Source: Gemmatimonadetes bacterium T265 (GTDB lineage Bacteria > Gemmatimonadota > Gemmatimonadetes > Gemmatimonadales > Gemmatimonadaceae). Taken from it: a DNA stretch of 64,000 nucleotides. Of this stretch, positions 1-64,000 are shown piece after piece; the stretch's first letter is position 1, and each line of letters begins with the position of its first letter. The notes beneath the pieces are model-generated. The model was not told the DNA's origin, did no database searches, and saw only the letters and a program-made list of their open reading frames with translations. The translations under genes were made by a program, and so were the position numbers. Location: assembly GCA_019973575.1 (NCBI GenBank), contig BPUI01000001.1:806001-870000 (forward strand), written 5' to 3'.

Positions 1-1
1 C

Positions 2-529
2 GTGCGTCCCGCGGTCGCGCGCCCGACGGTGGCGCGCCCGGCGCCGATGGAGTGGGGCGTGGCGGGCGCTGGTCCGGCGGCTTCGGTCCTCGCGCCGCCG
101 AGCGGGCGCGCGGAGCTCGGGTGGCAGTACGGCGGCCTCGTCGCGGCGCGCCCGGCCGACGACGGGCACCTGTTCGCCGTCATGAGCTCGTCCAAACGCG
201 TCGGGCCGTGGCTCGTACCGCGTCGGTTCCGGGCGTTCGCCCTGATGAGCGAGGCGGTCGTCGACCTGCGCGACGCCGTGCTGCCGGCCGACGGCTGCGA
301 GATCGAGGTCGGCGCGATCATGGCGAACGTCAAGGTCCTGCTCCCGCGGGGGGTGCAGGCGGACGTCGCCGTCATGGCGTTCATGGGCAGCGCGCAGGAC
401 CGAACCGAGGTCGAGCCCGCGGCCGGTCACGCCCCGCGCGTGCGCGTGACCGGCTCAGCCGTGATGTCGGAGGTGCAGGTGCTCCAGGGCGCGGAAGCCG
501 AGTTCGCGGCCCTGCACTTCGACGACTGA
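2..529 (+). CDS. LiaF-like C-terminal domain protein (5' partial)
   Basis: This is the 3' part of a gene that probably begins before the window; the GTG at position 2 is only the first possible start visible. Residues from about 58 on read as the LiaF C-terminal / DUF2154 beta-helix-like fold: alternating FAVMSSSKRVG, FALMSEAVVDLRDA, IEVGAIMANVKVLLPRGV and AVMAFMG segments are typical of this family. LiaF-type proteins are linked to envelope-stress sensing in Firmicutes, while soluble versions in other phyla have no assigned role. Residues 1-45 are Ala/Pro-rich and low complexity, like a linker after an upstream membrane or DUF1707 segment. Function beyond the family name is inference. Confidence 0.65.
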   Translation: MRPAVARPTVARPAPMEWGVAGAGPAASVLAPPSGRAELGWQYGGLVAARPADDGHLFAVMSSSKRVGPWLVPRRFRAFALMSEAVVDLRDAVLPADGCEIEVGAIMANVKVLLPRGVQADVAVMAFMGSAQDRTEVEPAAGHAPRVRVTGSAVMSEVQVLQGAEAEFAALHFDD

Positions 530-583
530 CAGCAGGTCGGCGCGGGGGCGGCGGCAGCGCCCCCGCGTCGGTCCGTTGATCGG

Positions 584-889
584 TCAGGGCGTCGTCGGAG
601 CGGCCTGCTGCTGCAGGGTCCGCTTGTACGCCTTCTTCGCCGCCTTATTGCGGTGGTGCTGCACCTCCGCGCCGGCGATGGCGCCGAGAATCGGGTGCCG
701 GTGGCCCGGGACGGCCGAGCCGGCCGCGGCGCCCGCGGCCGCGCCCGCGAGGATGCTGTGGTGCTTGGGCGGGACCGGCTGGGTGGTCGTCTGCGTGGGC
801 TGCTGCGTCGTGGTCTGGGCGCCGGCCGCAACGGCGGGGGCGAGCAGCGCGGCAACGACAGCGCCGACGAACGTCGAGGTACGAGTCAT
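584..889 (-). CDS. Small secreted glycine-zipper-like protein
   Basis: A 101-residue protein starting with MTRTSTFVGAVVAALL. It has a clear Sec signal peptide (hydrophobic core about residues 6-22, Ala-rich cleavage region before AQTTT). The mature part is a Thr/Gln-rich stretch, then an AGAAAGAAAGSA small-residue segment (glycine-zipper-like), then a basic C-terminal helix. The start is supported by a GGAG ribosome site 8 nt upstream; an in-frame extension further upstream lacks these marks. No catalytic motif is visible. It may be an envelope-associated structural protein, but its function is unknown. It lies convergent to the preceding gene. Confidence 0.6.
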   Translation of the reverse strand: MTRTSTFVGAVVAALLAPAVAAGAQTTTQQPTQTTTQPVPPKHHSILAGAAAGAAAGSAVPGHRHPILGAIAGAEVQHHRNKAAKKAYKRTLQQQAAPTTP

Positions 890-1051
890 GTCGTGGTCTC
901 CGGAATCTTGCGAACTGGGAACGCGGTCGCCCGCGGTAGCACCGTCGAGCGAAGGCAACGGACGTGCCCGTCCCGCGGCCCCGCGACAGCTTAACATCGT
1001 CTTAGCCGGCCGTAGCACGCGGGCTACGGCAGTGCCCGGTCGCGGCGGCCG

Positions 1052-1642
1052 TTAGGCGCTCGCCAGCGGCCGCGCGATCACCGGCGCGCTCGCCACGGGC
1101 GCCGGCGCACGGACGCCGTACTTGGATTGGTAGCGCGCGATGCTTTCCTCGATCAGCTGCATCGCCGACTCGCTCTTTTCCCAGCCGAGGATCTCGACGC
1201 GCTTGCCCTCGAGGTCTTTGTAGATGCGGAAGAAGTGCTCGACCTCCTTCAGGTAGTGCGCGGGGAGGTCGGCGATGTCGAAGTACTCCTGGTGCAGCGG
1301 GTCGTGCATCGGCACGGCGAGGATCTTGTCGTCCGGCTCGCCCTTGTCGAGCATGCGGAGCACGCCGATCGGGCGCGCGTCGATCTGGCAGCCCGGGAAC
1401 GTCGGCTCCTGGATGCGCACGAGGATGTCGATCGGGTCGTTGTCCTCGTGCAGCGTCTGCGGGACGAAGCCGTAGTCGCCGGGGTAGTGCACCGCGGAGT
1501 AGAGCACGCGGTCGAGGCGCAGCATCCCCGAGTCCTTGCAGAGCTCGTACTTGTTGCGGCTCCCGGCGGGGATCTCGATGATCGCCGTCACCTGGTCGGG
1601 CGGGTGCGGGCCGGGGGCGAGGTCGTGCCAGGGGTTGAGCAT
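1052..1642 (-). CDS. ppa: Inorganic pyrophosphatase (family I)
   Basis: A 196-residue cytoplasmic family I soluble pyrophosphatase that hydrolyses PPi to two phosphates and so pulls forward PPi-releasing reactions such as acyl-CoA synthesis. The diagnostic metal-binding signature DNDPIDI is present, with family blocks EIPAGSRNKYE, YPGDYGFVPQT and the AVPMHDP region. The length is usual apart from a short Ala/Pro-rich tail. The start is placed at MLNPWHDL because homology begins there; no strong Shine-Dalgarno sequence is visible. The stop codon TAA lies inside a copy of the recurrent motif GCCTAAC (1051-1057). The gene is divergent from the frameshifted lipoprotein gene at 1869. Confidence 0.93.
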   Translation of the reverse strand: MLNPWHDLAPGPHPPDQVTAIIEIPAGSRNKYELCKDSGMLRLDRVLYSAVHYPGDYGFVPQTLHEDNDPIDILVRIQEPTFPGCQIDARPIGVLRMLDKGEPDDKILAVPMHDPLHQEYFDIADLPAHYLKEVEHFFRIYKDLEGKRVEILGWEKSESAMQLIEESIARYQSKYGVRAPAPVASAPVIARPLASA

Positions 1643-1868
1643 GACGTCGGGCAGAGGAGCGGCGGAGGGCGCGACGTCGGTCGCGCCGCTGGTACTCAAT
1701 GTTAGCGGGGCAGGCCGCCGCCGGCGTTTGCGGGTTCGCGGGATCGGCGGTAGTATCGCGCGGCGTCCGGACCTCGGGACGCGCGCAGGCCGGCGGCGGC
1801 GGGACCCGCCCGCGGCCGCCGGGCAAGTGACTTCGTGATCGCGGAGGCACGATATGCGACGGTAGGGG

Positions 1869-3431
1869 GTGGGGGGATTGGCAGGACTCCTGACGGCAGC
1901 GGCGGCCCTGGCCGGCTGTAGCGAGGATCCGGTGCAGGTCGGGCCGCGGGCCGTGTCGCCCGCGGCGGCGCGCCAAGTCGCCGTGGGCCAGCCGGGGGGA
2001 TTGGCGCCAGGCAAGCGCGCGCCCGAGCGGTCGGGCGTCGTACGCACGTCCCCGGGGCGCGCGGGCGACATGGGGCCGCAGGCGTTGGGGGCCCAGCCGT
2101 TTGCGCGCGTCCGCGACATCGGACCCAACGTGTTCGCGAGTTCGTTCGTCACGCCGTCCCCGCAGAACGAGACCGTCGCCGCGGTCAGCCCGCGGGACCC
2201 GGCGCGCCTCGTGGCGTCGTCCAACGACTACCGCCTGGGCGACAGCCGGTGCGGCGCGTACGCCTCGACCGACGGCGGCGCGTCCTGGCGCGACATCGGG
2301 TCCGGCGTCGTGCCGCTCTTCCCCGGCACGACGCGGGCGGCGACCCCAGCACGGCGTTCGGCCCGGGCGGGAACGCCTACTTCACCTGCCTGGAGTTCAG
2401 CCGGACCACGGGAGCCGGGGGGATCTTCGTCGCCCGGTCGGTCGACCTGCGCAGCGCCGACGTGCTCACGCCGGTGGTCACGGACACGGCGGGCAGCCCC
2501 TTCTTCAGCGACAAGCCGTACAGCGCCATCGACACGAACCCCGCGAGTCCGTACCGGGGCCGGATCTACGTGACGTGGACGCGGTTCGACTACTCGGGCC
2601 CCGGCGGGTCGTATGCGGGGTCGCCGATCTACATCGCCTACTCCTCCGACCACTGGCGGAGTTGGAGCACGCCGCGGCTGGTGGCCCCGGCCGGGCTGTC
2701 CGCCAGCCAGGGGTCCGTGCCCGCGGTGGGGCCCAACGGCGAGCTGTACGTCGCGTTCGAGAACTTCAACACCCCTACGGTCGTCAACCAGGTGCTGGTC
2801 TCCCGGTCGCTCGACGGCGGGCGGACGTTCGCCGGTCAAGGCCGCGGACGTCGTCGACATCTGCTCGCGGGTCGTGTTCGGCGGCTGCTCGCTGCTCAAC
2901 TCGTTCTTCCGGGTCAACTCGTTCCCGTCCATCGCCGTCGACTCGCGGCGCGGGCACGTCTTCGTCGCCTGGGGCGACTACCGCCTCGGCAGCGCCAAGG
3001 CGTTCATCGTCCGCTCCGCCGACCGCGGCGAGAGCTGGAACCGGGCGCGGGCGGTGAGCAACGTGTCGCCGAACGACCAGCTCTTCCCGTGGGTCGCCAC
3101 CACGCCCGACGGCTCGCCCAACGTGGTGTACTACGACCGGCGGAACGAACCCGACAACTTCTTCCTCTCCGTCTACCTCAACACGGGGCGGGGCGGCGGG
3201 CTCCAGTTCGACCCGGTGGTGCGCGTCACCACCGGCCCGTCCAACCCCGACGTGCAGTTCGGCGGCACGTGCATCGGGGACTACATCGGCATGGCTGCCA
3301 CGACCGGACGCCTCAACCCGATCTGGACCGACACGCGACACGTGGTGTCCAGCTTCCCCGCGCAGGCGGCGGTGACGTCGCCGGTCTACCTGACGACCGG
3401 CGGTGGCGCGTCGATCCTCGCCAGCCGGTAG
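1869..3431 (+). pseudogene. BNR/Asp-box (sialidase-fold) lipoprotein gene with two frameshifts
   Basis: The conceptual product is a secreted lipoprotein: GTG start at 1869 (an in-frame TAG at 1863 excludes a longer form), short hydrophobic region and lipobox LAGC. Asp-box motifs STDGGASW, SLDGGRTF and SADRGESW indicate a sialidase-like six-bladed propeller, as in exo-alpha-sialidase-like proteins of unknown substrate. The frame changes near 2325-2340 and returns near 2830-2840, so the two shifts compensate and the C-terminus (GGGASILASR then TAG) is back in the original frame. Each piece is good propeller sequence with normal codon use. Either two indels inactivated the gene recently or they are sequencing errors; the sequence alone cannot tell. 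Substrate unknown. Confidence 0.7.
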
Positions 3432-3435
3432 CGCG

Positions 3436-3600
3436 TCACCCTCGCTCGCCGGGCGCCAGCATGTCGAGCGCCCGGCGCGCCCGCGCCCGCCGCCGCACCA
3501 GTACCAGCGCATACCCGACGTAGACCAACGCGCCCAGCGCGTACGCCGCGTACATGAACCCGGCGTTGTCGGGCGGGCCGCCGACCGGCGGACCGCTCAC
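3436..3600 (-). CDS. ccmD: Cytochrome c maturation protein CcmD
   Basis: A 54-residue protein with one transmembrane helix (about residues 16-36, starting at MYAAYALGALVYVGYALVLV) followed by an Arg-rich cytoplasmic tail. This is the standard shape of CcmD, the small partner that stabilises CcmABC and helps release holo-CcmE. The GTG start overlaps the ccmC stop codon as GTGA, indicating translational coupling; an internal ATG would give 39 residues. Identity rests mainly on size, topology and position directly after ccmC. Confidence 0.75.
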   Translation of the reverse strand: MSGPPVGGPPDNAGFMYAAYALGALVYVGYALVLVRRRARARRALDMLAPGERG

Positions 3601-4358
3601 CCCGCCGCCTCCTCCGCCAGCGCGACGAGCTCGCGCTCGTTCGCGTAGCGGAGCCGCGCGCGCAGCAGCGCGACGAAGAGGAGCGCGAACGCGCCGAACC
3701 CGGCGAGCAGCGTGTGCAGCATCTCGGGCGGGAGCGACGGCGCGCTCGGCTTGAGCACCACCGGCATCGGGTGCAGCGTGCGGAACAGGTACACGCTGAG
3801 GTGGATGAACGGCACGAGCAGCACGGCGAGCAGGCCTAACACGGCGGAGTAGCGCGCGCGCTGGGCGCGGTCCTCGATCGCGCCGCGGAGCACGAGGTAG
3901 CCGACGACGACGAACCAGAGAAAGAGCGTGAGCGTGAGGCGCGCGTCCCACGTCCACCACGTGCCCCAGATCGGCTTCCCCCACACGGGTCCCGTCACGA
4001 GCACCGCGGTCATGAACACGAGACTCACCTCGGCCGCGCTTTCGGCCAGCCGGTCGAGCCGGTCGTCCTTGAGCCAGAGGTACACGCCGCTCGCGATCGC
4101 GACGAGCGGCAGGCCGATGTAGAGCGCGACCACGGCCGACGGGACGTGGACGTAGAGGATTTTCTGCGCGGCGCCCTGCATCGCCTCGACCGGCGTGAAC
4201 CAGAGGGCGCGCGCCATCATCGCCGCCACGGCGACGAGCGCGGCGACGAGCAGCAGGTCGACGCCGCCGGCCGGGCGCGCCGGCGGTGCGGCGACGCCGC
4301 TCGGCGCCGGGGGGGCGCCCGCGATCGGTTGCGACAGAGTGAACGGCGGGTTGGTCAT
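3597..4358 (-). CDS. ccmC: Cytochrome c maturation / heme transport protein CcmC
   Basis: A 253-residue integral membrane protein of the CcmC/CcsA superfamily that presents heme to CcmE in system I cytochrome c maturation. The tryptophan-rich heme-binding motif WGTWWTWD is present, and the histidines in the YVHVPSA and LHPMPVV segments match the conserved external heme ligands. Six membrane segments can be drawn. The N-terminal 33 residues are Pro/Ala-rich and longer than usual. It sits third in ccmABCD, 37 nt after ccmB, and overlaps ccmD. One LG dipeptide in it (VLGLL) is encoded by the motif TTAGGC near 3834. Confidence 0.92.
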   Translation of the reverse strand: MTNPPFTLSQPIAGAPPAPSGVAAPPARPAGGVDLLLVAALVAVAAMMARALWFTPVEAMQGAAQKILYVHVPSAVVALYIGLPLVAIASGVYLWLKDDRLDRLAESAAEVSLVFMTAVLVTGPVWGKPIWGTWWTWDARLTLTLFLWFVVVGYLVLRGAIEDRAQRARYSAVLGLLAVLLVPFIHLSVYLFRTLHPMPVVLKPSAPSLPPEMLHTLLAGFGAFALLFVALLRARLRYANERELVALAEEAAG

Positions 4359-4395
4359 GCGAAGGGTACGACTCGTTGCGGGCGACGCCCGCGGG

Positions 4396-5085
4396 TCAGT
4401 CCTCGAGCGTGTACGGGAACGCGAGCGTGCACGCGACGAGGAACACCAGGTCGAAACTTCCCAAAAGCTTGAGCATTCCCGCGACTTCCGCCAGCGGCCG
4501 CCCGGCGAGCAGCCGCGCCGTGGCGAGCGCCGCGGGGGTGACCACGGGCACGAAGAACGGCAGCGCGAGCATCGGCAGGAGCAGCTCCGCGAGCCGCGTG
4601 TTGACGGTCATCGCGGAGAAGAGCGTGCCGACCGCGACGAGCCCCACGGCCGCGAGCGCGGCGACGAGGAAAATCCCGGCGAGGATCCCGCCGCCGACCG
4701 GGAGGTCGTAAAAGAGGGCGACGGCGGGAATCGCCACGAGCTGAACGGCCGCGACGAAGGCGAAGTTCGCGAGCAGCTTGCCGAGGAAGACCGCCTCGCG
4801 CGGGACCGGCGCGGCGAGGAGGGCGTCGACCGCGCGGTCGGCCTGCTCGACGCCGAACGAGCGGTGCAGGCCGAGGATGCCGCTGAAGACGAAGATCGTC
4901 CAGAGCACCCCGGGCGCGAGGTCGAGCGGGCTGACGGCGGTGGGGTCGGACGAGAACCGAAAGATGACGACCGCGACGAGCGCGAAGACGACGGCGGCGA
5001 GGAAGGCGCTCCGCGTGCGGAACTCGATCAGCAGGTCCTTGCGGGCGACGAGGAGCGCGGTCGCGAGGACGGACGGCGGGGGCAC
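4396..5085 (-). CDS. ccmB: Heme exporter permease CcmB
   Basis: A 229-residue membrane protein matching CcmB, the ABC permease partner of CcmA in the CcmABCD complex that energises release of heme-loaded CcmE. About six hydrophobic helices are visible. Family-typical blocks include KDLLIEFRTRSAF near the N-terminus and the FGVEQADRAVDALLAAP stretch. The length is normal (about 220). It lies 20 nt downstream of ccmA and upstream of ccmC on the same strand, consistent with one operon. Confidence 0.92.
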   Translation of the reverse strand: MPPPSVLATALLVARKDLLIEFRTRSAFLAAVVFALVAVVIFRFSSDPTAVSPLDLAPGVLWTIFVFSGILGLHRSFGVEQADRAVDALLAAPVPREAVFLGKLLANFAFVAAVQLVAIPAVALFYDLPVGGGILAGIFLVAALAAVGLVAVGTLFSAMTVNTRLAELLLPMLALPFFVPVVTPAALATARLLAGRPLAEVAGMLKLLGSFDLVFLVACTLAFPYTLED

Positions 5086-5105
5086 GCGGCGTCGTGCGGC
5101 GAGCG

Positions 5106-5870
5106 TTAGGCCGCGGCGCGGGCGCCCGCGGGGCCGGCGCCCGGCGCGCCGCCGGCGACGAGCGCGCGGTACGCGGCGGCGAAGGCGCCGTCGTCGACCG
5201 CGGCGCGCGGCGCGTGGTAGGCGAGGCGGCCGTCGAGGAGCACCGCGACCTGCGTCGCGAGCGCGAGCCCCTCGCCCAGCTGGTGGGTGACGAGGACGAG
5301 CGCCGCGCCCGCGTCCTTGAGCGCGGTGAGCGTGGCCGTGAGCGCGTCGGCGCCGGCGGCGTCGAGGCCGGTATAGGGCTCGTCGCAGAGAAGGACGGCC
5401 GGGGCGTGGACGACGGCGCGGGCGATCGAGACGCGCTGCTGCAGCCCGCGCGAGAGGCGGCGGACGGGCGTGTCGGCGCGGTCGGCGACGCGGAGGCGCT
5501 CGAGGGCTTGGCGCGCGGCCGCGTCGGGGTCGGGCGTGCCGTAGAGGCGCGCGGCGAAGGCGACGTTCTCGTGCGCGGTGAGCGCGGCGTAGAGCTGGCT
5601 CTGGTGCGAGATGAGGCCCACGGTGGCGCGCGCGGCGGGGTCGTCGCCGCCGACCGCGCGCCCGGCCACCCGCGCCTCGCCGGACGAGGGGCGGAGGAGG
5701 CCGCCGAGCAGCTTGAGCAGGGTACTCTTCCCGGCCCCGTTCGGCCCGAAGAGGGCGAGGCAGTCGCCGGGGGCGAGGGCGAAGCTCACGCCGTCGACGG
5801 CGCGGCGCGGGCCGTAGCGGCGCGCGAGGGCGAGGGCTTCGAGAGCGGGGGGGGGTACCGGTGCGGTCAC
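5106..5870 (-). CDS. ccmA: Heme exporter ATP-binding protein CcmA
   Basis: ABC-type ATPase that powers the CcmABCD heme-handling complex. The Walker A motif GPNGAGKST, the signature LSRGLQQRVSIARA, Walker B VLLCDEP and the switch histidine in LVTHQ are all present. At 254 residues it is longer than the typical about 205, because of an extended N-terminus and an Ala/Gly-rich tail. It is the first gene of ccmABCD. The TAA stop lies in a GCCTAAC motif at 5104-5110. The operon implies c-type cytochromes and respiration. Confidence 0.92.
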   Translation of the reverse strand: MTAPVPPPALEALALARRYGPRRAVDGVSFALAPGDCLALFGPNGAGKSTLLKLLGGLLRPSSGEARVAGRAVGGDDPAARATVGLISHQSQLYAALTAHENVAFAARLYGTPDPDAAARQALERLRVADRADTPVRRLSRGLQQRVSIARAVVHAPAVLLCDEPYTGLDAAGADALTATLTALKDAGAALVLVTHQLGEGLALATQVAVLLDGRLAYHAPRAAVDDGAFAAAYRALVAGGAPGAGPAGARAAA

Positions 5871-5913
5871 GGGAGAACGCTAACCGCGCCGGCAGTGGGC
5901 GGCACGGCGGGCG

Positions 5914-6306
5914 TCAGTACGGCGCCACGGCTACGTCGGTCCGCGAGAAGTCGTTGCCGACGAAGAGCAGCGGCTCGCCGCGCTCCTTCGCGAGCGCGTA
6001 GCTGAAACAGTCGCCGAAGTTGAGGGCGGCCGGGTGGCGACCCTTACCGTAACGATCGAAGGCGTTACGGGCCAGGACGGCCGTCGCCCGCGTGGCCGGA
6101 GCGACGACGATCCCGAGGCCGTCGAGGAGTGCGTCCAACTCACGGGCGCCGTCCTCGCCCCGGCGTCCGAGCAGGACCATACTCGCCTCGACGAGCGCGA
6201 CTGCCGACGTCGCGAGCGTCGGCGCTTCTTGCATCGCTCCCAGAAGGCGGGCGCGTTCGGGTTCGGCAAGCAGGTAGGCGACCAGCGCCGACGTGTCGAC
6301 CACCAT
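5914..6306 (-). CDS. vapC: PIN-domain toxin VapC
   Basis: A 130-residue PIN-domain protein, the ribonuclease toxin of a type II VapBC module. Acidic active-site residues are visible in order: D4 in VVDTSALVAY, the Glu in LVEASMVL, the Asp in NFGDCFSYALAK, and the Asp in VGNDFSRTDV. The NFGDCFSYALA block is characteristic of VapC proteins paired with Rv0623-type antitoxins. The start lies 5 nt after the vapB stop, so toxin is made after antitoxin. RNA target unknown. It flanks decayed restriction-system DNA and may be part of a former defence island. Confidence 0.88.
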   Translation of the reverse strand: MVVDTSALVAYLLAEPERARLLGAMQEAPTLATSAVALVEASMVLLGRRGEDGARELDALLDGLGIVVAPATRATAVLARNAFDRYGKGRHPAALNFGDCFSYALAKERGEPLLFVGNDFSRTDVAVAPY

Positions 6307-6311
6307 GCAGG

Positions 6312-6575
6312 TCAGGTCGGCAGCCCGTTCTCGTCGTACCCGATGATTTCGTCTGCCGAACGCGTGTCGAGAACGGGCAGTGCGTCCATGCGGCGCGCGA
6401 TCTCAACGAGAATGGCGTGGCGCCGGGCCTGCTCCTCGGGCGGGGCTTGCTCCGGCTCCGTGGCCGGCGTCTGGGCCAACACCGCGTTTCGCACGACGGT
6501 GTCGATGCTCTGGCCGCGGCGGGCCGCCAACTCGCGCACGAGGCGCTCGGTTTCGGGGTCGTCGATCGTGATCAT
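6312..6575 (-). CDS. vapB: VapB-type antitoxin
   Basis: An 87-residue antitoxin of the Rv0623/VapB family. The N-terminal DPETERLVRELAARRGQSIDTVV segment is the DNA-binding part, and the C-terminal IIGYDENGLPT tail is the part that blocks VapC. A strong Shine-Dalgarno GGAGG is placed about 6 nt before the ATG, and the sequence around it can pair as TCCGG with CCGGA, possibly an autoregulatory operator. It is immediately upstream of vapC. Autorepression by VapBC is the family norm; here it is inference. Confidence 0.85.
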   Translation of the reverse strand: MITIDDPETERLVRELAARRGQSIDTVVRNAVLAQTPATEPEQAPPEEQARRHAILVEIARRMDALPVLDTRSADEIIGYDENGLPT

Positions 6576-6648
6576 CGTGTCCTCCGGTTTCGTCCGGACA
6601 TCCTACACGCCGTCCAGCGGTCCGCATACTCGACAGTGCTCCGGGCGA

Positions 6649-6921
6649 TCACGTGAGGGCGCACTCACCGTCGACCGTGATGATGGCCGGACCGTAGTTC
6701 GCGTACTGCTGCCCGCGCTGGCCGCGGAAGTGAATGGCGAGGCGGCTGGGACTCGTCAGGCGTAGGTCAAGGTCGAGCACGTGCGCGACCGTTCCCGACA
6801 GGCGGAGCCAGAGCGCCGCGACCAACTTCGCTGCAGCAACGAAACGCGCCGGGTCCTGCGACCCGAGGCGCGTGTACAGCGACGGTAGCGGCGACTCTGT
6901 GACGCGCAGGCCCGTGTTCAT
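6649..6921 (-). CDS. Unrecognised ORF, probably 5'-truncated
   Basis: A reading frame of 90 residues from the ATG at 6921; coding-like sequence continues upstream to about 6990 (RGLGADSLLDSLVAG). Codon third positions are mostly G/C, but with more A/T than the neighbours, and the opposite strand has no sensible product. The protein starts MNTGLRVTESPLPSLY and ends YGPAIITVDGECALT; it resembles no family I can name. Upstream it runs into the oppositely oriented HsdR remnant, so the original 5' end seems lost at a junction near 6990-7020. It could be a domain fragment rather than a working gene. Confidence 0.35.
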   Translation of the reverse strand: MNTGLRVTESPLPSLYTRLGSQDPARFVAAAKLVAALWLRLSGTVAHVLDLDLRLTSPSRLAIHFRGQRGQQYANYGPAIITVDGECALT

Positions 6922-6993
6922 CCCCGCGACTAGCGAGTCGAGCAAGCTGTCAGCGCCGAGGCCGCGTCCGTACCGCGGATCCGGGGGCGACAG

Positions 6994-7266
6994 CCGCTCG
7001 TCCAACAGGATCCGACGCGCGCGGAGAGCGGCCTGGACGCGGCGGCGTTCGCGGCGTACTGGGTGCTCCGCCGCGAGTTTCCCGCGCAGGCGGTCGCGCT
7101 CGGGCGCGAGATCGGACTGGTGCGGCAGCAGTTCCCCGACGCCGAGCGCGACGCGGACGAGTACCGCCGTTGAAAAGCGGAGGTTTACGAGGTGCTGCTG
7201 CGCGTGGTGGGCGGCCACCGCATGATGGACCTCGCCGAGCAGATCCTCGCGGCGCCGTGGCGCTAA
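6994..7266 (+). pseudogene. Remnant of type I restriction enzyme HsdR C-terminus
   Basis: No start codon, but frame 1 reads as the C-terminal helical part of a type I restriction R subunit: AFAAYWVLRREF, then REIGLVRQQFPDAE, then after an in-frame TGA at 7171, KAEVYEVLLRVVGGHRMMDLAEQIL and a TAA at 7264. The pattern KAE-hydrophobic-LL-VVG-RMMDLAE is what HsdR tails show. The N-terminal nuclease and helicase parts, hsdM and hsdS are all absent. The TGA and the missing 5' end make it non-functional. It abuts the truncated minus-strand ORF at about 6990-7020. The assignment is from memory of the family and is moderately secure. Confidence 0.55.
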
Positions 7267-7509
7267 GCGGCCACGGACGGGGCGGCGGGTCGGGCGGACG
7301 GGAGGAGCTCCGGGCGCAGGCGCGCGTGGGCCGAGGCGCACGCCGTTCCGGCCGACGACGTGGCCCTGTTCGTCGAGCGTGCGATCGAGCTGCTGTTAGC
7401 GTTGAACGAGGGCTCGGCGAGCCGCTACGGCCTCCGCCCCTCGGAGTTCAACGCGTGGCGCTCGCGTGCGGCGGCCGGGGGCGTCGCGGCCGCCGCGCGG
7501 AGCGGCTGA
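7267..7509 (+). pseudogene. Coding-like fragment after the HsdR remnant
   Basis: In the same frame as the HsdR tail, following its TAA, is an open stretch with no ATG or GTG start ending in TGA at 7507. Its last half (VALFVERAIELLLALNEGSASRYGLRPSEFNAWRSR) looks like genuine helical protein, while its first 27 codons are low complexity. I do not recognise it; it could be the tail of a small accessory ORF that lost its 5' end. It is convergent with the acetyl-CoA synthetase gene, whose stop is 11 nt away. Confidence 0.35.
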
Positions 7510-7519
7510 GCGGACCTCG

Positions 7520-9454
7520 CTAATCCGCGAGCGTGCTCAGGTCCCCCGGGTCCACCCCGAGCGCCTCCGCCTTCAGCATCCGCCGCACGATCTTCCCCGA
7601 CCGCGTTTTCGGCAGCGACGCGCGCACCTCGACCTCGCTCGGCTGCGCGATCGGGCCGAGGTCCTGCCGGACGTGGTCCTTCAACGACGCGACGAGCCCC
7701 GGGCCGGCCGCCTGCCCCGGCCTAACGACGACGTACGCCTTGATCCGCTCCCCGCGGATCGGGTCCGGCAGCCCGACGACCGCGCTCTCCGCGACCGCGG
7801 GGTGCCGGAGCAGCGACCCCTCCACGTCGGCCGTGCCGATGCGGTGCCCGGCGACGTTGAGCACGTCGTCGGCGCGGCCTAACACGGCGACGTAGCCGTC
7901 CTCGTCGACCACGGCCACGTCGCCGGCGGTGTAGGCGCCGGGGACCTGCCGCCAGTACGCCGCGTAGCGCGCGTGGTCGTTCCAGATCGTGCGCAGCATC
8001 CAGGGCACGGGCGCCGTGAGCACGAGCAGCCCGCCCGTGCCCGGCGGCAGCGGCTTTCCGGCCGAGTCGACGACGGCGATCTCCGCGCCGGGCACCGGCT
8101 TCCCGACGCGCCCCGGCCGCGCCTCGAACGCCGGGAAGGTCGCGAGCACCGGCGCCGCGACCTCGGTCTGCCACCAGTTGTCGACGACGAAGCCGTCCCC
8201 CTGCCCCACCAGGTGCCGCTGTGCCCAGCGGTGCGCCTCGGGGTTGAGCGGCTCCCCCGCGCAGGCGAGCAGCCGCAGCCGCGAGAGGTCGTACTTCGCG
8301 GGCGCGCCGGCCCCGTGACTCATCCACATGCGCACCGCGGTCGGCGCGGTGAACATCACGTCCACGCCGAAGCGCTCGGCCAGCTCCCACGTCACGTCGG
8401 GCGTCGGCCAGTCGGGCGCGCCCTCGCGGAAGACGACCGTCGCGCCTAACGCGAGCGGCCCGTAGACGATGTAGGAGTGCCCGACGGCCCACCCCAGGTC
8501 CGAGGTGCAGTAGTAGACGTCGCGCTCGCCCAACTGGAGGAAGGCGCGCGCGAGGTAGGTGACGCCGACGAGGTAGCCGCCCGTCGCGTGGACCACGCCC
8601 TTGGGCCGCCCCGTCGTGCCGGACGTGTAGAGGATGAACAGGGGGTGCTCGGCGTCGACGACCGCGGGCGCGCGGTGGATCGCGTGCGGCGCCTGCACGT
8701 CGTAGAAGTCGACCTCGCGCTCGGAGCTGAACGCGGCCGGGGCGTCGCCGGGCCGGGAGCCGCGGCGGTGGACGACGACGTGCTCGACGAACGCCAGCCC
8801 GCGCACCGCCTCGTCGACGATCGGCTTGAGCGCGACCGCCTTCCCGCGGCGGTAGGTGAAGTCGGAGCAGACGACGGCCTTGGCGCCCGCGTCCTCGATG
8901 CGCGCCCGGAGCGCGCCCGCGCCGATCCCCGCGTAGACCACCGAGTGGACCGCGCCGAGCCGCGCGCAGGCGAGCATCGCGACGACGCCCTCGGGGGTGT
9001 TAGGCATGTAGAGCACGACGCGGTCGCCTACGCTCACTCCTAACGCGGCGAGCGCGTTGGCGAAGCGGTTCACCTCGCGGTAGAGCCGGCCGTAGGTGTA
9101 GGTGCGCTCCTCGCCGTCCTCGGAGAGCCAGATGAGGGCGGCCTTCGTGCGCCGCTCGCCCTTCGCGTGCCGGTCGAGGCAGCTGACGGTGGCGTTGAGG
9201 CGCCCGCCCTCGAACCACGCGTGCTCGGGCGGCTCGAAGCGGCGCACGGTGTGCCACCGCTCCGCCCACTCGATCGCCGCGGCCTTCTCGGCCCAGAACG
9301 CGTCGGGGTCGGCCGCGGCCCGCGCGCGTTCGGCGTCGTAGTCGACCGGGGCGCGCTCGGCGAGCCACGCGGGAGCCGGGATCGGCGCCTCGCCGGCGAG
9401 CAGCGTGCGCAGGTCGGCGCCGGGGGCGGGTGGGGTGGCAGGCGGGAGCGACAT
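7520..9454 (-). CDS. Acetyl-CoA synthetase-like acyl-CoA ligase
   Basis: A 644-residue AMP-forming acyl-CoA synthetase of the Acs family (ANL superfamily): acetate (or another short acyl acid) + ATP + CoA to acyl-CoA + AMP + PPi. The P-loop YTSGTTGRPKG, the DNWWQTE adenylate-binding block, [16 protein letters not shown] and the C-terminal [11 protein letters not shown] with the catalytic lysine are all present. This is the second Acs paralogue here; it differs clearly from the 13114 gene (TSDLGWAVGHSY against [12 protein letters not shown]), so a different acyl substrate such as propionate is possible. Four copies of GTTAGGC fall inside it, read in different frames. Confidence 0.88.
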   Translation of the reverse strand: MSLPPATPPAPGADLRTLLAGEAPIPAPAWLAERAPVDYDAERARAAADPDAFWAEKAAAIEWAERWHTVRRFEPPEHAWFEGGRLNATVSCLDRHAKGERRTKAALIWLSEDGEERTYTYGRLYREVNRFANALAALGVSVGDRVVLYMPNTPEGVVAMLACARLGAVHSVVYAGIGAGALRARIEDAGAKAVVCSDFTYRRGKAVALKPIVDEAVRGLAFVEHVVVHRRGSRPGDAPAAFSSEREVDFYDVQAPHAIHRAPAVVDAEHPLFILYTSGTTGRPKGVVHATGGYLVGVTYLARAFLQLGERDVYYCTSDLGWAVGHSYIVYGPLALGATVVFREGAPDWPTPDVTWELAERFGVDVMFTAPTAVRMWMSHGAGAPAKYDLSRLRLLACAGEPLNPEAHRWAQRHLVGQGDGFVVDNWWQTEVAAPVLATFPAFEARPGRVGKPVPGAEIAVVDSAGKPLPPGTGGLLVLTAPVPWMLRTIWNDHARYAAYWRQVPGAYTAGDVAVVDEDGYVAVLGRADDVLNVAGHRIGTADVEGSLLRHPAVAESAVVGLPDPIRGERIKAYVVVRPGQAAGPGLVASLKDHVRQDLGPIAQPSEVEVRASLPKTRSGKIVRRMLKAEALGVDPGDLSTLAD

Positions 9455-9621
9455 GGACGCAGGGCTCGAAAACGGGTCGCCCGAGATCTACATGCGGTAC
9501 CGCGGTGCCGGCGGCGCGCTCCCGCGCGACCGGCCGCGGCCACTGTTACACTCCGTCGCGGCCGGGCGGCCGGAGATCGGGCGCCCCGTGCCTCGGCCGA
9601 CGACTCCCCACCCCTGATCTG

Positions 9622-10125
9622 ATGCGATCCCCGGGACGCGTGTTCTGGCCGCTCGCGGCGGCCCTGGTCCTCGCGGACTGCACGAGCAAGCGCGCGATCG
9701 AAGACGCCGCGCCGCTCGTCGGCGTGCCCCGGCCGGTGCTCGACGACGTCGTGCGCTTCACCCTCGCCTACAACCAGGGCGCGGCGTTCTCGACGCACTT
9801 CGGCCCGTACCAGCGCTGGGTGCTGATCGCGCTCACGCTCGCCATCCTCGGCGGACTCGCGCGGCTGTACGGCCGGATCGCGCGCGCCGGCGGGCCGGGC
9901 GTCGTCGGCCTCGCCCTCGTGGCCGGCGGCGCGGCGGGCAACCTGCTGGACCGGCTCGCGTCCGACCGGGGCGTCGTCGACTTCATCGACGTGGGCGTCG
10001 GGGCGGCGCGGTTCTACGTGTTCAACGTCGCCGACGCGGGCGTGTCGGTCGGGGCGGCGCTCCTCGCGTACGCGCTGTGGCGCGGCGAGCGCGCCGGCCC
10101 GGCCCCGCCGCCGGCGAGTGCCTAA
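9622..10125 (+). CDS. lspA: Lipoprotein signal peptidase (signal peptidase II)
   Basis: A 167-residue inner-membrane aspartyl protease that cleaves prolipoprotein signal peptides after lipidation. LspA boxes are visible: N-x-GAAF (NQGAAFS), GNLLDRL, VVDFID and FNVADAGVSVG, the last two carrying the catalytic aspartates. Four transmembrane helices can be drawn. The ATG at 9622 is chosen because the family N-terminus (FWPLAAALVLADCTSK) begins there. The 3' end overlaps the next gene by 8 nt, and its TAA stop is in a GCCTAAC motif. Substrates in this window would include the lipobox proteins at 1869 and 60556. Confidence 0.93.
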   Translation: MRSPGRVFWPLAAALVLADCTSKRAIEDAAPLVGVPRPVLDDVVRFTLAYNQGAAFSTHFGPYQRWVLIALTLAILGGLARLYGRIARAGGPGVVGLALVAGGAAGNLLDRLASDRGVVDFIDVGVGAARFYVFNVADAGVSVGAALLAYALWRGERAGPAPPPASA

Positions 10126-10660
10126 CACGACGCCCGGCGTCCCGCGCCTGACCACCGACCGCCTGCTCCTGCGCGGCTTCGACGCGCGGGACTTCGGGGC
10201 CTACGCCGCGCTGATGGCCGACCCCGCGGTGGCCCGCTACCTCGGCGACGGGCGGCCGCTGGCCCGCGCCGACGCGTGGCGGCAGCTCGCGCTCGTCGTC
10301 GGGCATTGGGCGCTGCGCGGCTTCGGGCTCTGGGCCGCGGAGGAGCGCATGACCGGCGCGCTCGTCGGGCGCATCGGCTGCTACGAGCCGGAGGGGTGGC
10401 CGGGGCTCGAGGTCGGCTACGTGCTCGCGCGCCCGTACTGGGGCCGCGGGTACGCCGCCGAGGGCGCGCGGGCGGCGCTCGGCTACGCGCACGACGTGCT
10501 CGGGCGGGAGCGGGTCGTCAGCCTGATCCACCCGGAGAACGTCGCGTCGGTCCGCGTGGCGACGCGACTCGGCGCGGCCCCGGACGGGACGGCCGACATC
10601 GGCGGCCGCCCGGCGCTCGTCTACGCATACCCGGCGCCGGCGGCCGCGCGGCTCGGCTAG
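10118..10660 (+). CDS. GNAT-family N-acetyltransferase (RimJ/RimL type)
   Basis: A 180-residue GNAT acetyltransferase. Family marks are RLTTDRLLLRGF at the N-terminus, LEVGYVLARPYWGRGYAAEGARA (motif A, acetyl-CoA pyrophosphate loop), and ENVASVRVATRLG near the C-terminus. This is the RimJ/RimL subgroup that often acetylates N-terminal amino groups of proteins, though the substrate cannot be deduced. The GTG start lies inside the end of lspA (8-nt overlap), implying coupled translation. Its TAG stop is inside the first unit of a 15-bp tandem repeat. Confidence 0.85.
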   Translation: MPNTTPGVPRLTTDRLLLRGFDARDFGAYAALMADPAVARYLGDGRPLARADAWRQLALVVGHWALRGFGLWAAEERMTGALVGRIGCYEPEGWPGLEVGYVLARPYWGRGYAAEGARAALGYAHDVLGRERVVSLIHPENVASVRVATRLGAAPDGTADIGGRPALVYAYPAPAAARLG

Positions 10661-10692
10661 CGAAAGCTCGGCTAGCGAAAGCTCGGCTAGCG
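10651..10692. repeat. 15-bp tandem repeat, about 2.8 copies
   Basis: The unit GCTCGGCTAGCGAAA occurs at 10651-10665 and 10666-10680, and a third partial unit covers 10681-10692. Each unit carries a TAG, so the repeat supplies the stop of the plus-strand GNAT gene, and its last copy also contains the stop of the convergent mscL gene. A 15-nt unit keeps frame, so copy number could change without lengthening either protein. Confidence 0.85.
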
Positions 10693-11139
10693 CGCCAACG
10701 CCGGCGCAGGTCTCCCGACCGGCGCCACGGGCGGCACCGGGACGGGCTGGGTCGTCGCGTCGAGCGCGCTCGTGCAGTGCGGGCAGCGCGTCGCCCGCTC
10801 GTCGAGGTCGCTCTTGAAGCACACCGGGCACGTCTTCGTCGGCGACGTCGGCGTCTCCTTCACGAACAGCTTCGAGAGCCGCCACGCCACGAAGCCGATG
10901 ATCACGAAGTTGACCAGGGCCGCCAGCACGACCCCGGGCGCGAACAGGAACGGCCCGATGTGCCACGTGAGCTTCGCGTAGTCGCCGCCGGTCGCCTGCT
11001 GCAGCGGCCCGATGAACGGCATCAGGATCCCGTTGACGATCGCCTTGACCACGGTGTCGAGCGCGCCGCCGACGACGACCGCGATCGCCAGCGCGAGCGC
11101 GTTCTGCTTGATCAGAAACGCCTTGAAGTCACGCCACAT
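10687..11139 (-). CDS. mscL: Large-conductance mechanosensitive channel MscL with C-terminal zinc ribbon
   Basis: A 150-residue channel that opens under membrane tension to release solutes in osmotic downshock. The N-terminal MWRDFKAFLIKQNALALAIAVVVGGAL helix, VNGILMPFIG and the second helix FAPGVVLAALVNFVIIGFVAW are classical MscL. Instead of the usual short cytoplasmic helix, the tail has a zinc-ribbon: CPVC at residues 104-107 and CPHC at 119-122, followed by a Pro-rich end. Channel identity is secure; the role of the ribbon (cytoplasmic stabiliser, redox or metal sensor) is unknown. The gene is convergent with the GNAT gene. Confidence 0.9.
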   Translation of the reverse strand: MWRDFKAFLIKQNALALAIAVVVGGALDTVVKAIVNGILMPFIGPLQQATGGDYAKLTWHIGPFLFAPGVVLAALVNFVIIGFVAWRLSKLFVKETPTSPTKTCPVCFKSDLDERATRCPHCTSALDATTQPVPVPPVAPVGRPAPALAR

Positions 11140-11277
11140 GGTGCCCCCTCCCCCGGGAAGATGGTGATCCGCGACACGCGCAGCCCACGGACGGGTCGGC
11201 GTGCCCCGTGCGCGGCATATTGTGCCAACCGGCGCGATTTGGCAATCGCCCGAGCCGCGCGCCGCGCGCGTCGCTCC

Positions 11278-12945
11278 CTACCCGCGGATGTCGACGCCCC
11301 GCGTCTCGCGGACGAACAGCGCGCCGACGACGAGTGTCACGGCCGCGATGACGATCGGGTACCACAGCCCCGAGTACAGGTCGCCCGTCGCGGCGACGAT
11401 CGCGAACGCCGTCGTCGGCAGGAAGCCGCCGAACCAGCCGTTGCCGATGTGGTAGGGCAGCGACATCGACGTGTAGCGGATGCGCGTGGGGAACATCTCG
11501 ACGAGCGTCGCGGCGATCGGCCCGTAGACCATCGTCACGTAGAGCACGAGGACGAAGAGCACGAGCACGACCATCGGCGTGTTCACGCGCGCCGGGTCGG
11601 CCTTCGCCGGGTAGCCCGCGGCCTTGAGCGCACCGCCTAACGATTTCGTGAACGCCGAGTCGAGCGCCTTGGCCCCCGCCGCCGTGCCGCGGTACGACGG
11701 GATCGCCGCGCTCCCCACGGCGACCCGCGCGGTCGTCCCCGCCGGCGCGGCCTCGTTGCGGTACGGCACGCCCGCCTTGACGAGCGCCGCCTTCGCGACG
11801 TCGCAGCTCGACGTGAACTTCTTCTTGCCGACCGGGTCGAACTGGAACGAGCACTCGGCAGGGTCCGCGACCACCGTGACCGGCGCGGTGGCCTGCGCCC
11901 GCTCGAGCGCGGGGTTCGCGTAGTGCGTGAGCGCCTTGAACAGCGGGAAGTACGTGAGCGCCGCGAGCAGGCACCCGCCGAGGATCACCGGCTTGCGCCC
12001 GACGCGGTCCGAGAGCGCGCCCATGACGATGAAGAACGGCGTCGCGAGCAGCAGCCCCGCGGCGACCATCAGGTTGGCCGCCTGCGCGTCCACCTTCAGC
12101 ATCTGCGTCAGGAAGAACAGCGCGTAGAACTGTCCCGTGTACCACACCACCGCCTGCCCCGCCGCGAGCCCGAAGAGCGCGAGCAGCACGAGTTTGAGGT
12201 TCGCCCAGTTGCCGAACGAGTCCTTGAGCGGCGACGTCGACCCCTTCCCCTCGGCCTTCATCTGCCGGAACATCGGGCTCTCGTCGAGGCGGAGGCGGAT
12301 CCACGTCGAGACCGCGAGTAGCACGAGCGAGACCGCGAACGGGATGCGCCAGCCCCACGCCTCGAACTGCTCGGTGCCGAGCACGACGCGGCAGCCGAGG
12401 ATGACGAGCAGCGAGAGGAAGAGGCCTAACGTCGCGGTCGTCTGGATCCACGCCGTGTAGCTCCCGCGCCGGCCGTCGGGCGCGTGCTCGGCCACGTAGG
12501 TCGCCGCGCCGCCGTACTCGCCGCCGAGCGCGAGGCCCTGCAGCAGGCGGAGCGTGACGAGCGCGACCGGCGCGAGGACGCCGATCGACGCGTACGACGG
12601 GAGCACCGCGACCAGGAAGGTCGAGAGGCCCATGATGAGGATCGTGACGAGGAACGTGTGCTTGCGCCCGACGAGGTCGCCGAGCCGGCCGAAGACGACC
12701 GCGCCGAACGGCCGCACCGCGAAGCCCGCCGCGAAGGCGAGCAGCGCGAAGACGAAGCCCGCCGTCGGGTTCACGCCCGAGAAGAATTGCTTCGAGATGA
12801 CCGCCGCGAGCGAGCCGTACAGGTAGAAGTCGTACCACTCGAAGACGGTCCCCAACGAGGCGGCGAAGATCACGCCGCGGACGTCCTTGAGCGCGACGTC
12901 GGCGCGCGGGGCCGCGAGCGGGGCGGCGGGGGCGTAGGTGGCCAT
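11278..12945 (-). CDS. MFS transporter, metabolite:H+ symporter (MHS) family
   Basis: A 555-residue inner-membrane secondary transporter. It has the MHS hallmarks [16 protein letters not shown] at helix 1, [13 protein letters not shown] in the 2-3 loop, [22 protein letters not shown] in helix 4, and DRVGRKPVI in the 8-9 loop. It is about 120 residues longer than typical because of a hydrophilic insertion between helices 8-9 and 10 (roughly residues 345-450, including [14 protein letters not shown]), probably an external domain. The substrate is likely a small carboxylate or amino-acid derivative. The gene is divergent from acs at 13114 (168 bp apart), suggesting but not proving acetate or a related acid. 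Confidence 0.85.
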
Positions 12946-13113
12946 GGGCGGGGGCGGGGGACCGGAGGGGAGACTCTCCGGAGGGGACCTCGGGCGTGCG
13001 GCACGCGCACGGTACGGGGCGTACCGGCCCGGCGCCAGAATCGCCGGCGCGCGCTGTGTAACATTCGGCCGCGTGCGATCGCGCGCCGCCCCCGACCCGC
13101 GCCACCCCCGGCC

Positions 13114-15129
<2,016 letters not shown>

Positions 15130-15280
15130 TGCGGGCGGGGCGGGTGACCCCCCGCCCCGCCCGCGGGTCTCTCCTGGTACGCTCCCTGCCCCCGCTCGCT
15201 GTCGCGGCCCCCGCCGCGCGGCGGGCGGGGGCGCCGCGCGCCTGCCCTGCCCTTGCTGTTCGCCCCCGAGGACCCCGCTC

Positions 15281-15703
15281 GTGGCCCTGCTCGGCAACCT
15301 GTTCCCCGAATCGATCTTCGCCCGCAAGCTGCCCGAGGCCGCCGAGCGGCGGCTGCGGCTGGCGCAGGCGCGCGCCGAAGAGTCAATCGTGCGCGTGCAC
15401 GTCGACAACGCGCTGATGTTCATGGACACGCTCGCCGAGGACATGACGTTCGACCGGGCGATCGACACGTACATCCGCGTGATGGGGATCCCCGAACCGC
15501 TCGCGAGCACGGTGGCTACGCGGGCGCTCGTCGTGCTGGGCCAGGACCTCGTGCCGTACCGCCGGCGGCAGCGCGCGGACGCGGGCGGGGCCGGCGCGGC
15601 GGACTCCGCCGACGGAGCGGCGCCTGGCGCGCCCGACCAGTCGCCCGGCAAGCCGCGCCTTCGCCTCGACGACGCGGCGGAGGCGCGGCGGCGGCGGGCG
15701 TAG
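15281..15703 (+). CDS. Hypothetical helical protein
   Basis: A 140-residue soluble protein starting at GTG 15281 (MALLGNLFPESIFARK). The first 90 residues look like an ordered helical domain (ERRLRLAQARAEESIVRVHVDNALMFMD and AIDTYIRVMGIPEPLAS), and the rest is an Ala/Gly/Asp-rich disordered tail ending in Arg. No motif, signal peptide or membrane segment is seen and no family is recognised. It stands alone between acs and a convergent PEP-CTERM gene. The coding call rests on GC-rich third positions and the ordered N-terminal sequence. Confidence 0.6.
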   Translation: MALLGNLFPESIFARKLPEAAERRLRLAQARAEESIVRVHVDNALMFMDTLAEDMTFDRAIDTYIRVMGIPEPLASTVATRALVVLGQDLVPYRRRQRADAGGAGAADSADGAAPGAPDQSPGKPRLRLDDAAEARRRRA

Positions 15704-15725
15704 GACCGCCCGCCGCGCCGCCTGT

Positions 15726-16877
15726 TCAGCCCATCCCCGCCGCGTCGCGCCGCGCGCGCCGGGCGCCGACGACCGCGAGCAGGCCGACGCCGGCCGCCAT
15801 CAGCGCGAGCGAGCCCGGCTCGGGCGTCGCCGTGATCCGGCCGAACAGCCCGTCCGCCTCGTCGTTGATGCCCGCGGCGAAGTAGAGCGCGTCGGGGCTC
15901 CCGGCCGCGCCGCCGTTGCCGAAGGCAATCCCCCACAGGCCTTCGTTCACGAGCGGCCGGCCGTCGGTGCCGAGGAGCGCGCCGAGCGCGGCTCCCGTGG
16001 TGGGGTCGAAGGCGTTGATCGTGCCGTCGCCGAAGTTGCCGATCAGGAGGTCACCGCCGAAGCGGCCGAAGCCCGCCGGCGCGAGCGCCATCCCCCACGG
16101 CGCGTCGAGCGCGCCGCCGCTCGCGAGCCGGCGCACGAGTGCGCCGCTCGTGTCGTACACGTCGACGTAGCCGTTGCCGGCGCCCACCACCTCCTGGCCC
16201 GTGGTCGGGTCCTTGAGAGCGTAGGTGACGATGATCGAGCCGCCGACGTTCTGGACGTTGTACGGGACATAGCCCGCGGGGACGTTGGCGTCCGTGAACC
16301 CGCCCGCGACCGGGTTGAAGGCGCCGTCGAACACGTCCACGCGGCCCGCGCCGAAGTTCGCGGCGTAGAGGCGTGCCGTCGCGCCGCTTCCGCTCACGGC
16401 GATCCCGGTGTAGCTCGACGACGGGAAGCCGTTCACGACGGTGACGGCCGTCGTACCGGCCGCGCCGTTCCAGGCGGAGATCGTCCCCGTCGCGCCGGCG
16501 AAGAGGAAGTTGGCGTTCGCGCCGTTCGGCAGCGCGAAGGCGCCCGTGGTGTTGAACGTCTGGCCGGTAGGCACGCCGGGCACCCCGCCGCCAGGCCCAG
16601 GGATGTTGACGACGAGCCCGAGTTTCGTGCCGGCGCCGTTGTAGAGCGTCGAGGTGCCCGTCCCGGCGTTCGAAACCCAGAACGGTCCCGCCGGGCTGAA
16701 CGACATGCCCCACGAATTCTTGAGCTGCGGGTCGAGCGTCGCCGCGAGGCCCGGGACGTCCGACACGAGATTGGTCTGGACGTAGCCGGATTGCGCGACC
16801 GCCGGCCGCGTTCCGGCGAGGAGGGCGAGCAGGACGGGCGCGAGGAGTCTCGCGGCGGGGGTGGTACGTCTCAACAT
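15726..16877 (-). CDS. TIGR03118-family beta-propeller protein with PEP-CTERM signal
   Basis: A 383-residue exported protein. An N-terminal signal peptide ends near PAVAQS; the body has TIGR03118-family features (NLVSDVPGLAATLDPQLKNSWGMS, repeated propeller-like blades, NEGLWGIAFGNG, LYFAAGINDEADGLFG). The C-terminus is a complete PEP-CTERM sorting signal: PEP, a hydrophobic helix, then RRARR. Such proteins are processed by an exosortase, which must be encoded elsewhere, and are linked to exopolysaccharide or surface attachment. The ATG at 16877 has a well-placed AGAGG ribosome site. Molecular function is unknown. Confidence 0.85.
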   Translation of the reverse strand: MLRRTTPAARLLAPVLLALLAGTRPAVAQSGYVQTNLVSDVPGLAATLDPQLKNSWGMSFSPAGPFWVSNAGTGTSTLYNGAGTKLGLVVNIPGPGGGVPGVPTGQTFNTTGAFALPNGANANFLFAGATGTISAWNGAAGTTAVTVVNGFPSSSYTGIAVSGSGATARLYAANFGAGRVDVFDGAFNPVAGGFTDANVPAGYVPYNVQNVGGSIIVTYALKDPTTGQEVVGAGNGYVDVYDTSGALVRRLASGGALDAPWGMALAPAGFGRFGGDLLIGNFGDGTINAFDPTTGAALGALLGTDGRPLVNEGLWGIAFGNGGAAGSPDALYFAAGINDEADGLFGRITATPEPGSLALMAAGVGLLAVVGARRARRDAAGMG

Positions 16878-17008
16878 GACGACCTCTGGGCGGGTGGCGT
16901 GACGATCGGGCGCGCGGCGGTCTACCGCGCACCAGCCGGGAGACGTCGTGAGCGCGGCAGTTATTCCCGGCAGGCGATCGTCGCCGACGCGACCAGTCGG
17001 ACCGCCGC

Positions 17009-17377
17009 CTATCGCACGTGCACGAGCCCGCCCATGCCCGGGTGCAGTCGGCACCCGTAGCCGAACGTGCCGCGGGTCGTGAACACGCGGGTCACCGAGG
17101 CGTCCGACGTCGGGCCGACGTCCGCGGGCGCACCAGCCGGTCTCGCATCGCCTGGGCGCTGAAAGATCACGGTGTGCGTGACGCCGGCGAACGCCCACGT
17201 CACCGAGTCGCCGACCGCGACCGTGATCTCCGCGGGCGCGAAACGCAGGCTTGGCGTCGCCGACACGAGGTTGCGCGGGGCCGTGGTGGGCGGCGCCACG
17301 TAGTGGCTCGCGTCGCAGGTCGCGGCGGCGGCGACGACGGCGGCGCGCGCCGCGCGACGGGCGAAACGGGCGGCCAT
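17009..17377 (-). CDS. Cupredoxin (plastocyanin-like), exported
   Basis: A 122-residue exported blue-copper-type protein. The N-terminus is a short Ala-rich signal containing AAATC, possibly a lipobox. The copper site is complete: His in GVTHTV, then Cys, His and Met in GCRLHPGMGG. The fold sequence (LRFAPAEITVAVGDSVTWAF, TRGTFGYGC) fits plastocyanin/amicyanin, i.e. small electron carriers or copper-binding proteins of the envelope. The gene is divergent from the ECF sigma gene across 129 bp that contain an inverted repeat (17443-17456); a second cupredoxin lies further down the sigma gene cluster, so shared control is plausible. Confidence 0.82.
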   Translation of the reverse strand: MAARFARRAARAAVVAAAATCDASHYVAPPTTAPRNLVSATPSLRFAPAEITVAVGDSVTWAFAGVTHTVIFQRPGDARPAGAPADVGPTSDASVTRVFTTRGTFGYGCRLHPGMGGLVHVR

Positions 17378-17442
17378 GCGGGGCGGACCTGAGAGGAGGC
17401 GGCGGGTGACACGTCGCGACACGCCGCAAGATGACGCCGCCG

Positions 17443-17456
17443 CGGAATAAATTCCG
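17443..17456. promoter_or_regulatory. Inverted repeat between cupredoxin and sigma genes
   Basis: CGGAAT-AA-ATTCCG is a perfect 6-bp-arm inverted repeat and a rare A/T-rich spot in this DNA. It lies 66 nt before the cupredoxin start and 51 nt before the sigma factor start, a position that suits an operator or a promoter element serving both divergent genes. The binding protein is unknown. Confidence 0.4.
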
Positions 17457-17506
17457 GCCTCGTCTCGTCTGCTCGAGGACGCGCCCGTCCGTCGGGTCTC
17501 TCGCTC

Positions 17507-18244
17507 GTGTCCTTCGTGCCGCCGTCCCCGCCCGCCGACCCGATCGCCGACGCACACGCGCGGTTTCAGGCGTTGGTGCTGCCGCACCTCGACCGCCTGC
17601 TGGGCTTCGCGCGCCGCCGCACGGCCGACGCGGCGGCCGCCGAAGACGCGGTGCAGGAGGCGTGCATGCGCGCGTGGACCGGCTTCGGCGAGTTGCGCGA
17701 CGCGGCAAACGCGCGGGCGTGGCTGTACCGGATCCTCCGCACGGTGCTCGCGGACGGGCGTGAGCGCGACGACCGTCGGGAGCGGCTCGTCGCGATCACG
17801 CGGCTCGAAGACGTCCACGAGGCATATCTCGCCGACCCGGACGGCGAGGCGGACCCGGTGTTCGCCGACGTCGCCGCGCGGCTCGACAGTGCGGTGGTGC
17901 ACGCTGCGCTCGCGGCCATCCCCGACGACTTCGCCGTGCCGGTGGAGCTGCACGACATCGACGGATTCAAATACCAGGAGATCGCCGACGTGCTTGGGAT
18001 CCCGATCGGCACGGTGATGAGCCGGATCTCGCGCGGCCGCCGGCTGCTCGCCGGGGCCGTCCGGACCAACCGGCGGGCGTGGCTCGACGACGCGCGCCCG
18101 CCGGCGGCCCGCGCGACGGACGTGGGCCCGGTGATCGCCCCGCTGGCCGATGCCCCGGTCGCGGGGCCGCGGCTGACGCTCGGTGGCACCGCGGCGCCAC
18201 TCCGGCGCGCCGCGGACGCGCGACGTCGAGGACCGCACCGGTGA
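17507..18244 (+). CDS. ECF-type RNA polymerase sigma factor
   Basis: A 245-residue sigma-70 family protein of the extracytoplasmic-function class. Region 2 (HLDRLLGFARRRTADAAAAEDAVQEACMRAW, then NARAWLYRI) and region 4 (ALAAIPDDFAVPVELHDIDGFKYQEIADVLGIPIGTVMSRISRGRRLL) are clear. About 60 extra disordered residues follow region 4. The GTG start at 17507 is chosen because region 2 begins about 25 residues later. The stop overlaps the next start as GTGA, coupling it to its anti-sigma factor. Its regulon probably includes the downstream porin/cupredoxin/kinase genes and perhaps itself; that is inference from order. Confidence 0.9.
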   Translation: MSFVPPSPPADPIADAHARFQALVLPHLDRLLGFARRRTADAAAAEDAVQEACMRAWTGFGELRDAANARAWLYRILRTVLADGRERDDRRERLVAITRLEDVHEAYLADPDGEADPVFADVAARLDSAVVHAALAAIPDDFAVPVELHDIDGFKYQEIADVLGIPIGTVMSRISRGRRLLAGAVRTNRRAWLDDARPPAARATDVGPVIAPLADAPVAGPRLTLGGTAAPLRRAADARRRGPHR

Positions 18245-19191
18245 CCGACCGTCGACACGGTACCGCCCAACGTGTCGCGACGGGCGAGGCGGCCGAACGC
18301 GCCCGCGTCCGCGAGGCGCAGCACGCGACCCTCGCCGACCTGCTCGGCGCGTACGCCGACGGGGAGCTGCCAGCCGAGTCGGCGGCGCGGATCGAGGCGC
18401 ATCTTGTGGGGTGCGTGCGCTGCCGGCGCGACCTCGCCACGCAGACGGCGCTGCGCGACCGGTTGGCCGCCGCCCCCGTGCTCCCCGCGCCGACCGCGCT
18501 ACGCGACCGCATCATCGCCTCGACGGCCGCGGTCCCACCGGCGCCGGAGCTCCTGGCCGCCCCGCCCGCGACGCCGACCGATGGCGTACGCGCTCCCCGG
18601 CCCGGCCGGCGGTGGCGGGCGGTCCTCGCGAGCGCGGCGCTCGTGGCGGCCGCCATGGGCGGTGGCGCGGCCGTGTGGCGGGGCCGACCGGCGGCCGACG
18701 ACGCGGGTGTCCCCTCGCAGCCGGCGCCGGTCGCCAGCGTTCCGCTGCTCGCCGCGGCCCTCGCCGACTACCGCCGGTCGACGGCGGGAGACCTCCCCGG
18801 CCGTGCGCGCGACCTCGACGCCTTGCGCGCCGCGGTCGGCTTCCCGGTCGAACCGCTGCGCGCGCCGGGCTTTCGCCTGCTCGCGGCGTGGACGACGACG
18901 CTCGACGGCGAGCCGGCGGCGGTCCTCACCTACCGGTGGCGGGATCGTCTCGTGGTGCAGTACCGCGTGTCGGAAGCGCTCTTCTTCCGTTACGCGGCGT
19001 TGCGGAGTGCGGCGGCCGCGCACCAGCCGCTGTCCGCCGTCGACGGCGCGCAGGGCGTCGTGGCGTGGCCGGAGGCCACGTCGGGGGTGGTGCTCGTGAG
19101 TGACGACACGCCGGCGCGATTGCTGGCCTCGGTGCGCGCGTTACCATTCGCCGCACCGCCCGCGGACCCGGCCCCGACGGCGGCGCCCTAG
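18241..19191 (+). CDS. Anti-sigma factor with zinc-binding ZAS domain
   Basis: A 316-residue membrane anti-sigma factor. The N-terminal cytoplasmic domain has ADGELPAE followed by the zinc motif H-x3-C-x2-C (HLVGCVRC, about residues 55-62), the ZAS fold that sequesters ECF sigma factors. One transmembrane helix follows (WRAVLASAALVAAAMGGGAAVW, about residues 121-142), then a periplasmic domain of about 170 residues that would sense the signal. Translation starts at the GTG overlapping the sigma stop. Such factors usually release sigma by proteolysis or conformational change; the signal here is unknown. Confidence 0.85.
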   Translation: MTDRRHGTAQRVATGEAAERARVREAQHATLADLLGAYADGELPAESAARIEAHLVGCVRCRRDLATQTALRDRLAAAPVLPAPTALRDRIIASTAAVPPAPELLAAPPATPTDGVRAPRPGRRWRAVLASAALVAAAMGGGAAVWRGRPAADDAGVPSQPAPVASVPLLAAALADYRRSTAGDLPGRARDLDALRAAVGFPVEPLRAPGFRLLAAWTTTLDGEPAAVLTYRWRDRLVVQYRVSEALFFRYAALRSAAAAHQPLSAVDGAQGVVAWPEATSGVVLVSDDTPARLLASVRALPFAAPPADPAPTAAP

Positions 19192-19280
19192 GCGGAGCGT
19201 TCACCGCATGCGGACGGCTGCTGCACGCGGCCGACCGCCGCCCACGCTTCGCCCGTCGCCTCCTGCGCCCCCTCGCGTCC

Positions 19281-20750
19281 GTGCCGCCGTTTCGCCCGCC
19301 GTGGGGTGTGCTCGTCGCGGCGACGCTCGCGGCGCGCGTGCTGGTCGCGCCGCTCGGCGCGCAGACCCGCCCCGACACGACCCGCCGCGCGCCCGGCGAC
19401 AGCGCGCGCGGGACGGCGGCGCGCGTCGATCCCGATTCGCTCGCCGCACGCCTGGCGCGCGCGGAGGCGGCGATCGCGCTCCTCCGCCAGCAGTTAGGCA
19501 CCGAGAGCGAGAGCGCGGTGCGCGCGCGCTCCCGGGTCGCCTTCGAGGTCTCGGCGCGCCTGCTGACCAACACGTCGTGGACGTCGCGCGCGACCGACGA
19601 CCGCAACGTGCCGAGCTTCGCCGTGCCCGAGATCCGGGCGCGCGCCGGCGGCGTCGTGGGCCTCTCCGTCCGCCAGACGCGGGTCGGCGCCGGGCTCGTC
19701 GTGCGCGGCGTGTTAGGCGGCACGCTGGACGCGGACGCCGACGTCGACTTCTACGGCGGCACGCGCGACGCGAACGGCGACCGCCCGCTCTTCCCCGAGC
19801 CGCGCCTGCGCACCGCCGGCGCGCGGCTGGCGTGGCCGAGCGGGTTCGTGGTGGTCGGCGCGGAGACGCCGCTCGTCTCGGACCTCGACCCGCGCAGCCT
19901 CGCCGCGGTCGGCGTGCCGGTGTTCGGGGCCGCGGGCAACCTGTGGAACTGGCTTCCGCAGGTGCGCGCGTCGCGCGAACTGGTGCGGACCGGGCGCGGA
20001 CGCGGCGCCGTGCGTTGGGCCGTGCAGGGGGCCGTGCTCATGCCGTACGCCGGCACGTCGTACGCCCCGCCGGACTCGACGCTCCCGCCGGCCGCGGGTG
20101 GTGACCCGTACGCGCCCTCGGGCGGCTCCGGCGGCGACGCGGCCGAGCGGTCGGGACGGCCGTCGCTTGAGACGCGGCTGCGCGCGCGGTGGGGACCGGA
20201 GGATCCCGACGCGCCGCCGCAAACCGACATCCGCGACTTCGGCGTCGGCGAGGGGCCGAGCGAGGTGGGCGTCGGCCTGCACCGGGGCTGGCTGCGCCTC
20301 GCGAACGTCGGGCTGGTGGACGCGGGAGCGGTGACCGCCGACGCGCGGATCGCCTTCGCGCGGCACTTCGAGCTGCGCGCGGAGGCGTACGGCGGGCAGC
20401 TCCTCGCCGGGCTCGGCGGCGGCGCGGTGGGCCAGAACTTCGGCGCCACCGCGCCGGGCGCTCCCGCAGGATCGTTCGGGTCCGCGGTCCGGACGGTGGC
20501 CGGGTGGGCGCAGGTGAACGCGCAGGCGACGCGCACGTTCGTGGCCGGAATCGGTTGCGGGATCGATCACCCGCGCCGCGCGGACCACCCAGACCGGGAG
20601 CGGAACGCGGCCTGCGCGACGCACGTGCGCTGGCAGCCGGCGCAGCCCCTCGTGCTCGGCGTCGAGTATCGCCGCCTCGCGACGCGCTACGCTGGCGGCC
20701 GCACCTTCGCGGCCGACCACCTGAACCTCGCGCTCGGGGTCGAGCTGTGA
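19281..20750 (+). CDS. Outer-membrane porin-like protein
   Basis: A 489-residue exported protein. After a signal peptide ending near PLGAQ comes a short coiled-coil (LAARLARAEAAIALLRQQL), then alternating short hydrophobic strands and Gly/Asp-rich loops to the C-terminus, which ends in a beta strand (FAADHLNLALGVEL). This plan, coiled coil plus beta-barrel, is that of DcaP-like or phosphate-selective-type porins. The GTG at 19281 is the only start giving a full signal peptide. It lies between the anti-sigma gene and the second cupredoxin, so its substrate might relate to the same stimulus. Substrate unknown; the family is inferred from architecture. Confidence 0.6.
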   Translation: MPPFRPPWGVLVAATLAARVLVAPLGAQTRPDTTRRAPGDSARGTAARVDPDSLAARLARAEAAIALLRQQLGTESESAVRARSRVAFEVSARLLTNTSWTSRATDDRNVPSFAVPEIRARAGGVVGLSVRQTRVGAGLVVRGVLGGTLDADADVDFYGGTRDANGDRPLFPEPRLRTAGARLAWPSGFVVVGAETPLVSDLDPRSLAAVGVPVFGAAGNLWNWLPQVRASRELVRTGRGRGAVRWAVQGAVLMPYAGTSYAPPDSTLPPAAGGDPYAPSGGSGGDAAERSGRPSLETRLRARWGPEDPDAPPQTDIRDFGVGEGPSEVGVGLHRGWLRLANVGLVDAGAVTADARIAFARHFELRAEAYGGQLLAGLGGGAVGQNFGATAPGAPAGSFGSAVRTVAGWAQVNAQATRTFVAGIGCGIDHPRRADHPDRERNAACATHVRWQPAQPLVLGVEYRRLATRYAGGRTFAADHLNLALGVEL

Positions 20751-20763
20751 GGCGCCCGCGGGG

Positions 20764-21489
20764 ATGCGGCTGACCGCGGGCGTCCGCGCCTGCGGGGTTT
20801 TTGCGGGCGCGCTCGCGGTAACGGCGCCGCACGCGCCGACGCGGGCCGTGGGCGACGTCCGGGGGCAGATCACCCTACTCGAACGCGACGGCGCCGCGCC
20901 GGCCGATCTGACGTCGACGGTCGTGTACCTCGAGCCGGTTGCGGCGACGGCGGCGTTGGCGAGTACGCGCAGCGCGTCGAGCGCCGCCGCGCCGCGTGCG
21001 ACCGAGATCGTCATGCGGGGGCGGGAGTTCATCCCGCACGTGCGGATCGTCGCGGCCGGCGGGGACGTCGCGTTCCCGAACGACGACCCGTTCAGCCACA
21101 ACGTGTTCAGCAACACCGAGAGCAACGCCTTCGACCTCGGGCTGTACCGCTACCACGCCAGCCGGAGCGCCACCTTCGCGCGGCCCGGCGTCTACCCGAT
21201 CTACTGCAACATCCACCACCGGATGGTGAGCTTCGTCGTCGCCGTCGCGTCGCCGTACGCGGTGTTCGCGGGGCGCGACGGGCGCTTCACGATTCCCGAC
21301 GTGCCGGCGGGCGCGTACGTGCTCCACGCATGGCACGAGCGTGCGGGCGAGACGAGCCGTCCGCTGACGGTCGGCGGGACGGGGTCGAGTGACGTCCCGC
21401 TCGCACTCGACGCGCGCGGCTACGTCGCGGCGCCGCACCCCAACAAGTTCGGCCTGCCGTACGCGGCGACGCGGGCGGACCGCTACTGA
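20764..21489 (+). CDS. Cupredoxin-domain exported protein (methylamine-utilisation-like)
   Basis: A 241-residue exported protein with signal peptide. Residues about 85-165 form a plastocyanin-like domain: FPNDDPFSHNVFS supplies the first His, and PGVYPIYCNIHHRMVSFVV supplies Cys, His and Met. A following segment (GRFTIPDVPAGAYVLHAWHE) looks like a carboxypeptidase-regulatory or SpaA-type beta-sandwich. Proteins of this plan are often annotated as methylamine utilisation or plastocyanin-like and frequently sit beside a porin and a sensor protein, as here. It begins 13 nt after the porin stop and ends 23 nt before the kinase gene. It is likely an extracytoplasmic copper or redox protein; its partner is unknown. 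Confidence 0.78.
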   Translation: MRLTAGVRACGVFAGALAVTAPHAPTRAVGDVRGQITLLERDGAAPADLTSTVVYLEPVAATAALASTRSASSAAAPRATEIVMRGREFIPHVRIVAAGGDVAFPNDDPFSHNVFSNTESNAFDLGLYRYHASRSATFARPGVYPIYCNIHHRMVSFVVAVASPYAVFAGRDGRFTIPDVPAGAYVLHAWHERAGETSRPLTVGGTGSSDVPLALDARGYVAAPHPNKFGLPYAATRADRY

Positions 21490-21512
21490 CGCCGCCCGCA
21501 GCAGCGGCCCGC

Positions 21513-23768
21513 GTGCGCGTCGCGACCCCGCCCCTCGCCACCCCGGCTTCCGGCACGGCCTCGTTCCCGCGTCCCACGCGCGTCCGACGTTTGGGGCTTG
21601 CCGGGCGCGTGTTCGCGGGCACCGCCGGCGTCGTCGTGGCCGTGCTCGTCGCCGCGCTGCTGGCGGCGTCGGCGTCGGTCCGTCGCGCGGGCGACGCCGC
21701 GGCGCAGCGCGGGTTGGAGCAGGCGGCCGACCTCGTCGCGCAGTTCCTCGCCGGGCGCGAACGCGCGCTCGCCGGCGGTGCGCGCGTGTTCGCGCAGGGG
21801 CCGTACTTCCGCGCTCTCGTCGCGGCGGAGCGGCGGGACGACGTGCTCGACCAGACGTTCGAGGGGGCCGAGCAGCTCGGGGCCGATTGGGTGTTCATCA
21901 CCGACGGGGCCGGCCGGCTGCTCGCGAAGAGCGACGAGCCGAGCGCCGTGGGCGACGCGCTCGGTGGACGCCCGCTCGTCGCGACCGCGCTGCGCGGGCA
22001 GGTCGCGAGCGGCTTCGGCGTCTCGCGCGATTCGCTGCTCTTTCAGGCCGTCGCGGTGCCGATCGCGGTGCCCGGCGCGGCGCCGGTCGGTGCGCTCGTC
22101 GCGACGAAGCTGGTCGACGACCGGCTCGCGAGGGACGTGCGGGCCGCGACGGCCGCCGATGTGGTGTTCTACGCGCTCGACGCCCGGAACGCCGCGCGCG
22201 TGGCCGCGACCAGCTTCGAGGCGCGCGGCGCGGCGCGGCACGCGCTCGCCGCGGCCGGTCTCGCGACGCGGCCGACGCGCGGCGCCGCCGCGCCGCGCGA
22301 CCGGCGTGCGCCGATCGTCGTCGACGGCGTCACGTACCTGGCGCAGGGCGGCGCGACGACGACCGCCGGGGGTGAGACGGTGGGCGGGTTCGTCGTCTTC
22401 CGCCGTCTCGACGTGGAGCGCGCGGAACTCGCGGGCGTGCAGCGGTCGCTGCTCGTCGCGGGCGGCGTCGGCCTGGTGCTCGCGCTCGGTGCCGCGTGGC
22501 TGACCGCGCGCCGCATCGCGCGCCCGGTGCGCGTGCTCGCCGACGCCGCCCGCCGCGCGACGGAAGGCGACTACCGCCCGGACGACGTCCTGCGCGCGTC
22601 GGGGCTCGCGGCCGACGACGGCGGAGTGAGCCGGGCGCCGGGGGACGAGATCGGCGCGCTCGGCGCGGCCGTCGGCGCCCTGCTCGCGGACCTGCGCGAC
22701 CGCGTCGCGCTCGACCGCGCCGCGCTCGAGGTCGTGCGCGCGCTCGGCCCGTCGGGCGCCGACCCGTCTGCCATCGACCCCTCTGGCGCCGAGTCGGGGC
22801 GAGCCGCGGCCCGCGGCGCACTGCGCGCCGGCACGCCGCCGCGCGCCGCGCGTGCCCTCGCGCTCCCGCACGCGGCCGGGGCCGCCGTGGTTCCCGGGGC
22901 CGTGCTCGCCCGGCGGTACGCGCTCGAAGCGGTGCTCGGCACCGGCGGGACCGGCGTCGTCTGGCGCGCGCGCGACCGCGAGCTCGGCGAGACGGTCGCC
23001 GTGAAGGTGCTCCGCCCCGAGATCGCCGCGACGGGCGGCACCGCGGCCGCGGACGCGTTGGAGCGGTTCCGGCACGAGCTGCGCCTCGCGCGCCGGCTGA
23101 CCCACCGCAACATCGTGCGCCTGCACGACCTGGGGCGCGACGCCGACACGACGTTCCTCACCATGGAGTACGTCGAGGGCGCGTCGCTCGCGGCGCTCCT
23201 CGCCGCCCACGGCGCGCTCTCCGCGGCCGCGGTGCTCGGCGTCGCGAAGCAGTTGGCGCGGGCCCTCGAGGTCGCGCACGCGCAGGGCGTCGTCCACGGC
23301 GACCTCAAGCCGGCGAACTTGCTGTTAGGCGCGGGCGGGGCGCTCAAGGTGGCGGACTTCGGCCTGGCGCGGCTCGTGCGCGCGCCGGCGCCCGCGGCCG
23401 GCGTTCCCGACATCGCCGGCGCCCCGGTCGGCACGCCCGCGTTCATGGCCCCCGAGCTCCTCCTCGGCGCCCCGCCCGGCGTCGCGAGCGACCTCTACGC
23501 GGCCGGCGTGGTGCTGCACGCGTGTCTGACGGGCGAGACGCCGTTCGACGGCGACACGCCGGTCGCGTTCTTCGCGCGCAAGCTCGACGAGGCCGACGAG
23601 CGCGGCCCGGCCCCGTCCGGGCGCATGCCGGCCGCCCGGCCCGCGGGCCCTGCGCCCGTGCCGGCCGACAGCATCGCGGCGGTGATTGCGCGCCTCACCG
23701 CCGCCGATCCTGCCGCGCGCCCCGGGTCGGCGCGCGCGCTCTCGGCGCTGCTGGCGGGCTTGCGGTGA
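21513..23768 (+). CDS. Transmembrane sensor Ser/Thr protein kinase
   Basis: A 751-residue receptor-type kinase with the sensor at the N-terminus. One helix at about residues 29-53, an extracytoplasmic sensor to about 307, a second helix at about 310-332, a HAMP-like stretch (RRIARPVRVLADAARRATEGDY), then a Hanks-type kinase domain at about 460-745. Glycine loop GTGGTGVV, Lys498 in VAVKVL, HGDLKPANLL (Asp597), DFG (Asp615) and MAPE are present. The usual HRD arginine is Gly, as in RD-minus kinases that need no activation-loop phosphorylation. The sensor part resembles those fused to GGDEF or histidine kinase outputs in similar porin/cupredoxin clusters; here the output is protein phosphorylation. 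Ligand unknown. Confidence 0.88.
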   Translation: MRVATPPLATPASGTASFPRPTRVRRLGLAGRVFAGTAGVVVAVLVAALLAASASVRRAGDAAAQRGLEQAADLVAQFLAGRERALAGGARVFAQGPYFRALVAAERRDDVLDQTFEGAEQLGADWVFITDGAGRLLAKSDEPSAVGDALGGRPLVATALRGQVASGFGVSRDSLLFQAVAVPIAVPGAAPVGALVATKLVDDRLARDVRAATAADVVFYALDARNAARVAATSFEARGAARHALAAAGLATRPTRGAAAPRDRRAPIVVDGVTYLAQGGATTTAGGETVGGFVVFRRLDVERAELAGVQRSLLVAGGVGLVLALGAAWLTARRIARPVRVLADAARRATEGDYRPDDVLRASGLAADDGGVSRAPGDEIGALGAAVGALLADLRDRVALDRAALEVVRALGPSGADPSAIDPSGAESGRAAARGALRAGTPPRAARALALPHAAGAAVVPGAVLARRYALEAVLGTGGTGVVWRARDRELGETVAVKVLRPEIAATGGTAAADALERFRHELRLARRLTHRNIVRLHDLGRDADTTFLTMEYVEGASLAALLAAHGALSAAAVLGVAKQLARALEVAHAQGVVHGDLKPANLLLGAGGALKVADFGLARLVRAPAPAAGVPDIAGAPVGTPAFMAPELLLGAPPGVASDLYAAGVVLHACLTGETPFDGDTPVAFFARKLDEADERGPAPSGRMPAARPAGPAPVPADSIAAVIARLTAADPAARPGSARALSALLAGLR

Positions 23769-23787
23769 ACGGAGACGGGCGGCTGCG

Positions 23788-24576
23788 CTACCGCGCCGCG
23801 ACCGGCGGCGCGCTCCCGGCCCGCGCCCGCGCCGAATCCACCATCGCCTTGATCGCGTCGAACGTCGGCGTGCCCTGCAGGAGTCGGTCGCCGATTACGA
23901 ACGCCGGCGTGCCCGGGATCTGTACCCGGTCCGCCTCGGCCCGGTTCACGGCGAGGCGCGAGAGGTACTTGCGGCCGTCGTAGCACTGTCCCCAGCGCGT
24001 CACGTCGAGGCCGAGCTGCTTGGCGTAGCCTTCGAACACCGGGCGCGGGTCGTTCGTCGCCTGCGTGTTCCAGTCGTTCTGCCCCTCGAACAGCCGGTCG
24101 TGCATCGGCCAGAACTTGCCCTGCTCGTCGGCGCACGCGGCGGCCAGCGAGGCGGCGGGGCTGTTCTGGTGTGCCTGCGTGACCTGGATGTCGAGGATGC
24201 GGTAGCGCGCGAGGCCCGCGTCAATGAGCTGGCGCCGCACGTCGGGCTCGGTCACCGAGGCGTACTGGCCGCAGAGCGGGCACTCGAAGTCGGCGAACTC
24301 GAGGATCTCGACTGGCGCGGTGGGGCTGCCGAGGGTGTAGCCGACCGGGCGCGCCCCGGCGGCGGCCGTCGCGGGCGGGACGACGATCGGCGCGGCGGTG
24401 CGGCTGCCGTTCTGCACGGCGCGCGTGATCGCGAACGCGCCGACGACGGCGACGAGCAGCAGCGCGAGGAAGAACCCACGCCGGCTGTTACCACCACCGC
24501 CGCGGCTCTGACGGACGACGTTCGGGCCGGCGGCGACGTTGCGGCCGGCGGGCTTGGCGGGGCGTGGGGCGGTCAT
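23788..24576 (-). CDS. Membrane-anchored DsbA/thioredoxin-fold oxidoreductase
   Basis: A 262-residue protein with one N-terminal transmembrane helix (RRGFFLALLLVAVVGAFAI) and an extracytoplasmic DsbA-like thioredoxin fold. The active site is FECPLCGQYA (CPLC); the cis-proline loop is IPGTPAFVIGD. This is the BdbD/ScsC-like group that forms or isomerises disulfides in exported proteins. A C-x-x-C with Pro-Leu is unusual but fits this group. The ATG overlaps the stop of the upstream small gene as ATGA, so the two are co-translated. It is convergent with the kinase gene. Confidence 0.85.
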   Translation of the reverse strand: MTAPRPAKPAGRNVAAGPNVVRQSRGGGGNSRRGFFLALLLVAVVGAFAITRAVQNGSRTAAPIVVPPATAAAGARPVGYTLGSPTAPVEILEFADFECPLCGQYASVTEPDVRRQLIDAGLARYRILDIQVTQAHQNSPAASLAAACADEQGKFWPMHDRLFEGQNDWNTQATNDPRPVFEGYAKQLGLDVTRWGQCYDGRKYLSRLAVNRAEADRVQIPGTPAFVIGDRLLQGTPTFDAIKAMVDSARARAGSAPPVAAR

Positions 24577-24878
24577 TCGCGGTCCTCCGGCGCGTCGGGC
24601 GTCCACTCGGTGGGGTGCCAGGTGGGAGTCGCCTGGGCGTCGATCGCGTCGCGCACCACACGGCGGCTGTCGGCCACCTCGGGCGTGTCGTAGGTGGCGC
24701 GGACCTCGTAGTGAAACAGCTCGCTGCGCACGTCGCCGAGCAGGCGCATGAGTTCGCCCGCGTGGCGCAGGAGCGTGCCTTCGTCGCGGAGCGCGCGGAT
24801 GCGATCGGCGAGCGCAACGAGCAGGGCTTCGAGGTTGCGGGCGCGCCCCGCGTCGTAAGTCTGGTCGGAGTCGGACAT
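24573..24878 (-). CDS. Hypothetical small protein co-translated with the DsbA-like gene
   Basis: A 101-residue soluble, charged, mainly helical protein (NLEALLVALADRIRALRDEGTLLRHAGELMRLLGDVRSELF, then VADSRRVVRDAI). No signal peptide, membrane segment or recognised domain is present. The stop overlaps the start of the DsbA-like gene. The start is uncertain: the ATG at 24878 is where ordered sequence begins, but no good ribosome site precedes it. Function unknown; its position suggests a partner or regulator of the oxidoreductase gene. Confidence 0.6.
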   Translation of the reverse strand: MSDSDQTYDAGRARNLEALLVALADRIRALRDEGTLLRHAGELMRLLGDVRSELFHYEVRATYDTPEVADSRRVVRDAIDAQATPTWHPTEWTPDAPEDRE

Positions 24879-24976
24879 CGGGAGGCGAAGAAGGACGGCG
24901 GGCCGCTGCGGGTAAGCTAGGCGCGCCCGTGCGGGCGCGGCATGTGGCGGCATGCGATCCGCATACCTTTGCGCCC

Positions 24977-25945
24977 GTGCGTGCCGACCATCTTCGTATC
25001 CCCGTGGGGCCGGGCTCGGTCCACGTCGAGCGTTACGGCCAGGGCGGGCTGCCGATCGTGCTCCTGCACGGGTTCGGGACCTGCACGTTCCTCTGGCGCG
25101 CCGTCGCGCCCGCGCTCGCGGCCGCGCGCCACACGGTGTTCGCCATCGACCTGCTCGGCCACGGCGAGAGCGATCGCCCGCTCGAGGCCGATTTTGGTGT
25201 GGCGGCGCAGTCGGAATACCTCGATCGTGCGCTCACCGTGCTGCGCGTCGCGCGCGCGCTCGTCGTCGGGGTCGACATTGGTGGAGCGGTCGCGCTCCGG
25301 CTCGCCGCGACGCGGCCGGACCGGGTCGCGGGACTCGTGCTCGTCAACGCGGTAGCCTTCGACGACGTGCCCGGCGAGGACGTGCGCACGCTGCAGCGCA
25401 ACACGGCGCGCTTCGTCTTTCGACTCGGCCGCGGCGTGTTCGGCGCGGCGCCGCTGCTCGCGCCGCTGCTGCGCGGCTCGGTGGCGCGCCCCGAGCACAT
25501 GCCGGAGAAGCTCGTCGCGCGCTACCTCGCGCCGTTCGTCGGGTCGGAGGGGGTGCCGCACCTGCTCGACCTTGCGCGCTCCTTGCGGGTAGAAGAAGTC
25601 GACGAGATCGACGTCGGCGCGATCACGGCGCCGACGCTGATCGTGTGGGGGGAGGCCGACCCGTGGCTCGACCGGTCGATCCCGGGGCAGCTCCTCCGCA
25701 CCATCCAGGGCAGCCGGCTCGAGCGGTTTCCGAACGTCGGACGGCTCGTCCCGGAGGAGGCGCCTTACGCGCTCGCGGCGACGATTGCCGCGCACGCGGC
25801 CCGCGTCGGGATCGAGGCCCCGGCGCCGTCGCCGGACGACATGGCCGAGGCCCGCGCGGCGGCGGTCGCGCCCGCCGCGGCGGCCGACGGCGACCGGCGC
25901 CGGGCCGACCGCGGCGGCGCCGACCGGCGGCAGAGTGACGACTGA
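24977..25945 (+). CDS. Alpha/beta hydrolase-fold protein lacking the canonical histidine
   Basis: About 322 residues from GTG 24977 (an earlier in-frame GTG at 24929 would add 16). Fold blocks are HGFGTCTFLW (oxyanion region), IDLLGHGESDRP, the nucleophile elbow VVGVDIGGAVAL and WGEADPWL. The elbow carries Asp, not Ser, as in haloalkane dehalogenases and epoxide hydrolases. The usual catalytic His (in GH-x-x-PEE) is replaced: the sequence reads NVGRLVPEEAP. So the classical triad is incomplete and the enzyme may be inactive or altered. The C-terminal 50 residues are disordered and charged. It is divergent from the small gene at 24573-24878. Substrate unknown. Confidence 0.8.
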   Translation: MRADHLRIPVGPGSVHVERYGQGGLPIVLLHGFGTCTFLWRAVAPALAAARHTVFAIDLLGHGESDRPLEADFGVAAQSEYLDRALTVLRVARALVVGVDIGGAVALRLAATRPDRVAGLVLVNAVAFDDVPGEDVRTLQRNTARFVFRLGRGVFGAAPLLAPLLRGSVARPEHMPEKLVARYLAPFVGSEGVPHLLDLARSLRVEEVDEIDVGAITAPTLIVWGEADPWLDRSIPGQLLRTIQGSRLERFPNVGRLVPEEAPYALAATIAAHAARVGIEAPAPSPDDMAEARAAAVAPAAAADGDRRRADRGGADRRQSDD

Positions 25946-26044
25946 CGGTCGAGGAGAGTTCGACCGAACGTCGGCGCTGCGGTCGGCCCGGCGCGGGCGT
26001 CACGGTCCTGCCACGGCGCCCGGTTTTCGGGCCGCCGCGCGCGG

Positions 26045-26119
26045 GCCGGCTAGGATCTGGCGTGCTATTTCGTTAGATTTAGAGATCAATTCCTAACCAT
26101 TCGTCCGCAACCCGATTAC
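26045..26119 (+). promoter_or_regulatory. A/T-rich promoter region of the following small gene
   Basis: The 174-bp gap before the 26120 gene is ordinary GC-rich DNA up to about 26060, then turns A/T-rich (GCTATTTCGTTAGATTTAGA and CAATTCCTAACC). Such a drop in GC right before an ATG is typical of a promoter in this genome. I cannot place exact -35 and -10 boxes. Confidence 0.35.
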
Positions 26120-26410
26120 ATGAGCCGAGTGAGACAGCAAGCGGGCGGTACGGCCGTCCGACCCCGTCGCGAGCCGACCGTCCCGACCCCGTTCGAAGAG
26201 GCCCGCGACGAGCTGTTCCAGCACGTGATGTCGTGCGGCGTCATCGGCGCCGAGCCGGAGCACCAGAAGGAGTGGTTCGACGCCACGATGGCGTATATGA
26301 CCGACCGCTTCTCCGAACTCGCGCCCGCGCAGTTGCGCGAGCTCCGCACCCTGGGCGAGCGCTTCGCGCAGCCGCCCAAGCGGCAGCAGGTCGCGACGAC
26401 CGTCGCGTAA
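26120..26410 (+). CDS. Hypothetical small soluble protein
   Basis: A 96-residue protein, probably cytoplasmic. Residues 24-90 form two helices (TPFEEARDELFQHVMSCGVIGAEPEHQKEWFDATMAYMTDRF and LAPAQLRELRTLGERFAQPP). It has its own A/T-rich promoter region and a strong hairpin terminator, so it is a single-gene unit and probably well expressed. I recognise no family; the regular helices and acidic/aromatic pattern suggest a small regulatory or stress protein, but there is no direct evidence of function. Confidence 0.65.
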   Translation: MSRVRQQAGGTAVRPRREPTVPTPFEEARDELFQHVMSCGVIGAEPEHQKEWFDATMAYMTDRFSELAPAQLRELRTLGERFAQPPKRQQVATTVA

Positions 26411-26428
26411 CGCCCCGCACGACCGCAG

Positions 26429-26459
26429 CGCCCCCGCCCGAGCGGGGGCGTTCGCATTT
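26429..26459 (+). terminator. Hairpin terminator after the 26120 gene
   Basis: Perfect 9-bp stem CGCCCCCGC (26429-26437) and GCGGGGGCG (26442-26450) with a 4-nt CCGA loop, followed by TTCGCATTT. It lies 19 nt after the TAA stop. The T-tract is interrupted, but the stem is very stable. Confidence 0.75.
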
Positions 26460-26501
26460 GCGACCCGGCCCGGCCGCGAGCCTAACGCGGGCGCGCCACG
26501 G

Positions 26502-27002
26502 CTACCGCCGTCCGGGCCGCAGCGGCCGCAACACGACGCCGAGGCGCGCGCCGCCTCCGACGCCGGCTTCGATCGCCGGCACGACGCGCCCGAGTGGCCG
26601 TCCCTCAAGCCCGAGCCCCGCGAGGACGAACGTCCGGGGACGCGCCGTGCGTTCGACGCGGACCGCCAGGCCGCCCGTGGCGTAGATGCCGCGCGGCGCC
26701 TGGCGGAGTGGGTCGAGCAAGAAGCGGCCAATCCCGGCGACTTCGCCCACCGCGCGGCCTCCGCTCCCCGTCGTCGCCCCGACGCCCGCGACTAGGCCGA
26801 GGCGCGCGTAGAGCCCGGCGTCGCCTTCGAGCCCCGCGCTCAACAGGCCGAGGGTGTGCGGGCCGACGACGGCCGTCGCGCCCACGCTCGGCCGCAGGCC
26901 GAAACCCGCAGTGCGTGCCGTGCCCGGTTGCGCGCCCGCGACCCGTGCCACACCAACGACTGCGGCGAGCAGAGCCGCGGTCAGCGCGCGCGCTCGCGCC
27001 AC
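26502..27002 (-). CDS. Exported protein, possibly a small beta-barrel
   Basis: A 166-residue protein with a signal peptide ending near VAGAQPGTART. The mature part is Gly-rich with alternating hydrophobic residues (GLLSAGLEGDAGLYARLGLVAGVGA, FVLAGLGLEG, EAGVGGGARLGVVL), a pattern of short beta strands as in small outer-membrane proteins. The GTG at 27002 overlaps the end of the phosphatidyltransferase gene by 22 nt. No known family is recognised, and function is unknown. Confidence 0.55.
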   Translation of the reverse strand: MARARALTAALLAAVVGVARVAGAQPGTARTAGFGLRPSVGATAVVGPHTLGLLSAGLEGDAGLYARLGLVAGVGATTGSGGRAVGEVAGIGRFLLDPLRQAPRGIYATGGLAVRVERTARPRTFVLAGLGLEGRPLGRVVPAIEAGVGGGARLGVVLRPLRPGRR

Positions 27003-27538
27003 AAGAGCAGCGTGTAGTCCACCGTGGCCGCGATCGCGAGCAGCAGCACGGCCAGTACGAGCCACGGCGCGAGGCGCGGCACGAGGATGAGCGCGAACAG
27101 CGTCGCGAGCTGGAAGCCGGTGACGACCTTGCCGAGCGGGCGGGCGCGGAAGCGCACCGGGCGGAGCCAGGCGATCGAGCGTGCGACGAAGAAGCCGATC
27201 ACCGTCATCACGTCGCGGAGCAGGAGCGCGAACGCCTGCCAGAGCGTGAGCTCCCGGTGTGCCACGAACGTCGCGACGGCCGCGAGCACGAAGATGCGGT
27301 CCGCGATGGGGTCGAGCAGCGCGCCCCAGCGTGTGACCGCGTTGCGCCGTCGCGCGAGCCAGCCGTCGAGGAAGTCGGTGACTGACGCCACCCCGACGTA
27401 GGCGAGTTGTTGGGCCGGGCCGGTCGAGGTGACGAAGCCCGCGGCGAGCGCGACGCGCGACAGCGAGACGACGTTGGGCAGCGTCCACAACGTCGTCGAT
27501 GCCGGCGGGGCCGGCGTGGCGGCGGGGGTGGACGGCAT
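26981..27538 (-). CDS. CDP-alcohol phosphatidyltransferase (PgsA-like)
   Basis: A 185-residue integral membrane enzyme of phospholipid synthesis that moves a phosphatidyl group from CDP-diacylglycerol to an alcohol, often glycerol-3-phosphate. The family signature D-G-x2-A-R-x8-G-x3-D-x3-D is exact: DGWLARRRNAVTRWGALLDPIAD. Several hydrophobic helices follow. The start is ATG 27538, giving a normal N-terminus (LWTLPNVVSLSRVALA). The alcohol substrate cannot be decided from sequence alone, so no gene symbol is given. It is divergent from the AdoMetDC-like gene. Confidence 0.85.
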   Translation of the reverse strand: MPSTPAATPAPPASTTLWTLPNVVSLSRVALAAGFVTSTGPAQQLAYVGVASVTDFLDGWLARRRNAVTRWGALLDPIADRIFVLAAVATFVAHRELTLWQAFALLLRDVMTVIGFFVARSIAWLRPVRFRARPLGKVVTGFQLATLFALILVPRLAPWLVLAVLLLAIAATVDYTLLLWRERAR

Positions 27539-27664
27539 GCGCGAGAAGCTATCGCGCCCGAGCGTCCGCGCGCGCCCCCGAGCGCGCGTGCTACGCCCCC
27601 TGCCGCGCGCGAGGGTGGGTCCGTAACGTGCCCGTGCGCCCCACCATCCGCCGCCGGCCTTCGC

Positions 27665-28015
27665 TTGCCCCCCGCGTTCACGCACTTGCTCGCCGACTTC
27701 GCCGGAGTTCCCGCCGTGCAGCTCACCGACCGCACGCTCGTGGGCGGGTTGATCGTCGCGGCGGCCGGTGCGGCGGGGTTGAGCGCGATCGCGGGGGCGG
27801 GCAGCCCGGTCGTGCGCACGCTGCCGTCGGGCGGAATTGCGGCCGCACTCCTCCTCGGGAGCTGTCACATCATCGTGCACACGCGCCCCGACGACGGCGT
27901 GCTGCTGCTCGACGTGCTCGCCCCGCAGGCGGGAGACCCGCGCAAGGCGGCCGACGTGTTCGCGCGCCGCCTGACCGCGCGCTCGGTGCACACCGAGGCG
28001 CACGCGCGCGGGTGA
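27665..28015 (+). CDS. S-adenosylmethionine decarboxylase-like protein lacking the pyruvoyl serine
   Basis: About 116 residues if started at TTG 27665; no ATG or GTG fits the homology and the start is uncertain. The sequence follows bacterial AdoMet decarboxylase (SpeD/SpeH) along its length: THLLADFAG, LPSGGIAAALLLGSCHIIVHTRPDDG, DVLAPQAGDPRKA and a VHTEAHARG end matching the family's VHVVEHERG. In active enzymes the cleavage segment is SESH, with the Ser becoming pyruvoyl; here it reads GSCH, so that position is Cys, and the later active-site Cys (FTCG) is also missing. The conserved His of HT is kept. Probably non-catalytic or repurposed. Its stop overlaps the next ATG (TGATG). Confidence 0.65.
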   Translation: MPPAFTHLLADFAGVPAVQLTDRTLVGGLIVAAAGAAGLSAIAGAGSPVVRTLPSGGIAAALLLGSCHIIVHTRPDDGVLLLDVLAPQAGDPRKAADVFARRLTARSVHTEAHARG

Positions 28016-29583
28016 TGGCCGCGGTCGTTGTCGTCCCGACGCTCGAACCCGCGGTGGCGGGCTACGTCGCCACCGCGCTGCTCGCCGTCGCATGGGACGT
28101 GACCTACGCGGGGCGCATCGCGCAGCTGCGCCGCGCGCCGCGTGCGCTCGCCTTCCTGAGCGGCGTCTGCGGCCTGCTCGTCGCGCCCGCCTACCTCACG
28201 CACATCGCGGGGAGCACGCTCTACGGCGGGCGCGCGGTGAACAGCGTGGCGTGGCTGTGGCCGCTCGCGACGTTGCTCGTGCTCGCGCAGGCGGCGTACG
28301 CGACGGGGCGCCGGCTCGTCACACCGCTCGTCGGCGTCCCGCTCCTCTTCTACGACCTGCTCGTCGCCGCGGTCGCGCTCGCGCGCTACCTCGTCGAGCG
28401 CGGGGTCGAGCCGCCGGGCGTGCTCCTCTCCCTCTCTGCGGCCCAGGCCACAGTGCTCGGCACGGTGCTCGGCGAGGCGGCGCTCGTCTCGCCGCTCGCG
28501 GTGCTCGTGCCGCTGCTCGTGCCCGCCTACCCCGCGCGGTGGCGGCTCACGCGGGCGACGCGGGCGCTGATCTCGGTGTCGGCCGCGTTCGTCGCCGGCG
28601 TGACGGCGCTGGAGTTGCCGCGCGCGACGGCGGCGGTCGGGAGCTACGCGCCCTACCGCGCGGAGCGGCTCAGCGAGCGCCCGAACGGCGACCTCGCGGT
28701 CGGGCTCGCGATGCTCACGCACCTGGCCGGGCCGCCGCCGGCGCTCACGGTGCGCAACGACGGCCCGCTACTCGACTCGGTCGACGTGGACGCCGTGCAC
28801 GTGAGGCTGCGGCCGGGCGGGCTCGCGCTCACCGCGCTCGACTCGCTCGCGGGCGTGCTCGAGCCGGCGCGGCGCGACAGCACGCTGCTCGTCGTCTCGC
28901 TCGACTACGATCCGGGCGACGCGGCCCGGCGGCGCGCTGACCCGGCGGGGTTCGACGCGCGGCGGCTCGCGCTCGTCGACCGCGCGGCGCGCGCGCTCCG
29001 CCCGGACATCCTGCTCCCCGCGGGCGCGCCCTATGGCGACGCTGCCGACGACGTGGGGCGCCTCACCCCGGCCGAGTGGGAACGGTTCCTGACCGCGGCG
29101 GCGGCGCGGGCGCACGCGGTCAACCGGCGCATCCGCGTCGCCGTGGCCGCGGGCGACTACGGCGCGGCCGACAGCACGCTCTGGGCGTGGGCGGCGTCGC
29201 GGGTGTCGTCACTCGACGTGGTGGGCTTCACGGTGCGGCCGTCGTTCACGGGCGCGGGCGGGGTGGATGCGCGCCTCCGTGCGGCCGAACGCTGGGCGCG
29301 CGCGGCGGTGGCGGCGCCCAACGCGCCGGCGCGGCCCAAGGAGCAGTGGGTGTTCGACGTACGGGGGTTTCCCGTCGCGCACGGGGCGGCGAGCCAGGAA
29401 GGCGTGGTGTGGCACACGATCGCCTGGGCGAGCGCGCGGCCGGGGGTGGCCGGTGTGCTCGTCGGCGAGCCCGGGGATTACACGGAGATGACCGGGTTGC
29501 GCGGGGCGAACGGCGCACTGCGGCCGGCGATCGGGGCGGTTCGGCGGGCGCTGCGGGGGTTGCGGGAAGCGGTGGCGCCGTAG
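28015..29583 (+). CDS. Polytopic membrane protein with C-terminal TIM-barrel-like domain
   Basis: A 522-residue protein. Residues 1 to about 205 contain six or seven hydrophobic helices. The following roughly 300 residues are soluble and alternate beta/alpha (STLLVVSLDYDPGD, RPDILLPAGAPYGDAADD, IRVAVAAGDYGAADSTLWAW, LDVVGFTVRPSF, EQWVFDVRGFP, GVAGVLVGEPGDY), the rhythm of a glycoside-hydrolase-like TIM barrel on the external face. I cannot assign a glycosidase family or catalytic pair. Translation is coupled to the AdoMetDC-like gene through TGATG, so the two proteins probably act together. Polysaccharide processing is only a guess. Confidence 0.6.
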   Translation: MAAVVVVPTLEPAVAGYVATALLAVAWDVTYAGRIAQLRRAPRALAFLSGVCGLLVAPAYLTHIAGSTLYGGRAVNSVAWLWPLATLLVLAQAAYATGRRLVTPLVGVPLLFYDLLVAAVALARYLVERGVEPPGVLLSLSAAQATVLGTVLGEAALVSPLAVLVPLLVPAYPARWRLTRATRALISVSAAFVAGVTALELPRATAAVGSYAPYRAERLSERPNGDLAVGLAMLTHLAGPPPALTVRNDGPLLDSVDVDAVHVRLRPGGLALTALDSLAGVLEPARRDSTLLVVSLDYDPGDAARRRADPAGFDARRLALVDRAARALRPDILLPAGAPYGDAADDVGRLTPAEWERFLTAAAARAHAVNRRIRVAVAAGDYGAADSTLWAWAASRVSSLDVVGFTVRPSFTGAGGVDARLRAAERWARAAVAAPNAPARPKEQWVFDVRGFPVAHGAASQEGVVWHTIAWASARPGVAGVLVGEPGDYTEMTGLRGANGALRPAIGAVRRALRGLREAVAP

Positions 29584-29587
29584 GCTC

Positions 29588-30004
29588 CTACCCCTGCGAA
29601 TCCGCCGCCAGCCCTCCCAGGGCCGCATCCCCCGCCCCCTGCCGCGGCGCGTCGGCCGGGGCTCGGCTCATGATCCCGTCGGCCGCCGAGCGCACGCGCC
29701 GAGCGTAAGCCTCGGGCGCCTCCCCGTCGAGCCGAGCCGGGAGCACGAGGCGGCGGTCGTCGGGCTGCGCGCTGTCGGGCGCGTTGGTCATGCGGTCGGC
29801 GCCGAGCATCGAGACGGCGTTCTCGAACCGCTCGACCGCGTCGAGGACGTCGGCGAGCGCGTCGGGGTCCTCGTCGCCGGTCACGTCCACGCCGCGCTGG
29901 CGGAGCTGCGAGTACGCGACGTCGGCGGCCCGCTGGCGGTCCTGGTCGCGGTGCGGGTTGAGCGCCTGCTGGCGCGCTTCGGATCGATCGGACTGGTCGG
30001 CCAT
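29588..30004 (-). CDS. Hypothetical acidic soluble protein
   Basis: A 138-residue charged protein starting MADQSDRSEARQQALN. It has a helical core (AADVAYSQLRQRGVDVTGDEDPDALADVLDAVERFENAVSML) and flexible ends. No signal peptide or membrane segment is seen. The ATG at 30004 is preferred over an upstream in-frame ATG because homologous-looking, charged sequence begins there. It is convergent with the preceding membrane protein gene (4-nt gap). No family is recognised. Confidence 0.55.
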   Translation of the reverse strand: MADQSDRSEARQQALNPHRDQDRQRAADVAYSQLRQRGVDVTGDEDPDALADVLDAVERFENAVSMLGADRMTNAPDSAQPDDRRLVLPARLDGEAPEAYARRVRSAADGIMSRAPADAPRQGAGDAALGGLAADSQG

Positions 30005-30091
30005 GCGGAAGGTCAGGGTAAGAGATGCCCGCGCGCGGTTCACATTCGGTGCCGGCGCCCCGGGCCGCGGCGAGCCGTCGACCACGGCGGA

Positions 30092-30349
30092 CTAACGCTG
30101 CCAGCTGAGCGCGAAGAGCGCCGCGTCGGGGAGGATGTACCAGTCGGGTGGCACTTCCCACACGCGGCGGATCGCCTCGGCCGAGGCGAAGATCAGGCAG
30201 CGCGTCCCGCGCGCGCCCGGCACCTGCGAGCCGCTGCACTCGGTCACCGTCCACTCGACGCCCGACTGCACCAGCACGCGCCGCCGGGGGCGCGGCTCGC
30301 CTCGTGGGGGGGCGCCGGGCGAGTCGGCGGGGACGTCGGAGTGGTGCAT
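30092..30349 (-). CDS. Hypothetical small protein
   Basis: An 85-residue protein. The first 25 residues are Pro/Arg-rich and disordered; the rest is ordered (RRRVLVQSGVEWTVTECSG, RCLIFASAEAIRRVWEVPPDWYILPDAALFALSWQR). A GAGG ribosome site precedes the ATG at 30349. The ending with W-x-x-LPDAAL-x-LSW resembles a short unnamed family seen in GC-rich bacteria, but I cannot name it. No membrane segment or signal peptide. Confidence 0.55.
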   Translation of the reverse strand: MHHSDVPADSPGAPPRGEPRPRRRVLVQSGVEWTVTECSGSQVPGARGTRCLIFASAEAIRRVWEVPPDWYILPDAALFALSWQR

Positions 30350-30429
30350 GCTATCGTACCTCGCACGGGGCGCGCCGGACACCGTCGGTTGGAACAGAAT
30401 TCCCGGACTGGCCGGGCGCCCTCGCCTCC

Positions 30430-30984
30430 TCAGACGCTGAACGCGCGGCGGATTTCGCCGACCAACCCGTCCGGCGCGTGCGCCGCGTCGACGGTCAGCA
30501 CCGGCGCCGGCTCGGCGTCGTCGGGCAGCTCGAGCGTCGCGATCTGGCTTGCGAGCAGCGCCGGTGCGAAGAAGTGGCCGGGCCGCCCGGCGAGCCGGTT
30601 TGCCAACAGCGCGGGGTCCGCGCGCAGGTAGACGAAGCGTACGGCCCCGGCCGGCGCCCCGGCCGGCACGAGCGCGCCCCGGTACGCGTGCTTGAGCGCC
30701 GAACAGGCGAGCACGGCGGGCGCGTCCGCGGCGACGGCGCGCGCGATGATCGTAGCGAGCGCGGCGAGCCACGGCGCGCGGTCCGCGTCGGTCAGCGGAA
30801 TGCCGGCGTGCATGCGCGCGACGTTCGCGGGCGGGTGGTACGCGTCGCCTTCGTAGAACGGCCAGCCGAGGGCAACGGCGAGGCGCGTCCCGACGAGGGA
30901 CTTCCCGGAGCCGGCAGGGCCCATGAGGACGACGACCGTCGGCGGGACGGTCACCGGCGGGATCGACGTGTCGGCGCTTACCAT
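30430..30984 (-). CDS. gntK: Gluconokinase
   Basis: A 184-residue cytoplasmic kinase converting D-gluconate to 6-phosphogluconate for the pentose phosphate or Entner-Doudoroff route. The P-loop is MGPAGSGKS; the family blocks EGDAYHPPANVARMHAGIPLTDADRAPWL and ACSALKHAYR are diagnostic of GntK-type gluconokinases. The length is normal. It is divergent from a 6-phosphogluconolactonase-like gene 69 bp away, an arrangement that fits sugar-lactone hydrolysis followed by phosphorylation. Confidence 0.9.
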   Translation of the reverse strand: MVSADTSIPPVTVPPTVVVLMGPAGSGKSLVGTRLAVALGWPFYEGDAYHPPANVARMHAGIPLTDADRAPWLAALATIIARAVAADAPAVLACSALKHAYRGALVPAGAPAGAVRFVYLRADPALLANRLAGRPGHFFAPALLASQIATLELPDDAEPAPVLTVDAAHAPDGLVGEIRRAFSV

Positions 30985-31053
30985 GTACGATCTAAGCCCC
31001 CCGGGGCGCGGTCACATTCACGCAAGTTTACAAGCTCACATGAGGCGAATCTC

Positions 31054-32220
31054 GTGAACCGTCGCGACTTCCTGGGCGACCTCGTCGTTTCGACCGCCGG
31101 CGTGGCCGCGTGGCTCCGGGGCCGCCCGCTCCGCCCTCGCGCCGACGACGGCCTTCTCGTCTACGTCGGCACGTACACCGACAAGGGGCGGACCGACGGA
31201 ATCTTTTGCTACCGCATGGACCTGCGGACGGGGGCCTGGCGCCCGGCCGGCGCGACGGCGGCGGGCCCGAACCCGTCGTTCCTCGCCCTGCACCCGCAGG
31301 GGCGCGTGCTCTACGCGGTCAACGAGGTCGAGCAGTACGAGGGCGCGGCGTCGGGGGCGGTGAGCGCGTTCGCGATCGATCCGGCGTCCGGCGCCCTCAC
31401 GTTGCTCGGGCGGCGCGCCTCGCGCGGCGGGGCGCCGTGCTACGTGTCGGTGGACCGCGCCGGGCGGTTCGCGCTCGTCGCCAACTACGTCGGCGGCAAC
31501 GTCGCGGCCTTCCCGCTCGGCGCCGACGGCGCGCTCGGCGGGGCCGCGCAGGTGCTGCAGCACACGGGAACCGGCCCGCGTGCGGACCGCCAAGAGAAGC
31601 CGCACGCGCACAGCATCGTCCCCGATCCGTCCGACCGCTTCGCCCTCTCTGCGGACCTCGGCGCGGACCGGATCTACGTCTACGCGCTCGGCGGCGGCGC
31701 GGCCCCGCTCGCCCCCGCGGCGGCTCCCGAGGTGGCCGTGAGCCCCGGCGCGGGCCCGCGACACATCGCGTTCCACCCGTCGGGGCGCTTCGTCTACGTC
31801 GCCGACGAACTGGAGCTGACGGTCCGGGCGTTCCGCTTCGACCCCGCGACGGGGGCGCTGGCGGCGGTCGAGACGGTCCCGCTGGTGGAGGGCGCCGCAG
31901 GCGGCGACCGCACGGCGGCCGACCTGCACCTCGCGCCGTCGGGGCGCTTCCTGTACGCGTCGGTGCGCGGCGCCGATGTGCTGGCGGTCTTCGCCGTGGA
32001 CCAGACCACGGGCAAGCTCACGCCCGTGCAGCACGTCTCGACCGGCGGGCACTGGCCGCGCAACTTCGGGCTGGACCCGTCGGGGAGGTTCCTGTACGCG
32101 GCGAACCAGCGGTCGGACTCGGTCGTCGGGTTCCGGGTGGATTCCGACAGCGGGCGCCTAACGCCGAGCGGGGTGAGCGTGGAGGTCGGGGCGCCGGTGT
32201 GTGTCCGATTCGTGGCGTAG
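31054..32220 (+). CDS. Lactonase-family (YbhE/Pgl-type) beta-propeller protein with Tat-like signal
   Basis: A 388-residue seven-bladed propeller of the lactonase family (COG2706). Repeated blade motifs such as LHPQGRVLYAVNEV, HPSGRFVYVADE, APSGRFLYASVRG and DPSGRFLYAANQ recur. The N-terminus MNRRDFLGDLVVSTAGVAAW carries the RRDFL twin-arginine motif, so the enzyme is probably exported. The GTG start at 31054 keeps that motif. Family members hydrolyse 6-phosphogluconolactone or related sugar lactones; an exported form with gluconokinase next door suggests periplasmic gluconolactone use, an inference. The 3' end precedes a long palindrome. Confidence 0.82.
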   Translation: MNRRDFLGDLVVSTAGVAAWLRGRPLRPRADDGLLVYVGTYTDKGRTDGIFCYRMDLRTGAWRPAGATAAGPNPSFLALHPQGRVLYAVNEVEQYEGAASGAVSAFAIDPASGALTLLGRRASRGGAPCYVSVDRAGRFALVANYVGGNVAAFPLGADGALGGAAQVLQHTGTGPRADRQEKPHAHSIVPDPSDRFALSADLGADRIYVYALGGGAAPLAPAAAPEVAVSPGAGPRHIAFHPSGRFVYVADELELTVRAFRFDPATGALAAVETVPLVEGAAGGDRTAADLHLAPSGRFLYASVRGADVLAVFAVDQTTGKLTPVQHVSTGGHWPRNFGLDPSGRFLYAANQRSDSVVGFRVDSDSGRLTPSGVSVEVGAPVCVRFVA

Positions 32221-32255
32221 CATCGGGGTAGCACGGGATCGGCGGGGCGGGGCTG

Positions 32256-32578
32256 TCGGGGCGGGTAGGGCGACGGGTGGGGCGTGGGTAGGCGGGCGCG
32301 CCAGGTGGGCGCTCGCGGGCAGGTCGTTGAGGCGGTTCCGAACACGGCGGGGCGGAGCAATCGGAGCGGGGCCACGGGGCGGGACGAGCGGCCGGCTGCA
32401 CGACCGGATGAGGGCAGCTCCTCCCGGCGGTGCCCGACCCAGCTGCCACTCCCGCCCGGCGGTACGGGCCTCGTAAGTCTTGCTCCGCCCTTCCTGCCCC
32501 GCCCCGACGACCTGCCCGCGTGAGCCGACCTGGCACGCCCGCCCGCCCACGCCCTACCCGTCGCCCTTCCCGCCCCGA
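32256..32578. repeat. Long imperfect inverted repeat (about 320 bp)
   Basis: The 385-bp gap between two convergent genes is almost filled by an imperfect palindrome. The left arm (about 32256-32360) matches the reverse complement of the right arm (about 32480-32578): both read TCGGGGCGGG...GGGCGACGGGT...GGGCGTGGG, then CAGGT, GCGGGCAGGTCGT and GGCGGAGCAA. A small core stem, GGCAGCT (32413-32419) with AGCTGCC (32441-32447), lies at the centre. No transposase or clear target duplication is seen. It could be a MITE-like element, a bidirectional terminator or a structured RNA locus. Both strands contain short frames that translate similarly because of the symmetry; they are not genes. Confidence 0.75.
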
Positions 32579-32605
32579 ACTACTAGTCCCGCTCGGGGCC
32601 GGTGC

Positions 32606-35224
32606 TTACGTGGCGCCTCGTACCACCCCCTCCACCCTCCCCCCGAGAAAGTGCCCCTCCGCGAACGCCCTCACCTCCTCCCTCGTCACCCCTCGCACCC
32701 TCCCCTCGTACTCGTCCAACTCGTGCAGCCCCGCCCCCGCCTGCCACGCGTCGAGCACGTCGGCGAGCACCGCCCCCCCTCCCTGCCGCGCGATGGCGTG
32801 TGTGCCTAACGCGTAGGTCTGCGCTCGCGCCAGCTCGTCCGCCGTCACCCCGTCCGCCGCCAGCTTCGCGAACTCCGCGAGCAGCCCCTCGCGCGCCTCG
32901 TCCTCGCGGCCGGGCGACGTGGCGATGTAGGCGCCGAACGTCCCCGCCAGCCGCCGCGGCGCGCCGAACGCGTGCACCGTGTAGGCGAGCGACCGCCGGT
33001 CGCGGAGCTCGTCGAAGAAGCGGCCGCCGAGCCCGCTCGCGATGCCGGCGAGGAGCTGCGCGGCGAAGCGCGCCGGGTCGGGGCGGGCCGCGCCGGGGAA
33101 GAGCAGCGCGAGTGCGGTCTGCCGCTTGTCGCGCGCCTCCGCGTTCACGACGACCCCGTCGGGCCAGCCGGGCGCGGCGACCGCCTGCGCGTCGGCCATG
33201 CGCAGCGAGCCGAACGCCCCCGCGACCAGCGCCGCGGCCTCCGCGGGGTCGACGTCCCCGACGACCGCGAGGGCCCACGCGCCGCCCCCGACGAGCGCCG
33301 CGTGCCGTGCGCGCACGCGGTCGGGCGTTAGGCGCGCGAGCGACGCCTCCGTGCCGCCGGTGGGCCGCCCGTACGGATGCCCCGCGAACGCCGCCTCGGT
33401 CGCGAGCCGCAGCGGCCAGCGGTACATGTCGTCGCGCAGGGTGCGTGCGTCCTGCACGAGCACCCCGCGCTCGGTCTCGACCGCCGCGTCGGGGAAGGTC
33501 GCGCGCTGGACGACGTCGGCGAGCAGCTCGGCGGCCGCGGCGACGTTCGCGGTCGGCACCGAAATCCCCCACCCCACGCTCTCCTGCCCCGCGCTCGCCC
33601 CCACGCTCCCGCCGAGCCGCTCGGCGTCTTCCGCGACCGCAGCGGCCGGGCGGGTCGCGGTGCCCTTGACGCTCGCGGCGGCCGTGAGCGCGGTGAGGCC
33701 CGCCTCGCCGTCCGGCTCGGTCACGGCGCCGCCCAACGCGGAGGCGGCCAGGTGGACGATCCGCAGCCCCGGCTTCGGCACGACGAGCACCGGCACGCCG
33801 GCGTCGGTGCGGAAGACGTGCACGCCCGCCTCGACCCGCTCGAGCGCGGGGGCGGGGGCGATGACCGCGGGCGCCGGGGGCGGCGATGGTTCGGGGGTGA
33901 CGGCGGCCGGGGCGCCCGCGATCTCGCCGAAGAACGCGGCCGCGTCGGCGGCGACGGGCGCGCTCCCCCGCGGGCGGTAGACGACCGCGGCGGCCGCCTC
34001 GGGCGCGAGCCAGCGGCGCGCCGCGTCGGCGACCTCGTCGGGCGTCGCGGCGAGGAGCGCCGCGCGGTACGCCTCGCCGCGCTCCCAGCCGCCTAACGAT
34101 TCCCACTCCGCGAGCCAGCTCGCCTGCCCCTCCATCGTCTCGAGCCGGCGGAGCGCGCGCGCGTCGAGGATGCGCTGCACCCGGTCGAGCTCGTCGGGCG
34201 GGACGCCGTTCGCGCGCAGGCCGCCGACCTCCGCCCACGCCGCCCGCGCGGCGTCGGCCAGCCGCGCCGGGTCGCCCTCCGCGTGCACGACGAACACCCC
34301 GAGCTCGACCGGCGTGCTGTCGTAGGCCGAGACGGAGGCGGCGAGCGAGCGCTCGCGCACGGCGCGGTAGAGGCGGGAGGCGCGGCCGGTGCCTAACACC
34401 GCGGCGGCGAGGTCGAGCCGCGGCGTGTCGGGGTCGAAGGTGCCCGGGGTGCGCCAGCCGAGGGCGAGCTGCGACTGCCGCACGTCGCCGTCCAGCTCGC
34501 GGTAGCGCGGGCCGGGGGCGACGGGGCCGTCCTCCGCGGGGCCGCGGTCGCGTGGCACGGGGCCGTCTGGCAGGGAGCCGTAGCACCGCTCCACCTCGGC
34601 CAGCGCGTCGTCCGGGTCCACGTCGCCGACGACGGCGAGCACGGTGTTGGACGGGCGGTAGTAGGTGCGGTAGAAGCCCTCGACGTCGGCGCGCGTGAGC
34701 CGCCGCAGCCCGTCCTCCGTGCCGATTCGCCAGCGGCGTACGCGGTGGCGGTCGTGCAGGAGGGCGTAGAGCGACTCGACCGTCACCGCCGACGGGTTGT
34801 CGAGCTTGCGCTTCGCCTCCTGGATGATGACCTCGAGTTCCTTCGCGAGCTCGCCCGCGTCGACGAGCGAGTGCGCGTAGGCGTCGGCCTGGATGTCGAG
34901 CCCCTCACGGAAGCCCGACGCGGGGAGCACGGCGTAGTAGCTCGTGTGGTCGTAGATCGTGTGTGCGTTGAGGTAGCCGCCCTCGGCCTTGGTCTGCTTC
35001 GCGATCTCGCCCACGCCGCGCCGCGGGGTGCCCTTGAAGAACATGTGCTCGAGCACGTGCGCGACGCCGACGACGGGATCCGGTTCGTCGAAGTAGCCGG
35101 CGGCGACGAAGGTGTTGATCGCGACGACGGGGGCGGAGGGGTCCTGCCTCACGACGACGCGGAGGCCGTTGGCGAGGCGGTGGCGGCGGACGGAGGCGGG
35201 GTCGAACAGCGGGGCGACGGGCAC
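32606..35224 (-). CDS. M16-family zinc peptidase, two-domain
   Basis: An 872-residue insulinase-like (M16) protease with two homologous halves. The N-terminal half has the inverted zinc motif H56-V-L-E59-H60 (HVLEHMFFKG) and a downstream Glu in the EVIIQEAKRKLDNPS helix. The C-terminal half (from about 450) keeps the fold, including the RSLAYTVHAF block, but lacks HxxEH, as is usual. Such enzymes degrade peptides or process secreted precursors; no signal peptide is seen on the chosen GTG start (35224), 11 nt after the permease stop. It ends the TPR/ABC-2 operon. Several LG or LT pairs are coded by the GTTAGGC motif or its complement. Confidence 0.9.
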   Translation of the reverse strand: MPVAPLFDPASVRRHRLANGLRVVVRQDPSAPVVAINTFVAAGYFDEPDPVVGVAHVLEHMFFKGTPRRGVGEIAKQTKAEGGYLNAHTIYDHTSYYAVLPASGFREGLDIQADAYAHSLVDAGELAKELEVIIQEAKRKLDNPSAVTVESLYALLHDRHRVRRWRIGTEDGLRRLTRADVEGFYRTYYRPSNTVLAVVGDVDPDDALAEVERCYGSLPDGPVPRDRGPAEDGPVAPGPRYRELDGDVRQSQLALGWRTPGTFDPDTPRLDLAAAVLGTGRASRLYRAVRERSLAASVSAYDSTPVELGVFVVHAEGDPARLADAARAAWAEVGGLRANGVPPDELDRVQRILDARALRRLETMEGQASWLAEWESLGGWERGEAYRAALLAATPDEVADAARRWLAPEAAAAVVYRPRGSAPVAADAAAFFGEIAGAPAAVTPEPSPPPAPAVIAPAPALERVEAGVHVFRTDAGVPVLVVPKPGLRIVHLAASALGGAVTEPDGEAGLTALTAAASVKGTATRPAAAVAEDAERLGGSVGASAGQESVGWGISVPTANVAAAAELLADVVQRATFPDAAVETERGVLVQDARTLRDDMYRWPLRLATEAAFAGHPYGRPTGGTEASLARLTPDRVRARHAALVGGGAWALAVVGDVDPAEAAALVAGAFGSLRMADAQAVAAPGWPDGVVVNAEARDKRQTALALLFPGAARPDPARFAAQLLAGIASGLGGRFFDELRDRRSLAYTVHAFGAPRRLAGTFGAYIATSPGREDEAREGLLAEFAKLAADGVTADELARAQTYALGTHAIARQGGGAVLADVLDAWQAGAGLHELDEYEGRVRGVTREEVRAFAEGHFLGGRVEGVVRGAT

Positions 35225-35235
35225 GCGGGCGTGGC

Positions 35236-36171
35236 TCAGGTGGAGATGGGGCGGCGGCGCAGGACCGCGACGCCGCCCGCGAGCGCGAGCAGGCCGTAGG
35301 CGACGACGAGAGCGGCGACGAGAACGGTCCCGAGACCGAGTGTGCCGACGGCCTGGGCCGCGGGCCCGAGGCCGGTCGCCCACCGCGCGAGCGCCGCGGC
35401 CGGCCCCTGTGGGAAGAGCCACGCGAGCACCCGGGCGCCCGGAAGACCGACCTCGCCTAACGCGTACACGGGGAATCCCGCCAGCAGCCACGCCGCCGCG
35501 ACCGGCGCGTCGAAGCGGATCAGTGTGGACGCGAGGAACGTCACGCCGGCGGTGAGCACGTACGCGGAGAACCCGGTCACGAGGATGGACGCGACGGGCA
35601 CGACGGACCCGAGGATCGCCGCCGTGAGGAGTACCGCGCCAGCGAACACGAGGAGCGCGCCTCCGCTGTTGATCGCGAAGGCCTGCAGGTAGTACCGGAC
35701 CGGCCGCACCGGCTTGGCGAAGAGGAAGCGCTGCAACCCGCGCTCGCGCTCGCGCGACACGAGGCCGCCGACGCCGATCAGCGCCGCGGCCGCCCCGCCG
35801 AGGGTGAGCAGCGTCGTGGCCAGGCCCGCGACCTGCGCGCGAACGATTGCGGCGTTCTGCGCCGCGATGACCGGACCGCCAACTTGGCCGTTCGTGCCGA
35901 GCGCCAGGCGGGCAAGCACCACCAACAGCGAGACGCCGAGCAGCGCGCCCAGCGTCAGCCAGCCCCCGCGCCGCTGCCAGAAGTCGCGCCATTGCCAGCG
36001 CGCGTAGCGCCCGAGAATGCCCGTCGAGTCGTCGTCCTCCGCTAACGGCTCGGCCGCGTCGCCATCGGCGCGCGTGAGCTCGCCGCGCCGCGCGCGCGCC
36101 GCCACGGCTTCCTCCCAGCCGGGGCTCCGCACGTCGTCCGCGTCCGTCTCATTCCGCCGCGCGTCGCTCAC
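35236..36171 (-). CDS. ABC-2 type transporter permease
   Basis: A 311-residue membrane protein. A hydrophilic N-terminal part of about 70 residues precedes about six hydrophobic helices. The segment RERERGLQRFLFAKPVRPVRYYLQ between helices 2 and 3 is the coupling-helix region typical of ABC-2 permeases. The GTG start overlaps the ATPase stop as GTGA. With the ATPase it should form an ABC-2 exporter; the cargo is unknown, though the M16 peptidase downstream suggests a peptide. Confidence 0.85.
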   Translation of the reverse strand: MSDARRNETDADDVRSPGWEEAVAARARRGELTRADGDAAEPLAEDDDSTGILGRYARWQWRDFWQRRGGWLTLGALLGVSLLVVLARLALGTNGQVGGPVIAAQNAAIVRAQVAGLATTLLTLGGAAAALIGVGGLVSRERERGLQRFLFAKPVRPVRYYLQAFAINSGGALLVFAGAVLLTAAILGSVVPVASILVTGFSAYVLTAGVTFLASTLIRFDAPVAAAWLLAGFPVYALGEVGLPGARVLAWLFPQGPAAALARWATGLGPAAQAVGTLGLGTVLVAALVVAYGLLALAGGVAVLRRRPIST

Positions 36172-37097
36172 AGCGCCACCTCGTGCAGGACGTCCCCGAC
36201 CGCCTCGTGGAACTCGTGCTCCAGCGCGCTCTGCGCCGGCGCGACGCCGGAGAGCAGCACTCCGCAGGCGAGCGCCCGCGCCAGCTTCGCATTCAGCTCC
36301 GGCAGCCCCGCCGCGCGCACCGCCCAGTCGCCGCGGCCTAACGGGACGACCTCGCCGAAGACGTCCGCGAGCTGCTCGGCGCCCGCGGCCACGGTCAGGC
36401 GCCAGAGCGAGGCGCGCGTCATCGGCATGACGCGCGTCACGTCGACCACGCGCTGCAGCTGCCCGCGGTCGAGGATCGCGACCCGGTCGCAGAGCCGCTC
36501 CAGCTCCTCGAGGTTGTGCGACGCGACGAGCACGGCCCGGTCCGGCCGCCGCAGCTCCGCGACGACGGCGCGGAAGCGGTTCGTCCAGAGCGGGTCGAGC
36601 CCGTGCGTCGGCTCGTCGAGGACGAGCACGCGCTCCTGGCGCAGCAGCGCCTGCGCGAGCCCGAGCCGCTGCTTGTTCCCCTTGCTCAGCTCCCGGAACC
36701 GCGCGCCCCGCTGGTCGGCCAGCCCAAACCTTTCGGCGACCTCCTGCGCGCGGAGCGCGACCTCCGCGTCGCGGACGCCGGCGAGCGTGGCGAAGCGTTC
36801 GAGCGCCTCGCCGACGGTCCACCGCGGCTCGACGTCGACCAGTTCGGAGAGATAGCCGATGCCGTGCCGCTCGATGTACGCGCGCGGGGCCTGTCCGTCG
36901 ATCGTGACCGTGCCCGAGGTCGGCCGCAGGTAGCCGAGCAGGATGCCGATGAGCGTACTCTTCCCCGCCCCGTTCGGCCCGGCAATGCCGAGGACCTCGC
37001 CGCGCCGCACGGTGAGCGTGAACCCGGCGAGCGCGTCGACGATTCGCGCGCTCCGCCACCGAGCGTAGCGCTTCGACACGGCGTCGAACGCGATCAC
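36168..37097 (-). CDS. ABC-2 transporter ATP-binding protein
   Basis: A 309-residue ABC ATPase. Walker A AGPNGAGKST, signature ELSKGNKQRLGLAQALL, Walker B VLVLDEPTHGLDP and the switch His in VASHN are present. The C-terminal about 90 residues are a substrate-specific extension (WRLTVAAGAEQLADVFGEVVPLG) seen in many exporter ATPases such as the NatA/CcmA-like drug-export group. It starts 10 nt after the TPR gene stop and overlaps the permease gene. Confidence 0.9.
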   Translation of the reverse strand: MIAFDAVSKRYARWRSARIVDALAGFTLTVRRGEVLGIAGPNGAGKSTLIGILLGYLRPTSGTVTIDGQAPRAYIERHGIGYLSELVDVEPRWTVGEALERFATLAGVRDAEVALRAQEVAERFGLADQRGARFRELSKGNKQRLGLAQALLRQERVLVLDEPTHGLDPLWTNRFRAVVAELRRPDRAVLVASHNLEELERLCDRVAILDRGQLQRVVDVTRVMPMTRASLWRLTVAAGAEQLADVFGEVVPLGRGDWAVRAAGLPELNAKLARALACGVLLSGVAPAQSALEHEFHEAVGDVLHEVAL

Positions 37098-37107
37098 CCG
37101 CGGGCGC

Positions 37108-38313
37108 TCACGGCCGGCGCGTCGTCGGCGCGGGGTAGGACGGGGCGGGGGCGGTCTGCTGCGCCGGCGCCGTGGTCGCGCCGGCGGCGGGCGCGGTCGC
37201 CGCCGCGTCCGGGCGGCAGGTGCTCCAGTCGCCGGGTCCCGAGCGCTGGAAGAAGCTCTGCGCGAGCGACGTGTTCCCGACGCGGATCAGCGCGCAGCCG
37301 AGCCAGCCCATCGCGACGCGGTCGGTCGGGTCGGCCTGGACGGCGGTGCGCAGGTACTCGATCGCGCGGTCGGGGTGGTTGGTCTGAAGCAGCAGGAGCC
37401 CGACCTCGCGCCGGGCGAGCGCGTTGTCCGGCTCCAGGCGGCTGGCCGTCTCGAGCTCCGTCGACGCGCGCGCGAGGTCGCCGTCCTCGCGCGCCATGCG
37501 GGCGAGGTAGACGTGCGGCAACGCCGCGCCGGAGTTGGCGTCCGCGGCCTTCTGGAAGTCGCGCCGTGCCGCGTCGCGCTGCCCCGCCTTGAACTCGGCG
37601 ACCGCCTGGTCCATGGTGCGCGTTCGGTTGCCGGCGACGAGCCAGTAGAGTCCCGCCGCGACGACGGCGAGCGCGACGACGGCGCCGACGATCGCCGCGG
37701 TCAGGTTCCGCGGCCGGGCACGTACGGCGCCGCCGGTCGCGACCGGCGCACGGTCCGCGGGCGCGGCATCGCTCGGACTGCTGCCGCTCAGCGGCGTGGC
37801 CGGCGCGGGCGCGGTCGGCGGCGGCGCGTACGACGGTGGTGCGTAGGACGGCGGCGCGGCCGGCGGCGCGTACGGCGGCGGGGCGAACGACGATGCCGGC
37901 TGCCCCGCCGAGGGCGTCGCGCGGCTCACGGCCGTATGCAGGCCGGTGTCGGCGGCGATGCCGAGGCCGAGCGCGGCCTCGAGCGCCTGGAAGCCGGCGC
38001 GGGCGGCCGCGACGTCGTCGACCGTCGGGCGGTACTCGGGGAACGCGGCGCGGTCGGCCGCGGACTGGAAGGCGAGGAGCGCGTGCGCGTGCGGGTATTC
38101 GAGCACGCCCCGCGTGCGTCCCTCGCCGACGAGCGCGGGGCCGGCGAGTCCCGACCCGCCGACCGCGGCGCGCAGGGCGGTCTCGGTCGCGGCCCACGCG
38201 TCGCGCAGGTCGACGGCGGCGTGGTCGGGGGCGTGTTCGACGTCGAGACGGACGACGGCGGGGCGCGCGACGTCGAGGGCGGCGCGGGCGGAGCGGAGGT
38301 CGGCGGCGTTCAT
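37108..38313 (-). CDS. TPR-repeat membrane protein
   Basis: A 401-residue protein. Residues 1-120 are a soluble helical domain (LDVARPAVVRLDVEHAPDHAAVDLRDAW); 130-190 is a Pro/Tyr/Ala repeat linker with APPSYAPPSYAPP; a transmembrane helix follows (LTAAIVGAVVALAVVAAGLYWLVAG); then at least three TPR units (RDAARRDFQKAADANSG, GDLARASTELETASRLEPDN, HPDRAIEYLRTAVQADPTD). The protein-binding TPR part would lie outside the cytoplasm if the N-terminus is inside. It is the first partner upstream of the ABC-2 ATPase (10-nt gap), which suggests a scaffold for that exporter. Confidence 0.75.
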   Translation of the reverse strand: MNAADLRSARAALDVARPAVVRLDVEHAPDHAAVDLRDAWAATETALRAAVGGSGLAGPALVGEGRTRGVLEYPHAHALLAFQSAADRAAFPEYRPTVDDVAAARAGFQALEAALGLGIAADTGLHTAVSRATPSAGQPASSFAPPPYAPPAAPPSYAPPSYAPPPTAPAPATPLSGSSPSDAAPADRAPVATGGAVRARPRNLTAAIVGAVVALAVVAAGLYWLVAGNRTRTMDQAVAEFKAGQRDAARRDFQKAADANSGAALPHVYLARMAREDGDLARASTELETASRLEPDNALARREVGLLLLQTNHPDRAIEYLRTAVQADPTDRVAMGWLGCALIRVGNTSLAQSFFQRSGPGDWSTCRPDAAATAPAAGATTAPAQQTAPAPSYPAPTTRRP

Positions 38314-38364
38314 TGTCGCGTGGTCAGGTGCAAACGGGCGACCACCCGTCCCTGGTGACTCACC

Positions 38365-39477
38365 CTACCGGACGATGCGGAGCAGCCCCGCGTCGGCGCT
38401 ACCGCGGATGAACGACTCCGCGTCGCGGGCGGAGATCCGTACCCCGGTCGACCGGTACTGGCGGCGCGCGACCGCGGCCATGTACTCGCGCACCGACGCG
38501 CCGCGCACCTCGTCCGCGCTCGCCTCGCGGAGCCGTGCGACGATCTCGTCCCACGTGCCGTCGATCTCGCGCCCCTCGTCGGTGACGACGCGGTGGCGCG
38601 CGGCCGGCGGGAGCGTCGCCTGGGCGGCCGCCTCCGCCGCGCCGTCGACGCCCCCGGCGAACAGTTCGAGCTGGTCGTCGCGCTCGGCCGCGTCTTCCAG
38701 CTCGGCCAGCAGCTCGTCGATCGCGTCGGGCTCGCCGGTGAGTTCGGTCGCGCGCGCCTCCCAGGGCTGGAGCCGCTCGTCGCCCTCGGGCACGCCGCGC
38801 ACGGTCTTCAGCAGCTCGACCGTCCGCCACAGGCCGAGCTCGTCCCAGTGGTCGTCGGGGGCGGAGCGCTCGAGGTGCGAGAGGGCGCGCTCGTAGTCGC
38901 CCGCGTCGTAGAGCAGGTTGCCGAGGTAGATGCGCGCCTCGACGTGGTCGGCGTCGAGGTCGAGCGCGCGCTGGAGCGCAGCGGCCGCCCCGTCGTCGTC
39001 GCCGAGCCGGTGGAGGGCGTAGCCGACGCAGGCGACGACTTCGGCGTTGTCGGGCGCCTCGCGCGCGGCGATCTCGAAGAAGCTCTTCGCCTCCTCGATG
39101 AGTCCCTCGCGAAAGAGGGCGCGCCCGATCTGGAGCATGAGCTCGACGTCGTCGTGGTAGCCGAGCTCGAGGGTGTGCTGGAAGGTGCGCATCGCCGCCT
39201 CGTGCTGGCCGAACTTCATCAGCACTTCGGCGAGGCCGGCGAGGGCGTCTTCGTGCTCGGCGTCGAGCGCGAGGGCCTCGTCGAAGGCGCGCCGGGCCCA
39301 GGCGAACTCCTCGCGGGCGAGCCGGGCGTAGCCGAGGCCGACGTGGAGTTCGACCGCGTGCGGGTAAAGGCCGAGCCCTTCCTTCAGGACGGCGATCGCC
39401 TCGTCGTACTCCCCCTCGTTGTAGAGCGTGTGGGCGCGCTCGTCGTACTCTTCGGAGCTGAGGAAGGGGTCGGGCAT
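38365..39477 (-). CDS. Cytoplasmic TPR-repeat protein
   Basis: A 370-residue soluble protein with about six tetratricopeptide repeats (GEYDEAIAVLKEGLGLYPHA, EFAWARRAFDEALALDAEHED, GQHEAAMRTFQHTLELGYH, GLIEEAKSFFEIAAREAPDN, DDDGAAAALQRALDLDADH, GDYERALSHLERSAPD), followed by an acidic linker and a C-terminal about 80-residue domain (DGTWDEIVARLREASADEVRGASVREYMAAVARRQYR). The start is ATG 39477. It leads the minus-strand block ending in the M16 peptidase, 51 nt from the second TPR gene. It is probably a protein-interaction adaptor; partners unknown. Confidence 0.8.
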   Translation of the reverse strand: MPDPFLSSEEYDERAHTLYNEGEYDEAIAVLKEGLGLYPHAVELHVGLGYARLAREEFAWARRAFDEALALDAEHEDALAGLAEVLMKFGQHEAAMRTFQHTLELGYHDDVELMLQIGRALFREGLIEEAKSFFEIAAREAPDNAEVVACVGYALHRLGDDDGAAAALQRALDLDADHVEARIYLGNLLYDAGDYERALSHLERSAPDDHWDELGLWRTVELLKTVRGVPEGDERLQPWEARATELTGEPDAIDELLAELEDAAERDDQLELFAGGVDGAAEAAAQATLPPAARHRVVTDEGREIDGTWDEIVARLREASADEVRGASVREYMAAVARRQYRSTGVRISARDAESFIRGSADAGLLRIVR

Positions 39478-39685
39478 TCGGGCGTTCTCTCCGCGCGCGG
39501 GTCGTCCGTATTGTACCGCACGGAGCGGCGGGCGTTCAACGGCGCAGCGGGGTCGCTGCGGCGCCGCCGTGCGAACCGGCGTCGGCGGGGCGCGGAGCGG
39601 GAGGGTGCCGCGTAGGCGTCGAGGTGAGCCCGCGCGCCCGCGCGCCGCCGCGCGGCGGGGTGTCAACCCGCGGACGCCCGCGACG

Positions 39686-40639
39686 TTAGGCGGCTTCCGC
39701 CTCGATCGCCGCCGCGATCTCCCCCGCCAGCCGCGCGTTCGCCTCGAGGAGTGCAAGGTTGGCGGCGAGCGACCGTCCCCCCGTCGCCCGCTGCACCGCG
39801 CCGAGCAGGTACGGCGTCACCGCGGGCCCGGCCACCCCTTCGCGCCCTGCCGCCGCGAGTGCCTCGGCCACTGCCCCGTCGACCAACTCGCCCGGCAGCG
39901 CCGCGCCGGCCGGCGGCGGCTGCACCACCAGCACCGCCTCCTCGCGCCCGAGCGCGCGGTGGTGGCGCCAGAGTGTCGCGACCTCCGACGCGTGCTCGAC
40001 CGTGTGGGGGACGGGGAGCCCCGCGTCGGCCGTGAAGAAGCCCGGCAGGCGCCGCGTGCGGTAGCCGACGACCGGCACGCCTAACGTTTCGAGCCGTTCG
40101 AGCGTCGCCGGCAGGTCGAGGATCGACTTCGCGCCGGCGCAGACGACGACCATCGGCGTGCGGGCCAGCTCCATCAGGTCGGCCGACTCGTCGCGTACCC
40201 AGCGCGCGGGGGGCGCGCCCGGCAGCTCGCGGTGCACGCCGCCGATGCCCCCCGTCGCGAACACCGGCACGCCTGCGAGCCGGCCGAGGGCGAGCGAGGC
40301 GGCGACCGTGGTCGCGCCGTCGGCGCCGGCGAGCATCGCGGCGGCCAGGTCGCGCGCGGAGACCTTGCGCACGCCGTCGCGGGCGAGGAAGCGTTCGAGG
40401 TCGTCGCCGTCGAGGCCGAGCGTCGGCGTGCCGCGCACGACCGCGCTGATCGCGGGCTCGGCGCCCGCGCTCCGCACGGCCGCGACCATTCGTTCGGCCG
40501 CCTCGCGGTTGGCCGGGATCGGCAAACCCTGCGCGAGGACCGAACTCTCGAGCAGGACGAGCGGGCGGCCGGCGGCGCGGGCCGCGGCGACGGCGGCGGA
40601 CTCGCGGAGGACCGAGGTCGCCGTCCCGTGCGCGGTCAT
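39686..40639 (-). CDS. psuG: Pseudouridine-5'-phosphate glycosidase
   Basis: A 317-residue PsuG-family enzyme that reversibly splits pseudouridine 5'-phosphate into uracil and ribose 5-phosphate. Family blocks are LESSVLAQGLPIPANREAAE, GATTVAASLALGRLAGVPVFATGGIGGVHR, VCAGAKSILDLPATLERLETLGVPVVGY and NLALLEANARLAGEIA. The usual partner kinase PsuK is not adjacent, so pseudouridine phosphorylation must be coded elsewhere or the enzyme uses an already phosphorylated source. The stop TAA is in a GCCTAAC motif. Confidence 0.93.
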   Translation of the reverse strand: MTAHGTATSVLRESAAVAAARAAGRPLVLLESSVLAQGLPIPANREAAERMVAAVRSAGAEPAISAVVRGTPTLGLDGDDLERFLARDGVRKVSARDLAAAMLAGADGATTVAASLALGRLAGVPVFATGGIGGVHRELPGAPPARWVRDESADLMELARTPMVVVCAGAKSILDLPATLERLETLGVPVVGYRTRRLPGFFTADAGLPVPHTVEHASEVATLWRHHRALGREEAVLVVQPPPAGAALPGELVDGAVAEALAAAGREGVAGPAVTPYLLGAVQRATGGRSLAANLALLEANARLAGEIAAAIEAEAA

Positions 40640-40650
40640 TCCGGGTGCGG

Positions 40651-41076
40651 TCAGCTCGCGCGGGCGCGCGTGCTCCGGCGCGCGCGTCCGCGCTGCGGCG
40701 CGGGGGCCGGCGGCGGCCGCAGGCTGTCGGGCACGGCGGGCGCATTGAAGATTGACCCCGCACCGGGCGCGGGGATCGGCGCCGGGGGCGCCTGTGCGAG
40801 CGCGCCCGCGGCGGAGTCGACCCAGGCCTGGATGTCGAGACGCTGGCGCTCCTGCGCGGGGATCTTGGCCGACGTGCGGCCGACGCGGACCGTGCTGTCG
40901 GGGCCCGCGGCGGAGTCGCGGGCGGGGCGCGCGGCGCGAGGCCGCGCGAGCACGCCCGCGATCTGCGCGCCTCCGGGGCGAGCGACGCCGGCGCCGAGCA
41001 GCGCCACGCCGGCGAGCGCGGCGGCGGCGCGGCAGAGCGGGCGGACGAATCGGTGCGGCATGCGAGTCTCGGTCAT
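40651..41076 (-). CDS. Hypothetical exported Pro/Ala-rich protein
   Basis: A 141-residue protein with a signal peptide (FVRPLCRAAAALAGVALLGAGVARPGGAQ). The mature chain is basic and Pro/Ala-rich with a short ordered part (TVRVGRTSAKIPAQERQRLDIQAWVDSAAGALAQ). The start could be ATG 41076, ATG 41061 or the GTG at 41088 that overlaps the beta-lactamase stop; all keep the signal peptide. It has no recognised family. Close linkage to the serine hydrolase upstream suggests co-expression. Confidence 0.5.
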   Translation of the reverse strand: MTETRMPHRFVRPLCRAAAALAGVALLGAGVARPGGAQIAGVLARPRAARPARDSAAGPDSTVRVGRTSAKIPAQERQRLDIQAWVDSAAGALAQAPPAPIPAPGAGSIFNAPAVPDSLRPPPAPAPQRGRARRSTRARAS

Positions 41077-41084
41077 CGCGCGGG

Positions 41085-42038
41085 TCACGGCGGGGGCGGC
41101 TGGCGGACGGCGGGGGGCGGCCACGCGGCGGCGATGCGCTGCCCCATGCGCGCCATCAGCAGCTGCGGCTCGGTGTCGATGAGCCAGCGCTGGTCCCGGT
41201 TCTCCTTCGTGAACACGCACGCGACGACGCGCGATTGGAGGTACCAGAGCGTGCACTCGGTGCGCGCGTCGTCGACCGCGCCGGTCTTGTGCGGGGCGCG
41301 CACGCCGTCGACGTAGCGCTGCAGGAGCTGCCCGTCCTCGTTGTGCTCGAGGACGTCGAGCATCGCCGAGTCGGCGGCCCGGCTCACCGCCCTCCCGCCG
41401 GCGAGGAGGCCGAAGAGCGCGGCCATCTCGTCCGGCGTCGTCACGCCGAGGCCGTACTTGGCGGAGCTGTCGGGGGCGACGCTCGCGATGCGCAGGTAGA
41501 CCTTGGAATGCACCTTCGTGTGCGGCAGGCCTAACGCTTCCATCTTCTGCCAGACGCGCCGGATGACGACGCGGTCGAGCAGCAGGTTGGTCGCGGTGTT
41601 GTCGCTCGTCGTGCTCATCAGCCACGCCGCGTCGCGCACGGTGACCGCGAGCCCGGGGTGCAGCCACTGCAGCTGTCCGCTCCCGGGCACCTGGTCGATC
41701 TTGAGCACCGTGAGCGGGTCGTCGAGCGCGAGCTGCTTGTGCTCGACGAGGTCGTACACGGTGACGAGCACGGCCACCTTGATGAGCGAGGCCGTCGGGA
41801 AGGTCTCGCCGCCGCGGCGGTCGAGGCGCTCGCCGGTGTCGAGGTTGCGCACTGCGTAGCCGACCACGCCGCGGCGCGCGCCCTCGTACGGGGCGACGAG
41901 CGAGTCGAGCGCGCGGCGGAGCGCGGCCGTGTCGGCGCGGGCCCCCGCCTGCGCCCGCGTCGGAACGGGCACGACCGCCGCGGCCAGCGCGAGCGCGCCG
42001 AGCGCGCGCATCGCGGCGGCCGCGCGCGCCGGGATCAC
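41085..42038 (-). CDS. Exported class A beta-lactamase-like serine hydrolase
   Basis: A 317-residue exported protein of the beta-lactamase/PBP superfamily. After a signal peptide ending at TRAQA, it has the nucleophile motif S-x-x-K (TASLIKV), the S-D-N motif (TSDNTATN) and K-T-G (HKTGAVDDA). The omega-loop E-x-x-L-N of true class A enzymes is not seen between SDN and KTG, so efficient beta-lactam deacylation is doubtful; a D-alanyl carboxypeptidase or esterase role is equally possible. Its ATG overlaps the stop of the small gene upstream (ATGA), and its own stop is next to the following exported protein gene. Confidence 0.8.
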   Translation of the reverse strand: MIPARAAAAMRALGALALAAAVVPVPTRAQAGARADTAALRRALDSLVAPYEGARRGVVGYAVRNLDTGERLDRRGGETFPTASLIKVAVLVTVYDLVEHKQLALDDPLTVLKIDQVPGSGQLQWLHPGLAVTVRDAAWLMSTTSDNTATNLLLDRVVIRRVWQKMEALGLPHTKVHSKVYLRIASVAPDSSAKYGLGVTTPDEMAALFGLLAGGRAVSRAADSAMLDVLEHNEDGQLLQRYVDGVRAPHKTGAVDDARTECTLWYLQSRVVACVFTKENRDQRWLIDTEPQLLMARMGQRIAAAWPPPAVRQPPPP

Positions 42039-42268
42039 TCCGCGGCGTCCTCGAACTCTTCGGTCTTGCGCGAGGCGACGAGCTCGCGGTTGCTCGACGT
42101 GGGGTCGTACATCGCGAGCACGCGCACGGTCTCCCCCGGGTAGGCGTCGAACTCCTTGCCGGTGCCCTGGTAGACCTTGATCTCGTGGCCGTCCTCGAAG
42201 CGCAGCAGGACGAGGGGATAGTCACGGTTGACGTACTGCTTGCGGACGCGCTTCGGGGCGGTAGCCAT
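42035..42268 (-). CDS. Conserved-looking small protein upstream of serine hydrolase
   Basis: A 77-residue cytoplasmic protein, basic N-terminus (MATAPKRVRKQYVNRDYPLV) then beta-rich (VLLRFEDGHEIKVYQGTGKEFDAYPGETVRVLAMYDP) and an acidic tail. The compact beta pattern resembles a small SH3/OB-like barrel. Its stop overlaps the beta-lactamase-like start as ATGA, implying coupling. No name can be given. Confidence 0.6.
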   Translation of the reverse strand: MATAPKRVRKQYVNRDYPLVLLRFEDGHEIKVYQGTGKEFDAYPGETVRVLAMYDPTSSNRELVASRKTEEFEDAAE

Positions 42269-42397
42269 GGGTCGCAGAGCGGGAGAAAGGGGACGAGCCG
42301 CCGATCGACAACAAAGAGGGGCGGCGGGGGGGAGGCGTCAAGGGAAGCGGGCCGCGCCGTCGGTCGGACGCGCCGTCGTCCGCGGTCCGTCGCGGCG

Positions 42398-43603
42398 TCA
42401 CGTCACCGTCGCGCGCGGCCCCTCGTACGCGCGCCACGCGCCCGTCGCGAGGATCTCGTCGATCGCCCCGACCGCCGCCTCCAGCTCCTCGTCGCTCGTG
42501 TAGAAGTGCGGCGCGACGCGGATCCCCGCGCCCGGGCGGTAGTCGACCACGACGTCGCGCGCGAGCAGCGCCTGCGCCACCTCGTACCCGTGCGGGACGT
42601 CGAAGGCGACCGTGCCGCCGCGGCGCGCCGGGTCGCGCGGCGCGCGCACGGGGTACCCGCGCGCATCGGCGAGGGCGACGAGGCGCTCCGTCTGCCGCAC
42701 GCTCTTCGCGCGCACCGCCTCCATCCCGGCCGCGGCCAGCAGGCGCGGCCCCTCGATCGCGGCGTACAGCGCGGGCACGACCGGCGTCCCGCCGAGCCAC
42801 CCCCACGCCCCGCCCGCCCACTCCATCGCCGTGTCGAAGGCGAACGGCCGCGCGTGCGCCTGCCACCCGGTGAGCGCGGGGCGCACGGGCGCCCCGGCGC
42901 GCGCCTCGGCCTCCGCCGACACGTAGAGGAAGCTCCCGCCGGGGCCGCCGCACAGCCACTTGAGCACGCCGCCGGCGAGGAAGTCGGTGCCTAACGCGAC
43001 GACGTCCACCGGCATCACGCCCGCCGAGTGGTACGCGTCGAGCATGACCAGCGCCCCCGCCGCGTGCGCGTGCCGCACGATCCGCTCGGCGTCCATCACG
43101 AACGCCGAGCGGAAGAGCACGTGCGACACCGCGACGAGCCGGGTGCGCTCGTCGACCGCGGCGCAGACCGCGTCGGCGTCGACGGTCATCCCGTCCTCGC
43201 TCGGGACGACGACGACGCGGGCGCCGAGCCGCGCCGCCATCGCCTCGACGGCGTAGCGCACGCTCGGGAAGTCGAGCGCGGTCATCACGATCGTGTCGCG
43301 CCCGCGGGAGAAGTCGAGCGCGGAGACGACGGCCGCGTGCGCCAGCGTGACCGTGGGCGTCATCGCGACGGTGCCGGCGGGGGCGCCGACGAGCGGGGCG
43401 ACCTCGTCGCCGACCGACACGGGCAGCTCCCACCACCGCTCCGCCCACGCGCGCACGCCGCGGTCGGTCCACGCGTCGGCGTACTCGGTCAGGCGGTCGC
43501 GCGCGGCGCGCGGCATCGCGCCGAGCGAGTTCGAGACGAGGTAGGTCGACCGCGCGAGCGTCGGGAACTCGGGGCGAAAGCGGAGGAGCGGGTCGTCGGG
43601 CAT
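42398..43603 (-). CDS. PLP-dependent aminotransferase class V / kynureninase-like enzyme
   Basis: A 401-residue fold-type I PLP enzyme. The Schiff-base lysine is in GGVLKWLCGGPGGSFLYV; the phosphate-binding segment is TPTVTLAHAAV; the pyridine-N Asp is in VMLDAYHSAG. The family covers kynureninases, cysteine desulfurase-like and isopenicillin-epimerase-like enzymes; the GGPG after the lysine and DAYHSAG point to the kynureninase-like branch. The exact substrate is undetermined. It follows an amino-acid permease and a secreted aminopeptidase on the same strand, fitting amino-acid breakdown. Confidence 0.8.
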   Translation of the reverse strand: MPDDPLLRFRPEFPTLARSTYLVSNSLGAMPRAARDRLTEYADAWTDRGVRAWAERWWELPVSVGDEVAPLVGAPAGTVAMTPTVTLAHAAVVSALDFSRGRDTIVMTALDFPSVRYAVEAMAARLGARVVVVPSEDGMTVDADAVCAAVDERTRLVAVSHVLFRSAFVMDAERIVRHAHAAGALVMLDAYHSAGVMPVDVVALGTDFLAGGVLKWLCGGPGGSFLYVSAEAEARAGAPVRPALTGWQAHARPFAFDTAMEWAGGAWGWLGGTPVVPALYAAIEGPRLLAAAGMEAVRAKSVRQTERLVALADARGYPVRAPRDPARRGGTVAFDVPHGYEVAQALLARDVVVDYRPGAGIRVAPHFYTSDEELEAAVGAIDEILATGAWRAYEGPRATVT

Positions 43604-43631
43604 CGGGAGGGGCAGTGTGTCACCCGCAATC

Positions 43632-43651
43632 TGTCGTCCCGAGCGCCGCGA
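43632..43651. repeat. REP-like half element
   Basis: TGTCGTCCCGAGCG followed by CCGCGA, in the gap between the permease and the PLP-enzyme genes. The same core is found as both arms of the hairpin at 50086-50198, which marks it as a dispersed intergenic repeat. This copy has only one arm. Confidence 0.5.
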
Positions 43652-43667
43652 TGTCTGCTTCCGACGG

Positions 43668-44987
43668 TCATCCCACCTCGGCCACCCGCGCGCGCCGCAC
43701 CGTCGCGACCGCGTAGGCAACGACCGCGACCACCACGGCCGCGCCGATCGCGGCCCACTCCGCGCGCTTGAGCCCGCTCAACAACCACGCGATCACGGCG
43801 ATTGCCGCCGCCGGCGCGACCGCCCCGGCCCGCGTCCGCAGCGGCTCCCCCCCGCCCTCGCGCACGTCGCGCCGCCGGAGCTCCCACGCCGCCGCGCAGC
43901 ACATCGCGTAGACGAGCAGCGCCGCGCCGTTCGCCACGAGGGCGAGCCGCTCGAACGCGCCCCCGAGCGCGAGCACGGCCGTCACCGCCGTCTGCGCGAG
44001 CACGGCCACGTACGGCGTCCGGTAGCGCGGGTGCACGGCCGCGAGCGCGCGCGGCAGCAGGCCGTCGCGGCCGAGGGCGAACAGCACGCGCGGCGCGGCG
44101 AACGTCATCCCGCCCACGTAGCCGAGCATCGAGACGATCGACCCCGCGAGCACGAGCCCCTCCCCGAGCGGGCCTAACGCGACGCCCGCCGCGTCGGCCA
44201 CGGGGGTCTTGCTCGTCGCGAGCGCGGGGCCGAGCACGCCCTCCGCGACCACGTGGACGGCCACGTAGATCAGCGCCACGGCCGCGATCGCGCCGAGCAG
44301 GGCCCGCGGCACCGTCCGCGCCGGGTCGCGCACCTCCCCGCTCGGCGCGAGCGCGCTCTCGGTGCCGAGGAAGGCGAAGATGAGGAACGTCGCGGTGCGC
44401 GCGACGTCGCGCGCGGCGGGCGCGGCGTGCACGGCGAGGTTGGGCGCGCGCACCGCGAAGGCGCCGGCCGCGACGAAGAGCGCGAGCGGCACGAGTTTGG
44501 CCGCCGTGAGCAGGTTGTTCGTGCGGCTCGCGGCGCGCAGGCCGCGCACGTTGACCGCGGCGAAGGCGAGCAGGACGGCGAGCAGCGCCCCCGCACGCGG
44601 AACGCCGCCGGCGAGCGCGGGCACGACCGCGCCGAGCGAGTCGGCGAGAAAGCTCGACACGGCGCCGAGCGCCGCGGCCATGCAGGCGTAGAGCAGCACG
44701 CCCGCGACGAAGCCGACGAACGGGCCGAAGGCGACTTCGACGTACGCGTAGAGCCCGCCCGTGCGCCCGACGCGACTCCCCGCCTCCGCGACGCAGAGGA
44801 CGACGAGGGCCATCGCCGCCGCGCACGCGAGGTAGGCGAGCGGGGCCGCGGGGCCTAACGCCGCGGCGGCCCCCGCGGGGAGCCGAAAGATGCCGCCGCC
44901 GATGGTGACGTTCACGACGGCGGCGGCGAGGCCCAGGGGGCCGAGGGCGCGGACGAGGCGGGGGGCCGCCCGTGCCTGCAGGGTCAC
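43668..44987 (-). CDS. APC-family amino acid permease
   Basis: A 439-residue inner-membrane transporter with about 12 hydrophobic helices. The helix 1 motif VNVTIGGGIFRLPAG and the helix 6 region FLIFAFLGTESALAPSGEVRDPARTVPRALL are diagnostic of APC amino-acid/polyamine antiporters and symporters. The GTG start directly follows the M28 peptidase stop (no gap), so the two are co-transcribed. Substrate unknown, probably amino acids freed by the peptidase. Confidence 0.88.
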   Translation of the reverse strand: MTLQARAAPRLVRALGPLGLAAAVVNVTIGGGIFRLPAGAAAALGPAAPLAYLACAAAMALVVLCVAEAGSRVGRTGGLYAYVEVAFGPFVGFVAGVLLYACMAAALGAVSSFLADSLGAVVPALAGGVPRAGALLAVLLAFAAVNVRGLRAASRTNNLLTAAKLVPLALFVAAGAFAVRAPNLAVHAAPAARDVARTATFLIFAFLGTESALAPSGEVRDPARTVPRALLGAIAAVALIYVAVHVVAEGVLGPALATSKTPVADAAGVALGPLGEGLVLAGSIVSMLGYVGGMTFAAPRVLFALGRDGLLPRALAAVHPRYRTPYVAVLAQTAVTAVLALGGAFERLALVANGAALLVYAMCCAAAWELRRRDVREGGGEPLRTRAGAVAPAAAIAVIAWLLSGLKRAEWAAIGAAVVVAVVAYAVATVRRARVAEVG

Positions 44988-46634
44988 TCAGCGCGCCGCG
45001 GTCGTCCGCGCCGGCCGCTTGAACTCCGCGTCCGCGTTCCACGCCGGCCACGCCGGCGCGTCGGCGAGGGAGCGCGCGAAGTCGAGCACGAGCTGCGACA
45101 GCTGCACCGCGCCCGAGAGGTCGAAGCCGGGCCGGTACTCGTCGCTCGGCTGGTGGTAGCGGTGCGCGGTGTAGTCCTCGTCCTGCGCCTTCCCCCACCC
45201 CGCCGGCCGCCCGACGTAGTCGGTGCCCGCTCCGATGCTCACCGCCGGCACGCCCGCCTTGGCGAACGAGAAGTGGTCGGAGCGGTAGAAGTGCCCCTGC
45301 TCGGGGTGCTCCTCGGGCGCGAGGCGGAGGCCGCGAGGCCGCGCGAACGCCGCGAGCATCGGCCCGAGCGCGCTCTTGGTGTCGCCGAGGACGTTGAGGT
45401 CGCGCACGCGGCCGAGCAGGTTGCCGCCGTCGAGGTTGAGGTTGGCGACGAGCGACGCGGCCGGCACCGTCGGGTGCTGGGCGAACCAGGCGCTGCCTAA
45501 CAGCCCGGACTCTTCGGCCGTGACGAAGACGAAGAGCAGCGAGCGCGCCGGCTTCGGCCCGGCGGCCGCGGCCCGCGCGACGGCGAGCAGGTCCGCCACG
45601 CCCGACGCGTTGTCGAGCGCGCCGTTGTAGATCGAGTCGCCGCCGACCGCGGGGCCGATGCCGAGGTGGTCCCAGTGCGCCGAGAGCGTGACGTACTCGC
45701 CGCGCCGCGCCGGACTCGCGCCGCGCACGACGCCGACGACGTTCTCCGAGGCGAGGTGCGACACGGCGTTCGTGAACGACGCGTCGAGCACGATCCCGGT
45801 GTTCACGGGGCGGAAGTCGCGGCGCGCGGCCCGCGCGCGCAGCGTGTCGAAGTCGAGCCCGGCCTGCTTCAGGAGCGACGCGGCGGCCGTGTCCTTGATC
45901 CACCCGCGCACGCCGATCGGCGCGGGGCCGTTCGGGTCGCGCGGCAGCAGCCGGTGCTCGACCGAGTTGGAGCCGACGACGACCTGCCACGGGTAGCCCG
46001 CGCGCTCGGTGGTGTGTACGATCAGCATCCCCGCCGCGCCGCGCCGCTCGGCCTCCTCGTACTTGTACGTCCAGCGGCCGTAGTACGTCATCGCCTTGCC
46101 GCCGAAGAGGGTCGGCTCGTTCGGCGGCGCGGGCGGGTCGTTGACGAGCACCATGAGCCACTTGCCCTTCACGTCGACGCCCTTGAAGTCGTCCCACTTG
46201 TACTCGGGCGCGGCCGCGCCGTAGCCGACGAAGACGACCTCGCCGCGCGCGGCGCTCTGGGGCGTCGCCGACCCGGCCCAGACGACGACGTCGTCGGTGA
46301 AGCGGAGCGTCGCGTTCGCCTTGCCCGACGCGGTCACGCGGATCGTCGCCGGGTCGGCCTTCACGACGTCGATCGGGACGCGCTGCAGGTACGACGAGTC
46401 CCCGACGCCCGGCGAGACGCCCGCGATGCGGAGCTGGCTCGCGATGTAGTCCGCGGCGAGGCGGCCGCCGCGGGTCGCGGGGGCGCGGCCTTCGAGGAGG
46501 TCGGAGGAGAGGAACTTCAGGTCGCCGTCGATCTCGGCGGCGGTGATCGCGGCCGGGGCGGGCTGTTGGGCGCGGAGCGCGGCGGCGGCGAAGAGGCCGA
46601 ACGTTAGGGCCGCGAGGGCGGTGCGGGAGCGCAT
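44988..46634 (-). CDS. Exported M28-family aminopeptidase
   Basis: A 548-residue secreted metallopeptidase. Signal peptide ends near ALRAQQ. A PA (protease-associated) domain lies in the middle (GRWTYKYEEAERRGAAGMLIVHT), then the M28 catalytic domain with the two-zinc ligands: His in SAHWDHLG, Asp in GALDNASG, the Glu pair in TAEESGLLGS, Asp in NLNLDGGN and His in HRYHQPSDEY. It releases N-terminal amino acids from peptides outside the cytoplasm. The start is ATG 46634. It leads a peptidase/permease/PLP-enzyme cassette. Confidence 0.92.
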   Translation of the reverse strand: MRSRTALAALTFGLFAAAALRAQQPAPAAITAAEIDGDLKFLSSDLLEGRAPATRGGRLAADYIASQLRIAGVSPGVGDSSYLQRVPIDVVKADPATIRVTASGKANATLRFTDDVVVWAGSATPQSAARGEVVFVGYGAAAPEYKWDDFKGVDVKGKWLMVLVNDPPAPPNEPTLFGGKAMTYYGRWTYKYEEAERRGAAGMLIVHTTERAGYPWQVVVGSNSVEHRLLPRDPNGPAPIGVRGWIKDTAAASLLKQAGLDFDTLRARAARRDFRPVNTGIVLDASFTNAVSHLASENVVGVVRGASPARRGEYVTLSAHWDHLGIGPAVGGDSIYNGALDNASGVADLLAVARAAAAGPKPARSLLFVFVTAEESGLLGSAWFAQHPTVPAASLVANLNLDGGNLLGRVRDLNVLGDTKSALGPMLAAFARPRGLRLAPEEHPEQGHFYRSDHFSFAKAGVPAVSIGAGTDYVGRPAGWGKAQDEDYTAHRYHQPSDEYRPGFDLSGAVQLSQLVLDFARSLADAPAWPAWNADAEFKRPARTTAAR

Positions 46635-46821
46635 GCGCGGGGGACGCAAGACGAGTGGAAGACGGGGCGGCGGGCGCCGCTCCTGCAAACCTATACCGAC
46701 GCGTCGCTGCGCTGGGGCGCTGTTGGGGCAGCGCGTTGCGGTCGACGAGCAGCGATGTTTTGGGCCGGTGTGCAACGAAGTGATGCGCACGGGATCGGCG
46801 CTCGTTCGTAGCGTGCGGGGT

Positions 46822-47211
46822 ATGCCAACCTCACCTCACGCGGGCTCGCGCGCTCGGTCGGGCGGGCTCCGCGTCCGCCACGAAGCCGGCCTGCCCGCGC
46901 GCGCCGTCTTCGACCTCGTCCAATCACTCCCGCGCGCCGGACGCGGTGACCTCGCGGACCAGCTGCGGCGCAGTGCCTTGTCGGTCTATGCGAACCTGGC
47001 CGAAGGCGAGGGGCGGACGACGACGGCCGACCGCCTACGCCTGTTCACGATCGCCTAGGGCTCGCTCCGCGAGTTGGACGCGCACCTCGATCTCGTCGGG
47101 TACACGAGCGTGCTCCCCGCGCACGAACTGGAGCGCGCCCGAACCCACCTGCGCCGGGTCGGCCGCATGCTGTTCGCCCTGCGCCGCAAACTCGCCGCCG
47201 CGCCGCCGTAA
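46822..47211 (+). pseudogene. Four-helix-bundle protein gene with in-frame TAG
   Basis: From ATG 46822 the frame reads as a four-helix-bundle protein (TIGR02436, formerly 23S rRNA-intervening-sequence protein): VFDLVQSLPRAGRGDLADQLRRSALSVYANLAEGEGR, then LRLFTIA, a TAG at 47056, then without frame change GSLRELDAHLDLVGYTSVLPAHELERARTHLRRVGRML to a TAA at 47209. The family normally has a sense codon exactly there. So a single nonsense mutation splits it. Family members occur sporadically in accessory regions and their role is unclear. Confidence 0.75.
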
Positions 47212-47217
47212 CCCGCC

Positions 47218-47259
47218 GTCCCAACAGCGCCGTTCCAACAGCGCCGTTCCAACAGCGCC
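47218..47259. repeat. 14-bp tandem repeat, three copies
   Basis: GT(C/T)CCAACAGCGCC occurs at 47218-47231, 47232-47245 and 47246-47259, in the gap between the broken four-helix-bundle gene and the TonB receptor stop. The first copy differs by one base. Function unknown. Confidence 0.8.
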
Positions 47260-47287
47260 CGCCTTACTGCACCCCGCCCCCGTCCCG

Positions 47288-49627
47288 CTATCGCTCGACC
47301 CGGACTCCCACCCCCACCCCCCGCGGATACCCCGGCGTCACAAACCGCTCCACCCGCTCCCCCCCGGGCAACCCCGTCCGGTCCGGCGCGAGCGCGTTTG
47401 GTGCCCACGTCCCGAACGTCACATACCGCCGGTCGAGCAGATTACTCACCGACGCCGTCGCCTCCACGCGCCCCCGCCGCGCGCTTAGCCGGAGTGCGGC
47501 AAGCGCGTACCCCGGCAGCAGGTCGCCCCCGGGCGCCGCCGCCGTCCCGCCCTCCCCCCCGCGCAGCCGCTGCACGCCGACCGCGCTCCCCGACAGCTCC
47601 GCGCCTAATGACCATCCGGCCGCCCGCCCCGCCGCCCGCACGCCCGCCGTCGCGCGCCGGTCGGGCGAGAGCGGCAGCCGGTCGCCGGGCCGCACCGAGT
47701 CGGGCGTCGCGCGCGCGCTGGCGAGCAGCCCCGCGGCCTCGTACGTCGCCCGGACGAGCGCCCACGACGCGAACGCCGAGAGCCCGTCGGCCGGGCCCGC
47801 CCGTCCCGCCAGCTCCAGCCCCGCCCGCCGCGTGCGCGGGAAGTTCGTGAAGTACCCCGCCGTCCGCCCGCTCGCGACGAGGAGGATCTCGTCGCGCACG
47901 TCGGCGCGGAACGCGCTCGCCGTGAGCACGACGCCCAGGCGCGGCGTCCAGTCCGCCCCGGCCTCGACGTTCCGCACGCGCACCGGCCGCAGCGGCGGGT
48001 CGTCGCCTAACGAAAAGGGGAGTGGGCACGGGCTCGCCGGGTCCGCGCAGGCGAGCTCCACCGCCGCGGGCGCGCGGAACCCCGTCCCCGCGCTCGCGTA
48101 CGCGCGCCACGCCGCGCCCGGGGTCGCCGTGACCCCCACACGCGGCGAGAGCTGGCGGAACGCGCTCGTCCCCGAGTTCGCCGGCGTGAAGCGGTCGACG
48201 AACGGCACGCGCACCCAGTCGCCGCGCACGCTCGCGACGAGCGAGACGCGCCGCGCGGGCGCGAGCACGCCCTGCGCGAACGCCGCCGCGTTGAGCGCGT
48301 TCGCCGTCGCGTCCTCGCACTCCGCGTCCGCGCCCGACGCCGCCGGCGCGCACGCGCCGTCCGGCTGCGCGTCGTCGGCCGGCCCCGAGGCCCGCTCGTA
48401 CACGCGGTAGCGCACCGCGTCGCGCGAGAACTCGCCGCCGGCGGTCGCGACGAACGGCATGCCGAGGAGCGTCGTGCGACGCTCCCCCTCGACTGTTCCC
48501 CCCGCGCTCGCCGCCCGCACGCGCGCGAGCGTGCTCGGCGCGTCGGCGTTCACGTTGAACTGGCCGCTCCGCGTGTCGCGCACGAACAGGGTGCCGCGCA
48601 CCTCGCCCGCGGCGGCCGACGGGTCGCCGAGCCGGCGGCGGCCGCGGAGGGCGACGTGCACCGTCCGCGGCGCGTACCAGTCGCCCGGCGTGTAGTTGGC
48701 GCGCCGCTCGCCCGCGGCGAGCCAGCTCTCCGGGAGCGAGCCCGCCTGGCCTAACGAATCGCGCGCGAGGAGCACCGAGAGCGCGACGTCGCCGGCGGCC
48801 GTCCGGCGCCCCGCGGTGCCGAAGACGAGCCGCCGGCGCGCGGCCGTCGCGTCGCGCCAGCCGTCCTCGCCCCCCGCGCGGGCGAGCACGTAGCCGTCGA
48901 CGGTCGCGCCCGCACCGGACGGGCCGGCCTCCGCCGCGCCGGCGCCGCGCGCGCCCGACGCCGTCAGCTGCACGCCGCGCTGCCCGAACGCGCCGCCGTC
49001 GACCGCGACGTCGAGCCCGGGGCCGCCGTCGCCGCCGCGCCGCGTCGCGAGCACGAGCGCGCCGCCCAACGTGTTCTTGCCGTAGAGCGCCGACGGCCCG
49101 CGGACGAGCGCGGCGTCCCGCACCGCCTCGGCCGGCAGCAGGTCGAAGTTCACCTGCTGCGCGTCGGCCTCGTTCACGCGGACCCCGTCGAGGAAGACGC
49201 TCACCCCCTGCCCCACGCCGACGACGGGCGAGAGCGTGAAACCGCGCACGTCGAGCGTGGGCTGCGCACGCGTGCCCTGGTCGTCGAAGCTCGCGACGCC
49301 GGGGAGGCGCGAGAGGAGCGCGGTCGCGGGCGCCGGGCCGCCCACCGCGGGCAGCGCCGCCCCGGGCGCGCCGAACTCGGCCCAGTCGACACGTGCAGCC
49401 GCGCTCGCCGCTCCCGCAGTGGCTGCCGCGGGCGCGAGCCGGCCGGCGACGACCACCGTGGGGGCGAGGCGCGCGACGCGGCGCGACGAATCGCGTGCCG
49501 CGCTGTCGGGCGCGGTCGGGGGCGCCGTGGCTTGCGCCCTCGCGGCGGCGCTCGCCAGTACGATCCCGGCGGCGCCGCCGAACGCGACGACGCGTCCGCG
49601 GACGATCGCGCGCGTTCCGCGCCTCAC
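47288..49627 (-). CDS. TonB-dependent outer-membrane receptor
   Basis: A 779-residue receptor. Signal peptide ends near AAARAQA; a plug domain at about 75-200 (ALLSRLPGVASFDDQGTRAQPTLDVRGF, VSVFLDGVRVNEADAQQVNFDLLP, LVRGPSALYGKNTLGGALVL); then a 22-strand barrel with the NLLDRRYVTFG late motif. Such receptors import ferric siderophores, vitamin B12 or other scarce ligands using TonB energy. The ligand cannot be named. The GTG start overlaps the stop of the DUF779 gene as ATGA-type coupling, so the two may be co-expressed. Confidence 0.9.
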   Translation of the reverse strand: MRRGTRAIVRGRVVAFGGAAGIVLASAAARAQATAPPTAPDSAARDSSRRVARLAPTVVVAGRLAPAAATAGAASAAARVDWAEFGAPGAALPAVGGPAPATALLSRLPGVASFDDQGTRAQPTLDVRGFTLSPVVGVGQGVSVFLDGVRVNEADAQQVNFDLLPAEAVRDAALVRGPSALYGKNTLGGALVLATRRGGDGGPGLDVAVDGGAFGQRGVQLTASGARGAGAAEAGPSGAGATVDGYVLARAGGEDGWRDATAARRRLVFGTAGRRTAAGDVALSVLLARDSLGQAGSLPESWLAAGERRANYTPGDWYAPRTVHVALRGRRRLGDPSAAAGEVRGTLFVRDTRSGQFNVNADAPSTLARVRAASAGGTVEGERRTTLLGMPFVATAGGEFSRDAVRYRVYERASGPADDAQPDGACAPAASGADAECEDATANALNAAAFAQGVLAPARRVSLVASVRGDWVRVPFVDRFTPANSGTSAFRQLSPRVGVTATPGAAWRAYASAGTGFRAPAAVELACADPASPCPLPFSLGDDPPLRPVRVRNVEAGADWTPRLGVVLTASAFRADVRDEILLVASGRTAGYFTNFPRTRRAGLELAGRAGPADGLSAFASWALVRATYEAAGLLASARATPDSVRPGDRLPLSPDRRATAGVRAAGRAAGWSLGAELSGSAVGVQRLRGGEGGTAAAPGGDLLPGYALAALRLSARRGRVEATASVSNLLDRRYVTFGTWAPNALAPDRTGLPGGERVERFVTPGYPRGVGVGVRVER

Positions 49628-50055
49628 GCCGGCGCGGGGCGGACGCCCGTCGCGCGGCCCATCACGCCGCCGCGCTCATCGCCGCGGGGCGCCGGGCCGG
49701 CCGCCTCGAGCGCCGCCCACTCCGCGTCCCCGAACAAACGCGAACGCGTGAGGAAGCGCACGCCCTCGGGCGCCTCGACCGAGAAGCCGTCCCCGCGCCC
49801 GGGCACGACGTCGACCGTGAGGTGCGTGTGCTGCCGGTGCGCGTACTGCTGGTCGCCGATGTAGAACGACGGTCCCGCGACGTCGCCGAGGTAGACGTCG
49901 CGCTGCCCGACGCGGAACTCGCCGCGCGGGTAGCACGTCGGCGCGCTGCCGTCGCAGCACCCGCCCGACCGATGGAAGAGGAGCGGACCGTGCTGGGCCG
50001 CGAGCCGGTCGAGCAGCGCGGCGGCGGGGGGGATGTCGATGCGGGCGGGGGTCAC
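49624..50055 (-). CDS. DUF779-domain protein
   Basis: A 143-residue DUF779 protein. The conserved parts are LFHRSGGCCDGSAPTCYP, with three Cys that could bind metal, GDVAGPSFYIGDQQY and HTHLTVDVVPGRGDGFSVEAPEGVRFLTRSRLF. DUF779 genes usually sit next to an acetaldehyde/aldehyde dehydrogenase of the ExaC type. Here the neighbouring dehydrogenase (50239-50716) is an internal-deletion remnant, so this partner may have lost its normal context. The GTG start is preceded by GGGG-rich sequence. Biochemical role unknown. Confidence 0.85.
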   Translation of the reverse strand: MTPARIDIPPAAALLDRLAAQHGPLLFHRSGGCCDGSAPTCYPRGEFRVGQRDVYLGDVAGPSFYIGDQQYAHRQHTHLTVDVVPGRGDGFSVEAPEGVRFLTRSRLFGDAEWAALEAAGPAPRGDERGGVMGRATGVRPAPA

Positions 50056-50085
50056 AGGTGTAATGACGAGAGATGACCGTCTGAT

Positions 50086-50198
50086 GTCGTCCCGAGCGTC
50101 GCGAGGGACCTGCCGTCCGGGGTGACGGGGCCGGCCGATCCGCGCCCAACGCCTCCCGTCACCGGTGAAAGTAGGCCCCTCGCTGCGCTCGGGACGAC
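50086..50198. repeat. 26-bp-arm inverted repeat (REP-like hairpin)
   Basis: Left arm 50086-50111 (GTCGTCCCGAGCG then TCGCGAGGGACCT) pairs with right arm 50173-50198 (AGGCCCCTCGC then TGCGCTCGGGACGAC) with three mismatches; the loop is 61 nt. It resembles a widespread class of bacterial intergenic palindromes with the core GTCGTCCCGAGCG. It lies between the aldehyde dehydrogenase remnant and the DUF779 gene. It could be a mobile palindrome or a terminator. Confidence 0.75.
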
Positions 50199-50238
50199 AG
50201 GGGGGCCGGACGTGCTCCCGACCCTCCCAACCCGCCGC

Positions 50239-50716
50239 TCAGAAGAAGCCCGACGCCTTCGGCGAGTAGCTCACCAGCACGTGCTTCGTCTGCTGGTAGT
50301 GGTCGAGCATCATGCGGTGGTTCTCCCGCCCGACGCCGCTCTGCTTGTAGCCGCCGAACGCCGCGTGCGCCGGGTACAGGCGGGAGCAGTTGGTCCACAC
50401 GCGCCCCGCCTTGATCCCGCGCCCCATGCGGTATGCGGTGTCGCCGTCCCTGGACCACACGCCCGCGCCTAACCCGTAGAGCGTGTCGTTCGCGATGGGC
50501 CGCATCTCAGAGGTGCTGGCTGGTGATCGGCGACGGGTCGGCCAAGTACTGCCCCTTGGCCAGCGGCACGAACGTGCCGCCGATCCAGTTGTCGTGGCGC
50601 GCCTTGATGGGAATCGAGATCGCGTACCGGCGCGCGCCTTCGGGGAGGGTGGTGGGGCGGACGACATCGTCGGCACCAGCGGTGCCGGTGGTGGTCGGCT
50701 CGGTTGTGGCGGACAT
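50239..50716 (-). pseudogene. Aldehyde dehydrogenase gene with large internal deletion
   Basis: The 5' piece (ATG 50716 to TGA at 50507) encodes the start of an ExaC/AldA-type aldehyde dehydrogenase: [37 protein letters not shown]. Directly after, in another frame, comes the true C-terminus: [60 protein letters not shown] to SPKASGFF. A normal enzyme has about 500 residues; around 350 central ones, with the catalytic Cys and Glu and the NAD-binding site, are missing. So it is non-functional. The DUF779 partner gene downstream is intact. An assembly collapse is an alternative. Confidence 0.85.
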
Positions 50717-50884
50717 CTGACGTGCCCCGGTCGGAGGAAGGGCCGTACGGGACGGACGGGAGCGGGCCGGGTCGCCGCAACCTCGGAAACGCGGCCGCGC
50801 GGCAGGTGGCTTCTCGGCGGGGGCCGGACGCAGTTCTTTCCGACGCGTTCCCGCAGTCTCCGCTTCACCCCACCCCTCTCGTTC

Positions 50885-51310
50885 ATGCCCCGTCGTTTCC
50901 CCGGCGGCCCCGCCGGTCGCGTTTCGGTCGTGGTGGTTGCGGCCGCCGCGTTCGCCGCGGTCCTCCTGACCAACACCGCTGCCGGCGCGCAGGCCGTCGT
51001 CGACGATTCCACTGCCGTCGCGCCCGCCGTCGCGCCCGCCGTCGCGCCCGCGTCGACGCCGCCGGCCGCGCCGGTCGGTCCCACGCTCGACGGCGCCCGC
51101 GTCGGTGCGACGCGCGCGGCGACATCGGCCACCGTCGCGCCAGCGGCCGCACCGGTGTCCGGCCCGCGCGCCGGCCGCCCCGTGGCGCTCATGGTCGTCG
51201 GCGGCGCGGCACTCATCCTCGGCGCGATCATCGGCGGCTCGGGCGGAACCGCGGTCGCGGTCGGCGGCGCGGTAGTAGGGCTGATCGGGCTCTACGAGTT
51301 CATCCGGTAA
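50885..51310 (+). CDS. Hypothetical exported protein with C-terminal membrane segment
   Basis: A 141-residue protein. A signal peptide or N-terminal anchor ([25 protein letters not shown]) is followed by an Ala/Pro/Val repeat linker ([18 protein letters not shown]) and a Gly-rich hydrophobic C-terminus ([42 protein letters not shown]) with two short membrane helices, glycine-zipper-like. No family name; common type of small envelope protein in this genome. Start ATG 50885. Confidence 0.6.
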
Positions 51311-51424
51311 GCGTCGGATCGCCGCCACGCGCGCGGCCGAGTTGCGAGGCGGGCCGAGCCGAGCGTATTCTCGGCCCGCGGGCGTTCCGGCGTCCGTGCT
51401 CACTCCGGCCGCCGAGGTACCGCG

Positions 51425-52146
51425 ATGACGCTGCCCGATTCCATCCCCGCTCCCGAACCCTACGAGGGGCCGGTCGGCCCGATGACCTTCGAGTAGTACC
51501 TCGAGTTCGAGGAGGCGTCTGAGACGCGTCACGAATTCGTGAACGGCTACGCGTTCCCGATGGAAACGACCGCGATGAGCGGGGGAACGCGGCGCCACAG
51601 CAAGATCATCGGCAACGTCGCGGGCCAGCTCTGGGTGCGCACGCGCGGGACCGGCTCCGAAATGCACAGTCAGGGGTTCAAGCTCCAGACCCCAGCGGGG
51701 ACACCTACTATCCGGATGTCATGGTGTCCTGCGGTCCCCCGCCTGCGGACGAGGCGCTGTACCTGGACGACCCCTGCCTCGCCGTCGGAGTGTTGTCGCC
51801 CGGCACGGAGCGCACGGACTTCTCGGAAAAGCTGGGGAGCTACACCGAAGTCCCGACGCTCGGCGCGTACCTGATCGTCGAGACGACGTGGCGGGCCGTA
51901 CACCGCCACTGGCGGAACGCCGACGGCACGTGGGAACGCGAGCTGATCGCGGGCGCCGGCAGCGTCGTGCCGCTGCCCTGCCCGGCCGGCGGCGTGCTCA
52001 CCTTCGACGAGATCTACGAGGGCGTGGACCTGCCGACCGAGCCGCCGTCCCGCGCCCGACTGCGGCACGTGCGCGAGCCCGCCGCGGTGTACGAGGCGGA
52101 CGACGACTACGAGGACGCGGCCGGCGCGGAAGGCGGCGCCGTCTGA
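51425..52146 (+). pseudogene. Uma2-family (DUF820) nuclease-like gene, broken
   Basis: From ATG 51425 the product begins as a Uma2/DUF820 restriction-endonuclease-fold protein (VGPMTFE), hits a TAG at 51494, then continues in frame as YLEFEEASETRHEFVNGYAFPM and SGGTRRHSKIIGNVAGQLW. Near 51700 the frame shifts, and the rest reads TYYPDVMVSCGPPPADEALYLDDPCLAVGVLSPGTERTDFSEKLGSYTEVPTLGAYLIVE to DEIYEGVD. The PDVMV and ECF-like VGVLSPGT blocks are Uma2 hallmarks. Two lesions make it inactive. Its 3' end overlaps the M20 gene by 40 nt. Confidence 0.8.
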
Positions 52147-53213
52147 CCGGCCGGGCCGCCTAACGCCGCCACCGCGAGCCGCTCGTACGCGCCGACCGCG
52201 TCGCGCAGCTCCGCCACGTCGACGTACTCGCCGTCGGTGTGCGCGACGTGGATCGACCCCGGCCCGAACAGGTACGGCGTCCCCCAACTCGGCAGCGCGG
52301 GGACGTCGGTCGCGAACGCGACGACGCCGGTGCGGAACCCGGGCACGGTCGCGAGCCGCACCGGCGGCACCATCGGGCCGTAGGCGACCTCGGCGCGCCC
52401 CGCCGCGACGTGCGGCGCGAGCCACGCCTCGAGCGCGCGGCGCACGTCGTCCTCCGGCGTCACGAGGCGCGCCATGCACCGCGCCTCCGCCCACGGCGCG
52501 ATCACGTTGTCGGCCACGCCGCCGGCGAGGCCGCCGACGTTGATCGTCGTCGCGCCGAGCACGGCGTCGTGCGGCAGCGCGACGCCCTCGAGCTCGACGA
52601 GCAGGCGGGCGAGCCGGCTCGTCGCCGAGTCGCCCAGGTGCGGGTAGGCGGAGTGCGCGGCGCGCCCCGTCGTGCGCAGCCGGAAGCGGAGCGCGCCCTT
52701 GGTGCCCGTGGCGAGCGTGCTCTCGGTGGGTTCGCCGTTGACGAGCGCGCGCACGCGCGGCGCGACCGTGGGCTGCGCCGCGTCGGCCGCGAGCGCGCCG
52801 TCGTGCGTCGTCTCTTCGCCGACGACGAATAACAAGCCCACGGGCACCGCGCGCGCCCGGAGTCGCTCGGCCGCGCAAATCATCGCGGCGGCGATGCCCT
52901 TGGCGTCGCACGCCCCCCGCCCCCAGAGGCGGCCGTCGGCGAGACGCGGCGGGGTGTACGGGGGCACGGTGTCGAGGTGCGTCGAGAGGACCACTTCGGC
53001 CGGCACGCCGTCCGCCTCCGCGAACACGTCATCGCGCCCGTCGCTCACCGGGACGCGCGTCGTGCGCCACCCGCGGTCGCGCAGGAGTGCGTCGACCGCC
53101 GCGACCGCGGCCTGCTCCGCGCCGCTGGTGGATTCGGCACGCATCAGTTCGAGCGCGAGGTCGACGACGTCGGGGGCGGGGCGCGCCGGAAGCGTACGTG
53201 CGGCATCATCCAT
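52107..53213 (-). CDS. M20-family metallopeptidase / ArgE-DapE-like deacylase
   Basis: A 368-residue cytoplasmic zinc hydrolase of the M20 family, which includes acetylornithine deacetylase, succinyl-diaminopimelate desuccinylase and acetyl-lysine deacetylase (LysK). Metal and catalytic blocks: His and Asp in STHLDTVPPY, GRGACDAKG, the Glu pair in VGEETTHDG, and a dimerisation domain (TTGRAAHSAYPHLGDSA). The ligand set and the short length fit the LysK/ArgE branch; the exact substrate is not decidable. Start ATG 53213. Divergent from the PAS kinase gene. Confidence 0.85.
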   Translation of the reverse strand: MDDAARTLPARPAPDVVDLALELMRAESTSGAEQAAVAAVDALLRDRGWRTTRVPVSDGRDDVFAEADGVPAEVVLSTHLDTVPPYTPPRLADGRLWGRGACDAKGIAAAMICAAERLRARAVPVGLLFVVGEETTHDGALAADAAQPTVAPRVRALVNGEPTESTLATGTKGALRFRLRTTGRAAHSAYPHLGDSATSRLARLLVELEGVALPHDAVLGATTINVGGLAGGVADNVIAPWAEARCMARLVTPEDDVRRALEAWLAPHVAAGRAEVAYGPMVPPVRLATVPGFRTGVVAFATDVPALPSWGTPYLFGPGSIHVAHTDGEYVDVAELRDAVGAYERLAVAALGGPAGQTAPPSAPAASS

Positions 53214-53321
53214 GCTGCGCAAGCAAACGTCCTCGTGACGACGCGGGCAATGGCGCGGCTCGTCGGCGGTACCGCGCGTGGCCGGGCACGGGCGGCAGGC
53301 GCGGACCGACGTCGAGGAGTC

Positions 53322-54827
53322 ATGACGGAGACGGGCACCGATTCGAAGACGGACGACGGCGCTGTGCCGGCCGAGGCGCCGGGCGAGGAGTCCGCGCGCG
53401 CGGGCGTCGCGTCCGTCGCCGCGCTCGACCGCGCCGTGTTCGACGCGAACCCGGACCTCGTCTGGGAGCTCGCGACTAACGGCACCGTGCGCCGCACGAA
53501 CAGGCGCATCGTCGACGTGCTCGGCTACGCGCCCGACGAGGTGCGCGGGCGCCCGCTGCGCGAGCTGCAGGTCGCCGGCGACGACGGGCCGGCGCGGGCC
53601 TTCTCCGCGGCGCTCGCGGGACGCGCGGGCGTCTACAGGTGCCGCATGCGCCACCGCGACGGGCACGCGGTCGTGATGCGGGCGGCCGTCATGCCGGTCG
53701 TCGTCGACGGCGAGGTGGTCGGCGTGTTCGCCAGCTCGCAGGACGTCACCGCCGCGGTCGAGGCCGAGCAGAAGCTGCGCGAGGGCGAGGCGCGCTACCG
53801 CGCGCTCGTGGAGCAGCTGCCCGAGTGCGTCGCGATGTTCGCCGAGGAGCGATGCGAGTTCATCAACCCGGCGGGGGCGGCGATGCGCGGGCTGGGCTAC
53901 ACGCCCGACGACGTCCGGGGGCACCGCTGGACCGAGTTCGTCGACCCGGAAGACCGGGCGGCGTCCGCGGCGCTGCTCGCCGAGGTGGCGGCGGCCCCGG
54001 AGGGGACCGCGCGCGCGTACGAGAACCGCTTCCGCTGGCCCGACGGCCGCCGCGTCGAGGTCGAGGGCACGCTGACCGCGGTGCGGCTGAACGGCCGTCC
54101 GGCGGTGCACTCGTTCGCGCGCGACGTCACCGTGCGCCGCCGCGTCGAGGGCGAGCGCCTGCGCGCGCAGCGCATGGAAGCGTTGGGCCGGCTGGCGGCG
54201 GGCGTGGCGCACGACTTCAACAACCTGCTCGCGGTGATGCTGATGGCGGTCGAGTCCGCCGCGGCGGCCGTGCCCGACGACAGCCCGGTCCGCGAGGACC
54301 TCGCCGACGCGGCGGACGCGGCGCGGCGCGGGCGCGCGCTCACGCGCCAGCTGCTGACCTTCGCGCGGCGCCAGGAGTCGCGCCCGACGACCTTCGCGCT
54401 GAACGAGGTCGTCCAGGGCATGCGTGACCTCCTCCGGCGCATCGCGGGCCCGGCGGTGCGCCTCTCGGTCGACCTCGCGCCGGACGCGGGCGCGATCACG
54501 GCGGACCCGGGACAGGTCGAGCAGGTGCTGCTCAACCTTGTGACCAACGCGCGCGACGCGCTCCCGGACGGCGGCGCGGTCGCGGTCGAGACGGCGCACG
54601 CGGACGGCGACCTGCGCCTCACGGTCCGCGACACCGGCCACGGCATCGCGCCCGACGTGCGGCCGCACCTGTTCGAGCCGTTCTTCACGACGAAGCAGGA
54701 GGGGTACGGCCTCGGGCTCGCGACGGTCTACGGGGTGGTCACCGGCGTGGGCGGCCGCGTAGAGGTCGAGAGCGCGCCGGGCGAGGGCACCGCGTTCCAC
54801 CTTTACTTCCCACGCACGGCGCCCTGA
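53322..54827 (+). CDS. PAS-domain sensor histidine kinase
   Basis: A 501-residue soluble kinase. Two PAS domains (about residues 37-150, starting ALDRAVFDANPDLVWEL; and 160-275, YRALVEQLPECVAMF) precede a HisKA domain with His297 in GVAHDFNNLL and an HATPase_c domain (NLVTNARDALPDGG, DTGHGIAPDVRPHLFEPFFTTKQEGYGLGL). No transmembrane segment or receiver domain is present, so the signal is intracellular and the response regulator is elsewhere. The start ATG 53322 has a GAGGAG ribosome site. The signal is unknown. Confidence 0.9.
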   Translation: MTETGTDSKTDDGAVPAEAPGEESARAGVASVAALDRAVFDANPDLVWELATNGTVRRTNRRIVDVLGYAPDEVRGRPLRELQVAGDDGPARAFSAALAGRAGVYRCRMRHRDGHAVVMRAAVMPVVVDGEVVGVFASSQDVTAAVEAEQKLREGEARYRALVEQLPECVAMFAEERCEFINPAGAAMRGLGYTPDDVRGHRWTEFVDPEDRAASAALLAEVAAAPEGTARAYENRFRWPDGRRVEVEGTLTAVRLNGRPAVHSFARDVTVRRRVEGERLRAQRMEALGRLAAGVAHDFNNLLAVMLMAVESAAAAVPDDSPVREDLADAADAARRGRALTRQLLTFARRQESRPTTFALNEVVQGMRDLLRRIAGPAVRLSVDLAPDAGAITADPGQVEQVLLNLVTNARDALPDGGAVAVETAHADGDLRLTVRDTGHGIAPDVRPHLFEPFFTTKQEGYGLGLATVYGVVTGVGGRVEVESAPGEGTAFHLYFPRTAP

Positions 54828-55000
54828 GCGCGGCCTGAGCGCGCCGGAGGACACCCCGGGGCGCGCGGTGTACATTGACCTAGCCTGCGCGCCATCGCGC
54901 AGCGGCTCCGTCCAGAACATCGCGGCCGCGCTCACGCGCTCCGACGCGGGCAGGGACCCGCCGGCCGCGGCCACCGGGCCACCGCCCCAAGGGCCACCGC

Positions 55001-57796
55001 ATGACGCACCCCAACTCCTTCGGCGCCCGCAGCACGCTCACCGCGGGCGGCCGGACGTACGGCTACTTCCGGCTCGACGCGCTACGCGAGCTCTCCGGCG
55101 GCGCCCTCGACCGCCTGCCCTTCTCGCTCAAGGTCCTCCTCGAGAACCTGCTGCGCGGCGAGGACAACGCCTTCGTGAAGAAGGCCGACGTCGAGGCGCT
55201 CGCCCGCTGGGACGTGTCGACCCCCGCCGAGAAGGAGGTCGCCTACCGCCCCGCGCGCGTGATCCTGCAGGACTTCACCGGCGTCCCGTGCGTCGTCGAC
55301 CTCGCCGCGATGCGCGACGCGATCACCCAGCTCGGCGGCGACCCGCAGCGCATCAACCCGCTGCAGCCGGTCGACCTCGTCATCGACCACTCGGTGCAGG
55401 CCGACGAGTACGGCACCGCGCAGGCGTTCCTCGACAACGTCTCGCTCGAGTACGAGCGCAACCAGGAGCGCTACCGTTTCCTCCGCTGGGGGCAGACGGC
55501 GTTCAACAACTTCCGCGTCGTCCCGCCGGGCACCGGGATCATCCACCAGGTGAACGTCGAGTACCTGGCGCAGGTGGTGTTCGTGCGCGAGGGGGAGGAC
55601 GGCGAGGTCGCGCTCGCATACCCCGACTCGCTCGTCGGCACCGACTCGCACACGACGATGGTCAACGGCCTCGGCGTCTTCGGCTGGGGCGTCGGCGGGA
55701 TCGAGGCCGAGGCGGCGATGCTCGGGCAGCCGCTCTCGATGCTCGTGCCCGACGTCGTCGGCTTCAAGCTCGCCGGGCGGCTGCCGTTAGGCGCGACGGC
55801 GACGGACCTCGTGCTCGTCGTCACCGAGATGCTCCGCAAGAAGAAGGTCGTCGGCAAGTTCGTCGAGTTCTACGGCGCGGGCCTCAGCAACCTCTCGCTC
55901 GCCGACCGCGCGACGATCGCCAACATGGCGCCGGAGTACGGCGCGACGATGGGCTTCTTCCCCGTCGACGCGGAAACGCTCAACTACCTGCGCCTTACGG
56001 GGCGCAGCGAGGAGCAGGTCGCGCTCGTCGAGGCGTACACGCGGGCGCAGGGCCTCTTCCGTACCGACGAGACGCCCGACCCGGTCTACACGGACTCGCT
56101 GGAGCTGGACCTCTCGACGGTGGTGCCGAGCATCGCGGGCCCGCGCCGGCCGCAGGACCGCATCCCGCTGCGGGAGGCCAAGGAGACCTACCAGCTCCAC
56201 CTCAACGAGGTGCTCGCCAAGGCCGGCACGGTGAGCGCGAAGGGCGAGCTCGCGGCCGCGACCAAGGTGAGCGCGGCGACCCAGCTCGCGCCCGAGGTCG
56301 TCGCCACCGCACCCGAGGAGGTCGAGTACGAGGGCGTCGAGGTCGAGTACCTCGACCAGAAGTTCACCCTCCACCACGGCGCGGTCGTGCTCGCGGCGAT
56401 CACGAGCTGCACCAACACGTCCAACCCGAGCGTGATGCTGGGCGCCGGGCTCCTCGCCCGGAACGCGGTGCGCAAGGGGCTGAGCACGAAGCCGTGGGTG
56501 AAGACGACGCTCTCGCCGGGCTCGCGCGTCGTCACCGACTACTACGACAAGGCCGGCCTCACCGAGGACCTCGACAAGCTCGGCTTCTACCTCGCGGGCT
56601 ACGGCTGCATGACGTGCATCGGCAACTCGGGCCCCCTGCCCGAGCCGATCGCCGAGGCGGTCGAGAAGGGCAAGCTCGTCGTCGCGGCCGTGCTCTCGGG
56701 CAACCGCAACTTCGAGGGGCGCGTCAACCCGCACACGCGCTTCAACTACCTCGCGAGCCCGATGCTCGTCGTCGCCTACGCGATCGCCGGGCGCATGGAC
56801 GTCGACTTCGAGCGCGAGCCGATCGGCGTCGGGAGCGACGGGCCGGTGTTCCTGCGCGACATCTGGCCGTCCTCGACCGACATCGAGGAGACGATCCACC
56901 GCAACGTCGACGGCGGGCTGTTCGCGCGGCAGTACGCGAACGTGTTCGAGGGGAGCGAGGAGTGGCGCGCGCTCCAGGCGCCCACGGGCGCGACCTACGC
57001 GTGGGACGCGGAGAGCACCTACGTCGCCAACCCGCCCTACTTCGCGGGGATGACGATGGACCCGCCGGGCGTCAAGCCGGTCCGGGGCGCGCGCGCGCTC
57101 GCCATGTTAGGCGACTCGATCACCACCGACCACATCTCGCCGGCCGGCAACATCGCGGCGGCGAGCCCCGCGGGGAAGTGGCTCATCGCGCACGGCGTGA
57201 AGACGCGCGAGTTCAACTCGTACGGGGCGCGCCGCGGCCACCACGAGGTGATGATGCGCGGCACGTTCGCCAACATCCGCCTCCGCAACGAGCTCGTCCC
57301 CGGCACCGAGGGCGGCTGGACGACGACCGAGCCCGGGGGCGCGCCGGTGTCGATCTTCGACGCCTCCATGCAGTACCAGCAGAAGGGGACGCCGCTCGTC
57401 ATCATCGCCGGCAAGGAGTACGGCACGGGCTCGAGCCGCGACTGGGCGGCCAAGGGCACGGTGCTGTTAGGCGTGCGCGCCGTGGTCGCCGAGTCGTTCG
57501 AGCGCATCCACCGCTCCAACCTCGTCGGCATGGGCGTGCTCCCCTGCGAGTTCACCGGCGACGACACGCGGCAGACGCTCGGCCTCACCGGCTTCGAGAC
57601 CTTCGCCGTCGAGGGGCTCGACGACACGCTCCGGCCACGGCAGTTGCTCACCGTCGTCGCGACGGGCGAGGGCGGCAGCGAGACGCGCTTCCAGGTACGC
57701 GCGCGCATCGACACGCCCGAGGAGCTGCGGTACTACAAGCACGGCGGGATCCTGCCCTACGTGCTGCGGTCGCTCGTGGGGCGGACGGCGGCGTAA
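55001..57796 (+). CDS. acnA: Aconitate hydratase A
   Basis: A 931-residue aconitase of the AcnA/IRP1 type, converting citrate to isocitrate in the TCA cycle with a [4Fe-4S] cluster. Cluster cysteines are C470 (ITSCTNTSN), C536 and C539 (GCMTCIGN), with the 66- and 3-residue spacing of the family. Other blocks are [40 protein letters not shown] and [11 protein letters not shown] 173-bp leader separates it from the kinase gene; the leader contains no clear hairpin. Three TTAGGC-coded LG pairs occur. It ends 25 nt before a G/C homopolymer region. Confidence 0.95.
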
Positions 57797-57821
57797 CAGG
57801 CCGGCAGACCGCGGGGTCGGC

Positions 57822-57940
<119 letters not shown>

Positions 57941-57969
57941 GCCGCGCGCCGCCCCCTCCCGGCCGACGC

Positions 57970-58350
57970 CTAACGCGAAACCGCCCGCCCCACCACCCCG
58001 CCCGCCGCCGCCGCCAGCACCCCGACGACGACGCTCCCCGCCACGTACCCGCCGGCCCGCCCCACCGCCCCGCGCCCGACGAGCGCCACCGCCTCCGCCC
58101 CGAACGTCGAGAACGTCGTAAACCCGCCACAAAACCCGGTCCCGAGCGCCACCCGCGCCGGCGCCCCCGGCGGCAACGCCCCCACGAGCACGCCGAGCAG
58201 AAACGACCCGAACACGTTGACCCCGAACGTCCCCCACGGAAACGCCGCCGACCACGGCTGCGCGGCCAGCGACACGAGGTAGCGCGCCACGCACCCCGCC
58301 GCCCCCCCCACGGCCACGAGCCCCACCTCGGCCCACACTACGTTTCGCAT
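57970..58350 (-). CDS. crcB: Fluoride channel Fluc/CrcB
   Basis: A 126-residue four-helix membrane protein, a dimeric fluoride channel that exports toxic F-. The family motifs [14 protein letters not shown], with the conserved Asn, and [12 protein letters not shown], with the Phe-box Phe and Ser/Thr residues, are present; Arg in ARYLV near the N-terminus is conserved. No fluoride riboswitch was found in the short 38-nt upstream gap. Its stop TAA is in a GCCTAAC motif next to the C run. Confidence 0.93.
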
Positions 58351-58388
58351 GCGCCCAACATAATCCGGCCCGCCGCCGCACCCCCCGC

Positions 58389-60518
<2,130 letters not shown>

Positions 60519-60555
60519 TCCGTAGTTCCGTTCCGTCAATCACTCCTTCACGATC

Positions 60556-61782
60556 ATGCGGCTCCTCCGCACGACCGGCTTTCGCGCGACCGGCACCCTC
60601 CTGACGGCAGCCCTCGCCGCGTTCGCGGCCAGCGCATGCACGTTCCTCACCGGCGTGCACTCGGTCTCGCGCGTGACCGTGACCGTCGCCCCGACCACCA
60701 TCGCCGTCAACCAGACGGCGACGGCGTTCGGCACCGCCTACGACGGCAACCGCGCGCTGACCGGCAACTCGCGCTACAACATCACGTTCTCGTCGACCAA
60801 CCAGAGCGTCGCGACCGTTAGCGCGACGAGCGGGCTGGTAATCGGTGTAACGTACGGCACCGCGTACATCGTCGGGCAGAACAGCGGCAAGCGCGACAGC
60901 GCGATGATCACCGTCCGCCCGGTGCAGGCGAAGCAGGTGGTCATCAGCTCGCGCACCCCGATCTACCGCGTCGGCGCGACCAACACGATCGGCGCGGCGA
61001 TCTACGACTCTACGGGCGCCGGCATCGGCAACCGCGCGATCACCTGGACCGCGCGCACCCCGACCGTCCTCTCGATCAGCGCGGTCGGCGTCATCACGCC
61101 GCTCACGGTCGGGACCACGTGGATCGTCGCGTCGGTCGACAACGGCCCGGGCGCCTCCCCGGTCCTCGACTCCGTGCTCGCGACCGTCACCCCGACGCCG
61201 GTCACCAACATCAGCATCACCCCGACCGCGCCGACGATCTATACCGGGCAGACGCTGCCGTTCACGGCCACGGTCACCGACAGCCTGCTCAACACGGTCA
61301 CCCGTCGTGTCATCTGGACCTCGGCATACCCGACGGTGCTCGCCATCGACAGTCTGACCGGGCTCGCCACGCCGGTCACCGCGGGGTACAACACGACGGT
61401 CACCGCCACGGTGGACATCGTGCCGGGTTACTCGACCCTCGGGAAGCGGAGCGCCTCGGTCACCGTCTCGGTGCTCGCGCCGACTGCGAACGTGATCGTC
61501 CGCGACGCCACGGGCGCGACGATCACGACGATCACGGTCAACGCCGGTAGCAGCGCGGCCCTCACGCTCGTCGCGCGCGACGCCCTCAACAACACGCTCT
61601 CGGGCCGCACCTTCAACCTGACGTCGAGCAATCCCGCGGTCGCCACGACCCCCGCGACGAGCAGCCAGTCGACCCAGGTGACCGCCGTATCGTCCGGGAC
61701 GACGACCCTCACCGTGCAGGCGCTCGACGCGTCGGGCGCGCCGCAGGGCACGCCGGCCACGGTCACCGTCACAGTCCCGTAG
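60556..61782 (+). CDS. Ig-like (Big2) domain surface lipoprotein
   Basis: A 408-residue exported protein. The signal peptide ends in a lipobox-like FAASAC, so it may be lipid-anchored. The mature part is built of about four bacterial Ig-like domains of the BIG2 type, roughly 38-120, 124-210, 212-310 and 315-408, each with runs such as VTVAPTTIAVNQTATAFGTAYD, SSTNQSVATVSATSGLVIGV and YGTAYIV. These domains mediate surface adhesion or structure. A stable hairpin (61814-61847) follows. Ligand unknown. Confidence 0.82.
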   Translation: MRLLRTTGFRATGTLLTAALAAFAASACTFLTGVHSVSRVTVTVAPTTIAVNQTATAFGTAYDGNRALTGNSRYNITFSSTNQSVATVSATSGLVIGVTYGTAYIVGQNSGKRDSAMITVRPVQAKQVVISSRTPIYRVGATNTIGAAIYDSTGAGIGNRAITWTARTPTVLSISAVGVITPLTVGTTWIVASVDNGPGASPVLDSVLATVTPTPVTNISITPTAPTIYTGQTLPFTATVTDSLLNTVTRRVIWTSAYPTVLAIDSLTGLATPVTAGYNTTVTATVDIVPGYSTLGKRSASVTVSVLAPTANVIVRDATGATITTITVNAGSSAALTLVARDALNNTLSGRTFNLTSSNPAVATTPATSSQSTQVTAVSSGTTTLTVQALDASGAPQGTPATVTVTVP

Positions 61783-61813
61783 CCCCCGCACGACACACCC
61801 AACCGGTCCAGCA

Positions 61814-61847
61814 CGCGGGGCCGCCGGCAATCCCCGGCGGCCCCGCG
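61814..61847 (+). terminator. Strong stem-loop after the Ig-like gene
   Basis: Perfect 14-bp stem CGCGGGGCCGCCGG (61814-61827) and CCGGCGGCCCCGCG (61834-61847), loop CAATCC. It lies 31 nt after the TAG stop. No T-tract follows, so it may stop transcription only partly or protect the RNA 3' end. Confidence 0.7.
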
Positions 61848-61883
61848 TGACGTCGAGACCAGCACTTGCGGGTACTACGGCGC

Positions 61884-63824
61884 ATGTCCGAGACGCGCCC
61901 GCCCGACGCCCGCAGCCCCAAGCCGTCCTTCCTCCGCGGCCTGTTCTCGGGCCGCATCGACGACGCGCTCCTCTTCCCCTACCCCGACCCGCTCGAGCGC
62001 ACCCGCCCCGACGAGGCCCGCACGGTGCGCCGGCTCCTCGCCGCGCTCGACGCCATGCGCGCGGGCGGCCTCATCGACTCGGCCCGGTTCGACGAAGAGG
62101 AGACCATCCCCGAGGAGACGATCCGCGCCTTCGCCGAGGCCGGCCTCCTCGGCATCACCGTGCCACGCGAGTACGGCGGCGCCGGCCTGTCCAACACCGG
62201 CTACGCGCGCGTCTTCGGCGCCGTCGCAGCCGCGGACCCGTCGCTCGGCGTGCTGCTCGGCGTACACGCGGGGCTCGGCTGCAAGCCGCTCGTCCTCTTT
62301 GGGACCGAGGAGCAGAAGGCGCGCTACCTCCCGATGCTCGCCCGCGGCGAGACCCTCGCCGCCTACGCCCTCACCGAGCCCGAGACCGGCTCCGACGCGC
62401 AGCACATCGTCACCCGCGCCGAGCGCGACCCCGACGGCGGCGCGTGGCGCATCACCGGCCGCAAGCACTGGATCGGCCTCGCCCACCGCGCAGGCGTAAT
62501 CACCGTCTTCGCGCAGACGCCGGTCGCGGGCAAGGACGGCCGGCCCACGCAGAAGCCGACCGCGTTCATCGTCCGCCCCGACATGCCCGGCTTCCGCGTC
62601 GTCGGCACCGCGCGCAAGATGGGCATCCGCGGCTCCACGCAGGCCGAGCTCGCCTTCGACGGCCTGCGCGTCCCCGACGACCACGTGTTAGGCACCGTCG
62701 GCCGCGGCTTCTCCGTCGCCGTGCACGTGCTCAACGGCGGCCGCCTCGCCCTCGCCGCCGGCTGCGGGCAGAGCACGAAGGAAGTCGTCGGCGAGATGGC
62801 GCGCTACGCCGAGCAGCGCGTCCAGTTCGGCGCCCCGCTCGCCGCCTTCGAAATCACGCAGCGCAAGCTGTCATCCAACGCCGCCGACGCCTACGCCTGC
62901 GACGCCGTCGTCGGCCACCTCTCGGCCGCCCTCGACGACCCCGCCGTCGACGCCTCGCTCGAGGCCGCTGCGGCCAAGGTGTTCGCCTCCGAGCTCGTCT
63001 GGCGCGCGACCGACGACCTCGTCCAGATCGCCGGCGGACGCGGCTACGTGAAGCCGTGGCCCTACGAGCGCATGCTCCGCGACGCGCGCATCAACCGCAT
63101 CTTCGAGGGCGCCAACGACGTGCTCCGGCTCTTCGTCGCGCTCAACGGCGTGCAGGAGCCCGCCGACCGACTCGAAGCGGTCGGCCGCGCGCTCAAGAAC
63201 CCGATCCACGACTTCAACGTCGTCGCCGGCTACGCGACCGAGCGCGTCACCGCCCGCGTCCGCTCGGCCGCCGCCCCGTTAGGCGCCGCCCCGCTCGCCG
63301 ACGGCGTCGGCGTGCGCCTGCACGGGCGCCTGCTGCCGCACAAGCGCTTCCTCGAGAAGCACGTCGCCGAGCTCAAGGCGGCCGCGGAGGCGGCCGTCCT
63401 GCAGCACCGCAGGAAGCTCGTCGAGCGCCAGTTCGTCGTCGAGCGCCTCGCGAACATGGCGATCGAGCTCTACGCCCGCGCGGCCACGATCGCCCGCACG
63501 CAGAAGCTGATCGACGAGCGCGGCGGCGGGGCGCAGGGCGCGGCGGCATGCGCGCACGAACTCGCCCTCTGCGACCTGTTCTGCGTCGAGAGCGGCCAGC
63601 GCTTCCGCGCCCAACGGCTGCTGCTCGCCGGCCGCGCCGAGCGCGTCGACGACACGCGGCGCGCGGTCGCGGCCGCCCTCCGCGAGTCGGCGGCCTACGT
63701 CGTGCCCGACGCCGTGCTCGACGCGGCCCGCGCCCCCGCCGAGCCGGCCGACGCGGCGGAGCGCCTGAGTGCCGACGCGGCCGACACCGCGGGCGCCTCG
63801 CCGGCCGAGGTCGGGCGGAACTGA
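61884..63824 (+). CDS. Acyl-CoA dehydrogenase
   Basis: A 646-residue flavoenzyme of the acyl-CoA dehydrogenase family, oxidising acyl-CoA to trans-2-enoyl-CoA with electron transfer to ETF. Blocks: AYALTEPETGSDA (FAD-binding), WRITGRKHWIGLAHRAGVITVFAQT, GIRGSTQAELAFDGLRVPDDHVLG and GGRGYVKPWPYERMLRDARINRIFEGANDVLRLFVA, the last with the catalytic Glu region. A long C-terminal extension of about 230 residues (helical) resembles the VLCAD/ACAD9-type. The start is ATG 61884. Acyl chain length unknown. Confidence 0.9.
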   Translation: MSETRPPDARSPKPSFLRGLFSGRIDDALLFPYPDPLERTRPDEARTVRRLLAALDAMRAGGLIDSARFDEEETIPEETIRAFAEAGLLGITVPREYGGAGLSNTGYARVFGAVAAADPSLGVLLGVHAGLGCKPLVLFGTEEQKARYLPMLARGETLAAYALTEPETGSDAQHIVTRAERDPDGGAWRITGRKHWIGLAHRAGVITVFAQTPVAGKDGRPTQKPTAFIVRPDMPGFRVVGTARKMGIRGSTQAELAFDGLRVPDDHVLGTVGRGFSVAVHVLNGGRLALAAGCGQSTKEVVGEMARYAEQRVQFGAPLAAFEITQRKLSSNAADAYACDAVVGHLSAALDDPAVDASLEAAAAKVFASELVWRATDDLVQIAGGRGYVKPWPYERMLRDARINRIFEGANDVLRLFVALNGVQEPADRLEAVGRALKNPIHDFNVVAGYATERVTARVRSAAAPLGAAPLADGVGVRLHGRLLPHKRFLEKHVAELKAAAEAAVLQHRRKLVERQFVVERLANMAIELYARAATIARTQKLIDERGGGAQGAAACAHELALCDLFCVESGQRFRAQRLLLAGRAERVDDTRRAVAAALRESAAYVVPDAVLDAARAPAEPADAAERLSADAADTAGASPAEVGRN

Positions 63825-63850
63825 CGTGCCCGGGCCCGCCTAACGTTTAC

Positions 63851-63884
63851 CGAACCGCGTGGGCCCCAACGCCCCCGCGGTTCG
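63851..63884 (+). terminator. Stem-loop after the acyl-CoA dehydrogenase gene
   Basis: Perfect 9-bp stem CGAACCGCG (63851-63859) and CGCGGTTCG (63876-63884) with a 16-nt loop, 26 nt after the stop. Followed by TCGTTG, only weakly T-rich. Confidence 0.55.
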
Positions 63885-63944
63885 TCGTTGTGGGCCCGCG
63901 CGGTGGGCCCACGCGTCACGATCGCCGCGCATCCGCGACGCTCG

Positions 63945-63960
63945 TGTGACGCATGTCACG
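63945..63960 (+). promoter_or_regulatory. CRP/FNR-like operator
   Basis: TGTGA-N6-TCACG, nearly the same as the classic TGTGA-N6-TCACA consensus for CRP-family regulators; the inner 14 bases GTGACGCATGTCAC are also symmetric. It sits in the non-coding end of the window, so it probably controls a gene beginning beyond 64000. No CRP-family gene is in the window. Confidence 0.45.
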
Positions 63961-64000
63961 AGGCAAACACGCCCGCGCAGCGAACATTGCGTTGTCACTC

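Follow-up and report, generated by a model that had tools for sequence, protein, structure and literature searches.

SpeD-Like Gene and Its Distribution

The gene at positions 27665–28015 (+ strand) of the window, which is the whole 64,000-nucleotide stretch of Gemmatimonadetes bacterium T265 DNA analysed in this study, encodes a 116-aa protein that keeps the SpeD (AdoMet decarboxylase, AdoMetDC) fold and has lost the pyruvoyl serine. Rather than a gene in decay, the SpeD-like family is an old pseudoenzyme maintained by selection and passed on vertically within two families of a single Gemmatimonadota order. The protein is rather likely to be a dead SpeD/AdoMetDC-fold pseudoenzyme that serves in docking or dimerisation at the membrane.

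The ORF starts with TTG at 27665 and ends with the stop codon TGA at 28013–28015. In the profile search, PF02675 was matched over its full length (1–107 of 107) at 50.8 bits, where the cut-off is 25. This result and the predicted SpeD fold agreed with the start-to-end SpeD alignment claimed in an earlier sequence-only reading of this DNA. The score for the AdoMetDC equivalog TIGR03330 was 44 bits, under the cut-off of 75.65 bits. The whole T265 genome (5.63 Mb) contained one PF02675 match, which was this ORF.

Relatives of the SpeD-like protein were found by protein search in 69 of 149 related genomes. A scan of a genome collection of 84,980 species gave 39 loci, nearly all titled Gemmatimonadota, with Roseisolibacter and Gemmatimonas records among the named ones; the scan was built on the alignment of the window's family, Gemmatimonadaceae, and on one peptide pattern, and distant members elsewhere could be missed. 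As far as searched, the SpeD-like family occurred only in Gemmatimonadaceae and in a second family of the same Gemmatimonadota order. The gene-order analysis of 40 loci and the window showed that the genomic place of the gene was the same in both families. Several genera of Gemmatimonadaceae did not have the gene. Contig CALQGY020000001.1 (loci L138 and L155), titled Candidatus Kuenenia stuttgartiensis, had the gene order of Gemmatimonadaceae; it looks as if the record title is wrong or the bin is mixed.

The SpeD-like family was monophyletic with a support of 100/99 in a tree of few columns, whose inner order is uncertain. The dN/dS between close pairs was mostly 0.03–0.2, estimated with synonymous sites partly saturated. 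The SpeD-like protein is under strong purifying selection and is therefore a conserved pseudoenzyme. A chance ORF was rejected because of the presence of the gene in the related genomes and the collection loci, together with these dN/dS values.

Loss of the Active Site

The self-cleavage site Glu62-Ser63-His64 of T. maritima AdoMetDC is replaced by Ser-Cys-His in the window protein (codons at 27860–27868, +), with Cys for Ser63 at residue 67 of the ORF. The changes pointed out in the sequence-only reading, namely GSCH in place of SESH, absence of the later Cys and retention of the His of HT, were all seen. The active-site tally covered 56 aligned SpeD-like members (36 from Gemmatimonadaceae and 20 from the second family) and 19 canonical SpeDs for comparison. 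The pyruvoyl Ser position was occupied by Gly in 35 members, Cys in 20, Ala in one, and Ser in none, while all 19 canonical SpeDs had Ser. The Cys of the window protein was shared within Gemmatimonadaceae, where 20 of 36 members had it. Conservation of this Cys, which had been put forward as a point to check, was thus not found, and Gly was the commoner residue overall. The catalytic Cys (C83 of T. maritima) was absent from all 56 members, including the window protein. It was present in 13 of the 19 canonical SpeDs, and the other six had a neighbouring CC.

Further residues of the site were also changed. Glu62 was absent in most of the 56 members, and Glu72 was kept only loosely. F49 and W70 of T. 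maritima AdoMetDC are the aromatics that stack on AdoMet. Position F49 was variable among the 56 members. An aromatic residue at position W70 was found in 5 of 36 Gemmatimonadaceae members and 0 of 20 members of the second family, compared with 19 of 19 canonical SpeDs; it was lost in 51 of 56 members, and the window protein had Arg. His64, which follows the Ser position, was invariant in the 56 members, Asp79 was nearly invariant, and Pro71 was kept. The processing His68 was present in 51 of 56 members, including the window protein. His64 and Asp79 around the old active site have likely been kept for a structural role. Judged from these alignments, pyruvoyl cofactor formation by the known route would be impossible, so that decarboxylation of AdoMet, ornithine, or arginine is not to be expected of the SpeD-like protein.

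Predicted Structure and Helix α1

The three-dimensional structure of the SpeD-like protein was predicted by AlphaFold with a pLDDT of 95.3. The model matched T. maritima AdoMetDC (1vr7) with a Z of 19.6 and an rmsd of 1.5 Å. The closest structure outside AdoMetDC was the N-terminal domain of human spermine synthase (3c6k), with a Z of 11.1. A SpeD fold without the pyruvoyl Ser in a new role had been suggested from the sequence; the absence of Ser in every member, the retained fold, and the purifying selection all supported this suggestion.

Helix α1 (codons at 27734–27778, +, aligned to T. maritima residues 24–38) was rebuilt as an uncharged Ala/Gly/Leu surface. The number of polar or charged residues (DEKRNQH) per helix was 0.14 in Gemmatimonadaceae, 1.45 in the second family, and 4.0 in canonical SpeDs, so that the loss of charge occurred in both families. 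Helix α2 was unchanged with respect to canonical SpeDs. Comparison with the amphipathic canonical helices suggests that the apolar α1 may form a new contact surface.

Neighboring Membrane Protein

The TGA of the SpeD-like gene overlaps the ATG (28015–28017) of the next gene as TGATG. The next gene (28015–29583, +) encodes a 522-aa membrane protein, assigned from sequence, model, and fold search as six transmembrane helices followed by a C-terminal extracytoplasmic barrel. The overlap and the 522-residue membrane protein were both found where they had been described; the expression "translationally fused" used at that time was inaccurate, as the genes overlap and are not fused. The two genes are probably translationally coupled.

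The transmembrane helices occupied residues 12–209 and the (β/α)8 barrel residues 215–521, approximately. The model (pLDDT 93.7) showed six long helices and then the barrel. No Pfam family matched the window membrane protein at cut-off, and the search of the membrane-protein family sequences against PDB gave no match; the barrel was recognised by fold alone. The barrel was of the clan GH-A type, with a Z of about 25 to GH1 enzymes and an rmsd of about 3 Å over 280–290 residues, and GH113, GH5, and GH53 ranked high among the Foldseek hits. Positive charge was found on loops 1, 3, and 5 in the alignment of the membrane-protein family. By the positive-inside rule, the barrel is therefore most likely outside the cytoplasm. 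The confident model and this rule agreed with the extracytoplasmic β/α domain predicted in the sequence-only reading.

The catalytic Glu residues of clan GH-A are located at the ends of β4 and β7. At β4, Glu was found in the neighboring columns 337 and 338 in 11 of 35 and 4 of 35 sequences, respectively, and in neither column in the window protein. At β7 (column 448), it was found in 6 of 35 sequences and was absent in the window protein. Since Glu occurred only in a minority, the family in general is unlikely to hydrolyse by the usual mechanism.

Gene Neighborhood and Partnership

The membrane gene was located downstream of the SpeD-like gene in 38 of the 39 loci of the species collection, and the contig of the 39th ended too early to tell. 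Its start was −8 to +3 nt from the SpeD-like stop in 23 of these 38 loci, with start codons chosen heuristically. Among 89 Gemmatimonadaceae genomes, 38 had both genes, 6 the SpeD-like gene alone, 33 the membrane gene alone, and 12 neither. The genes were adjacent in all 38 genomes with both, but their co-occurrence was not significant (Fisher p = 0.19). No diverged SpeD-like copy was found upstream of solo membrane genes in 18 loci inspected. No membrane gene was found in the second family, where other genes follow the SpeD-like gene. In the loci of the second family (L082–L101), a DoxX-like gene was often 3′ of the SpeD-like gene and a cyclic-nucleotide-binding-like protein was encoded before it; these could be other partners.

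The membrane partnership inferred from the sequence agreed with the adjacency but was weakened by the solo genomes, the co-occurrence test, and the second family. Orthologues that retain the Ser and are not linked to a membrane gene had been named as evidence against the sequence-only reading; unlinked orthologues do exist, but none of them has the Ser. The partnership is plausible and not obligate, and the adjacency could be mere general conservation of gene order. Between loci L140 and L142, a close pair, the SpeD-like protein was 96% identical and the membrane partner 63%. Because of this difference in identity, the lack of the membrane gene in the second family, and the separability of the genes in Gemmatimonadaceae, the SpeD-like protein was considered to predate the membrane protein and to be under tighter constraint. 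The membrane protein often accompanies the SpeD-like protein but is dispensable.

The conserved divergent neighbor at 26981–27490 (−) likely encodes a CDP-alcohol phosphatidyltransferase, according to its own sequence; it belongs to syntenic cluster 5, with 30 members in the examined loci. This gene was kept here in most loci and apparently stays where the SpeD-like gene is lost. The PADLOC search gave no match, and the promoter and terminator scan found none.

Polyamine Genes

Polyamine genes of T265 were checked by single family searches. Neither a canonical spermidine synthase nor a second SpeD was found in the genome, and nspC gave only a match under the cut-off. The whole genome had one Spermine_synth match (L102, G000:C1:2496124-2496573, −), in a 1083-aa frame that also encodes a multi-transmembrane, MFS-type region. 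The earlier remark that no spermidine synthase is near was therefore borne out, the sole match of the genome being inside this large frame.

Canonical SpeD genes were seen elsewhere in the phylum. Locus L147 (8189–9630), from a different family within the class, had a canonical SpeD with intact ESH beside a convergent speE-like gene and so contrasts with the dead family. Canonical-type SpeD genes were near multi-transmembrane spermidine-synthase-like genes at L149 (4602–7558), L152 (4044–8339), and L154 (7909–12272). This arrangement resembles the PspA-linked operons of PMC11237479.

Proposed Role

The SpeD-like protein most likely acts in the cytoplasm, probably as a dimer, as a module for docking or regulation; human spermine synthase offers a parallel, since it is dimerised by a SpeD-fold domain without catalytic activity. 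The apolar α1 would most likely pack against another protein or a membrane surface. In Gemmatimonadaceae, the SpeD-like protein would be made together with the six-helix membrane protein and would probably contact its cytoplasmic loops, a contact suggested by the overlap of the genes. The membrane partner would then be an optional, family-specific addition and not the ancestral target. A more elaborate and rather doubtful form of this proposal is that the lineage-specific, free-standing SpeD-fold pseudoenzyme has become one member of a pair of degenerate enzymes across the membrane, in which the cytoplasmic side is the dead decarboxylase and the outer side a dead glycosidase barrel. The two would be docked via α1 and the loops of the membrane protein, and the pair might sense the condition of the cell wall or a polysaccharide.

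Other explanations were weighed against the docking or dimerisation module. The dead SpeD pocket might bind a small metabolite, such as AdoMet, a polyamine, arginine, or another amine, and signal to partners. The pocket may persist, with the SpeD fold, His64, His68, Asp79, and Pro71 retained; however, conservation is missing at F49 and W70 and loose at Glu72, which makes AdoMet itself an unlikely ligand, and no polyamine pathway that would need such a sensor was found in the T265 genome. A ligand-binding sensor is possible but unlikely. A persisting enzyme is very improbable. In that case, the Cys at the Ser position would form a pyruvoyl group and give a slow decarboxylase, as the Cys in the window protein and over half of the Gemmatimonadaceae members and the retained processing His68 might allow, but the other 36 of the 56 members have Gly or Ala at this site, and the catalytic Cys in all members and Glu62 in most are missing. 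A different, non-pyruvoyl activity that uses the invariant His64 is conceivable.

The dead protein could also activate a working SpeD by joining it in a heterodimer. This has a precedent in the dead AdoMetDC paralogue of trypanosomatids that activates its partner (PMC5201418), and in some relatives a canonical SpeD is present besides the dead one. It is nevertheless highly unlikely here, as PF02675 has a single match in T265 and in most relatives that hold the dead copy no other SpeD was seen; a prozyme was rejected on account of these genomes that hold the dead copy alone. The lowest probability was given to a functionless relic of the ancestral SpeD, in decay and kept only through its overlap with a needed downstream gene. 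Key residues are lost and several Gemmatimonadaceae genera are without the gene, as such a relic would have it, but the low dN/dS and invariant columns, the long persistence in two families, and the retention of the gene where no membrane gene follows all speak against it. The decaying relic was rejected on the selection measures.

The SpeD-like family is a clear natural case of a pyruvoyl enzyme that has no cofactor site and is yet strongly selected. The role of a SpeD fold without its cofactor becomes a testable question with two small genes. The results are also a warning for annotation: the dead genes exceed the PF02675 cut-off, so that an AdoMet decarboxylase may be ascribed to these genomes although they lack it.

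Comparison with Known Systems

SpeD-derived pyruvoyl arginine and ornithine decarboxylases are a published neofunctionalisation in which the self-cleaving Ser is kept (PMC10407285). T265 resembles these cases in having a SpeD homologue without a canonical SpeE in the genome, which was the criterion of those authors (PMC10407285), whereas the Ser is absent from every SpeD-like member here. The identity as an arginine or ornithine decarboxylase was rejected, the self-cleaving Ser being found in 0 of 56 members. The trypanosomatid AdoMetDC prozyme is a dead paralogue that works with an active partner (PMC5201418). It is likewise a catalytically dead AdoMetDC relative retained by selection, but it is eukaryotic, belongs to class 2, and requires an active enzyme, which the T265 genome, with its single PF02675 match, does not have.

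The SpeD fusions of Lentisphaerota and Desulfobacteria contain degraded C-terminal SpeD domains (PMC10407285). These are also bacterial SpeD domains without active-site residues, but they are fused to an active SpeD, and the dead protein here is alone. A family of bacterial SpeD pseudoenzymes that are free-standing proteins was not found in the part of the literature covered. The barrel of the neighboring protein is like clan GH-A (GH1, GH5, GH53, GH113) in its (β/α)8 fold and its Z, and differs from it in being membrane-anchored, in the unconserved β4 and β7 Glu, and in having no Pfam match at cut-off.

Bacterial class 1b AdoMetDC/SpeD (PF02675; T. maritima 1vr7/1tlu) is similar to the SpeD-like protein over the full-length sequence and in fold, with His64, Asp79, and mostly His68 in common. 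The SpeD-like protein differs from it in the lack of the pyruvoyl Ser, the catalytic Cys, and conserved stacking aromatics, in the loss of Glu62 from most members, and in the apolar α1. For human spermine synthase, the N-terminal domain is described in a review as the dimerisation domain (PMC11203672). This domain (3c6k) shares with the SpeD-like protein a non-catalytic SpeD fold; it is fused to an aminopropyltransferase, whereas the SpeD-like protein is free-standing and its gene adjoins a membrane gene.
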